Virus record (IMG/VR): IMGVR_UViG_3300046616_000022
Coordinates: 1 to 46,845 of that record
Length of the DNA stretch: 46,845 nucleotides
From: a virus
Direction: 5' to 3' (one strand)
Shown: positions 1-46,845 of the stretch, piece after piece
Position numbering within the stretch: the first letter of the stretch is position 1
Layout of the letters: the number at the start of each line of letters is the position of its first letter
Translations under genes and position numbers: made by a program
The notes under the pieces: model-generated
The model's database searches: none
What the model saw: only the letters and a program-made list of their open reading frames with translations
Told to the model about the DNA's origin: nothing

Positions 1-127
1 CAGAAGCGCACAAGCAGGCAGAGCGTGAAGAGGCTGCACTCTGCACTGAGCTTAAGCAGTTGCAGAAGGAATACGACCGGATGACCACACGTCTCGGCGA
101 GATACGTGAGTACATCGTGGCGACCGT
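1..127. repeat. Terminal direct repeat, left copy (assembly overlap)
   Basis: Bases 1-127 are identical to 46719-46845. The repeat lies inside one open coding frame, and joining the two ends restores that frame. An exact length of 127 equals a k-mer size commonly used by short-read assemblers, so this is best read as the overlap left by a circular assembly graph and not as the phage's own terminal repeat. Confidence 0.9.
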
Positions 128-200
128 GGGCAACAATGCAGAGACAGTGATGAATCTGCAGAACCTCAAGAACAAGCACGATTTCATTCGGGTAGACTGA
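1..200 (+). CDS. Coiled-coil early protein, 3' part (gene cut by window ends)
   Basis: This is the C-terminal part of the gene that starts at GTG 46502. The reading frame begins with the codon at 3-5 and stops at TGA 198-200. Joined across the 127-base overlap, the full protein is 138 residues. This part is rich in Glu, Lys and Gln with heptad-like spacing, so a coiled coil is likely, and ends in an Asn/Lys-rich stretch. No known enzyme motif is seen. It is followed after two bases by the next small gene, so it belongs to the early operon. The function is unknown. Confidence 0.8.
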   Translation, partial: EAHKQAEREEAALCTELKQLQKEYDRMTTRLGEIREYIVATVGNNAETVMNLQNLKNKHDFIRVD

Positions 201-202
201 GC

Positions 203-349
203 ATGATGCATGACCGTGAATACGGTGCCACGCGTGGTGGCAGGACTGAACGAGCAGAGCGCGAAGACAGCTTCTTGTCTGCCTTCGGTAACAAGCCGGG
301 TAGTGACCGGCGTAAACAGCGCAGACAGCGCAAAGGATGGGAAGACTAA
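203..349 (+). CDS. Small basic hypothetical protein
   Basis: A 48-codon frame starts with two ATG codons at 203 and 206, three bases after the previous stop, and ends TAA at 347-349. Its stop overlaps the next start (TAATG), which is typical of coupled phage genes. The product is very basic at its C-terminus, with a run of Arg, Gln and Lys residues, so nucleic-acid binding is possible but unproven. I recognise no family. The tight packing between two clear genes is the main reason to call it. Confidence 0.6.
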   Translation: MMHDREYGATRGGRTERAEREDSFLSAFGNKPGSDRRKQRRQRKGWED

Positions 350-846
350 TGTCCCAAGGTGTGTGCAATCACAGCACGATTGAAGGTCAGTCGGAGTATG
401 TGATATTCGGCACGTATGAGCCGGATACAGCAGAGCAGTTCCTACAGGTGGTCGGCAAGCCATTCAAGCGGCTTAGGGTATGCGACGGTAAGGATCAAGA
501 AGGCCCAGCCTTCCTAGTTCCCGCTGACCTCATGACTGCAGTGGACAAAGCTGGCTGCTTACATGGTATCCCTACAGTGACGTTCTTGCAGCGCAGTGAT
601 GCGCGTGGCCGTAGAGCGGCATGGGTTATCAACACCGCTACATTTGAGGAGACCTACATAGGTCACTTCACAGAGACACAGCTTGGCCCAAGAGTGGGCG
701 AGGCATACACATACGACCCTATGACTAGGACGTATTTCGTAATGGTTAAACCGCACAATGCAGCGGCGCGACCATTGCAGAAGTTCAGCCGGGATGAGCT
801 GGCTGAGTATCGTGCATACAGGGAACGTGTAGAGCGCAAGTCTTAA
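349..846 (+). CDS. Hypothetical early protein, 165 aa
   Basis: I prefer the ATG at 349 over the in-frame ATG at 337. It overlaps the upstream stop as TAATG and has AAAGGA about 11 bases before it. The protein is mixed alpha/beta in character, with no membrane segment, signal peptide or known motif. It is the last gene before the phage promoter at 856, so it probably closes the early transcription unit. The function is unknown. Confidence 0.75.
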   Translation: MSQGVCNHSTIEGQSEYVIFGTYEPDTAEQFLQVVGKPFKRLRVCDGKDQEGPAFLVPADLMTAVDKAGCLHGIPTVTFLQRSDARGRRAAWVINTATFEETYIGHFTETQLGPRVGEAYTYDPMTRTYFVMVKPHNAAARPLQKFSRDELAEYRAYRERVERKS

Positions 847-855
847 AGCGCTTTT

Positions 856-874
856 CCCTGCCTATAAGGAATAC
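856..874 (+). promoter_or_regulatory. Phage RNA polymerase promoter P1
   Basis: The core CCCTGCCTATAAGGAATA is one of six near-identical copies in this genome, each in a gap before a gene block or at the genome end. The CTATAAGG part resembles the CTATAGGG initiation region of T7 promoters. P1 heads the middle (replication) block. The transcription start is inferred to be just after CTATA and has not been shown. Confidence 0.8.
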
Positions 875-943
875 CAACGCAAAGCGCAAGCAGGCGTATG
901 CGGCGGTTAATCAATCATTATCATAGCTATGGAAGGAATATAC

Positions 944-1423
944 ATGTCTGATCTGGACCTCTTGAACGATCTCGGCCTCACCTCTGGCAACGAAGATGGT
1001 GCACCTGTTGAGGGTGATGTAGTCGAAGGCGTCGAAGCCGAAGCTGCTACCCGCGCCAAGCGCACTGAAATCAAGATCGTCGGCACGATTGCTAAGCAGT
1101 CTGGTCTGCTTCCGGCCCGTGCACCGTCTGGTGGTGGCTTCGGTGAGCGTGGCTCTAAGTACCCGTTCGAGTCGCTGGCTGAGCCGACGCTTGACGGCGA
1201 AGGCAATCCGACTGCATTCGACTTCTTCGAAGTCAAGCTTACGGACGTTGAGAACGCCGACGCCAAGAAGCTGCAGGGTGCCATTCAGGCAGCAGTGGCT
1301 GCACAGAATAAGACCAACAAGACCGAAGGCAATGGTATCAAGTACGTATCCCGTACTGTCCTCGGCGAAGACGGTTCGTATGTCGGCGCTGCCGTCTATC
1401 GTACTGACAAATACGCTGAGTAA
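944..1423 (+). CDS. Acidic hypothetical protein, first middle gene
   Basis: The ATG at 944 has GGAAGG seven bases upstream; the in-frame ATG at 929 lacks such a site. The product has 159 residues. Its first 40 residues are strongly acidic and contain a Leu-Asn-Asp-Leu-Gly-Leu run, which echoes the acidic tail of the ssDNA-binding protein at 12228. The rest looks like a compact soluble domain with Lys-rich patches. It is the first gene behind promoter P1, so it should be made early and strongly by the phage polymerase. No family is recognised; a DNA-binding or host-interaction role is only a guess. Confidence 0.8.
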   Translation: MSDLDLLNDLGLTSGNEDGAPVEGDVVEGVEAEAATRAKRTEIKIVGTIAKQSGLLPARAPSGGGFGERGSKYPFESLAEPTLDGEGNPTAFDFFEVKLTDVENADAKKLQGAIQAAVAAQNKTNKTEGNGIKYVSRTVLGEDGSYVGAAVYRTDKYAE

Positions 1424-1433
1424 TCAGCGCTTA

Positions 1434-1448
1434 GCCTGCTGAACAGGC
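1434..1448 (+). other. Small hairpin after the first middle gene
   Basis: GCCTG and CAGGC pair around a CTGAA loop, directly after the stop of the 944 gene. It is the first of several stems in the 213-base gap 1424-1636. It lacks a T-run, so it is not a standard terminator. Confidence 0.4.
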
Positions 1449-1457
1449 AAATGTAGA

Positions 1458-1522
1458 TAGTGAGCGGCGATGTTGCGATGTGTCGCCTTAATGACTGCCT
1501 AAGAGAGGTGCAGCGCTCACTA
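1458..1522 (+). ncRNA. Branched RNA structure, upstream domain
   Basis: TAGTGAGCG at 1458-1466 is the exact reverse complement of CGCTCACTA at 1514-1522. Inside, GGCGA and TCGCC form a smaller hairpin. Together they make a closed domain with at least one internal arm. It abuts the larger stem domain that begins at 1522. No coding frame fits this stretch. The role is unknown; it may act as one unit with the next domain. Confidence 0.5.
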
Positions 1523-1612
1523 CCTACTGATATTGGAATACACTTAGGCCCGCATGGCCGGATACAGGACGCTGTATCTAAAGTAAGTGTGTTTCAGTAT
1601 CAGTAGGTTTTT
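1522..1612 (+). ncRNA. Long-stem structured RNA element with internal hairpins
   Basis: Bases 1523-1546 pair with 1584-1607 over 24 positions. The three positions that are not Watson-Crick are all G-U pairs, and A1522-T1608 extends the helix to 25. Inside lie GGCC-CGCAT-GGCC and a seven-pair stem GATACAG/CTGTATC with a four-base loop. The stem ends in TTTTT (1608-1612). It sits between the 944 and 1637 genes. It could be a terminator or attenuator, an RNase III processing site (the helix is long enough), or a stable small RNA. Keeping only G-U exceptions suggests selection for RNA pairing. Confidence 0.7.
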
Positions 1613-1636
1613 GTGCAAACGTGAAAGGATATCAAA

Positions 1637-2146
1637 ATGTTTGCAGACATGGCAGGACTTCATGCGCAGGGTTACTATGAAAAAGCCAAGTATTGGGACA
1701 GTCAGCCAAAGGAAGCTGAAGTCTCTTCAAGTGCAGCCGAGAAGTCAAAGACAGTTGAAAGACTGTTGATCGAGCTGGTGCACTCTGAAGTTATTCCAGC
1801 TACCCGCAAGTTGCTGCAGAGTATCCGGCCGTTTAGCTGGAACAGCAGTGACGAGGCGATTGAGTATCTGCGAGGCATTCTACCTAAAGAGCGCATCGTA
1901 GACTTGTGGGAGTTTGCAGACGCTTGCTCTTTGCAGTCTCCGCAACAGTTTGCAGAACGCGCTGTAGCTACACTCGGTATCGGCAAGGACATGTTCTGGT
2001 GCATGATCGTGCACTACGCATTCTGGCAAGGTCTTCGCGACTACAAGGCAGTGCATGGCGGGTATGGCCCGAATGACATGACTGCATACCTGTATGCAAT
2101 GCTCACCTGTGATAATCCGGGTGAAGAAATTCGTAAGGACTTCTAA
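1637..2146 (+). CDS. Hypothetical protein, 169 aa
   Basis: It starts at ATG 1637 behind AAAGGATAT and follows the structured RNA element. The product is soluble and mainly helical, with a short acidic/Lys-rich N-terminal segment and a C-terminal half rich in aromatic residues. I see no known motif, signal peptide or membrane helix. Its stop overlaps the start of a tiny membrane peptide gene at 2146. The function is unknown; the context is the lysis and replication part of the middle operon. Confidence 0.8.
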   Translation: MFADMAGLHAQGYYEKAKYWDSQPKEAEVSSSAAEKSKTVERLLIELVHSEVIPATRKLLQSIRPFSWNSSDEAIEYLRGILPKERIVDLWEFADACSLQSPQQFAERAVATLGIGKDMFWCMIVHYAFWQGLRDYKAVHGGYGPNDMTAYLYAMLTCDNPGEEIRKDF

Positions 2147-2223
2147 TGGTGTCCGGACTCGGTTTAACAATCTTCCTCATCCTCGTGATGATGGCAGAGC
2201 ACGAAAGGAATAAACATGGATAG
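2146..2223 (+). CDS. Tiny membrane peptide, possible lysis helper
   Basis: A 25-codon frame starts in the stop of the upstream gene (TAATG) and runs eight bases into the endolysin gene. Residues 4-16 are almost all hydrophobic (Gly-Leu-Gly-Leu-Thr-Ile-Phe-Leu-Ile-Leu-Val-Met-Met), enough for a short membrane segment, followed by a charged tail. Start and stop are both overlapped by neighbours, as expected for a coupled gene. The position before the endolysin suggests a holin-like or regulatory role, but the size makes this uncertain; it could be a spacer or leader frame. Confidence 0.4.
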   Translation: MVSGLGLTIFLILVMMAEHERNKHG

Positions 2224-3004
2224 GTCAATTCCAGCAGCAGCGGGCGCTATTCTCGCTTTCATCTACAAAGGTGAGAGCGGTGGCGACTACAACAAGCTTA
2301 GTGCAGGCGCTGAGAAGCGTTGGAAGTACAAGCTGACCAGTTGCACAATCAATGAAGTGCTCGATAAGTTTGGCAATGCTGCCAATCGTAAGACACTCGG
2401 TATGATTTCCTCGGCAGCAGGTGCACCACAGATCATCAATAAGACCCTTGCTACGCTTAAGGCTAAGCTAGGTCTTACCGGTAAGGAGAAGTTCGATGCG
2501 AACATGCAGGACCGTCTCGCGTACCAGCTTCTACGAGACCGTGGTTACGACGCGTGGGTTAGTGGGCGTATTGGCACGGTGGAGTTCGCAAAGCGACTTG
2601 CGCAAGAGTGGGCAAGCCTACCGGTACTCGCCGGAACCAAGAACGCCAAGGGCGTCAACATCAAGCGTGGTTCAGGATACTACGACGGTGACGGGCTGAA
2701 CTCAGCTAAGCACGTGTCGGCTGATATCTTCGAGCACGTACTTGAAGATGCTTTGGCTAACAAGCAGGTAGCTGTAGTTGTTACACCTGCCAACACGAAA
2801 CCTGTAGCGACTACAAAGTACGTTGCGGCTGCTTCAACTGCCGTGGCTGTGGTTGGTGGTGCCAATGAGGCAGTACAGACTGTTACAGACTGGCAGCCGG
2901 TAATTGAACTCGCTTCAACTGTTGGACGATATGGTCCTATCGCTGCAGCCGTCATCGTAGGTGGTATAGCTGCCGTGGTGATTGCCAAGAAAGTTTGGAA
3001 GTGA
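2216..3004 (+). CDS. Endolysin, lambda-R-like muramidase with C-terminal membrane anchor
   Basis: Residues 15-150 resemble the lambda R type of phage muramidase. They carry a Gly-Glu-Ser-Gly-Gly segment with the likely catalytic Glu20, a Ser-Ser-Ala-Ala-Gly-Ala-Pro-Gln-Ile segment that matches the SSAAG-Q region of R, and a Gln-Glu-Trp-Ala-Ser-Leu-Pro segment near residue 130. It should cut peptidoglycan glycan strands. Residues 180-225 are an Ala/Val/Thr-rich linker. Residues 239-259 form a hydrophobic helix ending in basic residues, so the enzyme is probably membrane-anchored at its C-terminus. The start is ATG 2216 behind GAAAGGAATAAAC. The spanin genes follow at once, forming a lysis cassette upstream of the primase; T7 keeps its spanins next to the terminase. 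Confidence 0.8.
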   Translation: MDRSIPAAAGAILAFIYKGESGGDYNKLSAGAEKRWKYKLTSCTINEVLDKFGNAANRKTLGMISSAAGAPQIINKTLATLKAKLGLTGKEKFDANMQDRLAYQLLRDRGYDAWVSGRIGTVEFAKRLAQEWASLPVLAGTKNAKGVNIKRGSGYYDGDGLNSAKHVSADIFEHVLEDALANKQVAVVVTPANTKPVATTKYVAAASTAVAVVGGANEAVQTVTDWQPVIELASTVGRYGPIAAAVIVGGIAAVVIAKKVWK

Positions 3005-3271
3005 GTGATGCTGAGCATGCTAGCTTTGATGTGGCAGGCTATTGGCGGCAACAAGCTATTGCCCTACATCGTCGTGGTCCTGATATTGATGGTGATCCTA
3101 TGTACCGTCTACCTCCAAGGCCGTACTGCAGGAACTACCGGCGAGAAAACGAAGCGTCTTGGCGACTCGTTAAACCGCCTGCACAAGGAAGCTCAAGATC
3201 GTGCACGTATTGAAAGTATGTCTAGTAGCGCTGCTCGTGAGCAGTTGCGCAAGCGTTGGAAGCAACATTAG
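3005..3271 (+). CDS. Inner-membrane spanin (Rz-like)
   Basis: The frame begins with GTG 3005 then ATG 3008, directly after the endolysin stop. Residues 18-37 form one strong transmembrane helix. It is followed by a periplasmic, charged, helix-prone segment rich in Arg, Glu and Lys, the layout of an i-spanin. The partner Rz1 gene starts inside this gene at 3201 in another frame, which is the classic Rz/Rz1 arrangement. Its role is to join the inner and outer membranes at the last step of lysis. At 88 residues it is shorter than lambda Rz, within the range of phage spanins. Confidence 0.85.
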   Translation: MMLSMLALMWQAIGGNKLLPYIVVVLILMVILCTVYLQGRTAGTTGEKTKRLGDSLNRLHKEAQDRARIESMSSSAAREQLRKRWKQH

Positions 3272-3410
3272 TCAGTGCGGGCCTAATGATAAAGCCATTA
3301 GGCTCACTGATGAACAGATAAGCAGCATGTCCGACCAGCAGGTTACGGACGTGCTAGCACTCAACGAGTCTTTAGCTAAGCGTGGTTGCGCTCTGCCTAA
3401 CAAGGATTGA
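3201..3410 (+). CDS. Outer-membrane lipoprotein spanin (Rz1-like)
   Basis: The gene starts at GTG 3201 within the Rz gene, with AAGGA about ten bases upstream. The N-terminus has a short hydrophobic run ending in a lipobox (Leu-Val-Ser-Ser-Cys, Cys at residue 16), so the mature protein should be a lipid-anchored outer-membrane subunit. It has 69 residues before processing. The overlap with Rz, and Rz1 continuing past the Rz stop, identify it as an o-spanin even without sequence similarity. This also shows that the host is diderm. Confidence 0.85.
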   Translation: MHVLKVCLVALLVSSCASVGSNISQCGPNDKAIRLTDEQISSMSDQQVTDVLALNESLAKRGCALPNKD

Positions 3411-3419
3411 GTATGGCTG

Positions 3420-4355
3420 ATGAAGATAACAGAGGCGAACTTCGTAACGCTAGCGAAGAGCCTCACTCTGAACGGCAAGAAGAAGTATACGCACTGTGGG
3501 TCAAGTCCTTCTATGACGTTGTACAACGGCGTTATGCGGATAACAGCGTATTGTCATCGGTGCGAGGCGAGGTTTCATTCCCAGAGGGAGGGACTTATAC
3601 CGCTCGCCTCTCTTCAAGAGTACCAGCGCCAGCCTACTCGATCGACGCTGCTGTTACCAGAGGATGCGAGCAAGGACTTCAAGGCAGCAGAGCCGATTTC
3701 ATTATTGTGGATGACGTGGCTGCTGAAGGGTGGGATTTCAGCGACATTGAGAGACGTGTACTCGCTCACTTGGTCGAAGAAGTATGGTCGGGCGCTCCTG
3801 CCAGTGTACTCATCGACGGGGAACATTACCGACCTAGTGCTGAGAGCCTTACTACCCAATCAGAAGCCGAAGTATTTGATGGACTCAGTATCCCCGAATA
3901 CTTCCGTGTTCCTGAGCAAGCAAAGCCGGGCTCAATTTCTAAGCGTGGATACAAGTCTGTACCTATACGACGTGGTGATAGTAGAGGACGTACTAAGCGC
4001 AATCCGAGTGGGCGAGTTCCTACCGACAGGGAGCTTACTCGGTACGAGCGCCAGTCAGGGCAAACTAGAGCGTGTGTTGCAACACTCTTCGGAATTAAAA
4101 CAGCCGCGTGTAGGGCTGTGGCTGGATCCAGATCAGGCTGGTGTAGCAGGGAATGCAAAACTGCGGCGTACGCTGGACTTGTTTGGCCTAGAGTACGGGA
4201 TCATAAGCAGCCCGAAAGACCCGAAGAACATAACTGACAGTGAGATTATTAGGAGGCTAGCAAGTGATAGATATCATCCTCTTGCGGATTATGAAGCAGA
4301 GGAAGGACTTTCTTATACTGCATCCTCTCATTCATCCGGAGGCATTGCAGGCTGA
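3420..4355 (+). CDS. DNA primase (zinc-binding and TOPRIM domains)
   Basis: The 311-residue protein has a His25/Cys26 and Cys45-x2-Cys48 cluster suited to bind zinc, like the N-terminal finger of T7 gp4 primase. A TOPRIM domain follows: Val-Ile-Val-Glu-Asp with Glu189, and Leu-Asp-Pro-Asp with Asp236 and Asp238. It should make RNA primers for lagging-strand synthesis. Unlike T7 gp4, the helicase is a separate gene, as in phiKMV-like phages. The start is ATG 3420, as no better in-frame start exists upstream. The 3' end overlaps the helicase gene by 92 bases. A long open frame in another phase covers most of the gene and is taken to be non-coding. Confidence 0.9.
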   Translation: MKITEANFVTLAKSLTLNGKKKYTHCGSSPSMTLYNGVMRITAYCHRCEARFHSQREGLIPLASLQEYQRQPTRSTLLLPEDASKDFKAAEPISLLWMTWLLKGGISATLRDVYSLTWSKKYGRALLPVYSSTGNITDLVLRALLPNQKPKYLMDSVSPNTSVFLSKQSRAQFLSVDTSLYLYDVVIVEDVLSAIRVGEFLPTGSLLGTSASQGKLERVLQHSSELKQPRVGLWLDPDQAGVAGNAKLRRTLDLFGLEYGIISSPKDPKNITDSEIIRRLASDRYHPLADYEAEEGLSYTASSHSSGGIAG

Positions 4356-5550
4356 GACAGCCGCGTTGATTGCGGACTTCAAGCGATATTATGAGGGGTT
4401 CCCCTCTCATGATAGCATAGACATAACAACCTTCATGACACGCTTCCCCGGCTGGCATAAGGGTATCACGGATGAGAAGGTGCGTGAGTATGCTCGCATT
4501 ATGGCGAACGTCACAAAGATCGATGCAGACGATGACCAGAAGGCATTCATCCTTACGGAACTCGCTGATATGGACGTATCGCTCCGCCTTGCCAATGTCG
4601 TGGCGCAGTACAATGAGGGAGAGGTTGAAGATCTGATGGGCACCCTCGGTGACACTATGGACAAGTACCGTAGGTCACGAGGGATCAAGCAGATCAAGTA
4701 TATCGACACTCCGATCAAGGACTTGTTGCGGGAGGATACGAACAATGAAGGCGTCGCATGGAGACTCAATACCCTTAACAACCACATGCGCAAGCTTAGA
4801 CCCGGTGATTTCGGCATTATTGCCGCTAGACCGGATCAGGGGAAGACTAGTTTTATTGCCAGTGAAGTCAGCTTCATGGCACCACAACTCCCCGCCGATA
4901 AAAACGTCCTGTGGCTTAACAACGAAGGACTAGGCCGCAGGCTTATTCCGCGTTACTGGCAAGCAGCATTGAACCTTACCGTGCCTGAGATGGTGGCGCT
5001 AAGCAACGCTGACAAGCTGGAAGAGCAGTACCTGAAAGTCATGGGTAGGTTCGACCGTATTCGAGTAATCGATGTACACGGTCTGAATAACTCACAGGTT
5101 GAACTGATCATCGAGAGTAATAACCCCGGTGTGATCGTCTATGATATGATCGATAACATTGGAGGGTTCGGTGACAGCGCTCGTACTGATCTTAAACTGG
5201 AGAGCATGTACCAGTGGGGTCGAGACAGATCCGTTAAGTATGAGACTATTGGGCTGGCGACAAGTCAGATTAGCGCGGAGGGACACGACCTACGTTTTCC
5301 GGGTCTCTCCATGCTCAAAGATAGTAAGACTGGCAAGCAAGGCGCATGTGATTTCCAGCTAATGATCGGGTCGGTAACGGCTGATAAGATGCTGGCTGCT
5401 AGCCGCTTCCTTAGTCTACCCAAGAATAAGTTGCGCCTACCTAGTGGCGCGCAGAGTCCTGATGCTGAGGTGCACTTCGATGTGTTCCGTAGCCGGTTCA
5501 AGGACATGATTATAAATCCAGACACAGGAGTTAGTGACCGTGGCGAATGA
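4264..5550 (+). CDS. Replicative DNA helicase (DnaB/gp4 type)
   Basis: The 428-residue protein has a helical N-terminal region (to about 150) and a RecA-fold ATPase. The Walker A segment is Arg-Pro-Asp-Gln-Gly-Lys-Thr-Ser with Lys194, and the Walker B strand is Val-Ile-Val-Tyr-Asp. This is the hexameric 5'-3' helicase that opens the replication fork for the polymerase. The GTG start at 4264 is supported by an AGGAGG site eight bases upstream; the next ATG at 4291 lacks one. The gene overlaps the primase by 92 bases, so translation is probably coupled and the two proteins likely work as a primosome. Confidence 0.92.
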   Translation: MIDIILLRIMKQRKDFLILHPLIHPEALQAETAALIADFKRYYEGFPSHDSIDITTFMTRFPGWHKGITDEKVREYARIMANVTKIDADDDQKAFILTELADMDVSLRLANVVAQYNEGEVEDLMGTLGDTMDKYRRSRGIKQIKYIDTPIKDLLREDTNNEGVAWRLNTLNNHMRKLRPGDFGIIAARPDQGKTSFIASEVSFMAPQLPADKNVLWLNNEGLGRRLIPRYWQAALNLTVPEMVALSNADKLEEQYLKVMGRFDRIRVIDVHGLNNSQVELIIESNNPGVIVYDMIDNIGGFGDSARTDLKLESMYQWGRDRSVKYETIGLATSQISAEGHDLRFPGLSMLKDSKTGKQGACDFQLMIGSVTADKMLAASRFLSLPKNKLRLPSGAQSPDAEVHFDVFRSRFKDMIINPDTGVSDRGE

Positions 5551-7072
5551 AGTCAAGATCACTACCGGTAAGGCCCCTACCCTGCCCAAGGCTGCAAAGC
5601 CGACGGTAGGCGGGACTGTACCAAGCCCGGATACATTCCGGGAGACAGCAAAGGGTCGAGCATTCATCCTCACTGCTGCACAGAACAACACGAAGGTACA
5701 TACGAAACTCTGGAACAACCTTGTAGCGCTCGCTAAGAAGCGGAAAGCGCAGATCATGGTCAGCCGGATTACGTATAACAAGAATGGGTTCCAGAACGCC
5801 ACGAAGGATGCACTGTCCAGTGGTGATGAGGAGATGTGGTTCGATGAACGGGTGCTACCATACATCCAAGACTATCAAGTCAAACTTGCACCCGGTCTGG
5901 TTTTCGCAGCTGAGTTGGACATTCTTCCAACGGCTAAAGATCCGCTCAGTGGATTGGACAACTATACAGGCACCAACTCGATGGTTGTCCCGCATCCCAA
6001 GGTACACATGCGTTCGTACGCTGGACTCCTATCGGGTCAAGACCAACGATTTGGGTATACTACTGGAGCGTGTACGCTACGCAACTACGTCGATAGACGG
6101 GCCGGGCAGATCGCGAGCTATCACCACGTATACGGTGCTCTCTGGGTCGAGGTCGCCGAGGATGGAACATGGTTTTCTAGGCAGATCAATGCCGAGGACG
6201 ATGGGTCTTTCTTCGAACTTGATACGTTCGTCGCGAATGGCAAGTGTATGGACACTGGAAGTGATTGGGTCGCTAAACGATTCGCAGATACGACCGGCAG
6301 AGTTCTCAACCTTGGAGATGTTCACGCCGAGAAGATGGATGCAGCATCCTTTAAGACAGCAATGTCTATTGTATCAGAGCTTGACCTAACGCACGTCGTT
6401 ATTCATGACCTGCTCGACTTCGAAGCTCGTAACCATCACAATCTGAAAGACCCGTTCTTCATTGCTGACCAGCACTTCAACGGTATGAATACCGTAGAGG
6501 GCAACTTCCTGCACGCGGCTACAGTGCTTAGCGAGATTGAGCGAGTATCTAAGGGTGCGCTGATGGTGGTCGTACGTTCGAACCATGACCAAGCGTTTGA
6601 ACGCTGGCTGCGAGAGTTCGATGGTAAGGCGGACCCTGCTAACGCTAGGTTCTACCATTGGCACATGTTCCTTGCATACCAGCACATAGAGAACGGGCAG
6701 AAGTACGACGCCTTCTGGTCTGCACTGACAAATGCTGCCTGCAAGATGGGGTCTGATCCGCTCGGATGGGTAAACGTCAAGGAGGACGATAGCTATGTCA
6801 TTCACGGCATTGAGCTTGGCTTACACGGCCATCTCGGTCCAAACGGGTCTAGGGGTAGTCCAAAGGGATATCGCCAACTCGGACGTAAGCTTAATACGGG
6901 ACACACGCATAGCGCTGGAATCATTGACGGAGTATGGACTGCAGGCGTGCTTGCGTCCCTCAACATGGGCTATAATAAAGGCCCGTCATCTTGGTCCCAC
7001 AGCCACATTCTTACACACCCAAATGGCAAGCGACAGATGATCACTTGCAAGGGTGATCGCTGGAGAGCATAG
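5540..7072 (+). CDS. Calcineurin-like phosphoesterase, probable DNA-degrading enzyme
   Basis: The 510-residue protein carries metallophosphoesterase signatures in its second half: Leu-Gly-Asp-Val-His near residue 260, an Asp-rich segment near 295, Ser-Asn-His-Asp (a GNHD variant) near 350, Gly-Leu-His-Gly-His near 430, and Gly-His-Thr-His near 460. These bind two metal ions. The long N-terminal region and overall plan resemble the A1 protein of T5-like phages, which is needed for host DNA breakdown, so a nuclease role is likely but inferred. I prefer GTG 5540 to GTG 5534 because GGAG (5527-5530) is then nine bases away. It overlaps the helicase end by eleven bases. Confidence 0.75.
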   Translation: MANEVKITTGKAPTLPKAAKPTVGGTVPSPDTFRETAKGRAFILTAAQNNTKVHTKLWNNLVALAKKRKAQIMVSRITYNKNGFQNATKDALSSGDEEMWFDERVLPYIQDYQVKLAPGLVFAAELDILPTAKDPLSGLDNYTGTNSMVVPHPKVHMRSYAGLLSGQDQRFGYTTGACTLRNYVDRRAGQIASYHHVYGALWVEVAEDGTWFSRQINAEDDGSFFELDTFVANGKCMDTGSDWVAKRFADTTGRVLNLGDVHAEKMDAASFKTAMSIVSELDLTHVVIHDLLDFEARNHHNLKDPFFIADQHFNGMNTVEGNFLHAATVLSEIERVSKGALMVVVRSNHDQAFERWLREFDGKADPANARFYHWHMFLAYQHIENGQKYDAFWSALTNAACKMGSDPLGWVNVKEDDSYVIHGIELGLHGHLGPNGSRGSPKGYRQLGRKLNTGHTHSAGIIDGVWTAGVLASLNMGYNKGPSSWSHSHILTHPNGKRQMITCKGDRWRA

Positions 7073-7081
7073 GAGTTATAC

Positions 7082-7624
7082 ATGGCTCGCATTAGAACAG
7101 GGGACGGCCGCTTGGTCGATCCCCTCAATATCACAGCAGAGGACGTTCGTCCGAAGTGGATCATCCGCTCGCTTGCACAGATCAACCGGTTTACAGGGCA
7201 CGCTCTGTATCCGTTCTCTGTAGCACAGCATAGCTACAATCTGGCTCAGGTTGTCCCGCCGCATCTCAAGCGTGCTGCCATTGTGCACGACTTCACGGAG
7301 AGCTGGTTCAATGACATGGCGTCACCGCTCAAACGTGAGATGCCTGAGTATCGGGCGTTTGAGAAGCTAGCCGGTAAGGTAGTCATGTTCGTGCACTGTG
7401 TAACGCAGCACGAGATGGATGAGTTCGATGAGTACGATAAGCGCATCTATAAGGATGAGCGAGACGTGCTGTTTCCGATCATCGGTGAGCGTGGGCTAGG
7501 TGATGACCTTAAGCCGCTCGGCATCAACCCATACTATATTCGGGAGATGTATTGGCGAGACGCGGAAGCATACCTCGCCAGTGAGTACATTAAGATGTTT
7601 GGAAAGGCTATGTATGACCGTTAA
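7082..7624 (+). CDS. HD-domain phosphohydrolase (YfbR/DatZ-like)
   Basis: The 180-residue protein has the HD-fold metal ligands: His50 in Val-Ala-Gln-His-Ser, His69-Asp70 in Val-His-Asp-Phe-Thr-Glu, and later acidic positions in an Asp/Glu-rich helix. The segment Arg-Phe-Thr-Gly-His near residue 37 is typical of YfbR-like nucleotidases common in phages. It should remove phosphate from deoxynucleotides; DatZ of 2-aminoadenine phages is of the same fold, but the substrate here is unknown. The start is ATG 7082 with AGGAG upstream. The next gene encodes a MazZ-like protein and overlaps it by eleven bases, which suggests a nucleotide-pool module. Confidence 0.8.
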   Translation: MARIRTGDGRLVDPLNITAEDVRPKWIIRSLAQINRFTGHALYPFSVAQHSYNLAQVVPPHLKRAAIVHDFTESWFNDMASPLKREMPEYRAFEKLAGKVVMFVHCVTQHEMDEFDEYDKRIYKDERDVLFPIIGERGLGDDLKPLGINPYYIREMYWRDAEAYLASEYIKMFGKAMYDR

Positions 7625-8057
7625 TGCACAGGCACTAGCAGCCGCTGGTAAGTCGCCCAACCCGAAGCAAGCATTCGGGGATAAGAAGCCTCGGCTTGGG
7701 CTTACTCCGCTTAGTGCACAGCTTAAGCAGGCTGAGGCACATCTGGACGGTGCACTCAAGTATGGGTGGGTTAACTGGCGGATCAATCCGGTAGAGGCTC
7801 AGACGTACATCGAGGCAGCACTGCGTCACCTACGCCTGTTCGAGAATGGCGAGGAAGTAGCCCGCGACACTAAGGTGAACAACCTCGGTGCAGTCATGGC
7901 GTGCTGCGCTATCCTTATCGATGCAGAACTGCATGGCATGATGATCGACAACAGGCGCAAGTCTCCTGAGACGTGTGACCTATTGCATGAAGAAGAGAAG
8001 ATGGTCATTCACCTTCGTAAGATGCAGGACAAACGGGAGAGCAAGAATGCGGGATAA
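7614..8057 (+). CDS. MazZ-like dATP/dGTP diphosphohydrolase family protein (DUF5664 type)
   Basis: The 147-residue protein matches the pattern of the phage DUF5664 / dGTP diphosphohydrolase N-terminal family: Lys-Tyr-Gly (49-51) with Asn-Trp-Arg (54-56), Ala-Leu-Arg-His-Leu (69-73), then Gly-Glu-Glu (79-81) and Asp85. Family members convert purine dNTPs to monophosphates. The usual His-Leu-Ala-His segment after the Asp is replaced by Asn-Leu-Gly-Ala here, so activity could differ. The start is ATG 7614 behind GGAAAGG; the frame is open upstream but that part shadows the HD gene. It is paired with the HD phosphohydrolase; no PurZ-like gene is present in the window. Confidence 0.65.
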   Translation: MTVNAQALAAAGKSPNPKQAFGDKKPRLGLTPLSAQLKQAEAHLDGALKYGWVNWRINPVEAQTYIEAALRHLRLFENGEEVARDTKVNNLGAVMACCAILIDAELHGMMIDNRRKSPETCDLLHEEEKMVIHLRKMQDKRESKNAG

Positions 8058-8205
8058 CGAGTTCACTGTATGGGCAAGTCTACTCACTGTAGCTGCGCTG
8101 ATGTTCCTGTGTATGGCGCTGAGTAGCTGCTACACAACACAGGGTGACGGTATGGCAGATTACTCGCAGGGCGTTCGCTGCGTACTGGAGGGAACCTGTG
8201 GCTAA
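8047..8205 (+). CDS. Small lipoprotein, 52 aa
   Basis: ATG 8047 has GGGAGAG just upstream and overlaps the end of the MazZ-like gene. Residues 9-25 are hydrophobic and end in Ala-Leu-Ser-Ser-Cys, a good lipobox, giving a mature lipopeptide of about 27 residues with two more cysteines. It ends inside the ligase start region. A surface lipoprotein in the middle operon could serve in superinfection exclusion, as small phage lipoproteins of T5-like phages do, or be a second spanin-like subunit. Both ideas rest only on the lipobox and size. Confidence 0.65.
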   Translation: MRDNEFTVWASLLTVAALMFLCMALSSCYTTQGDGMADYSQGVRCVLEGTCG

Positions 8206-9118
8206 TGAAGCTATCGAACTCTACAAGCCGTGGGACGAGAAGAAAGTCCAGTTCCCCGGCAGTGTCAGCGAAAAGCTCGACGGTGTACCTATGCGACTAC
8301 GCAACCTGCACGGTCATGTCTATGGGTACAGTAGGCAGAACGAGAGTATCACTAGCGTCCCGCACATCACGGTGTACGGTAGTAGCATCCTTATGCCGGG
8401 AGGTAGCATCACCGGAGAACTCTATATTAGGGGTATGCCCTTTAAGGATATCAGCGGGCTAGTACGTAAGAAGCTGGCTTCTAAGGGTAGTCAAGACCTT
8501 GTTATGTACGTGCATGATGCTGACCTTCGCGGCAAGCCGGATATGCCGTACATCGAGCGGATGAATGAAGCGGCGGGCGTTCTCAGAGCGCTTGCCAAGC
8601 ATCGCGGATGCGGGGTTGATGATCTGCCCATCCGAATGATTCCGCGCGTACCAGCGGCCAACGTCGAGGCGGTGCACGCTGCTTTTGAGGCTATCATGCT
8701 TGCTAACCCGAAATCCGAGGGCGCGGTCTACCATACGGACGACAAACCGTATGCACCGGGACTGCGCAGATGGGTAGGTATGAAGCTTAAGCCGGTCGAG
8801 GATATTGACGCGTATGTGGTCGGCTTCGAAGAGGCACACGACCAGTTCGGGCATCCGAAGGACATGGTAGGTACAGTCATCCTAGAGATGAATGAGCTAC
8901 AGGGCGGCACGGTAGTGCAGGTGCCTCGCAATGTCGGTCCCGGTAAGATGACAGCTGCAGAGCGTAAGCTCTATTGGGCACAGTTTAAACAGGGTAAGTG
9001 GAAGCCACGTATGGCTCAAATCCACGCAATGCCCGACGACAGTTATGAGGGTCTACGTGAAGGCAGATGGCAACGTTGGCGCGACGACAAGAGCGATCCC
9101 ACAGTACGTGGTAAGTAA
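8198..9118 (+). CDS. ATP-dependent DNA ligase
   Basis: The 306-residue protein has the nucleotidyltransferase motif Glu-Lys-Leu-Asp-Gly, where Lys26 should carry the AMP. It also has a Tyr-Ser-Arg segment (motif Ia region), Gly-Glu-Leu (motif III), Glu-Gly-Ala-Val-Tyr (motif IV) and Lys-Leu-Lys-Pro (motif V), followed by an OB-fold-like C-terminus. It seals nicks during replication and repair. The start is GTG 8198, with GGAGG six bases upstream and the catalytic Lys at the usual distance. It overlaps the small lipoprotein gene by eight bases. It is short, like T7 ligase. Confidence 0.88.
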   Translation: MANEAIELYKPWDEKKVQFPGSVSEKLDGVPMRLRNLHGHVYGYSRQNESITSVPHITVYGSSILMPGGSITGELYIRGMPFKDISGLVRKKLASKGSQDLVMYVHDADLRGKPDMPYIERMNEAAGVLRALAKHRGCGVDDLPIRMIPRVPAANVEAVHAAFEAIMLANPKSEGAVYHTDDKPYAPGLRRWVGMKLKPVEDIDAYVVGFEEAHDQFGHPKDMVGTVILEMNELQGGTVVQVPRNVGPGKMTAAERKLYWAQFKQGKWKPRMAQIHAMPDDSYEGLREGRWQRWRDDKSDPTVRGK

Positions 9119-9266
9119 CTGGTGGGGATCATGGGAGAGGCTGGTATCTATCCGGCTTCTCCGCGACCCTAAGACAGGTCAGCAGTACAGCGAAGAAGTG
9201 TGGGTAGGGTATGGCGGTAAGACGCACACTATCCGACAAGAGAGGAATAGAGAGTATGGCAGATAG
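9108..9266 (+). CDS. Small hypothetical protein, about 52 aa
   Basis: A frame open from upstream fills the gap between the ligase and the 9256 gene. GTG 9108 is the likely start, as it lies near the ligase end; ATG 9045 in the same frame is further inside the ligase gene. The product is basic with several Trp residues and looks protein-like (Arg-Asp-Pro-Lys-Thr-Gly, Trp-Val-Gly-Tyr-Gly-Gly). No clear ribosome-binding site precedes it, so the call is uncertain. The function is unknown. Confidence 0.4.
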   Translation: MVSNWWGSWERLVSIRLLRDPKTGQQYSEEVWVGYGGKTHTIRQERNREYGR

Positions 9267-9750
9267 AGAGCATATCTCGCAGGGCTACTTGTTTGCATGT
9301 GCGATCGGTGGGTCAGTATCAGGCTCTGTGCTGGTTGATCCAGACAAGGCCGCCGACGTCGATATCTGGGTAAGCAACCTGAACTGGAACGTATACAGCA
9401 ATCCTAAGATCATCGCCGAGTTTGGGCTTGAGTGGTACAATCCGCTCGAAGGTACTGACCGGTATGAAGAGGCTAAGCTGTATATGGAGATACGTGGTGT
9501 ACTGCGCAGCAAGAAGTACAATCTCAACGTGATCGTTGTAGAGAACAACTTTGTACCTGCGTATGTATACGGTACACAGCAGCTATCACTGTCGCCAGAG
9601 AAGTACCAGACCAAGGTCAAGCGGGCTAACCTCTTCATCGAGGCTAAGAACCGTATCCACATACTGCTCGGCAATCCTACACGACCGCTCCAGATCATGG
9701 ATGGCGGACCGAAAGAAGTCAGCCAGAAGCAGTGGCCTTACTCGGAGTAG
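9256..9750 (+). CDS. Nucleotidyltransferase-like protein
   Basis: The 164-residue protein starts at ATG 9256 behind AAGAGAGG. Residues 12-37 contain Gly-Gly-Ser followed by Asp-Val-Asp-Ile-Trp-Val, which fits the Gly-Ser...Asp-x-Asp pattern of the pol-beta nucleotidyltransferase fold. The C-terminal half holds Val-Lys-Arg-Ala-Asn and a helix, as in such small phage proteins. If active it would transfer a nucleotide to an RNA, protein or small molecule; the target is unknown. It lies between the ligase and DNA polymerase genes, so a link with replication is possible. The fold assignment rests on this one motif. Confidence 0.5.
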   Translation: MADREHISQGYLFACAIGGSVSGSVLVDPDKAADVDIWVSNLNWNVYSNPKIIAEFGLEWYNPLEGTDRYEEAKLYMEIRGVLRSKKYNLNVIVVENNFVPAYVYGTQQLSLSPEKYQTKVKRANLFIEAKNRIHILLGNPTRPLQIMDGGPKEVSQKQWPYSE

Positions 9751-9754
9751 CAGC

Positions 9755-12136
9755 ATGGGTAGATACATGGTCTTCGACTTGGAGACCGAAACGCACACAA
9801 GGTTCAAGAGAAAGGCTAACGCATTCCTTCCCGAGAACTGGGTAGTTATGCGTGGCTGGAAGTTCCAAGGAGATAGCCGTGGGTATGCTACGTACCACCC
9901 TAAGCTGGACCGTACCAGCACTCTGCACATTCCTGATGACGTGGTTCTTCTTGTGGGCTTCAATATCAAGTTCGACTTGCTCTGGGAGTTGGCTCAAGGG
10001 AACGCTAGTCTGCGAGCATTCATCAAGCGCGGTGGAATGATATGGGACTGCCAGTACGCAGAGTATCTACTTTGCGGACATGGGCAGGAAGTGCAGATGG
10101 TTGCACTAGACGACATTATCGAGAGCTACGGCGGACGCCGCAAGATAGATGAGGTGAAGCTTCTATGGGAAGCAGGAGTGAAGACGAGCGAGATCAACGA
10201 GGCTCTACTGGCAGACTACCTGTTGGGAACCCACGCCGAGATGCGGAACTCAGGCGACATAGGCAACACGGAGAAGATCTTCCTGAAGCAAGTAGCGAAA
10301 GCGAAGTTGTTCGGGATGACCAAGATGATACAGGACCGAATGGACGGGTTGCTGTGTACTACGGAGATGGAGTTCAATGGACTCAAGATCGACGTCGCAA
10401 CCGCCGGGGCACGTTTAAGGGTCTTAACGCAAGACTTGCTAGAACAGACTACGGTTCTGCAGGAGTATGTGAAGGATCTACCGTGGGAGTTCAACTGGAA
10501 CAGCCGGATACAGGTAAGCTGCCTGATCTTCGGCGGGACAGTGAAGTATGAGGTCAGAGAGAAGTATCTAGATGAGAACGGTGAATGGGCACGTCTCAAG
10601 GCCGAAGAGAGCTGGCCGCTATTCAACGGGGAGGTCGTTAGTCCGAGTCTTTCCGAGAAGGTACTCGGACCATTTGGGGACGAACTGTATCGTAGGAAAA
10701 CTCTTACCGGATGGCAGTATCAAGACACTATCAAGTCTGGTCCGAAGAAAGGTACGCCCAAGTATCGTAAGGTGCCCGTCCAAGGGGAACTCAAGATCAA
10801 GTGGCAAGACCGATTCTACGCACTGGACGGGTATACGATCCCGAAGGACGAATGGCAGGGTGCAGAGACTGATGGGGAACGGTCTGAAGCTTACCCTGAA
10901 GGCAAGCCTATCTACTCGACGTCTGGGGACGTTATTGAAGAGCTTGTGGCGCGTACCAATATTCCGTTCCTGAAAGCATACGATAGGAAGAACGAACTCA
11001 ATAAGGAGATCGGTACTTACTACGTGGTCACGAATGACAAGGGTGAGAAGAAAGGTATGCTCACCTGTGTTCAGCCGTGGGATCACATGCTGCACCACAA
11101 GCTTAACCACACGAGCACAGTCACTACTCGACTGAGTTCGAATGACCCAAACATGCAGAACATTCCGCGTGTCGATATGGATAAGGGCGGCGTCGCTAAG
11201 TCCGAAGTCAAGAAGATGTTCGTTAGTCGGTTCGGTGCGAATGGGCGCATGATTGAAATCGATTACTCTCAGCTTGAGGTGGTCGTGCAGGGTGTGCTGT
11301 CTGGTGATCCTCAGCTGTGTAAGGACTTGAGAGATAAGGTAGACTTCCACTGCAAGCGTGTGTCTGCGAAGCTTAATATTAGCTACGAGGATGCGGTCAA
11401 GTGGTGTAAGGACGGTATGCCTATCCCTGCACTGGATGATCAGGGCTACGTAGGTAAGACGGAGCGCACGAAGTGTAAGATCTTCTCATTCCAGAGGGCA
11501 TACGGTGCAGGCGCTGCTAAGATCGCATTGACTACGGGTATGCCGATTGATGAAGTGGAGCAGTTGATTGAGAACGAAGACCTTCTGTATCCCGGCATCG
11601 TGGCATTTAATGACAACGTGGCAGCAACAGTCGCCTCTACGGCGGAGCCGTTTAACGCATTCTGTGACGTCCAGAACCGTTGGCGTGTATTCCGGAAGGG
11701 TTACTGGACTGCCCCTACCGGTACTCGATATGCATTTCGGACGTTTGATGCGCCTGCTTACCTCAAGAAGCGTAATATCGATCAGACGTTCTCACCTACT
11801 CAGCTTAAGAACTACCCTGTCCAAGGGACGGGAGGAGAGTTTGTACAGGCTATACTCGGCAGGCTGCTTAGATACTTTGCGGCTAACGATAATTGGGGCG
11901 GGCAAGCATTGCTGGTCAACACGGTACATGACTGCATCTGGCTCGATGTGCATATTGACCATATCCACAAGATTGTACCTGAAGTGATTAAGATCATGGA
12001 GAGTATCCCTGAGTTCTACGGTAAGCGGTATGGTATGAATATCACTGTACCGTTCCCTGTAGAAGCAGAGCTTGGATTGAACATGATGGACCTTCATCAC
12101 TACGATCCGGCAGAGGACTTTAAGCTAGCCGCTTAA
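9755..12136 (+). CDS. DNA polymerase, family A with 3'-5' exonuclease
   Basis: The 793-residue enzyme starts at ATG 9755, with GGAG seven bases before it. The proofreading domain has Asp8-Leu-Glu10 (ExoI) and Asn-Ile-Lys-Phe-Asp (ExoII). The polymerase domain has motif A Asp503-Tyr-Ser-Gln-Leu-Glu, a motif B helix with Arg/Lys and Phe...Tyr-Gly near 570-585, and motif C Val-His725-Asp726. Asp503 and Asp726 hold the metal ions. In motif A the usual Arg after Glu-Leu is a Val, as in several phiKMV-like polymerases. It copies the phage genome with the 4264 helicase. No separate thioredoxin-like factor is seen. Confidence 0.95.
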   Translation: MGRYMVFDLETETHTRFKRKANAFLPENWVVMRGWKFQGDSRGYATYHPKLDRTSTLHIPDDVVLLVGFNIKFDLLWELAQGNASLRAFIKRGGMIWDCQYAEYLLCGHGQEVQMVALDDIIESYGGRRKIDEVKLLWEAGVKTSEINEALLADYLLGTHAEMRNSGDIGNTEKIFLKQVAKAKLFGMTKMIQDRMDGLLCTTEMEFNGLKIDVATAGARLRVLTQDLLEQTTVLQEYVKDLPWEFNWNSRIQVSCLIFGGTVKYEVREKYLDENGEWARLKAEESWPLFNGEVVSPSLSEKVLGPFGDELYRRKTLTGWQYQDTIKSGPKKGTPKYRKVPVQGELKIKWQDRFYALDGYTIPKDEWQGAETDGERSEAYPEGKPIYSTSGDVIEELVARTNIPFLKAYDRKNELNKEIGTYYVVTNDKGEKKGMLTCVQPWDHMLHHKLNHTSTVTTRLSSNDPNMQNIPRVDMDKGGVAKSEVKKMFVSRFGANGRMIEIDYSQLEVVVQGVLSGDPQLCKDLRDKVDFHCKRVSAKLNISYEDAVKWCKDGMPIPALDDQGYVGKTERTKCKIFSFQRAYGAGAAKIALTTGMPIDEVEQLIENEDLLYPGIVAFNDNVAATVASTAEPFNAFCDVQNRWRVFRKGYWTAPTGTRYAFRTFDAPAYLKKRNIDQTFSPTQLKNYPVQGTGGEFVQAILGRLLRYFAANDNWGGQALLVNTVHDCIWLDVHIDHIHKIVPEVIKIMESIPEFYGKRYGMNITVPFPVEAELGLNMMDLHHYDPAEDFKLAA

Positions 12137-12138
12137 TA

Positions 12139-12157
12139 CCCTGCCTATAAGGAATAC
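12139..12157 (+). promoter_or_regulatory. Phage RNA polymerase promoter P2
   Basis: This is the same 18-base core as P1 (CCCTGCCTATAAGGAATA), three bases after the DNA polymerase stop. It drives the ssDNA-binding protein gene and the genes on to the phage RNA polymerase. It is followed by two small hairpins, one of which is shared with P6. Confidence 0.82.
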
Positions 12158-12162
12158 CAAGT

Positions 12163-12194
12163 GCCGATTAGTATCGGTTGTCCGTCAGAGACGG
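12163..12194 (+). other. Tandem hairpins in the SSB leader
   Basis: CCGAT-TAGT-ATCGG is followed by CCGTC-AGA-GACGG in the leader made from P2. The second hairpin and its preceding GTTGT recur behind promoter P6 (40914-40931), with one base pair changed on both sides (G-C to A-T), so the pairing is conserved. It may protect the 5' end of the transcript or bind a protein. Confidence 0.55.
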
Positions 12195-12227
12195 TAAGTT
12201 AACAATAGTAATAGATAAGGATATCAT

Positions 12228-13118
12228 ATGTCAGAGAACTTCAAAGACCTCATCAACCAAGCCAAGCAGACTGAGAACCAGTCAGAAGCACAGGCCGGTG
12301 GTAACTATGAGTATAAAGTACCGGATGCAGGACGGACAGTAGCACGATTCATTGAGTACATTGAGCTAGGTGATCATATTGGTCAATACCAAGGTAAGCC
12401 TAAGCCAACTGCTCCGCAGGTACGAGTTACCTTCGAACTACTCGGTAAGTCTCATATTACTGAGATTGATGTAGAGGGTGGTAAGAAGAAGGTAGCTAAC
12501 CGCATCTCGGTTAACATGCCTAAGAAGCAATCGGATAAGGCTAAGTTCTTCAAGCTGTTTAAGGCAATGGCAGCAGGCCGGACTGAGATTACTCATATGG
12601 CGGAGATGCTTACCGAAGCATTCATCGTTGATGTAGTTCATGCTACTGAGGGTGAAGGCGACAAGAAGAAGACGTACGCTAACATCTACACTGAAGATCA
12701 GGTATGGAAGGTCTTTGCACCTCGGCGCATTGATGATCTGGCTGGTACATCGGAAGATATCAGCGACAAGGTTCCTCAGCCGATTAGTTCACCGCGTATC
12801 TTCCTGTGGGGTAATCCCACGAAGCCGACTTGGGATAGCCTGTTTATCGACGGGTATAACGAGACGAAGAACACAGACGGTACAACCACGAAAGTGAGCA
12901 AGAATTGGCTGCAAGAGAAGATCATGTCGGCGACGAACTACGAAGGTTCGGCACTGCAGACCATGCAAGGCGGACTGGACAATCTGCCGACTTCCGGCGA
13001 CAGCACCTCCTCCGGGTCATCGAAGACGCAGACGGAATCCGAAGCAGGAAATGCAGGTGCGGGTACACAGACGTCTGTGACTGCCTCTGACGATCCGCTG
13101 GCTGACCTCGGTCTGTAA
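12228..13118 (+). CDS. Single-stranded DNA-binding protein
   Basis: The 296-residue protein starts at ATG 12228 behind AAGGATATC. Residues 25-180 form a beta-rich, Lys-rich domain of the OB type expected for a phiKMV-like SSB. Residues 240-285 are a flexible Ser/Thr/Gly-rich linker, and the last nine residues (Asp-Asp-Pro-Leu-Ala-Asp-Leu-Gly-Leu) are acidic, as in SSB tails that bind the polymerase and helicase. It should coat ssDNA at the fork and help recombination. It has its own promoter (P2), in keeping with a need for large amounts. The next gene starts in its stop codon. Confidence 0.75.
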   Translation: MSENFKDLINQAKQTENQSEAQAGGNYEYKVPDAGRTVARFIEYIELGDHIGQYQGKPKPTAPQVRVTFELLGKSHITEIDVEGGKKKVANRISVNMPKKQSDKAKFFKLFKAMAAGRTEITHMAEMLTEAFIVDVVHATEGEGDKKKTYANIYTEDQVWKVFAPRRIDDLAGTSEDISDKVPQPISSPRIFLWGNPTKPTWDSLFIDGYNETKNTDGTTTKVSKNWLQEKIMSATNYEGSALQTMQGGLDNLPTSGDSTSSGSSKTQTESEAGNAGAGTQTSVTASDDPLADLGL

Positions 13119-13429
13119 TGTCTGTTTGTATGATGTGCAGCATGGGCCGTGATCCGGCCTGTGCTTGGCACGGTGATAACGCCATGAAGGAGAACAATAT
13201 GTTTATTAAACCAGTAGGCATTGAGCCGCAGGTAACTGCAGAGCTGCCTAAGCCCAAGGGCAAGCAGGTAACAATCAAGTTCATTGGTGAGCAGGAGCGT
13301 CTGAACCTGTTCGGCGTCACGGAGTACAATGTAAGTGGCTCGTGGTGGCGCATCACTGACAATAACGGTGAGTACTATGTGATCGACCCTGCTAAGGTGC
13401 AGTGGGTCAAGACGAAGATCATCGTATGA
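13118..13429 (+). CDS. Small hypothetical protein with two possible starts
   Basis: The frame can start at ATG 13118, overlapping the SSB stop (TAATG), or at ATG 13199. The latter has a strong AAGGAG site (13187-13192) and would give 76 residues. The longer form has 103 residues and adds Cys-x2-Cys and Cys-x2-His pairs that could bind zinc. The common part is a small beta-rich domain. Both products may be made. The function is unknown; the place between SSB and exonuclease suggests a replication accessory role. Confidence 0.6.
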   Translation: MSVCMMCSMGRDPACAWHGDNAMKENNMFIKPVGIEPQVTAELPKPKGKQVTIKFIGEQERLNLFGVTEYNVSGSWWRITDNNGEYYVIDPAKVQWVKTKIIV

Positions 13430-13806
13430 CCCAGATGCTGGACACTGAGCAGTACATCGAGCTGGTCCGTATGCACGGTATTGAGGCTGCGTACCAACAG
13501 CGCTTCCGCGCTACCGGTCGCACTGTACGTGAAATCCTTAAGCTCACCATTATGATGAGTGAGGGTAAGCAGGTGCATATTATGTACGGTGCCACCAAGG
13601 GACGAACAGGCGGTAATAGCCAAGCACAGGCCGTAGAGGTATTGCGGAATGTCCTCCGTACGGCAGAGTCGTTTGGTATGAATGTTGAGCGCAGTGGTGC
13701 AACTGCTGCACACTTTGTACAGAGCGGTGGGCGTATAGCCATCTGCCCACACGGCGCACAGGGTAGAGTTCCAGAATGGGAGCAGTTCGAACTACATGAT
13801 AATTAA
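13426..13806 (+). CDS. Hypothetical protein, 126 aa
   Basis: ATG 13426 overlaps the upstream stop (ATGA) and is preferred over GTG 13402 in the same frame. The N-terminal half is helical and Arg-rich. The centre has a Gly-Arg-Thr-Gly-Gly-Asn segment and the C-terminus a His/Gly-rich segment. No family is recognised. It overlaps the exonuclease start by eleven bases, so it belongs to the same coupled string of genes. Confidence 0.7.
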   Translation: MTQMLDTEQYIELVRMHGIEAAYQQRFRATGRTVREILKLTIMMSEGKQVHIMYGATKGRTGGNSQAQAVEVLRNVLRTAESFGMNVERSGATAAHFVQSGGRIAICPHGAQGRVPEWEQFELHDN

Positions 13807-14752
13807 TGGTATAGATTTGTCGGCATTGCCGGAAGATATCAAAGCTACGAACTTTCCACCCACTCAGCCCGGACGAGTTGTCCATATCGACGCTGACTTC
13901 CTTGCTTACATGGTGAGCTATGAGAAGCCGGGTACTATCATCGAGATGACGGATATGCAGCATAACTGCAAAGTCGCCATTGAGAAGATGCGGTTGATGG
14001 CAGGTGCACAGTTCGTTCATCTGCATCTAACACCGGGTACAAGTACGAAGGGGGATCGTGGTGCACTGGCTATTCAGAAGGAGTACCAAGGCAACCGCAA
14101 GGACAAGCCTAAGCCAGCCAAGCTGCATATCATGCGGCAGTGGATGGGCACATACTTCTCAAGTACGCTGCACCAGCTCTGCGAAGCGGACGACGGTATG
14201 TCCAGTATGCAGTACGCAGCACTTAAGTCTGGCTCTGGCAATCTCAGCATCATCTGCTCTAAGGACAAAGACCTCCTTATGGTGCCGGGTTGGCATATGG
14301 ATTGGGAGACGGGTGCAATCGATCAGTCGGAGAACGAGCTAGGTCATCCGAATGAGTATGGCTCTATCTACCTCGATACAAGCAAGACCAGCAGTAAGAT
14401 CAAGGGCTTCGGACAGAAGTTCTTTTGGGGTCAGATGCTGACTGGTGACACAGCTGACAATATTCAGGGCCTGCCTGCATACTGTGGTTCCGATGTGTCT
14501 GCACCCAAGAAGATTGGGCCTGTGCTTGCAGAGTACAAGCTGATCAACGTCAACAGTAACAAGGATGCGTTCAGCGCTGTCAAGACCATGTACGAAGACT
14601 ACGGCCGTAAGGTCGGGTTTAAGCATTGGGAGACGGGTGAGTTTGTACCGTGGCAGAAGGTGTTCATCAGTGAGGCGCAGCTTCTATGGATGCGCCGAGA
14701 TACCACGGATGCTAACGACGTCCTTAAGTGGTTCAAGGAGATTAATCAATGA
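13796..14752 (+). CDS. 5'-3' exonuclease (FLAP/PIN type, T7 gp6-like)
   Basis: The 318-residue protein has the acidic motifs of the 5' nuclease fold: Val-His-Ile-Asp-Ala-Asp near residue 30, a Lys/Arg-rich helix (Tyr-Gln-Gly-Asn-Arg-Lys) near 100, Cys-Glu-Ala-Asp-Asp near 128, Ser-Lys-Asp-Lys-Asp near 158, and Gly-Asp-Thr-Ala-Asp-Asn near 218, which matches the helix-hairpin-helix entry of the family. It should remove RNA primers and help degrade host DNA, like T7 gp6. The start is ATG 13796. It lies between a small unknown gene and the endonuclease VII cluster. Confidence 0.88.
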   Translation: MIINGIDLSALPEDIKATNFPPTQPGRVVHIDADFLAYMVSYEKPGTIIEMTDMQHNCKVAIEKMRLMAGAQFVHLHLTPGTSTKGDRGALAIQKEYQGNRKDKPKPAKLHIMRQWMGTYFSSTLHQLCEADDGMSSMQYAALKSGSGNLSIICSKDKDLLMVPGWHMDWETGAIDQSENELGHPNEYGSIYLDTSKTSSKIKGFGQKFFWGQMLTGDTADNIQGLPAYCGSDVSAPKKIGPVLAEYKLINVNSNKDAFSAVKTMYEDYGRKVGFKHWETGEFVPWQKVFISEAQLLWMRRDTTDANDVLKWFKEINQ

Positions 14753-15000
14753 GGTATGAACATGGCTTTGCAGTTACTATCCCTTATCTCACTCCTAACG
14801 AAGACGGTACTAACCGGATGGAGCGAGCGCTTCTACATACCAACGACGCAGTGGATCGACGGCGTATTAAACGCATCCTGCGCCGGTGGGTACGGGACAC
14901 CTTGGGACGCACTCTTTACACCCACGAGATGCGCCTACTCATGAGGAATGTGCGTAAGCATACACAGCCTATGCAGTACATGCGTATGCCGGGTGCATGA
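14749..15000 (+). CDS. Small basic hypothetical protein, 83 aa
   Basis: ATG 14749 overlaps the exonuclease stop and has AAGGAG about ten bases upstream. The protein is very basic (many Arg) with a helical centre, so nucleic-acid binding is plausible. Its stop overlaps the endonuclease VII start (ATGA). I recognise no family. Confidence 0.65.
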   Translation: MRYEHGFAVTIPYLTPNEDGTNRMERALLHTNDAVDRRRIKRILRRWVRDTLGRTLYTHEMRLLMRNVRKHTQPMQYMRMPGA

Positions 15001-15392
15001 CCCAGATTGTTCGGCTTACAGCAAAACAAGTTCCGGTGGTTAAGCAGGCCCTTATCCAGAGACAAGGCGGAGTCTGCCCACTGTGCAGTCGTGGTATTAC
15101 CGTTGAGACCGGGTGTATGGATCACGACCACGACACCGGTCGAGTACGGGGTATCCTATGTCGAGGATGTAATGGAGCAGAGGGCAAGATTAAGAACGCC
15201 TTCATGCGCTACGGCGGTGGTCTACGTACAGACCTAGTTACATTCCTTAGAGCGCTCGCTGATTACATCGAGTACTACAGGATTAACCCGCACCGGTTCA
15301 TATACCACTTGCATAGAACAGACGATGAGAAGCGCGTGCTTCGTAATACCCGTGCCCGTAAGAAGAGGGCAGCCACTAAGAAAGGCAAGTAA
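14997..15392 (+). CDS. Recombination endonuclease VII
   Basis: The 131-residue protein has Cys27-x2-Cys30 and Cys55-x2-Cys58, which bind a zinc ion, around Asp-His-Asp-His-Asp (42-46), followed by Gly-Arg-Val-Arg-Gly-Ile-Leu-Cys and Cys-Asn-Gly. This is the His-Me finger nuclease signature of the T4 gp49 family. It resolves branched DNA before packaging, the role taken by gp3 in T7. The C-terminus is very basic. The gene overlaps its neighbours at both ends (ATGA and TAATG). Confidence 0.92.
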   Translation: MTQIVRLTAKQVPVVKQALIQRQGGVCPLCSRGITVETGCMDHDHDTGRVRGILCRGCNGAEGKIKNAFMRYGGGLRTDLVTFLRALADYIEYYRINPHRFIYHLHRTDDEKRVLRNTRARKKRAATKKGK

Positions 15393-17848
15393 TGAATATT
15401 GAAGCACAGATGGAACTCGAGAAGGAAATGGTCCAGCGCGGTGTGGAAGCATACCGTAAGGCCAAGCAAGCAGCGCTTGAAGGTGGACGGGGTTCTGAGA
15501 CTGGCTTCGCTCGTAGGCTTATGCACGAGTACATCACGCCACTGACTGAGGCCCTTGAGGCTAAGTTGGTACGTAAGGGCCCGGGCAAGTTTGCTCGGGC
15601 TCATGTCCACCTTAGAGATGTTGCGCCTGACAAGGCGATATTCATGGCGCTGCGAGCAGTTTTCAATGTGTTTAATCCGTCGAGTCGCACTGGTGATCAG
15701 GCAACTCCGGTTAACATAGCCAATACACTAGGAAGGATGATTGAGGATGAAGTACGCTTCACTCGGTTCCAGCAGAAGTATGCAGCATACTTTAATGAGA
15801 TCCTCACTGACTTCAAGCGCAAGGGAACTAAAGACTATCGTTACATGCACCGAGTGCTCACGCATAGTGCAAACACTAACGAGGACGGCTGGGAACCGTG
15901 GGCAGTCGCTGAGCGTTGTGACGTCGGTATGCGACTGCTCGATATTATCCTGACAGAGACAGACCTCATCAGCAAGGACACACACTTTGAACGTGGTAAG
16001 AGCATCATCACTATCAGCCCGACACCTGCTATGCTCGACTTCGTTAGCAAGTACGATGAGGTGGCTGAACTCATGCATCCTCGTGCAATGCCCTGTATTA
16101 TCCCTCCTGATCCATGGACAGCTATTGACCAAGGAGGGTACTACTCTCCTGCGCTACGTTCCGCCACAAAACTCGTACTGACTAGGCATCCTAAGCATAG
16201 GCAGATCCTTAAGAAAGCTGACCTATCTGCAGTGATGGCAGCAGTCAACAGTGCGCAGGAAGTAGCATGGAAAGTCAACACTAAAGTACTGGATGTTATC
16301 CGTGCAGTGTGGGCTAAGAATCTAGCCATCGGTATGCCTAGCAGTGAGAAGCTAGTGCCTAGCGATAGCCCATTCAAAGACCTTAAGAAAGAGGATATGG
16401 ACGATGCACAACTCAAGCGTTTCCTTGAGTGGAAGCGAGAAGCTTCTGATGTATACACTAGAGAGAAAGAGCGTGTCGGCAAGTCGTTCCAAGCATCCGG
16501 TATTATCCGCGCGGCTAATGAATATGCACAGCATGGTAGCTTCTGGTATGTGTGGCAGCTCGACTTTCGGGGCCGAATGTACACGGCTACTTCGGGATTT
16601 TCTCCCCAAGGACCAGACCTTGCAAAGGGAATGCTCACGTTTGCTGATGGCAAGGTTCTGGGTGAGCGCGGCCTATACTGGCTTAAGGTACATATAGCCA
16701 ATAGGTTCGGCTTCGACAAGGAGGACTACGATGTTCGAGTTGCTTGGGTCGATGAGAGGCACGCGCAGTTTATGGCCGCAGCCGGTGATCCCTTGGGTCA
16801 CACAGATGTATGGGCTGGAGCAGACAAGCCTTACCAGTTCCTCGCAGCGCTGTTCGAGTACAGAGAAGCGCACCTCGGTAAGATGGTGGGTAAACGACCT
16901 GAAGACTACGTGTCTTACTTACCTATTGGTCTTGATGGTAGTTGCAACGGCCTGCAGCATTTCAGCGCTATGCTTCGTGACTCTCGCGGCGGTAGGGCGA
17001 CTAATCTTGTAGCGGCAGATAAGCCGAATGATATTTACGCGGAGGTAGCAGCAGTATGCTTGACGAAGGTACACGAGTCTGCCGAACCTGTAATGCTCGA
17101 ATGGGCACGGTTCGCAGTTACGCATGGGCAGGGGGTTCTACCCCGCAAGGTGGCGAAGCGTCCAGTGATGACTATGCCATACGGATCAACAAGACAGTCT
17201 TGTACGACTTATATCTACGAAGCAGTGTGCGAGATAAGCAAGGAGTGGTTTACATCTACCAGTGCATTCCTCGCCTCGTCAGCATTGACTCCCCTGTTAT
17301 GGCAATCCATTGGCGAGGTTGTCATTGCAGCCCGACAGGGAATGGACTGGCTACAGAAGTGCGCTACCGTGATGTCGAAGCAGAACTTGGGTATTACATG
17401 GAGGACCAGAGACGGGTTCATCGTACACATGTTCGAACGGCAGAAAGAGGTTATACAGATCGAGACGGTTCTAGCCGGTCGCTACCATATGAAGGTAGGG
17501 AACCACACGGCGGAACTGGACAAGGCTGGACAGAGGAACGGCGTTGCGCCGAACTTCGTGCACTCGCAAGACGGGGCACACCTACGCGCTACGATCATGA
17601 AGGCCCGAGAGCGGGGGATTACAAGCCTTGCCCTTATCCATGATGACTACGGTACACATGCTGCTAGCACTGATATTCTGCAGCAAGTAATCCGCGAGAG
17701 CTTCGTGGAGCAGTACGTTGAGTTTGATCCGCTGCAGTCCTTCAAGGAATGGCAGGAGATGATAGGTAAGAAGCCTATGCCAGAGATGCCTGCATACGGT
17801 GACTTAGACATCACTGAGGTTCTACGCTCCCCATTCTTCTTCGGTTAA
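15392..17848 (+). CDS. DNA-directed RNA polymerase, T7-like single subunit
   Basis: The 818-residue enzyme shows the key segments of T7 RNA polymerase: Asp-Phe-Arg-Gly-Arg near 390, Gly-Leu-Asp515-Gly-Ser (metal-binding Asp, T7 D537), Lys589-Arg-Pro-Val-Met-Thr-Met-Pro-Tyr597-Gly (T7 K631 and Y639), and His-Asp751-Asp-Tyr-Gly-Thr-His (T7 D812). The C-terminus ends Phe-Phe-Phe-Gly, like the FAFA foot of T7. The specificity loop region is at about 690-720, just before Ala-Pro-Asn-Phe-Val-His-Ser-Gln-Asp-Gly. It should recognise the six CCCTGCCTATAAGG promoters. Placement after the replication genes is phiKMV-like. Confidence 0.97.
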   Translation: MNIEAQMELEKEMVQRGVEAYRKAKQAALEGGRGSETGFARRLMHEYITPLTEALEAKLVRKGPGKFARAHVHLRDVAPDKAIFMALRAVFNVFNPSSRTGDQATPVNIANTLGRMIEDEVRFTRFQQKYAAYFNEILTDFKRKGTKDYRYMHRVLTHSANTNEDGWEPWAVAERCDVGMRLLDIILTETDLISKDTHFERGKSIITISPTPAMLDFVSKYDEVAELMHPRAMPCIIPPDPWTAIDQGGYYSPALRSATKLVLTRHPKHRQILKKADLSAVMAAVNSAQEVAWKVNTKVLDVIRAVWAKNLAIGMPSSEKLVPSDSPFKDLKKEDMDDAQLKRFLEWKREASDVYTREKERVGKSFQASGIIRAANEYAQHGSFWYVWQLDFRGRMYTATSGFSPQGPDLAKGMLTFADGKVLGERGLYWLKVHIANRFGFDKEDYDVRVAWVDERHAQFMAAAGDPLGHTDVWAGADKPYQFLAALFEYREAHLGKMVGKRPEDYVSYLPIGLDGSCNGLQHFSAMLRDSRGGRATNLVAADKPNDIYAEVAAVCLTKVHESAEPVMLEWARFAVTHGQGVLPRKVAKRPVMTMPYGSTRQSCTTYIYEAVCEISKEWFTSTSAFLASSALTPLLWQSIGEVVIAARQGMDWLQKCATVMSKQNLGITWRTRDGFIVHMFERQKEVIQIETVLAGRYHMKVGNHTAELDKAGQRNGVAPNFVHSQDGAHLRATIMKARERGITSLALIHDDYGTHAASTDILQQVIRESFVEQYVEFDPLQSFKEWQEMIGKKPMPEMPAYGDLDITEVLRSPFFFG

Positions 17849-17849
17849 T

Positions 17850-17867
17850 CCCTGCCTATAAGGAATA
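17850..17867 (+). promoter_or_regulatory. Phage RNA polymerase promoter P3
   Basis: The core CCCTGCCTATAAGGAATA is repeated two bases after the RNA polymerase stop. It opens the late block, starting with four small genes, the portal and the scaffold. It has almost no leader: the next start with AAGGAG is 20 bases away. Confidence 0.82.
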
Positions 17868-17886
17868 TTAACATGAAGGAGAACCT

Positions 17887-18072
17887 ATGGCCTACGAACA
17901 CTTGTCTGATGAAGACAAAGTCCTCACGGCAATCGAGTTCGTAGCCCAAGGAGCGGCGATACCACCCGCACTCCGATCGTTCCTAGAGGACACTGGATTA
18001 TACGAACTCATCACCAACCCGATACCTAACTTCGGAGGACAGCATGAGCGTGATCAAGGGAATAGCGGCTGA
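17887..18072 (+). CDS. Hypothetical protein, 61 aa
   Basis: ATG 17887 has AAGGAG nine bases upstream, and the gene lies right behind promoter P3. The product is small, acidic and partly helical, with no known motif. It overlaps the next start by 29 bases. The function is unknown. Confidence 0.65.
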   Translation: MAYEHLSDEDKVLTAIEFVAQGAAIPPALRSFLEDTGLYELITNPIPNFGGQHERDQGNSG

Positions 18073-18235
18073 CATTCGCCCTGAGTTCCTAGAGAAGATA
18101 AACCGCACATTCAGTGCAGAGAATGCAGCGTATCGAGAGGGTGACACCTTAGATGCCGTAGCTTTTCGCGCTGGTTGTCGCCACGTTGTGAACTGGATTA
18201 ATAAACATGCCACTATGTCGTCCGTTGACGTATGA
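18044..18235 (+). CDS. Hypothetical protein, 63 aa
   Basis: ATG 18044 has GGAGG ahead of it and overlaps the preceding gene. The product is helical with a Cys-Arg-His segment, and has no known family. It overlaps the acetyltransferase gene by 29 bases. Such small genes between RNA polymerase and portal are usual in phiKMV-like phages. Confidence 0.65.
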   Translation: MSVIKGIAADIRPEFLEKINRTFSAENAAYREGDTLDAVAFRAGCRHVVNWINKHATMSSVDV

Positions 18236-18662
18236 TGACCTTAGTTGGATCGTCGAAGAGCTGCGCGCACTGCCGACGCAGAGTAGGCAGTATGCTGATG
18301 TACCGGACGACCCGCAGTACGTCTGGAGATACTTCGCCGAGATGCAGCTCAATGGCTCCTTGGCTGGTATCGTATCCGAGTATCACAAAAGCTTTATCCT
18401 CAGCTATATCGGGAAGCCTTGGTGGGCCAACCGCACTGAGTGTAATGAAATGATCCTGTGGGTTCCCGCCGAGTTTCGCGGTGGGAGTATAGCCTACAGG
18501 CTCATCGGAGAATGGCGTAACTACATACTGAATGAGTACCGACAGGTGCATATCATTCGTGCAGGTGCGTCGCTCGACATAAGTGACAATGACCATACAC
18601 TCCGACTATACGAGAAGCATGGCTTTACCCGTAATGGGAATGGAGTAGAAATGAGGCTTTAA
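18207..18662 (+). CDS. GNAT-family N-acetyltransferase
   Basis: The 151-residue protein has the GNAT core: a strand Met-Ile-Leu-Trp-Val-Pro, then Arg-Gly-Gly-Ser-Ile-Ala near 93 (the acetyl-CoA-binding loop), a long helix, and a C-terminal Leu-Tyr-Glu-Lys-His-Gly-Phe segment near 135. It should move an acetyl group from acetyl-CoA to an amine; the target is unknown. Related genes lie at the same place, between polymerase and portal, in other T7-like phages. It overlaps its neighbours at both ends. Confidence 0.8.
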   Translation: MPLCRPLTYDDLSWIVEELRALPTQSRQYADVPDDPQYVWRYFAEMQLNGSLAGIVSEYHKSFILSYIGKPWWANRTECNEMILWVPAEFRGGSIAYRLIGEWRNYILNEYRQVHIIRAGASLDISDNDHTLRLYEKHGFTRNGNGVEMRL

Positions 18663-18943
18663 TGTGTGATCCTATCACACTGATCGGCCTGTTTGGTGGA
18701 GCTGCTTCCCTTGCGGGTAGTCTTGCTGCACCTAAGCCAGCTAAAGCACCAAAAGCAGTAGAGCTCCCGGACACAGCCGCCCAAGCAGAGGCAGCTCGTG
18801 ACTCGGGGGCTATTGTGCGTGTAGGCGCGGGCAAGGACGATCAGACCACGGACCAGAAGTCCGCAGACAAGGGAGCGATCCCAGAGACGCGAGTATTCGG
18901 CCGACCAGTAGGTGGACTTGGTAAGTCCGGCCTTAGTATTTAA
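18662..18943 (+). CDS. Small virion-associated protein, T7 gp6.7-like by position
   Basis: The 93-residue protein starts Met-Cys-Asp, has a Gly/Ala-rich hydrophobic segment at 7-22, then a Lys/Ala/Pro-rich flexible tail ending Gly-Leu-Ser-Ile. The Met-Cys start and the place before the portal fit T7 gp6.7, a small virion protein needed for head completion. It shares its end (Gly-Leu-Ser-Ile) and start type with the next gene, so the two may be paralogues. The sequence match to T7 is weak, so the name is by position. Confidence 0.55.
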   Translation: MCDPITLIGLFGGAASLAGSLAAPKPAKAPKAVELPDTAAQAEAARDSGAIVRVGAGKDDQTTDQKSADKGAIPETRVFGRPVGGLGKSGLSI

Positions 18944-18952
18944 GGAGGCACT

Positions 18953-19180
18953 ATGTGCAGTAATTTGTTTAAGAAGCCTAAGCAGCAGACGGTAGTCCAA
19001 GAGGTTGCTCCGCCGCCGAAGGCAGCAGACGCACCAAGCAAGACTATCGAAGCACCACAGGCAGAGGTTAAGAACTCAGACGTGGTAGCTAGCACTACCT
19101 CTGATCCTAACGCAGGTCGCGTCCGTTTAGGCGGTAGCAACAAGCGCGGTGGCGGTAACAGGGTGGGGCTTAGCATCTGA
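18953..19180 (+). CDS. Small tail-assembly protein, T7 gp7.3-like by position
   Basis: The 75-residue protein begins Met-Cys-Ser and is rich in Pro, Ala, Lys and Gly with little predicted fold. It ends in a Gly-rich basic segment and Gly-Leu-Ser-Ile. T7 gp7.3 has the same style of Gly/Ser-rich end and also precedes the portal gene. AAGGAGG lies four bases before ATG 18953. The stop overlaps the portal start (TGATG). The role is probably in head-tail joining or host adsorption; this is inferred. Confidence 0.55.
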   Translation: MCSNLFKKPKQQTVVQEVAPPPKAADAPSKTIEAPQAEVKNSDVVASTTSDPNAGRVRLGGSNKRGGGNRVGLSI

Positions 19181-20817
19181 TGGTAGACGTACAGACCAGT
19201 ATTCAATCGAGTCTTAAGGCCCGGTGGGGACAGTTGCACAATAAGAAGACCTCGATACTTGGTCTGTGCGAGAAGTATGCAGGTTGGACCCTGCCGTACC
19301 TGTTCCCTAGAGATGGTACAGATCAGGCAACTGAGCTGCCCGTTGAGATAGATAGCATTGGTGCGCAGGGTGTTAACCACCTAAGCAACAAGATCGTCAG
19401 CACATTGTTCCCTGCAAAGTCCCTATTCTTCCGGCTACATATTGACCAGAAGGTACGCGACTTTATCGAGAAGGCTATGGCCGCAACTGCACTCGCCTCG
19501 CAACCGGATGAGCTTAAGGCTCAGCTAGAGGCAGCGATTGTGCAGGCAGAGGATGAGCTAGCTAAGGCAGAGAAGCGAGCAGAAGAGCATCTAGATATGG
19601 TGCAGTTCCGCCCGCAGGCAGTTAACACTGTCAAGCTACTAATCGTTACTGGCAATGCTATGGTCTTCCATCCGGAAGAAGGCGGTACGGTCAAGGTGTA
19701 TAACCTTCGGGACTATCATTGTGTACGCGACTGTGACGGCCAGCCAGTAGAGATGATGACGCGCGAGACTAAGGCATTCTATACATTCCATCCTGATGTG
19801 CAGGCTAAGCTCCGTGCTGATGCAGCCGTGGGTAAGATGTACGACAAGGGACACAAGCGAGGATATGATGACCATTCGGAAGTTACTATTTACACTCGCA
19901 TTGCTCTTGAGGATGACAGTAAGTACCACGTTACTCAGTATGCCGACGAGGTGGACCTCGGTTACAACAAGGTATACACAAAGGCTGACCTTCGCTGGAT
20001 ACCACTCGTATGGAACCTTGTGAACGGTGAAGACTATGGACGCGGCCTAGTCGCTGACTTCGCTGGTGCCTTCCATGCACTGATGATCCTGAACAACTCC
20101 CTGCTTAACATGTCTGCCGTAATGGGCGATATCAAGTTCTTCGCTAAGGCGACAAGCATGGTCGATGTGGTGCAGGTGCAGAACTCGTTACCGGGTAGTT
20201 GGCATGTCGGTGATCCGAATGATGTAGGTACGCCGCAATTTAATCTCGCTATGAATGCTAACTTTATTCAGCAGCAGATCGAACGCTTCCAGAAGCAGAT
20301 CGCTCAGGCATTCATGCTTACGCAGCAGGTTCGGCGCGATGCTGAACGGGTAACTGCAGAAGAGATTAGGCAGGATGTGGATGAGCTGGAAACCAGTAAC
20401 TCTGGTGTGTACTCTCGCCTAGCTGCCTCGTGGCAACAGCAGATCGCACACCTCGCCCTGCATGACACTGGCTTCAATGGAGTCATGTCTGCTAATGGTG
20501 GAGTGCGTCCTCAAGTCATCACTGGTATGGACAGCCTGTCTCGTGCAGGTGAAGCCTATAACATGCGCCTGTTCCTTACGGACCTTGGTCTGTTGCAGGC
20601 AGTACCGGAAGACCTCCGACAGACCGTCAAGAAGCCTGCCTTTGTAAAGCAGATTGCACAGTACCATCAGGTGCCCTACGAGTCATGGATCATGACGCAG
20701 GGTGAACTGCAGGCTGAGCAGCAGCGAGAGGCACAGCAGCAGATGGCTCTGCAGCAACAACAGATAGAAGGTCAGGCACAAGTCGAAGGTGTCAAGGCCG
20801 CAGCTAAGGAAGGATAA
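19180..20817 (+). CDS. Portal (head-tail connector) protein, T7 gp8-like
   Basis: The 545-residue protein has the N-terminal plan of T7 gp8: an Arg/Lys-rich start, Tyr-Leu-Phe-Pro-Arg near 40, Gly-Ala-Gln-Gly-Val-Asn-His-Leu-Ser-Asn-Lys near 60, and Phe-Pro-Ala-Lys near 78. A Gln-rich coiled C-terminus (last 50 residues) follows. It forms the twelve-part ring through which DNA enters the head. The start is ATG 19180. The scaffold gene follows after three bases. Confidence 0.92.
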   Translation: MVDVQTSIQSSLKARWGQLHNKKTSILGLCEKYAGWTLPYLFPRDGTDQATELPVEIDSIGAQGVNHLSNKIVSTLFPAKSLFFRLHIDQKVRDFIEKAMAATALASQPDELKAQLEAAIVQAEDELAKAEKRAEEHLDMVQFRPQAVNTVKLLIVTGNAMVFHPEEGGTVKVYNLRDYHCVRDCDGQPVEMMTRETKAFYTFHPDVQAKLRADAAVGKMYDKGHKRGYDDHSEVTIYTRIALEDDSKYHVTQYADEVDLGYNKVYTKADLRWIPLVWNLVNGEDYGRGLVADFAGAFHALMILNNSLLNMSAVMGDIKFFAKATSMVDVVQVQNSLPGSWHVGDPNDVGTPQFNLAMNANFIQQQIERFQKQIAQAFMLTQQVRRDAERVTAEEIRQDVDELETSNSGVYSRLAASWQQQIAHLALHDTGFNGVMSANGGVRPQVITGMDSLSRAGEAYNMRLFLTDLGLLQAVPEDLRQTVKKPAFVKQIAQYHQVPYESWIMTQGELQAEQQREAQQQMALQQQQIEGQAQVEGVKAAAKEG

Positions 20818-20820
20818 GTA

Positions 20821-21687
20821 ATGTCCGCTACGGAAGATAGTGTCATTCAGAATGTAGATACCGCGAAGGCCGCAGAAGTGGCCATTCATGGTCGAGTATC
20901 TAATATGGAGAAGGTGATCGAAGAGGCAGCTAAGACGCCTGAGCAGATTGCTACCGAGAAGAAGGCCGCAGAGGATGCGGCTGCTAAAGAGACTGCAGAC
21001 GCAGCAGCTAAGAAGATCACCGACGAGGCGGCTGCTAAGGCTGGTGAAGACGACGGCTGGAAGGAAGAGTGGGTAGCGGTTGGCAATGAACACGCCGATG
21101 CAGCAATCGAACTCATGAAAGCAGCCGGTGTTAAGCCGGTCGAGGGCAATGCTATCTTTGATGAAGCCATCAAGGCTGGTGATCTTACCAAGGTAAAGTG
21201 GGACTTGCTGGAAGCACGTATCGGCAAGGCGCAAGCCTCGCTGGTCAAGACCGGCATCACCGCTTACTACGATGGTGAGTATAAGGAACAGCAGGCTGTC
21301 GTAGACCACGCGTATGCACAGGTCGGCGGCAAGGAAGGCTGGGACAAGCTCGTTAAGTGGGCACATAGTACAGCGACTGTAGATAAGGCCTTCGACAAGC
21401 AGCTCGGCGAGTATCGGCGTGCGCTGGAGGTTGGTGGCTTTGCCGGTAAGGCAGCAGTCGATGCGCTCAAGACAGCTTACGAAGCTGCTCCGGGTAATAG
21501 TTCGCTAGGTGGCAAGAAGATGGAACGTGGTGGTACTCCGCCTGCGAACCATGAGACAGCATCTGCGCCGCTATCACGCGCTGAGTACTATCGTGAGATG
21601 ACTAAGGCAGGTGGCGACCGTGCACCTTCGCATGTAGTTGCTACTCTGCGTGCGCGCCGACAGGCAGGGATGGCACAGGGGATTTAA
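20821..21687 (+). CDS. Scaffolding protein, T7 gp9-like
   Basis: The 288-residue protein is acidic, with long Ala/Lys/Glu-rich helices in residues 30-80 (a likely coiled coil) and a Gly-rich, Arg-ended C-terminus that may bind the capsid. The place between portal and capsid is that of T7 gp9. It should guide procapsid assembly and then leave. The start is ATG 20821 behind AAGGATAAG. Confidence 0.85.
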   Translation: MSATEDSVIQNVDTAKAAEVAIHGRVSNMEKVIEEAAKTPEQIATEKKAAEDAAAKETADAAAKKITDEAAAKAGEDDGWKEEWVAVGNEHADAAIELMKAAGVKPVEGNAIFDEAIKAGDLTKVKWDLLEARIGKAQASLVKTGITAYYDGEYKEQQAVVDHAYAQVGGKEGWDKLVKWAHSTATVDKAFDKQLGEYRRALEVGGFAGKAAVDALKTAYEAAPGNSSLGGKKMERGGTPPANHETASAPLSRAEYYREMTKAGGDRAPSHVVATLRARRQAGMAQGI

Positions 21688-21699
21688 TCCCCACCATTT

Positions 21700-21717
21700 C
21701 CCTGCTTATAAGGAATA
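21700..21717 (+). promoter_or_regulatory. Phage RNA polymerase promoter P4 (capsid)
   Basis: The core CCCTGCTTATAAGGAATA differs from P1 by one base (C to T at position 7). It is in the gap before the major capsid gene, as phi10 is in T7. A 12-base palindrome AATCAATTGATT (21721-21732) follows in the leader. Confidence 0.8.
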
Positions 21718-21750
21718 ACAATCAATTGATTAAGTAATAAGGAGACATGC

Positions 21751-22722
21751 ATGTCCACAGACGTGACTGGTCCGAATCTCTCGGACGTCGATCGCGCACT
21801 AATGATCGAGGAGTACGGTGGAGCTGTAGAGTCGCAGTTCGCTAAAGACTCCTATATGCGCCAGTATATGAACCTTCGTTCTGTACATGGCACGGATACC
21901 ATCACCAACAACCGCGTAGGTAAGACCAGCCTTAAGAAGCTCGTCCCCGGCGTTCGTCCGCCTGCTGACCCGACTCCGTTCGGTAAGGTCTCGCTGACTG
22001 TAGATACCGTCGTACTCGCTCGCGATACGCGCTCTATGCTCAACGAGTTCCAGATTCACTTTAGTGCTCGCGAAGCACTCGGTAAGGATCACGGCAAGCA
22101 GATTGGTAAGTTCTTCGATGAAGCCTTTATTATCATGGGTATCAAGGGTGCGCTTACGGCCGCTCCTGACTTTGGTATGGGCGCTGAGAAGAACTCGATC
22201 GGTGCTGGTAAGTCGGTAACACTCGCCCTCGCTGGCGACGAAGCTGACCCTGATCTTCTGGCTCGTGCCATCACGGACGTTCTCGTCCGCATGGAAGAAG
22301 AAGAAGCTCCGGTAGAAGAGATGCTGATCTTTGTTCGTCCGACCGAGTACGATACTCTGTTGAACAACAACAAGCTGACCAGCTCTGAGTTCTCGCCGGG
22401 TAACGGTGACTACGCAAAGCAGCGCATCACCCTGATCGGCAACACCCGTATCGTCAAGTCGGCCCGTATTCCGCGTGCTGAGAACGACGATCACTTCCTG
22501 TCGAATGAGACGAACGGTAATGCTTATAACATCGCTGGTGCCGAGACTAAGGCAATGGCTGTTATTATCCACCCGAACTCGTTCCTCGCTGGTGAGACGA
22601 TCCCGCTGACTTCGGACGTCTTCTTCTCCAAGGAAGAGAAGACTTGGTACATTGACGCGTGGCTCAGCTTCGGCGTTGCTGTTAACCGTCCCGACCTCTG
22701 CGGTGCAGTGTTCGCTGCCTAA
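21751..22722 (+). CDS. Major capsid protein, T7 gp10-like
   Basis: The 323-residue protein starts at ATG 21751 behind AAGGAG. Its order of segments (a short N-terminal arm, a Gly-Thr-Asp-Thr strand, Arg-Asp-Thr-Arg near 95, then an alpha/beta core) fits HK97-fold capsids of podoviruses. It has its own promoter (P4) and a strong terminator just behind it, as expected for the most abundant virion protein. Its codons favour the same C-ending set throughout. Confidence 0.9.
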   Translation: MSTDVTGPNLSDVDRALMIEEYGGAVESQFAKDSYMRQYMNLRSVHGTDTITNNRVGKTSLKKLVPGVRPPADPTPFGKVSLTVDTVVLARDTRSMLNEFQIHFSAREALGKDHGKQIGKFFDEAFIIMGIKGALTAAPDFGMGAEKNSIGAGKSVTLALAGDEADPDLLARAITDVLVRMEEEEAPVEEMLIFVRPTEYDTLLNNNKLTSSEFSPGNGDYAKQRITLIGNTRIVKSARIPRAENDDHFLSNETNGNAYNIAGAETKAMAVIIHPNSFLAGETIPLTSDVFFSKEEKTWYIDAWLSFGVAVNRPDLCGAVFAA

Positions 22723-22727
22723 TACCC

Positions 22728-22768
22728 AACAGGGAGTATCTGCTAACGCAGGTATTCCCTGTTTTTTT
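22728..22768 (+). terminator. Rho-independent terminator after the capsid gene
   Basis: A 16-pair stem (22728-22743 with 22748-22763, two G-U pairs, TAAC loop) is followed by a run of T to 22768. It lies six bases after the capsid stop, the same place as T-phi in T7. It should stop most phage transcripts and so lower the level of tail genes relative to capsid. Confidence 0.92.
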
Positions 22769-22781
22769 CGTGAGGTAGAGT

Positions 22782-23417
22782 ATGTACACTGAACTAGAAC
22801 TTGTGAACCACATTCTGAAGACACTCGGTGAGTCTGTAACACCGACACTTGTGACACAGCATCCCGCTGTATTGCAGGCGAGGACAGCCCTTGCGCTGAC
22901 CAGTAAAGAGTTTCAGGCTTCGGGCTGGTGGTTCAACAAAGAGAAGAACCTCAAGCTACTACCTGACAGTGATGGCCGAGTACGCATCCCAGATGAGACG
23001 CTGGAGTTCGCCGTTACTAAGTGCCTGCTCGATGAGCGTATGCCGTCACAGAAGCAGCGCTTTGTTAAGCGCGGTGACTTTGTGTACGATGTGGAGAAGC
23101 ACACGAACAAGCTTGGTACTGCCATCTGGGCAGATATTACTATCCTGCTCGATGTGTCTGATCTGCCTGCAGCTGCAGGTACGTACCTTAAGCACTTTGC
23201 TGCACAGACAGCATTCCTTGATGACGATGGTGACACTGCTGTTTATAGGCTGCTTACCTTCGAGACAGATAAGGCATGGGGCGCACTCAAGCAGGCAGAG
23301 CTCAAGGCTGTAGCAGCAAATCAATTCGAGAGTCCACATTCGCTTGCACTCCGTGCTGGTGTGGGTGGTCTGGGTAGTACCGGACGCAATGCAAACTATC
23401 TTGGTGGAGGCCAATAA
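22782..23417 (+). CDS. Tail tubular protein A, T7 gp11-like
   Basis: The 211-residue protein has the N-terminus typical of this family: Glu-Leu-Val-Asn-His-Ile-Leu..., then Val-Leu-Gln-Ala-Arg near 30 and a Trp-Trp-Phe-Asn segment near 48. It forms the ring between portal and nozzle. The start is ATG 22782 behind GAGGTAGAG. It overlaps the next gene (TAATG). Confidence 0.88.
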   Translation: MYTELELVNHILKTLGESVTPTLVTQHPAVLQARTALALTSKEFQASGWWFNKEKNLKLLPDSDGRVRIPDETLEFAVTKCLLDERMPSQKQRFVKRGDFVYDVEKHTNKLGTAIWADITILLDVSDLPAAAGTYLKHFAAQTAFLDDDGDTAVYRLLTFETDKAWGALKQAELKAVAANQFESPHSLALRAGVGGLGSTGRNANYLGGGQ

Positions 23418-25780
23418 TGAAGGCAGATGGAAGCCTAAAGTCACTACTGCAAGGCATCAGCCAGCAGCCTGTTAGAGACAGGCTTCCCGGCCAAGGTACT
23501 GAGCAGATCAACATGAGTGCAGACCCTGTAAAGGGCCTGTCTCGTCGTCCCGGCGAGGACCTAGTTAATCAGCTAGGTTCTGCCGCTGCTAAGGGCTGGG
23601 GTACTTTCCAGACCCAAGACGGCAAACAGTGGATCATCAAGCTTACTAGCACTGGTCCGCAGGTATTCGATTATAACGGCACGCAAGCAACCGTCAACGG
23701 TATGGGTGCCGATACATACTGGAGCACAGATGGGCAGTGGTCACTTGCGACCATTAAGGGTAAGACCTATCTAGCTAACTCTGCAGTGATCGTGAAAGAA
23801 GATACTAACCTGTCGCTGTATCCGAATAAGAACACGTTCTCCGCAGGCATCATTCAGATCCTTGGTGGCAACTACGGTAAGACGTATAGCATCAGAGTCA
23901 GTGGCAACACGGTGGCTACCTATACCACACCAGATGGCTCATCGGCTGCGCACACTGCACAGATCGCTACAGGCTACATTGCTGCTCAGTTGCACACCGC
24001 ATTGGCAGCAGCGGGATACGATACCTCACCTTGGGCTACAAGCCGTGTAGCAGATACGCTTCTTATCAAGCATACGAACCCTGCTGTGCAGTTCACGCTA
24101 GTCGTATCTGATGACGCAGGTAACATCAATGCTAAGGCTATGACTACGGCAGTGGCTGACATTGCAGACCTTCCTCGGTTTGCTGATGAGAACTACGTTG
24201 TACGCGTGGCACAGGAAGTAGATCCGGAGGAAGACCTCTGGCTTAAGTTCGTTCCTGATACTCCCGGTGCAGGCTTCGGTAACTCCGGCGCTTGGTATGA
24301 GACGTTGGCACCCGGACTGAGTAAGGGTCTGCAGAACAACACTATGCCTCGTTGCCTTACGTGGGATACGGTTACGCAGCAGTTCACTGTGAGCATTGTA
24401 GATTGGGCTGACCGAGAGGTTGGTACTAACTCGACCAATCCACAGCCTAGCTTTGTTGGCTACCCGATTACGGACATGAGTGTATTCCAGTCTAGGCTGA
24501 TGATCCTCGCAGGACCGAACCTGATTGGCTCGCGCAGTAAGCGATACGAGAACTTCTATGTAGGCAGTGCATCGACGCTTGTGGACAGTGATCCCATCGA
24601 CCTCACATCGCAGGCTGCATTCGCCAGTACGCTTAAGTATGCTATTCCGCACAACAAGGACTTGGTTATCTTCTCTACGAAGGGACAGTTTATTCTGTTC
24701 GGTCGCTCGGCAATCACGCCTAGCAACGCTGCGCTGGTGCTGACTACCTCGTTCGAGGCTGACCTTATGGCTAGGCCGCAGGCGTGTGGTCGTAACGTGT
24801 TCTTCGCTACTAAGTATGGACGCTTTGCGGGTATCCGCGAGTTCTACACTGAGGGCGGTACGGATATTAACGACACCAGATCGATCACTCAGCATGTCAA
24901 TAAGTACATGAAGGGTAGTGCGGTGCACATGTCCGCCACGTCTAACTACGACCACCTGCTGGTGCATACTGGTGAGGACCGTAAGAACGTGTACATCTAC
25001 CAGTTCATCTGGAACGATCAGGAGAAGATTCAGTCTGCATGGTCCAAGTGGGTATTCACGCATGACATTGTGTATAGCTTCTTTGATGAAGAGCTTATCT
25101 ACTTCGTGATCGAGGTGGCCGGTGTGCATTACCTTCTGCGCTTGTCCTTGGACACTGTACCAGAGGGCGCGCTTGATTACCACGTTCATTTGTCTGCTCG
25201 CTTTGACGTGACTGATGTGAACCGTGCATTCATCCTGCCATTCGACTGGTTGGCGGATACCGAGCTTGCTATCGTGCAGGGTGAGGGTTGCCCGTATCCC
25301 GGACTACCTGTCCGCATTCTGGACGTCATCTATGATCCAGACGAGTCGGGTTATGTCGTCACCATGCGTGAGGATATGCTGGGCGGTGACATTGTAGTTG
25401 GTATCCGGACACTCTCCGAGTACCAGCCCACGATGCCGCGTGTGAAGGATCAGGACGGCGTAGTCGTTACAGGCGCACGGCTCAAGATCAACCAGTTCCT
25501 CGTGTCCCTATCGGAGACTGGAGAGATCAACGGGCAGAAGCTGTCAGAGTGGGGTAATGGTCCAGAGGTTAAGTTCCAAGGATACATCACCAACTCCCCA
25601 AGCAGCATGACTGGTGCACCTGCACTGGACGACCATATTTTCCAGATGCCATTCAAGGGCAGGGCAGATGAGGGCAGCATCAAGCTGTACACAGATAGCC
25701 ACTGGCCTATGACCATTCTCGACGTAGAGTGGGAAGGCACAATCAACAAGCGCGGTAAGCGTATTCCAGTAGGAGACTAA
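23417..25780 (+). CDS. Tail tubular protein B, T7 gp12-like
   Basis: The 787-residue protein starts with a segment typical of gp12 proteins (Leu-Lys-Ser-Leu-Leu-Gln-Gly-Ile-Ser-Gln-Gln-Pro, then Asn-Met-Ser and Arg-Pro-Gly). The rest is beta-rich. It forms the six-part tail nozzle to which fibres attach. It starts in the stop codon of the gp11-like gene, so the two are coupled. Confidence 0.92.
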   Translation: MKADGSLKSLLQGISQQPVRDRLPGQGTEQINMSADPVKGLSRRPGEDLVNQLGSAAAKGWGTFQTQDGKQWIIKLTSTGPQVFDYNGTQATVNGMGADTYWSTDGQWSLATIKGKTYLANSAVIVKEDTNLSLYPNKNTFSAGIIQILGGNYGKTYSIRVSGNTVATYTTPDGSSAAHTAQIATGYIAAQLHTALAAAGYDTSPWATSRVADTLLIKHTNPAVQFTLVVSDDAGNINAKAMTTAVADIADLPRFADENYVVRVAQEVDPEEDLWLKFVPDTPGAGFGNSGAWYETLAPGLSKGLQNNTMPRCLTWDTVTQQFTVSIVDWADREVGTNSTNPQPSFVGYPITDMSVFQSRLMILAGPNLIGSRSKRYENFYVGSASTLVDSDPIDLTSQAAFASTLKYAIPHNKDLVIFSTKGQFILFGRSAITPSNAALVLTTSFEADLMARPQACGRNVFFATKYGRFAGIREFYTEGGTDINDTRSITQHVNKYMKGSAVHMSATSNYDHLLVHTGEDRKNVYIYQFIWNDQEKIQSAWSKWVFTHDIVYSFFDEELIYFVIEVAGVHYLLRLSLDTVPEGALDYHVHLSARFDVTDVNRAFILPFDWLADTELAIVQGEGCPYPGLPVRILDVIYDPDESGYVVTMREDMLGGDIVVGIRTLSEYQPTMPRVKDQDGVVVTGARLKINQFLVSLSETGEINGQKLSEWGNGPEVKFQGYITNSPSSMTGAPALDDHIFQMPFKGRADEGSIKLYTDSHWPMTILDVEWEGTINKRGKRIPVGD

Positions 25781-25781
25781 T

Positions 25782-26300
25782 ATGGCGTGGAGCGATGGCC
25801 TCGGTATGCAAGCCGGTCTAGGCGCGATGAAGGGCATCGGCAGCTACATTGTGCAGAAGCGACAAGCAGAAGCAGATAAGAGCTGGCAGAAGTTCAACAA
25901 CAAGCTGACCCGCATTCAGGACAGTAGAAACCAGAACAACATCACGACTAATCAGAACATGGCCCTAGAGCGGCAGGTTCGTGAGAAGTACGCAATCAAT
26001 GTGTCGGAGTATAAGACCAAGGCTTCGGCCGAGGTCGCTTCGGCTGCAGTAGGTGCAGAGGGTAACTCTGTAGACCTCGTGATGAAGGAGATTAGCAGGA
26101 ACGCAAGCAGGGCTCGCCATGCATCGGACGTTGACATGAACTATGAACTTGTCAGTAACCGTAATGCACGCGAGTCGTCTAGCTTGCAGATGTTCATGCA
26201 GATCGATCGTACACAAATCCCTAAGCCCAACTTGGCTGCAAGCCTGCTGGAAATCGGCGGTGAGATGGCTGGTAAGTGGTGGGAGAGTAAAGTTAGATAG
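25782..26300 (+). CDS. Internal virion protein, T7 gp14-like
   Basis: The 172-residue protein has a Gly-rich N-terminal segment, then a long charged helix (residues 25-130) with many Asn, Gln, Lys and Glu. The size and place between nozzle and the two large internal proteins fit T7 gp14, which is ejected into the outer membrane at infection. The start is ATG 25782, just after the gp12-like stop, with GGAGAC upstream. Confidence 0.75.
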   Translation: MAWSDGLGMQAGLGAMKGIGSYIVQKRQAEADKSWQKFNNKLTRIQDSRNQNNITTNQNMALERQVREKYAINVSEYKTKASAEVASAAVGAEGNSVDLVMKEISRNASRARHASDVDMNYELVSNRNARESSSLQMFMQIDRTQIPKPNLAASLLEIGGEMAGKWWESKVR

Positions 26301-26310
26301 GAGTTAGACG

Positions 26311-29300
26311 ATGGCAGACTTAGGCCGTAGAGAAGAGATCAATGATCCGCTCGCACTTAACCCGCGTGAGAAGGGGCCAGATCGGTCCCTCCCTACATAC
26401 GGGATTAGAAACCCCGGTATAACGGCGGGCAATGCTGCATCCAAGATGGCGATGGGTTCACTGAACGTTATCGACGGTCTGATGGCCTCGGCCAATCGAG
26501 TGATGGAGAGTCTGAATGAGGACGCCGTTACCGAGGGCAAGCTCATGAAGATGCAGGGTAGAACCGACGAAGAGATTGCGGCTACCGGTAACAAGTACAC
26601 TATGCGCGGTGCAGCAGCTATCGAGAGCAATAACAGCGCACAAGGCTGGTTTGCAGGGCAGCTACAGTACATCACCGAGCAGGGTCAGGAGATGGACCCG
26701 ACTGAGTACCGTGGCTACCTTATGAAGTCTCGTAAGGAAGCACTAGAAGGCATGAAGAGTGCCGACCCTGCAGTCCGTAAAATGTGGGCCGCTGCTTTCG
26801 AAGACTACGGTCCTCGGCTGGCAGCAGTACAGACGGAGAAGCACAACGAGTATAACAAGGCTCGCGCTGTGTCTGGCTTCACTGATGGCCTTATGAACGG
26901 TGGTATGGTCAACTCTGATGCATCCGTGCCTATCGACGGTGACTTCCGTGTAAATCAAGAGCAGGTGCAGGAGCCTGTAACAGACGCCAATGATAATGAT
27001 CGTGATATCGTTATCCGGACTATGCTTGGTGAAGCTGGTGGCGAGGGTAATCAGGGCATGGCAGCAGTGGCACACGTCATTGTTAACCGTGCTCGTGACC
27101 CTCGTTGGCCCGGTAGACTACAGGACGTAGCTCTGCAGGATAACCAGTTCTCTGCATGGAACAAGGGTGCTGGTGGTAACGACCCGCTTAAGTGGGATAG
27201 TAAGTCTCCGGCCTATCAGAGGGCAGGGCAGATTTATGACGCTGTTGTCTCTGGTCATCACGTAGACCCTACAAATGGTGCTGTTAACTACTGGTCTCCC
27301 GGTGGTATGAATGCGCTGGTAGCAGAGGGATCACAGACTAACCGCGAGCCTCGCTGGCGTGGTCAAGCGTATGCAGAGAGCGGTGGTGAAATCCGCATTG
27401 GTAATCATATCTTCTCTGGTAAGTCTGCGGGTTCGCGGGGTACTGGTGGCGGTGCGGTGTATCGAGATGCAGGACTAGACGCTGCTGGCAGTGCTGTACA
27501 AGATGAGAGCTTTTATGCTACGGGTACGATCGACCAGACACTCCGCGTGAATGGTATGCCGACCGATGCAGTAGACCCGAATGCACCCGGCAAGGGGCGC
27601 GGTAGTCAGTTGCAGCGCTTCATTATGAATAGCCCTATCGCACCGAAGGACAAGGCTGCAGCTGTAGCTGACGCTATGATCCGTAGCTTCTCATCTGGTG
27701 ATGACAGCGTGTTTAACGACGCTGGCGGCATGGCTACTCTGGTTGGCCTCGGTGCTACATCGGCCGATATGATGGCTGTACGTAAGGCTCAGGAGCAGTA
27801 TGCAGAGAAGAAGGATAAGGAGTACGATGGTGCTTTCGAGCGCGCTCGTTCTGACCTTCTGACCAAGGCACAGACCGGCAACTTTGCTAACGATGAGGAA
27901 GCATTCGCTGCTGTAGAGGAACTGTACAAGGGCCGTAAGAACCAAGATGGTGATGCTAAGTCACTAGCTCGGCAGGTCATGGAGCAGTATCATAAGGCTG
28001 ACAAGGATGCAATTATTCCGTTGGCTCTGCGTGATAAGGCTGCATTCCTCAAGGAGCAGGTAGACGGTAAGGTCATTGATCCGCATACGGCAGGTCAACA
28101 GCTGATTGATTGGGGTAAGCAGAATGGCGTCAAGGACACGGTAGTCAATACCTTTGTCAGTGATATGTACTCTGCAGAAGAAGCCATGAAGCAGCGGGAT
28201 AAGACCACTCTCCAGACCGAGCTTAAGAAGCAAGGCGAAGAGAAGCTACTTGCTAACCGTGCATCGGCTGCACTCAAGGATGGCTACGGTCTTAAGGGTA
28301 TTGGCGGTACTATCCGCATCCCTGATCCGGTTAACCCCGGTAAGACGAAGACTGTGACCGGCGAAGAGTATGGTGTCTACGCTCTACAGAAGTCCACTAT
28401 GGACGATCTGAACCAGCAGGTACAGGCCGAGAAGATGACGCAAGAAGAGGCCGGTGTTGAGTACATCAAGCGCGTATACGAGAACCTGTCAATGCAGGGC
28501 GTGTACGACAAGGACCACGGTCGCGAACTGTCTGCTGCAGTATCCGGTAATCTGATCGATAAGAAGACAGGTGCACCATCAGAGGCTGCTCTGCACGCGC
28601 TCGATGAGTACATGCAGATGCGAGATAATCCTAAGATCGGTGAGGACTACTTGTCTGGTATGATCGAGGACGACAAGGCTCGTACACTGCTTACCACTGC
28701 ATCACTGCTATATGATGGCCGTCAAGACTTTGCGCCTGCTCTGATTCGTGCGAACGAGTTACTGCAGGAAGGCAAGAACATTGACGACATTAAGAAAGCA
28801 TCGCAGGTAGAGTCCACAGTGGGCACTAAGGTGCGCGAGTCTATTCGCGAACTGACCAACCGTGATACATGGGCAGCTCGTCTGTTCCCTAGCTCGCAGT
28901 TCCCCGGTGCACGTATCCAGACACTCATCAAGGACAACACCGACAATATGGTGAATTGGGTATCTGATCGCGCGCGTACTTACCAGCTTCGTAACAGTCT
29001 GGAGCCTATGGCTGCGTCTGTGGAGAAAGCTCGTGGAGACATGATGCGGCAGGCTATCATCATGGGTGGTAGTGTTATCATGGGTGATGACAATAAGAAC
29101 GAGCGTCTGGACCAGATCATGGGTCTGGCTGACTTCGGTAGGGACACGCCTGATAAGGCTCTGCGTGATCTACTCACTGCAGGCACTGGCATGAACCATT
29201 GGGGTGAGCTGTGGAGGAAGCAGAATATCGGCTATGAAGGCAGTGGGGAACTCCTCACACCTAAGCAGCCGCGTCTGAATGTAGTCTTCAACAAAGACCT

Positions 29301-29541
29301 CGGTATGCTAGAGATTAACCTGTATAAGGATGGCAGCACCAATGAGTTTGTAGGGGAACCTCTACACGTTGACGCTAAGCTCCTTGGTCAGCGCTATCTG
29401 CAGAACCGTAAGAAGAATGGTATCAACCCGTTCACCTCTGCGGCTCGTAAGGTAACGGATGACATTGCAGACAGAGTACAGGATCGTAATGCAGGGCTCG
29501 CAGGTAACACTATGGGCGGCATGTTCAAGCCTAAGAACTAA
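26311..29541 (+). CDS. Internal virion protein with SleB-type cell-wall hydrolase domain (T7 gp15-like by position)
   Basis: The 1076-residue protein has a helical N-terminus and then, at about 230-370, a hydrolase domain of the SleB/CwlJ type: Gly-Glu-Ala-Gly-Gly-Glu-Gly with Glu241, Ala-Val-Ala-His-Val-Ile-Val-Asn-Arg, and Gln-Phe-Ser-Ala-Trp. The C-terminal 650 residues are mostly helical. It should be ejected with the DNA and open the peptidoglycan. In T7 this enzyme activity is in gp16 (a transglycosylase of another type), so the domain has a different place and family here. The start is ATG 26311 behind GGAG. Confidence 0.82.
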   Translation: MADLGRREEINDPLALNPREKGPDRSLPTYGIRNPGITAGNAASKMAMGSLNVIDGLMASANRVMESLNEDAVTEGKLMKMQGRTDEEIAATGNKYTMRGAAAIESNNSAQGWFAGQLQYITEQGQEMDPTEYRGYLMKSRKEALEGMKSADPAVRKMWAAAFEDYGPRLAAVQTEKHNEYNKARAVSGFTDGLMNGGMVNSDASVPIDGDFRVNQEQVQEPVTDANDNDRDIVIRTMLGEAGGEGNQGMAAVAHVIVNRARDPRWPGRLQDVALQDNQFSAWNKGAGGNDPLKWDSKSPAYQRAGQIYDAVVSGHHVDPTNGAVNYWSPGGMNALVAEGSQTNREPRWRGQAYAESGGEIRIGNHIFSGKSAGSRGTGGGAVYRDAGLDAAGSAVQDESFYATGTIDQTLRVNGMPTDAVDPNAPGKGRGSQLQRFIMNSPIAPKDKAAAVADAMIRSFSSGDDSVFNDAGGMATLVGLGATSADMMAVRKAQEQYAEKKDKEYDGAFERARSDLLTKAQTGNFANDEEAFAAVEELYKGRKNQDGDAKSLARQVMEQYHKADKDAIIPLALRDKAAFLKEQVDGKVIDPHTAGQQLIDWGKQNGVKDTVVNTFVSDMYSAEEAMKQRDKTTLQTELKKQGEEKLLANRASAALKDGYGLKGIGGTIRIPDPVNPGKTKTVTGEEYGVYALQKSTMDDLNQQVQAEKMTQEEAGVEYIKRVYENLSMQGVYDKDHGRELSAAVSGNLIDKKTGAPSEAALHALDEYMQMRDNPKIGEDYLSGMIEDDKARTLLTTASLLYDGRQDFAPALIRANELLQEGKNIDDIKKASQVESTVGTKVRESIRELTNRDTWAARLFPSSQFPGARIQTLIKDNTDNMVNWVSDRARTYQLRNSLEPMAASVEKARGDMMRQAIIMGGSVIMGDDNKNERLDQIMGLADFGRDTPDKALRDLLTAGTGMNHWGELWRKQNIGYEGSGELLTPKQPRLNVVFNKDLGMLEINLYKDGSTNEFVGEPLHVDAKLLGQRYLQNRKKNGINPFTSAARKVTDDIADRVQDRNAGLAGNTMGGMFKPKN

Positions 29542-29543
29542 TG

Positions 29544-29564
29544 AGGGTGGCCTAGTGCCACTCT
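29544..29564 (+). other. Hairpin between the two large internal-protein genes
   Basis: AGGGTGGC pairs with GCCACTCT over eight positions (one G-U) around a CTAGT loop, just after the 29541 stop. It is followed by CTCTTT, too poor in T for a strong terminator. It may be a weak terminator or an RNA cutting site that sets the ratio of the two proteins. Confidence 0.5.
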
Positions 29565-29583
29565 CTCTTTATAGGAGATGAGA

Positions 29584-32500
29584 ATGGCACAAGCTACAGA
29601 AGCTACTTTGCAGGACGAGCGTCTACTCAGTGAAGCACCGAGAGACATATCGCAGACTACCGTAGACGGCCTGATTGATCCAGTTGTCAAGATGCCTGTC
29701 TATAAGCCCTCCTTCCAGAATGGTATCCGTATTCAGACCGGCGATAAGCAGGTTGCAGAGGCCACGGAAGAGAAGGCACTTAACCCTATGACGCCGACAG
29801 TAGGTGACACCTTCGAGCGCTCTTGGCGTTCAGGTGGTAACATCGGCTATCAGGTATATAAGCACATGGACCGTGCTATCGCTAATGGGCCTATCGATCC
29901 AGAGTGGCGCGGTGGTAGAGGCGAAGAGTGGGTAAAGAAGAACAAGATTCACCCTGATCAACAGTGGCGCTATACCAGTGCACGTAATCAGGAAGAAGCT
30001 CAGAGTATGCTCTGGGATGCACAAGCACAAGCAGAAGATCAGCGCATCCTTGCACTCAAGCACGGCGTAAGCAATACGGTTGCTGAGTTCCTGCCGGGAC
30101 TGATCGACGTGGATACACCGCTTGCCCTGTTTACTGGTGGCGTAGGTGAGAAGGCACTAGCTGGTATCGCTAAGTCGCGTGCAGGCCGTATTGTTGCTGG
30201 CTCTGTAGGTGGCTTGGCTAGTGGTACAGCACTAGGTGCCGTAGACTATGCAGTGGACCCTAACTCCGATTGGACGGTCATCCCGACGATTGGGCTTATG
30301 TCGATGGGGTTTGGTGCCGCTGCCGGTAGTATCGGGCATGGCGGGGCGCACGCTGGCGAAACGGCAAGGAAGGCAACGCTAAACGAGTTCGGGGAAACGC
30401 TCGCTGACGGAGCGCCACGGTCGAAAGAGAACATGTTCAAAGACGCCTTCGAACATACGGACCCCTACATGTCAGAAGCGGCGGATAGAGATATCGCTGA
30501 GTTCAACGAGCTTGTAAAGGGCGCTAATGCTGACCTCGGTGACTTCGACCAGATGATGGTCGCTGCTAACGGAGACATTAACAAGTTCAAGCAGGCAATG
30601 GCTGCAGCTGAGCAAGCACATGCAGCTAAGAAGACTGAGGGTACGGCTGCTCCTAAGAGCACTACTCGTGCACCAGAGGCTATTGATCCGAGTGAGATCG
30701 ACATTGATGGCAAGGTAGACGTAGAGCTTCCTGATGGTGCTATGCAGCTTGATCCTGATAAGGGTAAGGGCTCGATCGGTGCTCGACAGTTGAACACACA
30801 GGGTCCGGGCGTTGCTTCCATTAGGAGCGCCAAGATACAAGACACTATCAACAATGCTCGCTCGTGGGCTAGGCAGAGCGGTATCAGCACGCAGTGGCTG
30901 GACGGCTGGTCTAATCTGCAGGGTAAGTGGGGTGCAGTTGGTGCGCAAGCAGAGCGCTTCCATAACGCCTACTCGCACAGCCCGCTAGCTACGGACTTTG
31001 CACAGCTCATGAACTCTGGTTCGGCTGTAGCACAGAAGCTGGCGTACGATGTGTACGAGAATGCAGCAGGCATCGTGCGTAACGGTAGGTCTGCAGCCCG
31101 TATCATGGAGCACTATCATAAGGAGCTTATGTCTAAGTTCGCTCCGTTCCACGATGCTTATTCCGAGTGGGCTCAGGCACAAGGTGCTGGCTTCTGGGAG
31201 CGTAATTGGGATGCTGGTATTCGTGAGCGCTTTAACCGTGAAGTCATGTCGGAGCTGATGGCTCGGCGGTATGATGGTACGGCTCACACGCCTCGCACAG
31301 ATGCAGTCGGTAAGGCTGCTAACAGTGTCGATAATACGTATGCTCACGAGCTTAAAGTGGTGCAGGGTCGTCCCGGCGAGTCTGCTGTCTTTGGTACGGA
31401 GACGATTGTCCCGACCAAGGGGTATGTGCAGCAGAAGTGGCTAGGCCGGAATATCCGAAGCCTTATCGATAGTGGGCGCTTTACGCGCGACCATATCAAG
31501 GGCGCTATCTCGGAGAACTACAGGCAACTGTATCCGAACATGGCCCGCAAGGACGCTGATATCTACGCAGACGCAGTAGTTGGCCGAGCAGAGAAATATG
31601 ACACAGGCATCAATACGAACCTCATCGGGGTTCTGCAGGGTGATGGTCGTACAGAGTTGGCAGACGTACTCAGACGTCAGGGCATGAATGAGCATGAGAT
31701 TGACAGGTTCATTGAGCGCCTTACAGGTATTGTAGCAGAGCGTGGTAAGGCGGGGCACTTTAAGCATCGTCTGGATATCGACGCTAGGTACACGTCTACA
31801 CAGGGCGTGCAGTTGATGGACCTGATCGATACGGACTTTGCAACCATGATGCCTTCGCGTATGCGTAGGTCTGCTGGACAGAGCGCACTTGCTCGTAAGG
31901 GTATCAGGAGTAAGCAGGACTGGAACGATATCACAGCGGCCATTCTGGAAGAGCAGGCTGCTAATGGGCAATCGCAGATGCTTGGGCAAACCTTGCGTGA
32001 GCGAGTATCCGATGCAGTGAATGCAGATAAGCACGTCTCAGACAAGTTCCTTGATGAGATATATACGTACTTTAGTGGTGCACCAGTAGCTGGCGGTATC
32101 TCGCCTCTGTATTCGCGTATGAAGAAGATCACTAACCTCGCGCTGCTCAATCAGCTCGGTGTTACACAGATCGCAGAGCTTGGTATCAACATCGCGTCTG
32201 TAGGCGTGGACTCATGGTTTAAGCACGCTGGCGAAGCTTTCCAAGGTCTCGTTAAGGGTGCGGAGAGTCCGCTGGCTCAGGAGCTTAAGCATCTAGACAT
32301 TATGGTGCCGGAAGAGCGTCTGTTCCGTGACGACCTTACTCATGAGTTCGAGAAGGTCACTACACAGAATGAGTACAAGCGTAACTTCGATCGCCTGCTC
32401 AACAAGGGTCAAAGATTGCAGGGATACACGTCTGGTTTCTACTGGATGCGTAATTTCCAGCAGAGGATTGCTGTCACCTCGGCAGCAGATCGACTGGCTA

Positions 32501-33462
32501 AGCACTTCCGCGATGGCGGTAAGATCAGCCCTGAGCGCCTGTACGACATGGGCTTTACGGATGCTGGAGACATCTCCCGTATTCATGACTATGTGCAGAA
32601 CGGTATTGTAGACTTCGACGCTAACGGTAACTTAGTTCGTCTGAACCTCGACCAGTGGATGCCGCAGGATGCAGACGTGTTCACGTACTCGCTTAATGCT
32701 CAGGTCAACACACTTGTGCAGAAGGCGATGGCTGGTGAGTCCTCGACCATGTTCCACCGTGACGGTGTAGCTAGCATGTTCTTCCACTTGAAGAGCTTCC
32801 CTATGCTAGCACTGGAGAAGCAGGTTCTGCGACAGACTAGGTTCATGGACCAAGAGCTGGCAATGCAGTTCATGTACGGTCTTGGTACGGCTGCTACCGC
32901 ATACACTGTGCGGCAGGCAATCAACGGTAGGACTGACAAGCTCGATCCTGTGGACATTGCTAAGGGTGCCTTCGGGTACAGCAACTTGACGGGCTGGATA
33001 CCTATGTGGACGGACCCGCTTGCGGGTATGCTCGGCATGGATAGCCTTAAGGTTGGCGGCTACGCTGGTATGGGTCTTGACGTGCTGTCGCAACCGGCTG
33101 TGTTGCCCACGCTCGACAGGATGGCACAGCTTCCCGGCGCTGCAATCGATCTGGCTACGTTCTCCCCGGATAGTGGCACAGTGAACGCGCTGACTGCTAC
33201 GCCTATCATCGGTAATGCCTACGGCTTCAATCTCATGTTCAATACTCTTCGGAACTATCTCAAGGAGTCCAAGGCAGCAGAGAAGAAGGCAGAGGCTGCA
33301 ACGGCTCGTGAAGAGAAGGCTGCAGAAGAGAAAGCCGCTAAGGACAAGGCTAAGAAGGAGAAGCAACAGGCTAAGCACAAAGAGGACGATGTTGTCCAGC
33401 AAGCACTGAAAGCAGCAGGAGACCCCGGAGACGTCGGCGGTATCTTCGGCTTGCTCAATTAA
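29584..33462 (+). CDS. Large internal virion protein, T7 gp16-like
   Basis: The 1292-residue protein has a hydrophobic Gly/Ala-rich stretch near 160-260 that could enter a membrane, long helices in the middle, and a Lys/Glu/Ala-rich coiled segment near its end. The size and order match T7 gp16, which forms the channel for DNA entry. No transglycosylase motif is evident here; the lytic domain is in the gene before. I prefer ATG 29584 to ATG 29578, since GGAG (29574-29577) is then six bases away. Confidence 0.82.
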   Translation: MAQATEATLQDERLLSEAPRDISQTTVDGLIDPVVKMPVYKPSFQNGIRIQTGDKQVAEATEEKALNPMTPTVGDTFERSWRSGGNIGYQVYKHMDRAIANGPIDPEWRGGRGEEWVKKNKIHPDQQWRYTSARNQEEAQSMLWDAQAQAEDQRILALKHGVSNTVAEFLPGLIDVDTPLALFTGGVGEKALAGIAKSRAGRIVAGSVGGLASGTALGAVDYAVDPNSDWTVIPTIGLMSMGFGAAAGSIGHGGAHAGETARKATLNEFGETLADGAPRSKENMFKDAFEHTDPYMSEAADRDIAEFNELVKGANADLGDFDQMMVAANGDINKFKQAMAAAEQAHAAKKTEGTAAPKSTTRAPEAIDPSEIDIDGKVDVELPDGAMQLDPDKGKGSIGARQLNTQGPGVASIRSAKIQDTINNARSWARQSGISTQWLDGWSNLQGKWGAVGAQAERFHNAYSHSPLATDFAQLMNSGSAVAQKLAYDVYENAAGIVRNGRSAARIMEHYHKELMSKFAPFHDAYSEWAQAQGAGFWERNWDAGIRERFNREVMSELMARRYDGTAHTPRTDAVGKAANSVDNTYAHELKVVQGRPGESAVFGTETIVPTKGYVQQKWLGRNIRSLIDSGRFTRDHIKGAISENYRQLYPNMARKDADIYADAVVGRAEKYDTGINTNLIGVLQGDGRTELADVLRRQGMNEHEIDRFIERLTGIVAERGKAGHFKHRLDIDARYTSTQGVQLMDLIDTDFATMMPSRMRRSAGQSALARKGIRSKQDWNDITAAILEEQAANGQSQMLGQTLRERVSDAVNADKHVSDKFLDEIYTYFSGAPVAGGISPLYSRMKKITNLALLNQLGVTQIAELGINIASVGVDSWFKHAGEAFQGLVKGAESPLAQELKHLDIMVPEERLFRDDLTHEFEKVTTQNEYKRNFDRLLNKGQRLQGYTSGFYWMRNFQQRIAVTSAADRLAKHFRDGGKISPERLYDMGFTDAGDISRIHDYVQNGIVDFDANGNLVRLNLDQWMPQDADVFTYSLNAQVNTLVQKAMAGESSTMFHRDGVASMFFHLKSFPMLALEKQVLRQTRFMDQELAMQFMYGLGTAATAYTVRQAINGRTDKLDPVDIAKGAFGYSNLTGWIPMWTDPLAGMLGMDSLKVGGYAGMGLDVLSQPAVLPTLDRMAQLPGAAIDLATFSPDSGTVNALTATPIIGNAYGFNLMFNTLRNYLKESKAAEKKAEAATAREEKAAEEKAAKDKAKKEKQQAKHKEDDVVQQALKAAGDPGDVGGIFGLLN

Positions 33463-33464
33463 TA

Positions 33465-33484
33465 GATCGGGCTTCGGCCCGGTC
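33465..33484 (+). terminator. Hairpin with TTCG loop before promoter P5
   Basis: GATCGGGC pairs with GCCCGGTC over eight positions (one G-U) around a TTCG tetraloop, directly after the gp16-like stop. Only two T follow, then promoter P5 begins. It likely ends or stabilises the upstream transcript before the tail fibre unit starts. Confidence 0.6.
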
Positions 33485-33486
33485 TT

Positions 33487-33503
33487 CCCTGCCTATAAGG
33501 ATA
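33487..33503 (+). promoter_or_regulatory. Phage RNA polymerase promoter P5 (tail fibre)
   Basis: CCCTGCCTATAAGG is identical to P1 over 14 bases; the next bases (ATAAAC) differ slightly from GAATAAC. It lies 17 bases before the start region of the tail fibre gene and drives the fibre, holin and terminase genes. Confidence 0.8.
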
Positions 33504-33519
33504 AACAAAGGAGTGAAAC

Positions 33520-34926
33520 ATGGCATATTCTCGTGTAGTAATTCCGGGTGATGGTACGACTACGCAGATCACAGCCTCTTTCGCCCTCGGTGTAATCAGC
33601 CAGTCTGATGTCAAGGTGAATGTGACAGGCGAGAACGATGGCGCTGGTAATATTATCTACCGTGATTATACCCTTATTACTCCGACTCTATACGATGTGC
33701 AGGGTACACCTGCGCCCGTAGGCGAGTTCTACGTTGTAGAGCGACGGGTAAGTAAGGAAGAGTTGGTAGTCGATTGGGAGAGCCAAGAGCCTATCACTGA
33801 GGAAAACCTCAACATTATGCAGAAGCAAGCAATCATGATCTCTCATGAGGCGCTTGACAACACTGTGTCTTCTCTGGTTATGGAGGACGGGTCTGAAGGC
33901 GCGACTATCGCACGCGGTACTGCTGGTACGCTCCCTATGTGGAGCGCGGGTGGTCAGCTAATCGAGGGTCCGACTGCAGATGAGGTGGAGAACGCTCAAG
34001 CATACGCTGGCGCTGCTTCTGCACAAGCTACTGCTGCCGCATTGGCTGCAAGTGCTGCTGCCGCTTCCGCTGCTAACGCTGCGGCTGCACTCGGCACTAA
34101 GGTCGATAAGGCTGGCGACGCTATGACCGGCGATCTTAATATGACTGGTCACGCGATCATCAACATTGGTGATGGTGTAGCAGACTTTATAACGGGTCTG
34201 ACTACTGTTCGAGCAAGCACTACGACTATTACGGTCGGTACAGGCTCGATCAAGGGTAATGGTCGGTTCGTTAAGAACTTGGCCTCTATGACCAAATCGC
34301 TAAACGTTGCTTGGGCTGCGGGCGGTAGTGCAGGTGCTCTGGATACAGGCACGTTTGCTGCTAGCTCTACGTACTTCTTGCACGCACTGCGAAAGATCAG
34401 TGATGGGTCATTTGATTGGCTTAGCTCGCTATCGCCGACTTCGCCTACAGTACCGACTGGTTATGAGCATGTAGGTCGGATATGGCTCGTTACGGTCAAC
34501 GCATCGAGTCAGATCATCGACTATATTCAGTATGGCAACACTTGCCGACTAGCTGCTGCTGTCCAAGAAAGCTCTATAACCAGTCAGATCGCAAAGACGC
34601 TTGTCACTGTATCTGCTGCTCCTAACGGACTGTCAGTAGACATGCTGTTTGATCTAGTGGTAGTGGCTGCGGCGACTATTAACTCAAACTCTGATTGCAA
34701 GCTGTACGATGGCCACACGCCTGCAGGTTCCACGGCATATTCAATGCACGGTACTTCCTCGTCGGCTACAGCAGCTAACAGTGTGAGCACTGCGAATACC
34801 GGTACAGTTCGAACTAACGCGACTCGGCAGATATACCAGATCGTTACGTATACCGTATCAAGCGGCAATACGATCCTGTCGTCTATGGGTTGGACCGACT
34901 GGCAGCTACCTCGGAGGGGCGTGTAA
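33520..34926 (+). CDS. Tail fibre protein with T7 gp17-like N-terminus
   Basis: In the 468-residue protein, residues 1-150 match the plan of the T7 gp17 N-terminal anchor: beta-rich, with Tyr-Thr-Leu near 50, Arg-Arg near 74 and Thr-Glu-Glu-Asn-Leu near 94, followed by Gln-Lys-Gln. Residues 165-195 are an Ala/Ser-rich helix, likely a trimer coiled coil. The rest is Ser/Thr/Gly-rich and beta-like, for receptor binding. The start is ATG 33520 behind AAAGGAG. Confidence 0.85.
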   Translation: MAYSRVVIPGDGTTTQITASFALGVISQSDVKVNVTGENDGAGNIIYRDYTLITPTLYDVQGTPAPVGEFYVVERRVSKEELVVDWESQEPITEENLNIMQKQAIMISHEALDNTVSSLVMEDGSEGATIARGTAGTLPMWSAGGQLIEGPTADEVENAQAYAGAASAQATAAALAASAAAASAANAAAALGTKVDKAGDAMTGDLNMTGHAIINIGDGVADFITGLTTVRASTTTITVGTGSIKGNGRFVKNLASMTKSLNVAWAAGGSAGALDTGTFAASSTYFLHALRKISDGSFDWLSSLSPTSPTVPTGYEHVGRIWLVTVNASSQIIDYIQYGNTCRLAAAVQESSITSQIAKTLVTVSAAPNGLSVDMLFDLVVVAAATINSNSDCKLYDGHTPAGSTAYSMHGTSSSATAANSVSTANTGTVRTNATRQIYQIVTYTVSSGNTILSSMGWTDWQLPRRGV

Positions 34927-34927
34927 T

Positions 34928-35296
34928 ATGTATGTTGTAAGAGACGAGAGTGGCAAGATTGTGTCTGCATTTGCAGCTGCGCAGCCATTCGCTACCGAGT
35001 ATGTATACAGGTACTCTCCAGAGCTGGTTGCATTTCTTGAGCCAGTACCGACATTCCTCGCCCTGACACCGGTGCAGTTCAAGCTCGGTATGCTATATTT
35101 GAACCTAGTTCCTGCACAGATCGATGGCGCTATATCGGCGCTGTCAGAACCAGACAGAACCATTGCTCAGATTTACTGGACGAGTACAGCGCTGTTTAAG
35201 CGGGATGATCCCATCCTGATAGCAATCGCCAGTACGTTCGGTTTGACGAGCATACAAATTGATGAGGCATGGAAGTATGCCGAGACACTTGTTTAG
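34928..35296 (+). CDS. Tail fibre-associated or fibre-assembly protein
   Basis: The 122-residue protein follows the fibre gene after one base, with GGAGGGG upstream. The N-terminal 25 residues are beta-like, the rest helical (Leu-Thr-Pro-Val-Gln-Phe-Lys, then an Ala/Ile-rich end). Its place and size suggest a fibre chaperone or small fibre subunit. No direct motif supports this, so the role is inferred from context. Confidence 0.55.
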   Translation: MYVVRDESGKIVSAFAAAQPFATEYVYRYSPELVAFLEPVPTFLALTPVQFKLGMLYLNLVPAQIDGAISALSEPDRTIAQIYWTSTALFKRDDPILIAIASTFGLTSIQIDEAWKYAETLV

Positions 35297-35306
35297 GAGA
35301 CAGATA

Positions 35307-35480
35307 ATGCGAGACTACCTTGATACTCTGTTTGCATACGCATTCAGTATCTGGGCGATCTTCTACTCGTCTGTCATGGCTTACTCGCATGACCTTGTGA
35401 CCTTTGGTGGTCTGGTAGTACTTGCCTGTCGTCTCTACGTAGACGGCGGTCGGGCGCTAGAGAAGTGGAGGCGCAAATGA
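35307..35480 (+). CDS. Holin (small two-helix membrane protein)
   Basis: The 57-residue protein starts at ATG 35307 behind TAGGAGA. Residues 8-25 and 30-45 are hydrophobic, with a charged, basic C-terminus: the layout of small class II holins such as T7 gp17.5. The place between fibre and small terminase is also that of T7 gene 17.5. It should make the inner-membrane lesions that set the time of lysis. It is far from the endolysin (2216), unlike in lambda-type cassettes. It overlaps the small terminase start (ATGA). Confidence 0.72.
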   Translation: MRDYLDTLFAYAFSIWAIFYSSVMAYSHDLVTFGGLVVLACRLYVDGGRALEKWRRK

Positions 35481-35809
35481 GTAAGAATGCAGCGGATGAG
35501 AGCGTACTTGGTACACTTCATAGCAAGGTAGCAGCAGTAATGGTGGGTATTCTCACCAACACTACGAAGGCTATCGAGGCTTATGAGGAAGCCACGGTAG
35601 ACGCTAGTGCAGAAGAGATTGCTGCCCTACCAGTACCGGAACTATCACCGGCAATGCTGTCAGCGATGACTAAGTTTCTATCCGACAATAAGATCACGTG
35701 TAACGTGGCTGAGGACAAGAACCTATCCGACCTCCAGAAGCATCTCAATGAGAAGCGACGGAAGAAGACTGTAGGTAATGTCGTCCCGCTTATGCCGGAT
35801 GAGGACTGA
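35477..35809 (+). CDS. Terminase small subunit, T7 gp18-like
   Basis: The 110-residue protein is helical with an acidic centre and a Lys/Arg-rich segment near the end. The order holin, small terminase, large terminase and the size are as in T7. It should recognise phage DNA and start packaging. The start is ATG 35477, overlapping the holin stop; the upstream GTG 35465 is less likely. Confidence 0.78.
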   Translation: MSKNAADESVLGTLHSKVAAVMVGILTNTTKAIEAYEEATVDASAEEIAALPVPELSPAMLSAMTKFLSDNKITCNVAEDKNLSDLQKHLNEKRRKKTVGNVVPLMPDED

Positions 35810-35817
35810 TTTTATAG

Positions 35818-35867
35818 ACTAGGCTGCTGCGTGTAGCCTAGTAATAAACTCAGCTAGGAAGGAGTTT
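35818..35867 (+). promoter_or_regulatory. Hairpins in the large-terminase leader
   Basis: ACTAGGCT and AGCCTAGT form a perfect eight-pair stem (35818-35842). Next, AAACTC pairs with GAGTTT, which takes in part of the AAGGAG ribosome-binding site before ATG 35871. The second fold could limit translation of the large terminase. No T-run is present. Confidence 0.5.
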
Positions 35868-35870
35868 ACT

Positions 35871-37691
35871 ATGAGTACTGAAAGAGAAAATGCAGAGCAG
35901 GTAGCCAAGCGTTGGCACGATCTGGAGCTGCTACAGGATTACTACGCAGAGTTTAGTACCTTCCTGCAAGAAGTTATTGAAGACTTTATGGGCTTCGTAT
36001 GTACGGAGATCCAGCAGGATATCGGCGAGTGGGTGGCTTATGGTCCGCAGTACCGAATGGTGCAGGCTCAGCGTGGCCAAGCAAAGACCACTATTACAGC
36101 TGCCTATGCAGTGTGGCGGTGTATTCATAATCCATCTACCAGAGTGCTGATTATCTCGGCCGGTAGTGATATGGCTACAGAAATCGCCAACTGGATCATC
36201 CAGATTATTAACGGTATGCCTGAGCTAGAATGTTTGAGGCCAGATAGATCAGCGGGCGACCGTGAGTCTGTATCGGCATTCGACATTCACTACTCCCTTA
36301 AGGGGCCTGAGAAGTCACCAAGCGTTGCTTGCGTGGGTATCACGTCCAACTTGCAGGGTAAGCGCGCAGACGTACTTATTGCCGACGACATTGAGAGCGC
36401 TAAGAACTCTCAGACGCAGACACAGCAGGCAAGGCTCAAGCACCTTACGCTCGACTTTACCTCTATCTGCTCGAACGGTGATATCATCTGGCTAGGTACG
36501 CCACAGAATATTGACAGCATTTATAACGGTCTTCCGGGACGTGGTACGCAAATCCGCATTTGGCCGGGTAGGTATCCCACGCTTAAGGAAGAGGCCGATT
36601 ACGAGGGCTTCCTAGCGCCTATGGTAGCCGACAGGGTACGTGCCGATCCTTCTCTAAGGACTGGTGGCGGCCCTGCCGGGGACCGGGGTAAGCCGCTCGA
36701 TCCAGTATTGCTGGACGATGTAGCCCTCACTAAGAAAGAGATTGACCAAGGTGCGTCATACTTCCAGCTACAGCACATGCTTAGCACGAAGCTGGCGGAC
36801 GCAGATCGCTATCCTCTCAAGACCAGTCAGATTAGGTTCTGTGGTTTCGAAGGTGAGCGGATGCTTGCCCCTATGTCGTTGTCGTTTGTACGCACGAATG
36901 ACAATGAGATTAAGATGCCCGAAGGCTTCCCCATCAAGGACAAGTTCTATCGTGTGCAGGCAGCAGAGGACTTCGGTGCTCTACAAGGCCCGTACATGTA
37001 TGTGGACCCCGGCGGTGGTGGTCAGAACGGTGACGAGACGGCATATGCCATTACTGCATTCTGCGGTGGTCGTGTATACGCGCTTGCATCAGGTGGCGTT
37101 AAGGGCGGCTTGGACCCTGCAGTGTTTACACCGCTTACAGCGGTCGCAATAAAATGGAAGGTAAGAATGGTGCACATAGAGCAGAACTTCGGTAACGGAG
37201 CGCTGAGACAAGTGTGGCAACCTATCCTCCAGAAAGCGGCCTTGGAAGCTGGTCTGCAGATTGGCATGGAAGATGTATGGGAAAGCGGGCAGAAAGAGCT
37301 ACGCATCATCGACATTCTAGAGCCACTGCTTGGTGCAGGTAAGCTTGTTATGTCCGAGGACTTGATCCTGCAGGACTGGAATAGTATCCAGAAGTATCCT
37401 ACGGAGCTTCGTGGAACGTATAGTCTGTTTTGGCAGTTAGCACGCATCACCCGCGAGAAGAAAGCCCTCATCCATGAGGATAAGCTCGACGCTCTGGCTG
37501 GTGCAGTCCGTATGTGGATTGATGCTGTTAGTCAGGACGATGCTAAGTTGGTCGCCGCTGCAAAGAAGGCTGCTTACGATGCTATGATGAAGAATCCGCT
37601 TGGTGACGGTAGAAGTCTCTACAAGGTCCAGCAAGCACCACAGGTCAACAAGTTTGGCCTGCCATCTCTAGGAAGGATGTTAAGACGATGA
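35871..37691 (+). CDS. Terminase large subunit, T7 gp19-like
   Basis: The 606-residue motor has Walker A Gln-Arg-Gly-Gln-Ala-Lys72-Thr-Thr, Walker B Val-Leu-Ile-Ala-Asp172-Asp173, and a C-terminal RNase H-like nuclease with Tyr-Val-Asp379-Pro-Gly-Gly-Gly. It pumps DNA into the head through the portal and cuts concatemers. The start is ATG 35871 behind AAGGAG. It is followed by four or five genes that T7 lacks. Confidence 0.95.
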   Translation: MSTERENAEQVAKRWHDLELLQDYYAEFSTFLQEVIEDFMGFVCTEIQQDIGEWVAYGPQYRMVQAQRGQAKTTITAAYAVWRCIHNPSTRVLIISAGSDMATEIANWIIQIINGMPELECLRPDRSAGDRESVSAFDIHYSLKGPEKSPSVACVGITSNLQGKRADVLIADDIESAKNSQTQTQQARLKHLTLDFTSICSNGDIIWLGTPQNIDSIYNGLPGRGTQIRIWPGRYPTLKEEADYEGFLAPMVADRVRADPSLRTGGGPAGDRGKPLDPVLLDDVALTKKEIDQGASYFQLQHMLSTKLADADRYPLKTSQIRFCGFEGERMLAPMSLSFVRTNDNEIKMPEGFPIKDKFYRVQAAEDFGALQGPYMYVDPGGGGQNGDETAYAITAFCGGRVYALASGGVKGGLDPAVFTPLTAVAIKWKVRMVHIEQNFGNGALRQVWQPILQKAALEAGLQIGMEDVWESGQKELRIIDILEPLLGAGKLVMSEDLILQDWNSIQKYPTELRGTYSLFWQLARITREKKALIHEDKLDALAGAVRMWIDAVSQDDAKLVAAAKKAAYDAMMKNPLGDGRSLYKVQQAPQVNKFGLPSLGRMLRR

Positions 37692-38026
37692 CAGAACAGA
37701 AAGAACAGAGACAGCGCCCCGCGTGGGCTGATCTGGTCGAGAACGTAACTGCCAATCCGGCACAGATTGTATGGCCTACGGATATCTGGGGCATCACCTC
37801 TGAACTCCGTACTGCGCTTATGCGTGCTGCTGGTTCAGTGCAGGGTGTACCGGAGAAGCATGAGCTCTTCGTAGCTACGATGATGGTAGGACTGGCGCAT
37901 ATTAAGGCCCGTCGTGACCGCGATGTAGGGAACCGTGAGAAGCGTGTAGCAGAGATTAAGCAGGCTGCAGTAGCCCGTAGACCTCTGGAGCGCTTCGCCA
38001 CATACAACACCAAGAAGGAGGCATAA
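37688..38026 (+). CDS. Hypothetical protein, 112 aa
   Basis: ATG 37688 overlaps the terminase stop. The product is helical and basic at both ends, with no known motif. Its stop overlaps the next start (TAATG). A packaging or virion accessory role is suggested only by its place. Confidence 0.65.
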   Translation: MTEQKEQRQRPAWADLVENVTANPAQIVWPTDIWGITSELRTALMRAAGSVQGVPEKHELFVATMMVGLAHIKARRDRDVGNREKRVAEIKQAAVARRPLERFATYNTKKEA

Positions 38027-38331
38027 TGGCCCGCCCTAAGTACCCTAAGCCACTTAATCAGGCATATAATGGCGAGCTGTCAAAGGTTCGGTATTGCCTC
38101 GATCGTGCATACGACTTGTTCAATAACAGCCCTGCTTTCAAGCCGGACTTTGTTGCAACGCTCAAGACATTCGCTACGGCAACTGCTATCAACCTGAACC
38201 AGTACACGTCTACACAGGCGCTCGTCACTAACGGTCAGAAGATTGCAGGTGTCACTGGTTCCGGTACGTTTGCTAACATTGCAATCGATCCTGTGACCAA
38301 GGTTGTTACCGTAACCCTGACGGCCAGCTAA
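38026..38331 (+). CDS. Hypothetical protein, 101 aa, possibly structural
   Basis: The N-terminal half is helical and basic. The C-terminal half is Thr/Val/Gly-rich and beta-like, with alternating hydrophobic residues at the end. This looks like a small virion protein, perhaps a partner of the SGNH protein that follows after two bases. No family is recognised. Confidence 0.6.
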   Translation: MARPKYPKPLNQAYNGELSKVRYCLDRAYDLFNNSPAFKPDFVATLKTFATATAINLNQYTSTQALVTNGQKIAGVTGSGTFANIAIDPVTKVVTVTLTAS

Positions 38332-38333
38332 TC

Positions 38334-39653
38334 ATGGCGGGGATTGTCGAGCATAGACTAGGCAGTCTCCGGTATGGTATGGATGCTAGATCGCTATTCC
38401 GTACTGCCGGAGACACTCCGCATTTCGTTGTGTCCGAAGGTGGTCAGATTGTAGAGCCACCGTTCGTACCTTATAAACGCCAGTTGATTACAGCATGGTC
38501 CGGGATGCAGAACTCTGCACCTATAGGAATGCAGTCCGGTGGAGCGTATACCCTTAACCAAGGGCGTACTCGCGGACAGATTGGCAATGCAAATTGCCGT
38601 GATATCGCATTCCATGACATGCAAGCCTATATGACTCCGGGTAGTGGTCTCATCGTAGATGGGCCGCCTAATGGAGCTACTATCCGCCGAGCAATTGAGG
38701 TGGGTACGACCACTACACTTGGTCTGTATGGTGGCAGCAGTGCCGGTGTACTTATGTCACCCGGTGGACGGGCTGTATCCGACATCCTTAACATGACGCT
38801 GGCAGCAGAATCGCAGCCATACTTCCGGTTTACGCGCGCAGTACCTACACCAGCTAGTGACACCCTCAGCGGCTTCAATATGAATGCTCCGGGATCACAG
38901 GGCTTCCGCACTATTGGCGGTAGTCAGCTCGGTGGTAACGGTACTATGAACAACTCCGGTTCCGGCTCTGGACCTGCTCTGTGGCCTTGGATGGTCTCGG
39001 GTATTCCGGACGTGATGATGTCTGCTTTCCGAGTAATCGGGGACAGTATTGCACAGTACTTGAACGACACTAACACCAGCACTACTGGCGGCTACATTAA
39101 GCGTGGTATGGCTTCCGTGGGCGGTCATCCGGCTGTATGGCAGTATGTGGTCATCGATGGTAACAGACAGGCGCAGATGATACCTAGTGTGTCACCGCAG
39201 GCTCTACTCGATCTTGAGTACATGAGCCATGTTATCATGGAATGTATCACCAATGACATTGCAGCGGGTACAGATTTCGCTACTATCCAGCAGCGGTTTA
39301 TCTCGTTTGCTACGCAGGTGAAGACTACGCTTGGTCCGTACGACCTGCCGGTTATGATGATTGCAATGTGCTGCCTGAATCGCTCGGGCTTCACTGGCGC
39401 AATGAACACGATCAAGAACCAGTACAATGACTGGATACTTGCTGGTGCTATCTGGAACGGTCGTCGGTATTGTGACTATGCAATTGACATGCGTCCCTAT
39501 CAGGGCGATCCGGCACTGTATTCTGATGGTACACATCCGCGTACTGCTGACCATATCGCAATGTCTATCCCGTTCGCAGAGGCTCTAGTGCCCTGTATGA
39601 ACCCGAGATGGCGTCCGATTGGGTACGATAACTTCATTACTGTGCCTCTATGA
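38334..39653 (+). CDS. SGNH/GDSL-type esterase, probable virion-bound deacetylase
   Basis: The 439-residue protein carries the SGNH blocks in residues 230-410: Gly-Asp-Ser238-Ile (block I), Thr-Asn-Asp (306-308, block III) and Asp398-Gly-Thr-His401-Pro (block V). Ser238, Asp398 and His401 should form the catalytic triad, and Asn307 part of the oxyanion hole. The N-terminal 220 residues are Gly/Ser-rich and beta-like, perhaps for attachment to the tail. It may remove acetyl groups from host surface sugars (capsule or O antigen). The gene lies after the terminase, outside the T7 core order, so it is an added module. Confidence 0.78.
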   Translation: MAGIVEHRLGSLRYGMDARSLFRTAGDTPHFVVSEGGQIVEPPFVPYKRQLITAWSGMQNSAPIGMQSGGAYTLNQGRTRGQIGNANCRDIAFHDMQAYMTPGSGLIVDGPPNGATIRRAIEVGTTTTLGLYGGSSAGVLMSPGGRAVSDILNMTLAAESQPYFRFTRAVPTPASDTLSGFNMNAPGSQGFRTIGGSQLGGNGTMNNSGSGSGPALWPWMVSGIPDVMMSAFRVIGDSIAQYLNDTNTSTTGGYIKRGMASVGGHPAVWQYVVIDGNRQAQMIPSVSPQALLDLEYMSHVIMECITNDIAAGTDFATIQQRFISFATQVKTTLGPYDLPVMMIAMCCLNRSGFTGAMNTIKNQYNDWILAGAIWNGRRYCDYAIDMRPYQGDPALYSDGTHPRTADHIAMSIPFAEALVPCMNPRWRPIGYDNFITVPL

Positions 39654-39670
39654 GGTAAAAGGAGACAAAT

Positions 39671-39820
39671 ATGAGTACTCATGGCTCTTGGCCTGACCCA
39701 GTACTGCGTACTGAGCTCGTAGACAACGTAAAAGACTCTGAACGGCGCATATTCGGCCGAAATCAGGTGTCTCTCGGGACCGTTCCACAGCGCAATCACA
39801 AAGTGCTAAAGGTAACGTGA
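39671..39820 (+). CDS. Small hypothetical protein, 49 aa
   Basis: ATG 39671 has AAAAGGAGAC upstream, one of the best ribosome sites in this region. The product is 49 residues with no membrane segment; it is polar and ends in a basic stretch. It lies between the SGNH esterase and the last late gene. No family is recognised. Confidence 0.6.
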   Translation: MSTHGSWPDPVLRTELVDNVKDSERRIFGRNQVSLGTVPQRNHKVLKVT

Positions 39821-39963
39821 CCTAAATGGCCCGCGCCGAGGCAAGGACGGGGCTAGATCGAGCGATCTGGTCCTATCCGGCGCAATCATGCATCCACAAG
39901 GTCAAAGCTCGTCCTTGGCGATCCTCGCAAATATGAGCAAATCATTAGATTAGGAGAAATTCT

Positions 39964-40386
39964 ATGCCGGTTTTCAAGCTTGGTTTCAACAAGGTAACTC
40001 GTCGTGTAGTCCTGCCGAACCTCAAGGCTGCTGCAGTAGTCGATCTGCCCGCAGGCGCGCATGTACGTAACGTATATACGAAGAACGACACCACGACTGC
40101 ATCTAACCTCACTGCAGGTAACGTCGCAGCAGGCGCTCAGTACGTTGCTTCGGCAGCCGTTGGTGTAGCCGATGGTACGGGTCCGCAGGTTACGGTTCAC
40201 ACTGTGATCAATCCGGGCATCAGCAAGGTCGCTAGCTCGTTCCACGTTACCCTGTCCGCATACCCGATCAAGAACCCGACTGCACCGGCTGCTCAGCAGA
40301 AGGGCGGCATCTCGGTCGTTATCGAGTATACTGAGTTGCTGGATGGTCTCCCCGAGGCTCTTCGCAATAAGGTCCGCGCATACTAA
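39964..40386 (+). CDS. Probable small structural or decoration protein
   Basis: The 140-residue protein starts at ATG 39964 behind TTAGGAG. It is beta-rich, with Ala/Val/Thr-rich strands and a Gly-Gly-Ile-Ser-Val-Val-Ile-Glu-Tyr strand near the end. It has the look of a small capsid decoration or tail protein. It uses the same C-ending codons as the capsid gene (many CTG, GTC, AAC), which suggests strong expression. The role is inferred from these points and from its place at the end of the late block. Confidence 0.6.
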   Translation: MPVFKLGFNKVTRRVVLPNLKAAAVVDLPAGAHVRNVYTKNDTTTASNLTAGNVAAGAQYVASAAVGVADGTGPQVTVHTVINPGISKVASSFHVTLSAYPIKNPTAPAAQQKGGISVVIEYTELLDGLPEALRNKVRAY

Positions 40387-40420
40387 GATAAGCTTAGTTT
40401 GCAGTTAGTTATTCCAGTCT

Positions 40421-40459
40421 GCTTCCCAGTGTTTGCACCAGTTGTAAGCATTGGGAGGT
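40421..40459 (+). terminator. Long hairpin at the end of the late block
   Basis: Bases 40421-40437 pair with 40443-40459 over 17 positions around a CCAGT loop, with five G-U pairs. It lies 35 bases after the last late stop. There is no T-run behind it, so it may stop transcription weakly or mark the 3' end by RNA processing. Confidence 0.55.
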
Positions 40460-40474
40460 CAGATTTATAAAGTG

Positions 40475-40486
40475 ACAAAATTTTGT
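40475..40486. repeat. Perfect 12-base palindrome ACAAAATTTTGT
   Basis: This short symmetric site lies between the late terminator-like hairpin and the minus-strand gene. It could bind a dimeric protein or give a U-rich end to transcripts from either side. Confidence 0.4.
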
Positions 40487-40588
40487 GTGGGCATGTCTAA
40501 TACCAACCGCGCGCAGATTTCCCCCATAGGCCCGGCTTACGCGCGTTCCTTCTAGTTTGTCCGGCTTTTGACCGGCTATGGATTGCTA

Positions 40589-40616
40589 GGCCAGCCCGAT
40601 GATAGCAGGCTAGGCC
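40589..40616. other. Hairpin beyond the minus-strand gene
   Basis: GGCCAGCC pairs with GGCT-A-GGCC over eight positions, with one bulged A. It is 20 bases past the stop of the minus-strand gene (40635) and could end its transcript, though no T-run is next to it. Confidence 0.4.
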
Positions 40617-40634
40617 GGTAGTGTGCCCTATGCC

Positions 40635-40793
40635 TTAGCGAGTACGCTTATGATACTCGGCTAGTGCGATACAGGCTGCTACGCTTGCGCTGAATATGAG
40701 CCCGCCAATGATTGGACCTGCTAGCGTGTTAAGTCCGATGGCATAGATTGCGCCATATGCTACGATCTTTAGACCGTTAGTCCGCGTCCGCAT
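40635..40793 (-). CDS. Minus-strand small membrane protein, 52 aa
   Basis: On the minus strand, ATG at 40793-40791 has AAAGGAG twelve bases upstream, a complete ribosome-binding site. The 52-residue product is basic at the start (Met-Arg-Thr-Arg-Thr), has two hydrophobic stretches (about 9-27 and 29-44) split by a Gly-Pro turn, and a basic end (Lys-Arg-Thr-Arg). This is the layout of a small two-helix membrane protein or holin. It is the only convincing gene on the minus strand, and faces the end of the late block. No clear promoter is seen for it. A role in lysis control or exclusion is possible. Confidence 0.65.
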   Translation of the reverse strand: MRTRTNGLKIVAYGAIYAIGLNTLAGPIIGGLIFSASVAACIALAEYHKRTR

Positions 40794-40881
40794 CTGTTTA
40801 ATCTCCTTTCAACTCACTTAGTCCGATTAGCCTTAAACTGATTTGATCCGGTATGCAAGGCACTATCTGCAACAATCTATT

Positions 40882-40899
40882 CCCTGCCTATAAGGAATA
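40882..40899 (+). promoter_or_regulatory. Phage RNA polymerase promoter P6 (origin-type)
   Basis: The core is identical to P1 (CCCTGCCTATAAGGAATA), but no gene follows for 1.5 kb on this strand. AT-rich DNA lies directly behind it. T7 has such gene-less promoters (phiOL, phiOR) near its ends and uses promoter plus AT-rich DNA as a replication origin. Confidence 0.8.
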
Positions 40900-40902
40900 A
40901 CA

Positions 40903-40973
40903 ATTGGATATCAGTTGTCCATCAGAGATGGCTAGTCATAGATACTACTAGTATATAGATAATGATATCCAAT
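40903..40973 (+). other. Branched leader structure behind P6
   Basis: ATTGGATATCA (40903-40913) and TGATATCCAAT (40963-40973) are exact reverse complements. They close a domain that holds CCATC-AGA-GATGG (40919-40931) and a smaller stem around TACTACTAG. The inner hairpin matches the one behind P2, with a paired change. Confidence 0.55.
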
Positions 40974-41205
40974 CATGTAAAGACTAGGACCGGATACTAT
41001 CCAAGTATATAACCAAGTTAAATACCAAGATACTAACCGAATGCATACTAGATACATACTGATACATATCATGTTACACATAGATATACATAACAGTCAT
41101 ATCATAGCGCACTCTATCCGCTCCTGTATCATCTGACATGTATCATAGGCATTGCTGCTAGGGACTATCAGGAGCATATGATGGCTATGGTATCAGTACA
41201 TACTA
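40942..41205 (+). repeat. Scattered ATACTA words in AT-rich DNA
   Basis: ATACTA occurs at 40942, 40994, 41030, 41045 and 41200, often preceded by G. Short repeated words flank the terminal repeat in T7. These could be binding sites or part of an origin, but in AT-rich DNA some repetition is expected by chance. Confidence 0.35.
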
Positions 41206-41916
41206 CTAGTTGTATTATTGGATGTATACACTCCAGACACTCATTTAATATCACTGATAGTGGCATATATATCATAGCTATCTATTTGATTTCCTTATAT
41301 AATCTCTGCGAATCAGTTGCTCATAACTAGGTCATTTAGACCCTTATTTATAGGAGCTGTGAGGACTACCCTAGCTATTCGGTATCAATGAAATCAATCA
41401 CTTATCATTTTGTTGAAATAGCTGCTTTACATACCGGATCATAGGTTTATAACTCTCAATCACAGCAGACAGACGGCCTTGGGCCACTCACTGCTCCGGG
41501 GCTTAGCATCCTCACTATAAGCCGCTAGCCCGCCGGGGAGTTAGACCATGAACCGGACACGCTAATCGAGTTAGCACACTGCAGTAGCAAGCGGGTAGCC
41601 GAAGTTGCTGCAGGACTACAGGTAAAGCACTGCCTCAATGTGCAGACTACCTTAGCATGAGGCTAGGGAATGGATTGTACTAAAGCGGCGAAACATTGGG
41701 TGTATCTAGTCCAATTGCCAGCCATAGGGCCATAATTCTATGGCAATAGTGCAGTGCATGTGAGTAGCAAGGCGGCAATGCTGAATGCCGGATATGATAG
41801 TAAACGCTGGTAACTCTTTGCCTACACATGTGGACGGAACCCACATACTAAGCTTAAGTGCTTGATGGTGTAGCAGGTCGCAAGGTCTAGAGAAAACGGC
41901 CAATATCCTACTAGCC

Positions 41917-42023
41917 TGTAAGGCGTAACGGATACTATGCTGCACATATCGCAAATGTGAGTGTTAACGCTGGATAGCGTGAGCATTGTGCAGCAACACA
42001 TGTCTACGTCACAGTGCCTTACA
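41917..42023 (+). other. Nested stem structure in the gap
   Basis: TGTAAGGC/GCCTTACA (41917-41924 with 42016-42023) encloses TGCTGCACA/TGTGCAGCA (41938-41946 with 41987-41995), which encloses ACGCT-GGAT-AGCGT. Each stem alone could arise by chance; the nesting is suggestive only. Confidence 0.35.
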
Positions 42024-42117
42024 AGCCTAAGTGACTGGATAGCGTGCTAAACAGGGAGTGTATGCCCTGCTCTTGTACGCTACGACGCAATTGATCTGCT
42101 TATGATCGGGCGTAGAC

Positions 42118-42238
42118 GGTGACACTGTACTTTGAAGCGTCGCGGTAGACGCTATGCGAGCAACGGAACAATCACACTTCATTGTCTTGATTGATCTGCG
42201 CATAGAATAGCCGTATCGGGAATAAGCACAGTGTCGCC
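42118..42238 (+). other. Paired arms closing a branched domain
   Basis: GGTGACACTGT (42118-42128) pairs with ACAGTGTCGCC (42228-42238) over eleven positions with one G-U. Inside is AGCGTC-GCGGTA-GACGCT. ATTGATCTGC occurs at 42090-42099 and again at 42190-42199. This may be a leader RNA or end structure upstream of the early genes. Confidence 0.4.
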
Positions 42239-42474
42239 TATGGTGTGTCATGTTAGATGTACGCTTGCTAGCTTGCAAGCTTGTGCATAATTGTGCGGTT
42301 ACTGCCGGTCACACTGCTATATCCCGTTTCCTTTTGGTCAAGAATAGTCTGCAGCTACTGGTCAAACGCGATTTGAGCAACGTATTCTGGATAACAGGCA
42401 ACGTTATACACAAGGCAAGCGTACTTCTAACATGATATCTCCTAATTACTGCGTGACTAAACATGGAGAGTAGC

Positions 42475-42660
42475 ATGAACATGCAACTGATAGTGCTTAG
42501 GAATGTCGCCTTGTATATGGGCCGTGTAGCAGTGTCGTCTGCTATCGGCTACATAGCTGTTAAGCAAGGCGAAAAGGCAGTCACGGCGCTTACGAACGAA
42601 ATCCGCATGTATCGCGAGTTTCGTAAGGAGCGCACTAAGGCGAAAAGGCCAACGCGATGA
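42475..42660 (+). CDS. Early membrane protein 1, 61 aa
   Basis: This is the first early gene. ATG 42475 is preferred to ATG 42463 because GGAG (42465-42468) then lies six bases upstream. Residues 3-30 are hydrophobic with a Gly-Tyr-Ile end, and the C-terminal half is very basic (Arg-Lys repeats), so one membrane helix with a cytoplasmic basic tail is likely. It overlaps the next gene (ATGA). In T7 the first early gene is the restriction blocker Ocr; no such acidic protein is seen here. Confidence 0.65.
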   Translation: MNMQLIVLRNVALYMGRVAVSSAIGYIAVKQGEKAVTALTNEIRMYREFRKERTKAKRPTR

Positions 42661-42818
42661 TATACCTGATTATGTTGCCTGTTATGGCATACGCTGCACT
42701 GCATTTCCGGGCGCAAGTCCGGGAATACATGTTCAAGCGGCGCATGTATGCGTACAACAAGCGCATGTATGCCTATCGTCTCGGCGTGAAGGCGCTGGAA
42801 CGTAGCGCCAATGCGTAA
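42657..42818 (+). CDS. Early membrane protein 2, 53 aa
   Basis: ATG 42657 overlaps the stop of the gene before. Residues 2-15 are hydrophobic. The rest is basic and aromatic, with two copies of Lys-Arg-Arg/Lys-Arg before Met-Tyr-Ala-Tyr. One membrane segment with a basic tail is likely. The function is unknown. It overlaps the next gene by eight bases. Confidence 0.55.
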   Translation: MIYLIMLPVMAYAALHFRAQVREYMFKRRMYAYNKRMYAYRLGVKALERSANA

Positions 42819-42939
42819 GGAGCAGTGGTTACACGTCACTTGCGCTGTATGTGTGGTGGCAACGGCCATATTCGGTATTGCGGGTGGTATACTCGCCTAT
42901 ATCGGTATGATGTGGCTCGAAGAGCACAGACACAAGTAA
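42811..42939 (+). CDS. Early membrane protein 3, 42 aa
   Basis: ATG 42811 lies in the end of the gene before. Residues 8-35 form a strong hydrophobic helix (Val-Val-Ala-Thr-Ala-Ile-Phe-Gly-Ile-Ala-Gly-Gly), with a charged end. It is the third in a row of overlapping small membrane genes, so the three may act together on the host membrane or block superinfection. The ribosome site is weak. Confidence 0.5.
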   Translation: MRKEQWLHVTCAVCVVATAIFGIAGGILAYIGMMWLEEHRHK

Positions 42940-42947
42940 GAGCACTC

Positions 42948-42973
42948 TATACCCATGTTTCATCGTGGGTATA
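42948..42973 (+). other. Hairpin between early genes
   Basis: TATACCCAT pairs with GTGGGTATA over nine positions (one G-U) around an eight-base loop. It lies nine bases after the last tiny membrane gene and could be an RNA cutting site, as T7 early RNA has between its genes. Confidence 0.45.
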
Positions 42974-43008
42974 TGGAGCACTTACGCTCTCAACAGTGGA
43001 GAACCATT

Positions 43009-43644
43009 ATGGTACAGGTATCAGGCAAGGTGGCTAAGGTCGTGTCCAAGGATACGGCGGGCACTGCAGTACCGTCTGTCAAGATCTTCCTTAAGATCAA
43101 GGAGATTAACGACAAGATCGAAGAGCTGCGCGTGAAGGGTCGCGATCTGCAGCATGACACACATGTTCTGGCGTGCTCTGTGCTTGCACACACTGCCAAG
43201 CACGGCAATATCAACGTCCTGCTCAACTTCCTTGACGCTGTGCCGGACATGGTGCGTGCCAATGCACTGCAGACGTGGTTCGAGAGCTTCGGACAGTTGA
43301 CATACGGCGCGATCAAGGAAGGTGACGATCCCATGTGGCGTATCGACCGTTCCAAGAAGGTCAAGCTTGGCGACGCAATGGTCAAGCCGTTCTGGAAGTT
43401 CAAGGCGCACGAAGGTTCGCCATACATTCCGCTCGACATGGCGAAATGGTGTGAGACGCAGATCAAGGCGCTGGAACGCGATGCTGCGAAGACTGGTCAC
43501 TCTCATGACCACCTTATCATGTTCCTCAAGACGTATAACCCGATTGCCGAAGTCGGCGAGCCCACGCAGACCGGTAACGGTATCACTGCGCACAAGGCGC
43601 AACAGCCGCAGCACAATGCGGCCGAAAATACCTCGCAACACTAA
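43009..43644 (+). CDS. Hypothetical early protein, 211 aa
   Basis: ATG 43009 has TGGAGA seven bases upstream; the frame is open further upstream but without a ribosome site. The protein is soluble and mostly helical. Residues 20-45 look like a coiled coil (Lys-Glu-Ile-Asn-Asp-Lys-Ile-Glu-Glu-Leu). The centre has many Trp and Phe, and the last 35 residues are Gln/His/Thr-rich and flexible. I recognise no family. It is the largest unknown among the early genes after the kinase-like one, and probably acts on the host. Confidence 0.75.
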   Translation: MVQVSGKVAKVVSKDTAGTAVPSVKIFLKIKEINDKIEELRVKGRDLQHDTHVLACSVLAHTAKHGNINVLLNFLDAVPDMVRANALQTWFESFGQLTYGAIKEGDDPMWRIDRSKKVKLGDAMVKPFWKFKAHEGSPYIPLDMAKWCETQIKALERDAAKTGHSHDHLIMFLKTYNPIAEVGEPTQTGNGITAHKAQQPQHNAAENTSQH

Positions 43645-43661
43645 CACACTCGACAACCGGA

Positions 43662-43679
43662 TAGGGGCGCAAGCCCCTA
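43662..43679 (+). other. Hairpin with GCAA loop
   Basis: TAGGGGC pairs with GCCCCTA over seven positions around a GCAA (GNRA-type) loop, 18 bases after the 43644 stop. It lacks a T-run. It may end or protect the transcript of the gene before. Confidence 0.55.
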
Positions 43680-43709
43680 CCCTACCCATGCTAATAGGAG
43701 TGTAGTGAC

Positions 43710-44114
43710 ATGTTCTCTATGATGGCTGGTCTCATCCTTGCGGGCTTTGCGCTTACGACGACATTCTTTCTTGTCATGCATCGTACTGGCGCACTACGTA
43801 AGTTTCTCGGTTATGCCGGGCTTATAGACATTATGTTTACTATTCTCATATTCGCATTGTTTGCGCACACGTTCAGTGGCGTTATTGCGGGTACATTCGC
43901 CGGATTGTTCCTTGCCCTCGGGCTTACGCTTATGCGTAACGCTATTGGGTATGAGCGGTTACATGCGCAGCGTGTAGCGTGGTACAAGGGGTTTGTACGG
44001 CTTGAATGGGTTATTCACTATCCAAAATGGAGACAACAGTATGACACAACAGCTTCGCGGCCAAGCCGAACTCAAGCAGCGTATACTGCTATCGCTCGCT
44101 TCTACGGCGGCTGA
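43710..44114 (+). CDS. Early multi-pass membrane protein, 134 aa
   Basis: ATG 43710 lies behind AATAGGAG. Hydrophobic helices span about 4-22, 37-55 and 58-75, then a soluble basic tail of 55 residues with several Trp and Tyr. The tail overlaps the next gene by 74 bases. An inner-membrane location is clear; the role is not. Membrane proteins made early can block a second phage or change host transport. Confidence 0.72.
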   Translation: MFSMMAGLILAGFALTTTFFLVMHRTGALRKFLGYAGLIDIMFTILIFALFAHTFSGVIAGTFAGLFLALGLTLMRNAIGYERLHAQRVAWYKGFVRLEWVIHYPKWRQQYDTTASRPSRTQAAYTAIARFYGG

Positions 44115-44418
44115 TAATACGTATCAGACACTGACAGGAGAAGTAAACCCTGCCAGTTTGGGCGCGTCTATCCTGCAGGGATACGATGCGAACATGCTTG
44201 CCGACTTCTATCGGTTCATCAACTCGTTCACTGTCAACAGCGACATTATGCTTGTTGAATGGCAGCGCCTTGCACTCAAGGGCGAGAAGATCAACGCTAT
44301 CAAGGCTTATCGCGACATTGGCGGTAAGTATGAAGGCCCGTACGGTATGACGTGGGCTATTGGTCTCAAAGAGGCTAAGGACGCTGTAGAAGCGTGGCTG
44401 TATAACAACGGACTGTAA
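44041..44418 (+). CDS. Early protein with ribosomal L7/L12-like C-terminus
   Basis: The 125-residue protein starts at ATG 44041, behind GGAGAC and inside the end of the membrane-protein gene. Its C-terminal part, Lys-Ile-Asn-Ala-Ile-Lys-Ala-Tyr-Arg-Asp-Ile (83-93) and Gly-Leu-Lys-Glu-Ala-Lys-Asp-Ala-Val-Glu (108-117), matches the factor-binding helices of ribosomal protein L7/L12 (Lys-Ile-x-Val-Ile-Lys...Gly-Leu-Lys-Glu-Ala-Lys-x-x-Val-Glu). About 14 residues are inserted between them, where L7/L12 has a short Gly turn. It could bind a translation factor or the ribosome stalk partners; this is inferred. The N-terminal 80 residues are helical and unlike L7/L12. Confidence 0.65.
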   Translation: MTQQLRGQAELKQRILLSLASTAADNTYQTLTGEVNPASLGASILQGYDANMLADFYRFINSFTVNSDIMLVEWQRLALKGEKINAIKAYRDIGGKYEGPYGMTWAIGLKEAKDAVEAWLYNNGL

Positions 44419-44467
44419 TAACAGCAACACAGTGGGTACATGAGTTACCCGAAGCAAGGACACGAAC

Positions 44468-45211
44468 ATGGCAAACGCAGCACTGGAACTGATATCGCTT
44501 GAAGACCTGCTTGCAGAGATTGCAAAGCGGGCTGGTGGAGTACCGAAGGCCGCTAAGCGCGCCGAGCAGAGCTTTAATTACAGCCACACGACCTATATTG
44601 ATGCGCTGCTCAAGCGCGGCTTCGTGTCTCTCAGTAGCGGCATGTATAGCTCGGTTCTACATCATCCGGATCATCCTGACCGCGTTGTCAAGGTAGGTAA
44701 GGGCGCGGATGAGTGGCACCGCTACGCTGCGTGGGCCATGACTATTGACAGCCCACATGCTGTTAAGGTGTACAGCCTTAAAGAACACAAGTCGTTCTTT
44801 GTGTGTGTCATGGAGCGGCTGGAAAACATTGGTATGTACAGCGGCGATACTACCGAGCTTGTTGACCATGTTCGTGGTTATATGGTGCGTAATAGCATGG
44901 TAACGCTGCGCGCCACGCCTACCGCTCTTTCTGAGGTAGGTACTCACGCAGTAAGTGCGTATGTTCTTGACAAGCATCCACAAGGGCGCTCTCTGTACGC
45001 CTTCCTCAAGCTGTTGCGCAAGAATAGCGTGCTTGACGACCTGCACGGCGGCAATTGGGGAACTCGTGCCGACGGGACTATTGTAGTGTTTGATCCGACG
45101 ACCTATGTAGGTGATCGAGTAAACACGAGAGTTACACAGCTTTACGGTACGGCTAAGCTGCGTATTAAAGACAAAACAAGCCGTACAAGCGCTGTCAAGT
45201 TGGCTGCGTAA
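44468..45211 (+). CDS. Protein kinase-like early protein
   Basis: The 247-residue protein has a degenerate Gly-loop strand (Ser-Leu-Ser-Ser-Gly-Met-Tyr-Ser-Ser-Val, 54-63), Val-Val-Lys75-Val as the likely ATP-binding Lys, and Asp190-Asp-Leu-His-Gly-Gly-Asn196-Trp-Gly followed by Val-Val-Phe-Asp209-Pro. These match the catalytic and metal-binding loops of protein or small-molecule kinases (Asp-x-His-x-x-Asn and Asp). T7 has an early kinase, gp0.7, that changes host RNA polymerase and RNase E; this one may play the same part but is shorter and not clearly related. The start is ATG 44468. Confidence 0.7.
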   Translation: MANAALELISLEDLLAEIAKRAGGVPKAAKRAEQSFNYSHTTYIDALLKRGFVSLSSGMYSSVLHHPDHPDRVVKVGKGADEWHRYAAWAMTIDSPHAVKVYSLKEHKSFFVCVMERLENIGMYSGDTTELVDHVRGYMVRNSMVTLRATPTALSEVGTHAVSAYVLDKHPQGRSLYAFLKLLRKNSVLDDLHGGNWGTRADGTIVVFDPTTYVGDRVNTRVTQLYGTAKLRIKDKTSRTSAVKLAA

Positions 45212-45238
45212 TCAGTATTGCCAAATGGAGTAACGGCA

Positions 45239-45580
45239 ATGAAACCCGATGATCAATCCGAACTACTCACGACGTTCTATAATCAGTATTCATTGTGGAT
45301 ACTGAACGGAGCGCCTGAGAGCATAACGGTCCCATTCTCACGTAAGCAGGGGCTATGTGATAACCTGTACTTCTTCATTCGTGAACAGGAGTTGCACAGA
45401 AGGGACTTTAGTGTAAGTCCGGAGATGACGCGGCAGTTTGAGCTTGCCGGTCTCAACTACAATCTACCCTTTAATAAGTCCCTTGACGATCTATTCGCCG
45501 AAGGCAAGAGGGCGGAATGTCATCTGAATAGGCAGAGGACGCAGTGGGCGCTGCAACACTCTACGCTTATTCATCACTAA
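45239..45580 (+). CDS. Hypothetical early protein, 113 aa
   Basis: ATG 45239 has TGGAG eight bases upstream; the track-like extension to 45218 lacks a ribosome site. The product is soluble, with an aromatic N-terminal half and a basic, His-rich end. No family is recognised. A structured gap of 217 bases follows it. Confidence 0.7.
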   Translation: MKPDDQSELLTTFYNQYSLWILNGAPESITVPFSRKQGLCDNLYFFIREQELHRRDFSVSPEMTRQFELAGLNYNLPFNKSLDDLFAEGKRAECHLNRQRTQWALQHSTLIHH

Positions 45581-45605
45581 AGTATCAGCGTACTATAGCT
45601 GACCG

Positions 45606-45654
45606 GATAGCCACATGCTGCACCTAGGTATTGCCTGCAGCCGCTGTGGCTATC
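45606..45654 (+). other. Two-part hairpin before the tRNA-like element
   Basis: GATAGCCACA (45606-45615) pairs exactly with TGTGGCTATC (45645-45654); inside, GCTGCA (45617-45622) pairs with TGCAGC (45636-45641). No T-run follows. It may be an RNA processing site or part of a larger fold with the next element, which starts nine bases on. Confidence 0.6.
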
Positions 45655-45662
45655 TCTGTGAA

Positions 45663-45769
45663 CTATAGGCGTTCAAGTATAGCGGTATCCAATGTGATGC
45701 TTGCAAGCGAGGTGGTGGACGGTCTTTTCCGCACGGTTCGACTCCGTTACCGCTATACTTGAACTATAG
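45663..45769 (+). ncRNA. tRNA-like cloverleaf RNA with a 17-pair closing stem
   Basis: GTTCAAGTATAGCGGTA (45671-45687) is the exact reverse complement of 45748-45764; CTATA/TATAG extends it past a three-base bulge. Inside are a small stem (45699-45708), a five-pair arm GTGGA/TCCGC (45715-45732) and ACGG-TTCGACT-CCGT (45733-45747). The last has the loop sequence and closing pairs of a tRNA T-arm. The spacing between the inner ends of the closing stem (60 bases) is that of a tRNA. However, position 8 is not T, there is no D-loop GG, and the acceptor/T pairing is 8+4. So it is a tRNA-like or decayed tRNA element, not a standard tRNA. TGAACTATAG occurs at both borders (45659-45668, 45760-45769). 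Confidence 0.5.
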
Positions 45770-45797
45770 TCAGCAATGCCAATCATAGGAGCATATC

Positions 45798-45986
45798 ATG
45801 GCAATGCAACCTCGGAACTACTTCCTCAATCACTACGGTAACAAGCGCGGTACTACCGTGATGCATCGTATGCGTACTTGGTACAACAGCCAAGCACGGC
45901 TGGCGCAGCGTGAGGGGCGCACTGCAGACGGCAATCACTTTCAATCTATGGCAGATCGCATGACTGCCAATATCAACGGGGTATAA
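45798..45986 (+). CDS. Hypothetical early protein, 62 aa
   Basis: ATG 45798 lies behind TAGGAGC. The product is basic, with Asn, Arg, Met and His, and helical. No family is recognised. It begins 28 bases after the tRNA-like element and may share its transcript. Confidence 0.65.
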   Translation: MAMQPRNYFLNHYGNKRGTTVMHRMRTWYNSQARLAQREGRTADGNHFQSMADRMTANINGV

Positions 45987-45992
45987 CAGACT

Positions 45993-46232
45993 ATGACGAC
46001 ACGCATCAATAAGGAAACGCATGTGCAGCGTATGGCAGCGCGTAGGGTCGAGCAGCTTGACCGGGAGCCGGGGTTCGATGCTCTCATGCCTGCCAGCGGC
46101 GAGGCAAAGCGCTATAGCCACCTCAATCGGGCTAACAGACGCAAGCTTGAGAGCAGTGGGTTCCGCAAGGCTATGAAGGCCAAGATTGCAGAAGCAGCTA
46201 AGGCTGTGGAAGCTATGGAAGCGGCTGCATAA
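45993..46232 (+). CDS. Hypothetical early protein, 79 aa
   Basis: ATG 45993 follows the previous stop by six bases. The product is basic, with an Arg-rich N-terminal half and a Lys/Ala/Glu helix at the end. It may bind nucleic acid. The stop overlaps the next start (TAATG). Confidence 0.65.
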   Translation: MTTRINKETHVQRMAARRVEQLDREPGFDALMPASGEAKRYSHLNRANRRKLESSGFRKAMKAKIAEAAKAVEAMEAAA

Positions 46233-46309
46233 TGGCGTTCGGTAGGTGGACAGCCTATAACGAACGCAGCGCATGGCGTAGGCTGTGCGATTGGTGGCAC
46301 AAATGCTGA
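46232..46309 (+). CDS. Tiny Trp-rich peptide, 25 aa
   Basis: The frame starts in the stop of the gene before and overlaps the next gene by seven bases. Five of 25 residues are Trp and there are several Arg, which gives an amphipathic look. Coupled position at both ends supports translation, but the size makes the call weak. Confidence 0.35.
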   Translation: MAFGRWTAYNERSAWRRLCDWWHKC

Positions 46310-46509
46310 CCATGCGCGAAGCTAAGCAGCGGCTAGCAGTACATCACATGCAGCTTAGCCGCGTGGGTAATTCCGAGCAGTTCAGGGTTAGCTATCCCGA
46401 AGACAGTTACCGCGTGTCTGAAAAGAATTCGTACTACACGGATTGCTTGTTAGACGCGGCTATAACAGGCGCTGACATGCGCAAACAAAGAGGGCTTAAA
46501 CGTGCTTAA
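46303..46509 (+). CDS. Hypothetical early protein, 68 aa
   Basis: ATG 46303 (or 46312) is chosen over ATG 46285, as the latter lies inside the tiny upstream gene. The product has a basic helical start, a Tyr/Ser-rich middle and an Asp-Cys-Leu-Leu-Asp-Ala-Ala segment. No family is recognised. It overlaps the next gene by eight bases. Confidence 0.65.
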   Translation: MLTMREAKQRLAVHHMQLSRVGNSEQFRVSYPEDSYRVSEKNSYYTDCLLDAAITGADMRKQRGLKRA

Positions 46510-46845
46510 GAAACTGCATTTCTACTTGGTATCTGCGGCTATGTCGCTGGTGCGCAACACTCACGACGATCTTGTGGCCTTTGCTGACAAGGCGGCTGAC
46601 CTTGAAGACCTTGCATACAGCAAGGCAGGCGAGCAGTTCAGCAAGCGCATTGCTAAGGTGCAGGCAAGGGCGGAACATGTCCGCAATCGTATTGCCCTCA
46701 AGATCGACAAGGGTATTGCAGAAGCGCACAAGCAGGCAGAGCGTGAAGAGGCTGCACTCTGCACTGAGCTTAAGCAGTTGCAGAAGGAATACGACCGGAT
46801 GACCACACGTCTCGGCGAGATACGTGAGTACATCGTGGCGACCGT
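46502..46845 (+). CDS. Coiled-coil early protein, 5' part (continues at position 128)
   Basis: GTG 46502 opens a frame that reaches the window end and goes on, after removing the 127-base overlap, to TGA at 198-200. The whole protein is 138 residues. It has a short N-terminal hydrophobic stretch with Leu-Val-Ser-Ala-Ala-Met, then a long helix rich in Lys, Glu, Ala and Gln. The function is unknown. Its continuity across the cut is the best evidence that the contig is a closed circle in the assembly. Confidence 0.75.
   Translation, partial: MLKKLHFYLVSAAMSLVRNTHDDLVAFADKAADLEDLAYSKAGEQFSKRIAKVQARAEHVRNRIALKIDKGIAEAHKQAEREEAALCTELKQLQKEYDRMTTRLGEIREYIVAT
46719..46845. repeat. Terminal direct repeat, right copy (assembly overlap)
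   Basis: Identical to 1-127. Only one copy exists in the reconstructed gene; the duplicate comes from how the circular contig was written. Confidence 0.9.

Follow-up and report, generated by a model that had tools for sequence, protein, structure and literature searches.

A conserved early-region RNA with a tRNA-like T-arm in a Rhizobium phage, a putative decoy for tRNA enzymes

An early intergenic stretch of a Rhizobium phage genome encodes, on its + strand, a four-way-junction RNA with an over-long closing helix and a T-arm of frozen sequence, and the pairing of this RNA is maintained by compensatory changes in three members. The window, that is, the whole stretch of DNA analysed here (46,845 nucleotides; IMG/VR record IMGVR_UViG_3300046616_000022), is the genome of this phage, a member of the Autographiviridae. 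The preferred explanation, to which we assign a probability of about 0.45, is a phage-encoded structured noncoding RNA of a family without a match in Rfam that would be released by RNase III, would mimic the tRNA elbow, and would occupy a host factor; we infer both the release and the target. A putative decoy for tRNA enzymes is the leading guess at its function.

The nearest named relative of the window is the Rhizobium phage Palo, with an RNA polymerase that is 97.6% identical, followed by the Cuernavacavirus phages RHEph02, RHEph03, RHEph08, RHEph09, N37, I38, and TM33 at about 72%. An earlier reading of this DNA from its letters (hereafter the sequence-only reading) had placed the element in the early region, and this is supported by synteny with Palo, the annotated terminal repeat of which matches the window near position 40496. 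The same synteny places the element about 5 kb inside the left end of the genome, with the RNA polymerase gene 16 kb downstream. The intergenic stretch that hosts it, 45581-45797, precedes a gene of 62 aa, and the gene two upstream belongs to a PHROG whose annotation reads 'positively regulates RNaseIII'. The features of this region are as follows.

44468-45211, + strand: gene two upstream, phrog_15752 (E 2.9e-14), the PHROG of the T7 gp0.7-type protein kinase
45604-45656, + strand: upstream hairpin GATAGCCACA...TGTGGCTATC, common to Palo and outside the insert (Palo alignment)
45659-45668, + strand: left copy of the 10-bp direct repeat TGAACTATAG, left indel end (alignment to the empty site in Palo)
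45671-45687, + strand: 5' strand of the over-long closing helix, GTTCAAGTATAGCGGTA (inverted repeat I4; its inner part covaries)
45676-45759, + strand: conserved core of 84 nt, the basis of covariance models R1 and R2
45688-45719, + strand: first arm, with stem TCCA/TGGA, a 6x6 internal loop (AUGUGA/AGGUGG), and the inner hairpin UGCU-UGCA-AGCG
45720-45731, + strand: second arm CGG-UCUUUU-CCG, a short stem with a U-rich loop of 6 nt (3/3 pairs covary in the three members)
45733-45747, + strand: T-arm ACGG-UUCGACU-CCGU (CGGUUCGACUCCG, invariant in all members)
45748-45764, + strand: 3' strand of the closing helix, TACCGCTATACTTGAAC (inverted repeat)
45760-45769, + strand: right copy of TGAACTATAG, the single copy in Palo (alignment to the empty site in Palo)
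45798-45986, + strand: early gene downstream, 62 aa, phrog_20729, function not assigned

The minimum-energy fold is the four-way junction that the sequence-only reading had drawn, in which a closing stem surrounds the T-arm and two other arms. The perfect stem of 17 pairs was found as described, its strands being 100% complementary with 60 nt between them. The helix is also as over-long as had been claimed, with at least 17 pairs in every member: 17 in the window, about 23 with small interruptions in RHEph08, and about 21 with three mismatches in the metagenomic relative L012. The window holds one perfect 17-mer inverted repeat within 220 nt, while even 14-mers average 0.1 per Markov-shuffled genome; an inverted repeat of 17 pairs at such spacing is not expected to arise by chance. 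Folding of 45653-45779 gives -46.9 kcal/mol (z -4.2; 0/200 shuffles as good), and the 84-nt core folded alone gives z -2.1; both DNA strands of the element fold. The predicted T-arm was located at 45733-45747, where the canonical loop (TTCRANY) and the G53-C61 pair are both present. Two supposed absences had been worded too strongly. The dinucleotide UA (45686-45687) stands at position 8-9 in two of the three members, although it is paired in the window fold. Similarly, the D-loop GG is not simply missing, as the loop of the first arm keeps GGUGG in two of the three members and GGU in the third. In the two closest members, the sides of the internal loop of this arm read GUGA and AGGUGG.

The evidence that this RNA is under selection comes from its relatives. 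A search of relatives' records matched RHEph08, and the counterpart in RHEph08 and RHEph09 occupies the same intergenic site and gives a gapless alignment with the window over 84 columns; 9 of the 27 pairs are changed on both sides yet remain paired, against at most 1 in slid controls. The covariance model R1, built on the window and RHEph08/09, then detected a third member (33 bits, E 1.3e-6) in L012 (46.6 kb) at a different early intergenic site ('site B') flanked by homologs of the window genes 929-1423 and 1637-2146. Among these three distinct sequences, all from one clade of related phages, 95.9% of the pair cells hold standard pairs. Compensatory change on both sides affects 13 of 25 pairs (0/500 shuffles; slid controls at most 3), counts to be read with the L012 row aligned to the model of the other two members, so that its share leans towards structure. 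All four outer pairs of the first arm differ on both sides between members, and RNAalifold recovers the same cloverleaf from the three-row alignment with 15 covarying pairs. Folded alone, L012 forms the cloverleaf with a T-arm probability of 0.97, whereas the minimum-energy fold of RHEph08 differs (T-arm probability 0.00), and the case therefore rests on covariation. That the relatives keep the shape though most letters have changed argues for a real, selected RNA, and the suggestion of a new phage RNA is thereby strongly supported. A lack of conserved pairing in relatives, which the sequence-only reading had named as grounds for refutation, was checked for, and the opposite was observed. The T-arm CGGUUCGACUCCG is the sole stem with an unchanging sequence in all three members, the other stems being rewritten, which points to a sequence-specific partner that reads the T-arm. 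In the + strand sense, five cells in the pair table of the three members are G-U and A-C does not occur, which identifies the selected molecule as the + strand RNA.

Flanking direct repeats had also been reported, and the two copies of TGAACTATAG coincide with the exact ends of a 101-bp indel relative to Palo. Palo reads CTCTG-TGAACTATAG-TCAGC where the window reads CTCTG-TGAACTATAG-(91 bp)-TGAACTATAG-TCAGC, and, as judged from this alignment, the repeats bound a recent insertion or deletion of 101 bp. The stretch 45581-45797 minus the insert is 98.3% identical to Palo, from which it follows that the indel is recent, and the flanking genes are only 78-88% identical. This high identity beyond the insert in comparison with the neighbouring genes may reflect strong constraint or recent exchange. 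The element is absent from this site in Palo and at least five relatives. Its presence at the homologous site in RHEph08 and RHEph09 favours an ancestral element that Palo lost when the repeats recombined, whereas movement is favoured by the occurrence of a related RNA at a different place in L012. Two sister fragments from IMG/VR sample 3300047318 are identical to the window over the overlap; one stops 28 bases before the element, so the insert is without independent confirmation in that sample.

Searches with the element sequence in phages, plasmids, and IMG/VR returned no copy beyond RHEph08/09, and a second copy was found neither in the window nor in the phage or plasmid collections or 101 Rhizobiaceae genomes. 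The sequence search of the genome collection first missed the L012 member, and its empty results are accordingly weak. Over 395 Rhizobiaceae genomes, R1 gave borderline, chance-level matches (best E 6.8e-4 per genome), of which those read resemble coding sequence and did not improve with R2. A looser pattern scan of IMG/VR yielded no full-length members. Several candidates were set aside: 44 IMG/VR matches to the 15-mer GTTCAAGTATAGCGG have no paired arm, 38 matches from a pattern scan of genome contigs are apparently due to chance (two are tRNA-Sec genes), and a match in a Stappia phage lies antisense within a coding gene. The covariance models of Rfam 15, at E up to 10, include no family that matches the element; a single weak match, unrelated to it, lies at another place in the locus.

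In T7, long helices of the early transcripts are cleaved by RNase III, an enzyme on which gp0.7 acts. The tRNA elbow is recognised by many host factors. On the explanation that we prefer, the early polycistronic transcript would be cut by host RNase III within the long helix, which would separate the early mRNAs and release a short RNA of about 80-95 nt. The T-arm, together with the GG-containing loop of the first arm, is predicted to fold into a surface resembling the tRNA elbow. Through this surface the RNA may occupy a host factor that recognises elbows, such as RNase P, TruB/TrmA, the CCA enzyme, or a tRNA-directed defence nuclease, and the occupation could make it a decoy or give it a handle for processing or stability. 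Occupation of an elbow-binding factor by the T-arm is the most doubtful step of this mechanism. The long closing helix in every member and the nearby gene for a gp0.7-type kinase count in favour of the explanation, and the helix has the properties of an RNase III site, being intergenic, about two turns long (17-23 pairs), and part of a predicted polycistronic early transcript. Viral elbow mimics and elbow-binding factors have been reviewed (PMC4810234).

Long helices with other contents occur at site B and at the site ahead of the 62-aa gene (site A). At site B, the window has a further element of this kind, in an intergenic stretch (z -5.9) before the gene at 1637-2146.

1522-1609, + strand: second long-helix element, with a closing helix of 25 pairs and two inner hairpins, at the site of the T-arm RNA in L012

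It is immediately preceded by a smaller branched structure (1458-1522). RHEph02, RHEph03, and TM33 have a 24-pair helix with other content at site B. In Palo, I38, N37, and RHEph08/09, the closing helices are again long, with 14 to 26 consecutive pairs in those measured, and enclose a second structured RNA with the motif AGCGGCAACU and 12 covarying pairs; its copy in Palo (L063, 6862-7004) has no match in Rfam. The outer part of the site B closing helix is common to the window and Palo, but the contents are not. At site A, the Cuernavacavirus phages keep the outer stem around differing contents; the idea of three arms common to all site A structures failed, since L012 folds otherwise there. 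The distant relative L281 has, at 12831-12961 on the - strand (its gene strand), a tRNA-like RNA enclosed by a helix of 17 pairs. Its T-stem has 5 pairs (probability 0.89-0.99), it lies two genes ahead of the endolysin, as in the window, and ARAGORN was negative on this RNA. These comparisons suggest that cassette contents, namely the T-arm RNA, the AGCGGCAACU family, tRNA-like RNAs, and small hairpins, are swapped between close relatives. A broader reading, held tentatively because independent cases are few, is one of exchangeable early RNA cassettes with fixed long helices and swapped contents, the T-arm RNA being one of several trans-acting RNAs that RNase III would release. Such cassettes possibly represent an arms race of decoys against host defences centred on tRNA.

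Other structures were encountered in related genomes. Y1_20 (L259, 443-567) and RHEph15 (L277, 2244-2365) have helices of 23 and 22 pairs, respectively, around a structured stretch of 78-79 nt near the start of the record. Paso (L265, about 6257-6350) has a tRNA-like sequence, GGGACTGTAGC...GGTTCGAACCC...CCTCCC, which neither ARAGORN nor Rfam accepted. A 21-pair inverted repeat, GATTACCGATAGGATCGCTGC, is conserved across the Cuernavacavirus genomes examined (L242, L245, L248, L251, and L254, at about 39.2-42.9 kb) in a stretch scored as coding.

The strongest rival explanation regards the long helix as a processing site and the remainder as having no trans role. The element would then be a cis-acting stem-loop that processes or stabilises mRNA, where RNase III would cut early messages apart as it does in T7, with its content a filler or an aid to folding. 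This is possible though doubtful: the retention of the closing helix at site B under changing contents, the other long-helix structures at site A in relatives, and the gp0.7-like kinase gene nearby are all consistent with it, but the content is constrained, with the T-arm sequence frozen and all other arms kept by compensation, and the identical kind of content recurs at a different site in L012. Considerably less probable is a cis regulatory RNA, e.g., a leader for translational control of the 62-aa gene or for the sensing of a tRNA or a protein. The element does lie directly upstream of this conserved gene in two lineages; however, the gene that follows it in L012 is an unrelated one, the 62-aa gene also occurs in Palo, I38, and others that lack the element, and a terminator-like fold was not found at the element.

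Movement as DNA, by a small mobile element or cassette with TGAACTATAG as its target duplication, is unlikely. The precise empty site in Palo, the near-identical flank with its recent indel, and the occurrence of the same RNA at differing sites in different phages speak for it, and a 10-bp repeat with one copy in Palo is what a target duplication of the MITE type would leave, although a loss in Palo would look identical. MITE-type multiple copies are absent from the window, the phage and plasmid collections, and the 101 Rhizobiaceae genomes, and there are no terminal inverted repeats at the element ends, where the inverted repeat overlaps the right direct repeat rather than ending at it. In RHEph08 the element occupies the homologous site without such a repeat, which makes ancestral presence followed by a loss in Palo through repeat recombination as likely. 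The proposal of a decayed tRNA is rejected because the pairing is kept by compensation, nothing similar occurs in the 101 host-family (Rhizobiaceae) genomes, and ARAGORN and Rfam (to E 10) found no tRNA in the window or RHEph08/09, nor did ARAGORN in L012. Descent from a tRNA gene, whether decayed or captured, or a role as an attP site is thus very improbable, even with a canonical T-arm and a length of about that of a tRNA; structure under selection, seen in the covariation, refutes it. RHEph15 provides a case of the latter kind in a similarly long helix: at 5899-5997, a host tRNA-Gly is represented by its 3' half (identity in hosts mostly 92-94% across 48 nt), which lies antisense to the phage genes, right after the integrase gene and inside a 19-pair helix. 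This piece was rejected as a family member and is likely an attP adjoining the integrase. No tyrosine integrase (PF00589) was detected in the window or Palo, whereas RHEph15 was positive, and the element is consequently not an attP. A signal at the DNA level (cruciform, origin, packaging, or recombination site) has the perfect inverted repeat and the folding of both strands in its favour and is still the least credible account, since a DNA hairpin or the - strand would see mismatches at the five G-U cells.

Early noncoding RNAs of DNA phages are little known. If the preferred explanation is true, a conserved early mimic of the tRNA elbow would indicate that there is a host factor which the phage needs to engage or blind. 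RHEph08 and RHEph09 are culturable, and Palo and RHEph02 are natural relatives free of the element.

Among known systems, type II tRNA (RF00005) resembles the element in the T-arm with its canonical loop UUCGACU closed by G-C, in three arms set in a multibranch loop, and in a short hairpin just ahead of the T-arm that is comparable to a variable arm. The element differs in that its closing helix has 17 to about 23 pairs in place of a 7-pair acceptor stem and its first arm is about 32 nt long with an internal loop. An anticodon arm (5 pairs and a 7-nt loop) is lacking, as the second arm consists of 3 pairs with a loop of 6 nt and the first terminates in a loop of 4 nt; a 3' CCA is not encoded in the element, and ARAGORN and Rfam do not recognise it. 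Viral tRNA-like structures such as that of TYMV (PMC4810234) have in common with the element that a viral RNA uses a T-loop mimic while the rest of its topology diverges. Structures of the TYMV type sit at the 3' end of RNA-virus genomes, whereas the element, which has no Rfam match, belongs to the early region of a phage with double-stranded DNA. The small stable RNAs C and D of T4, set beside the element here by description only, are likewise phage-encoded small RNAs without an assigned function. They are made from a tRNA cluster. The early RNase III sites of T7 are similar in being long helices set between the early genes of a phage of the Autographiviridae with a gp0.7-type kinase gene; they are irregular hairpins without a conserved T-arm or four-way junction, both of which the element has.
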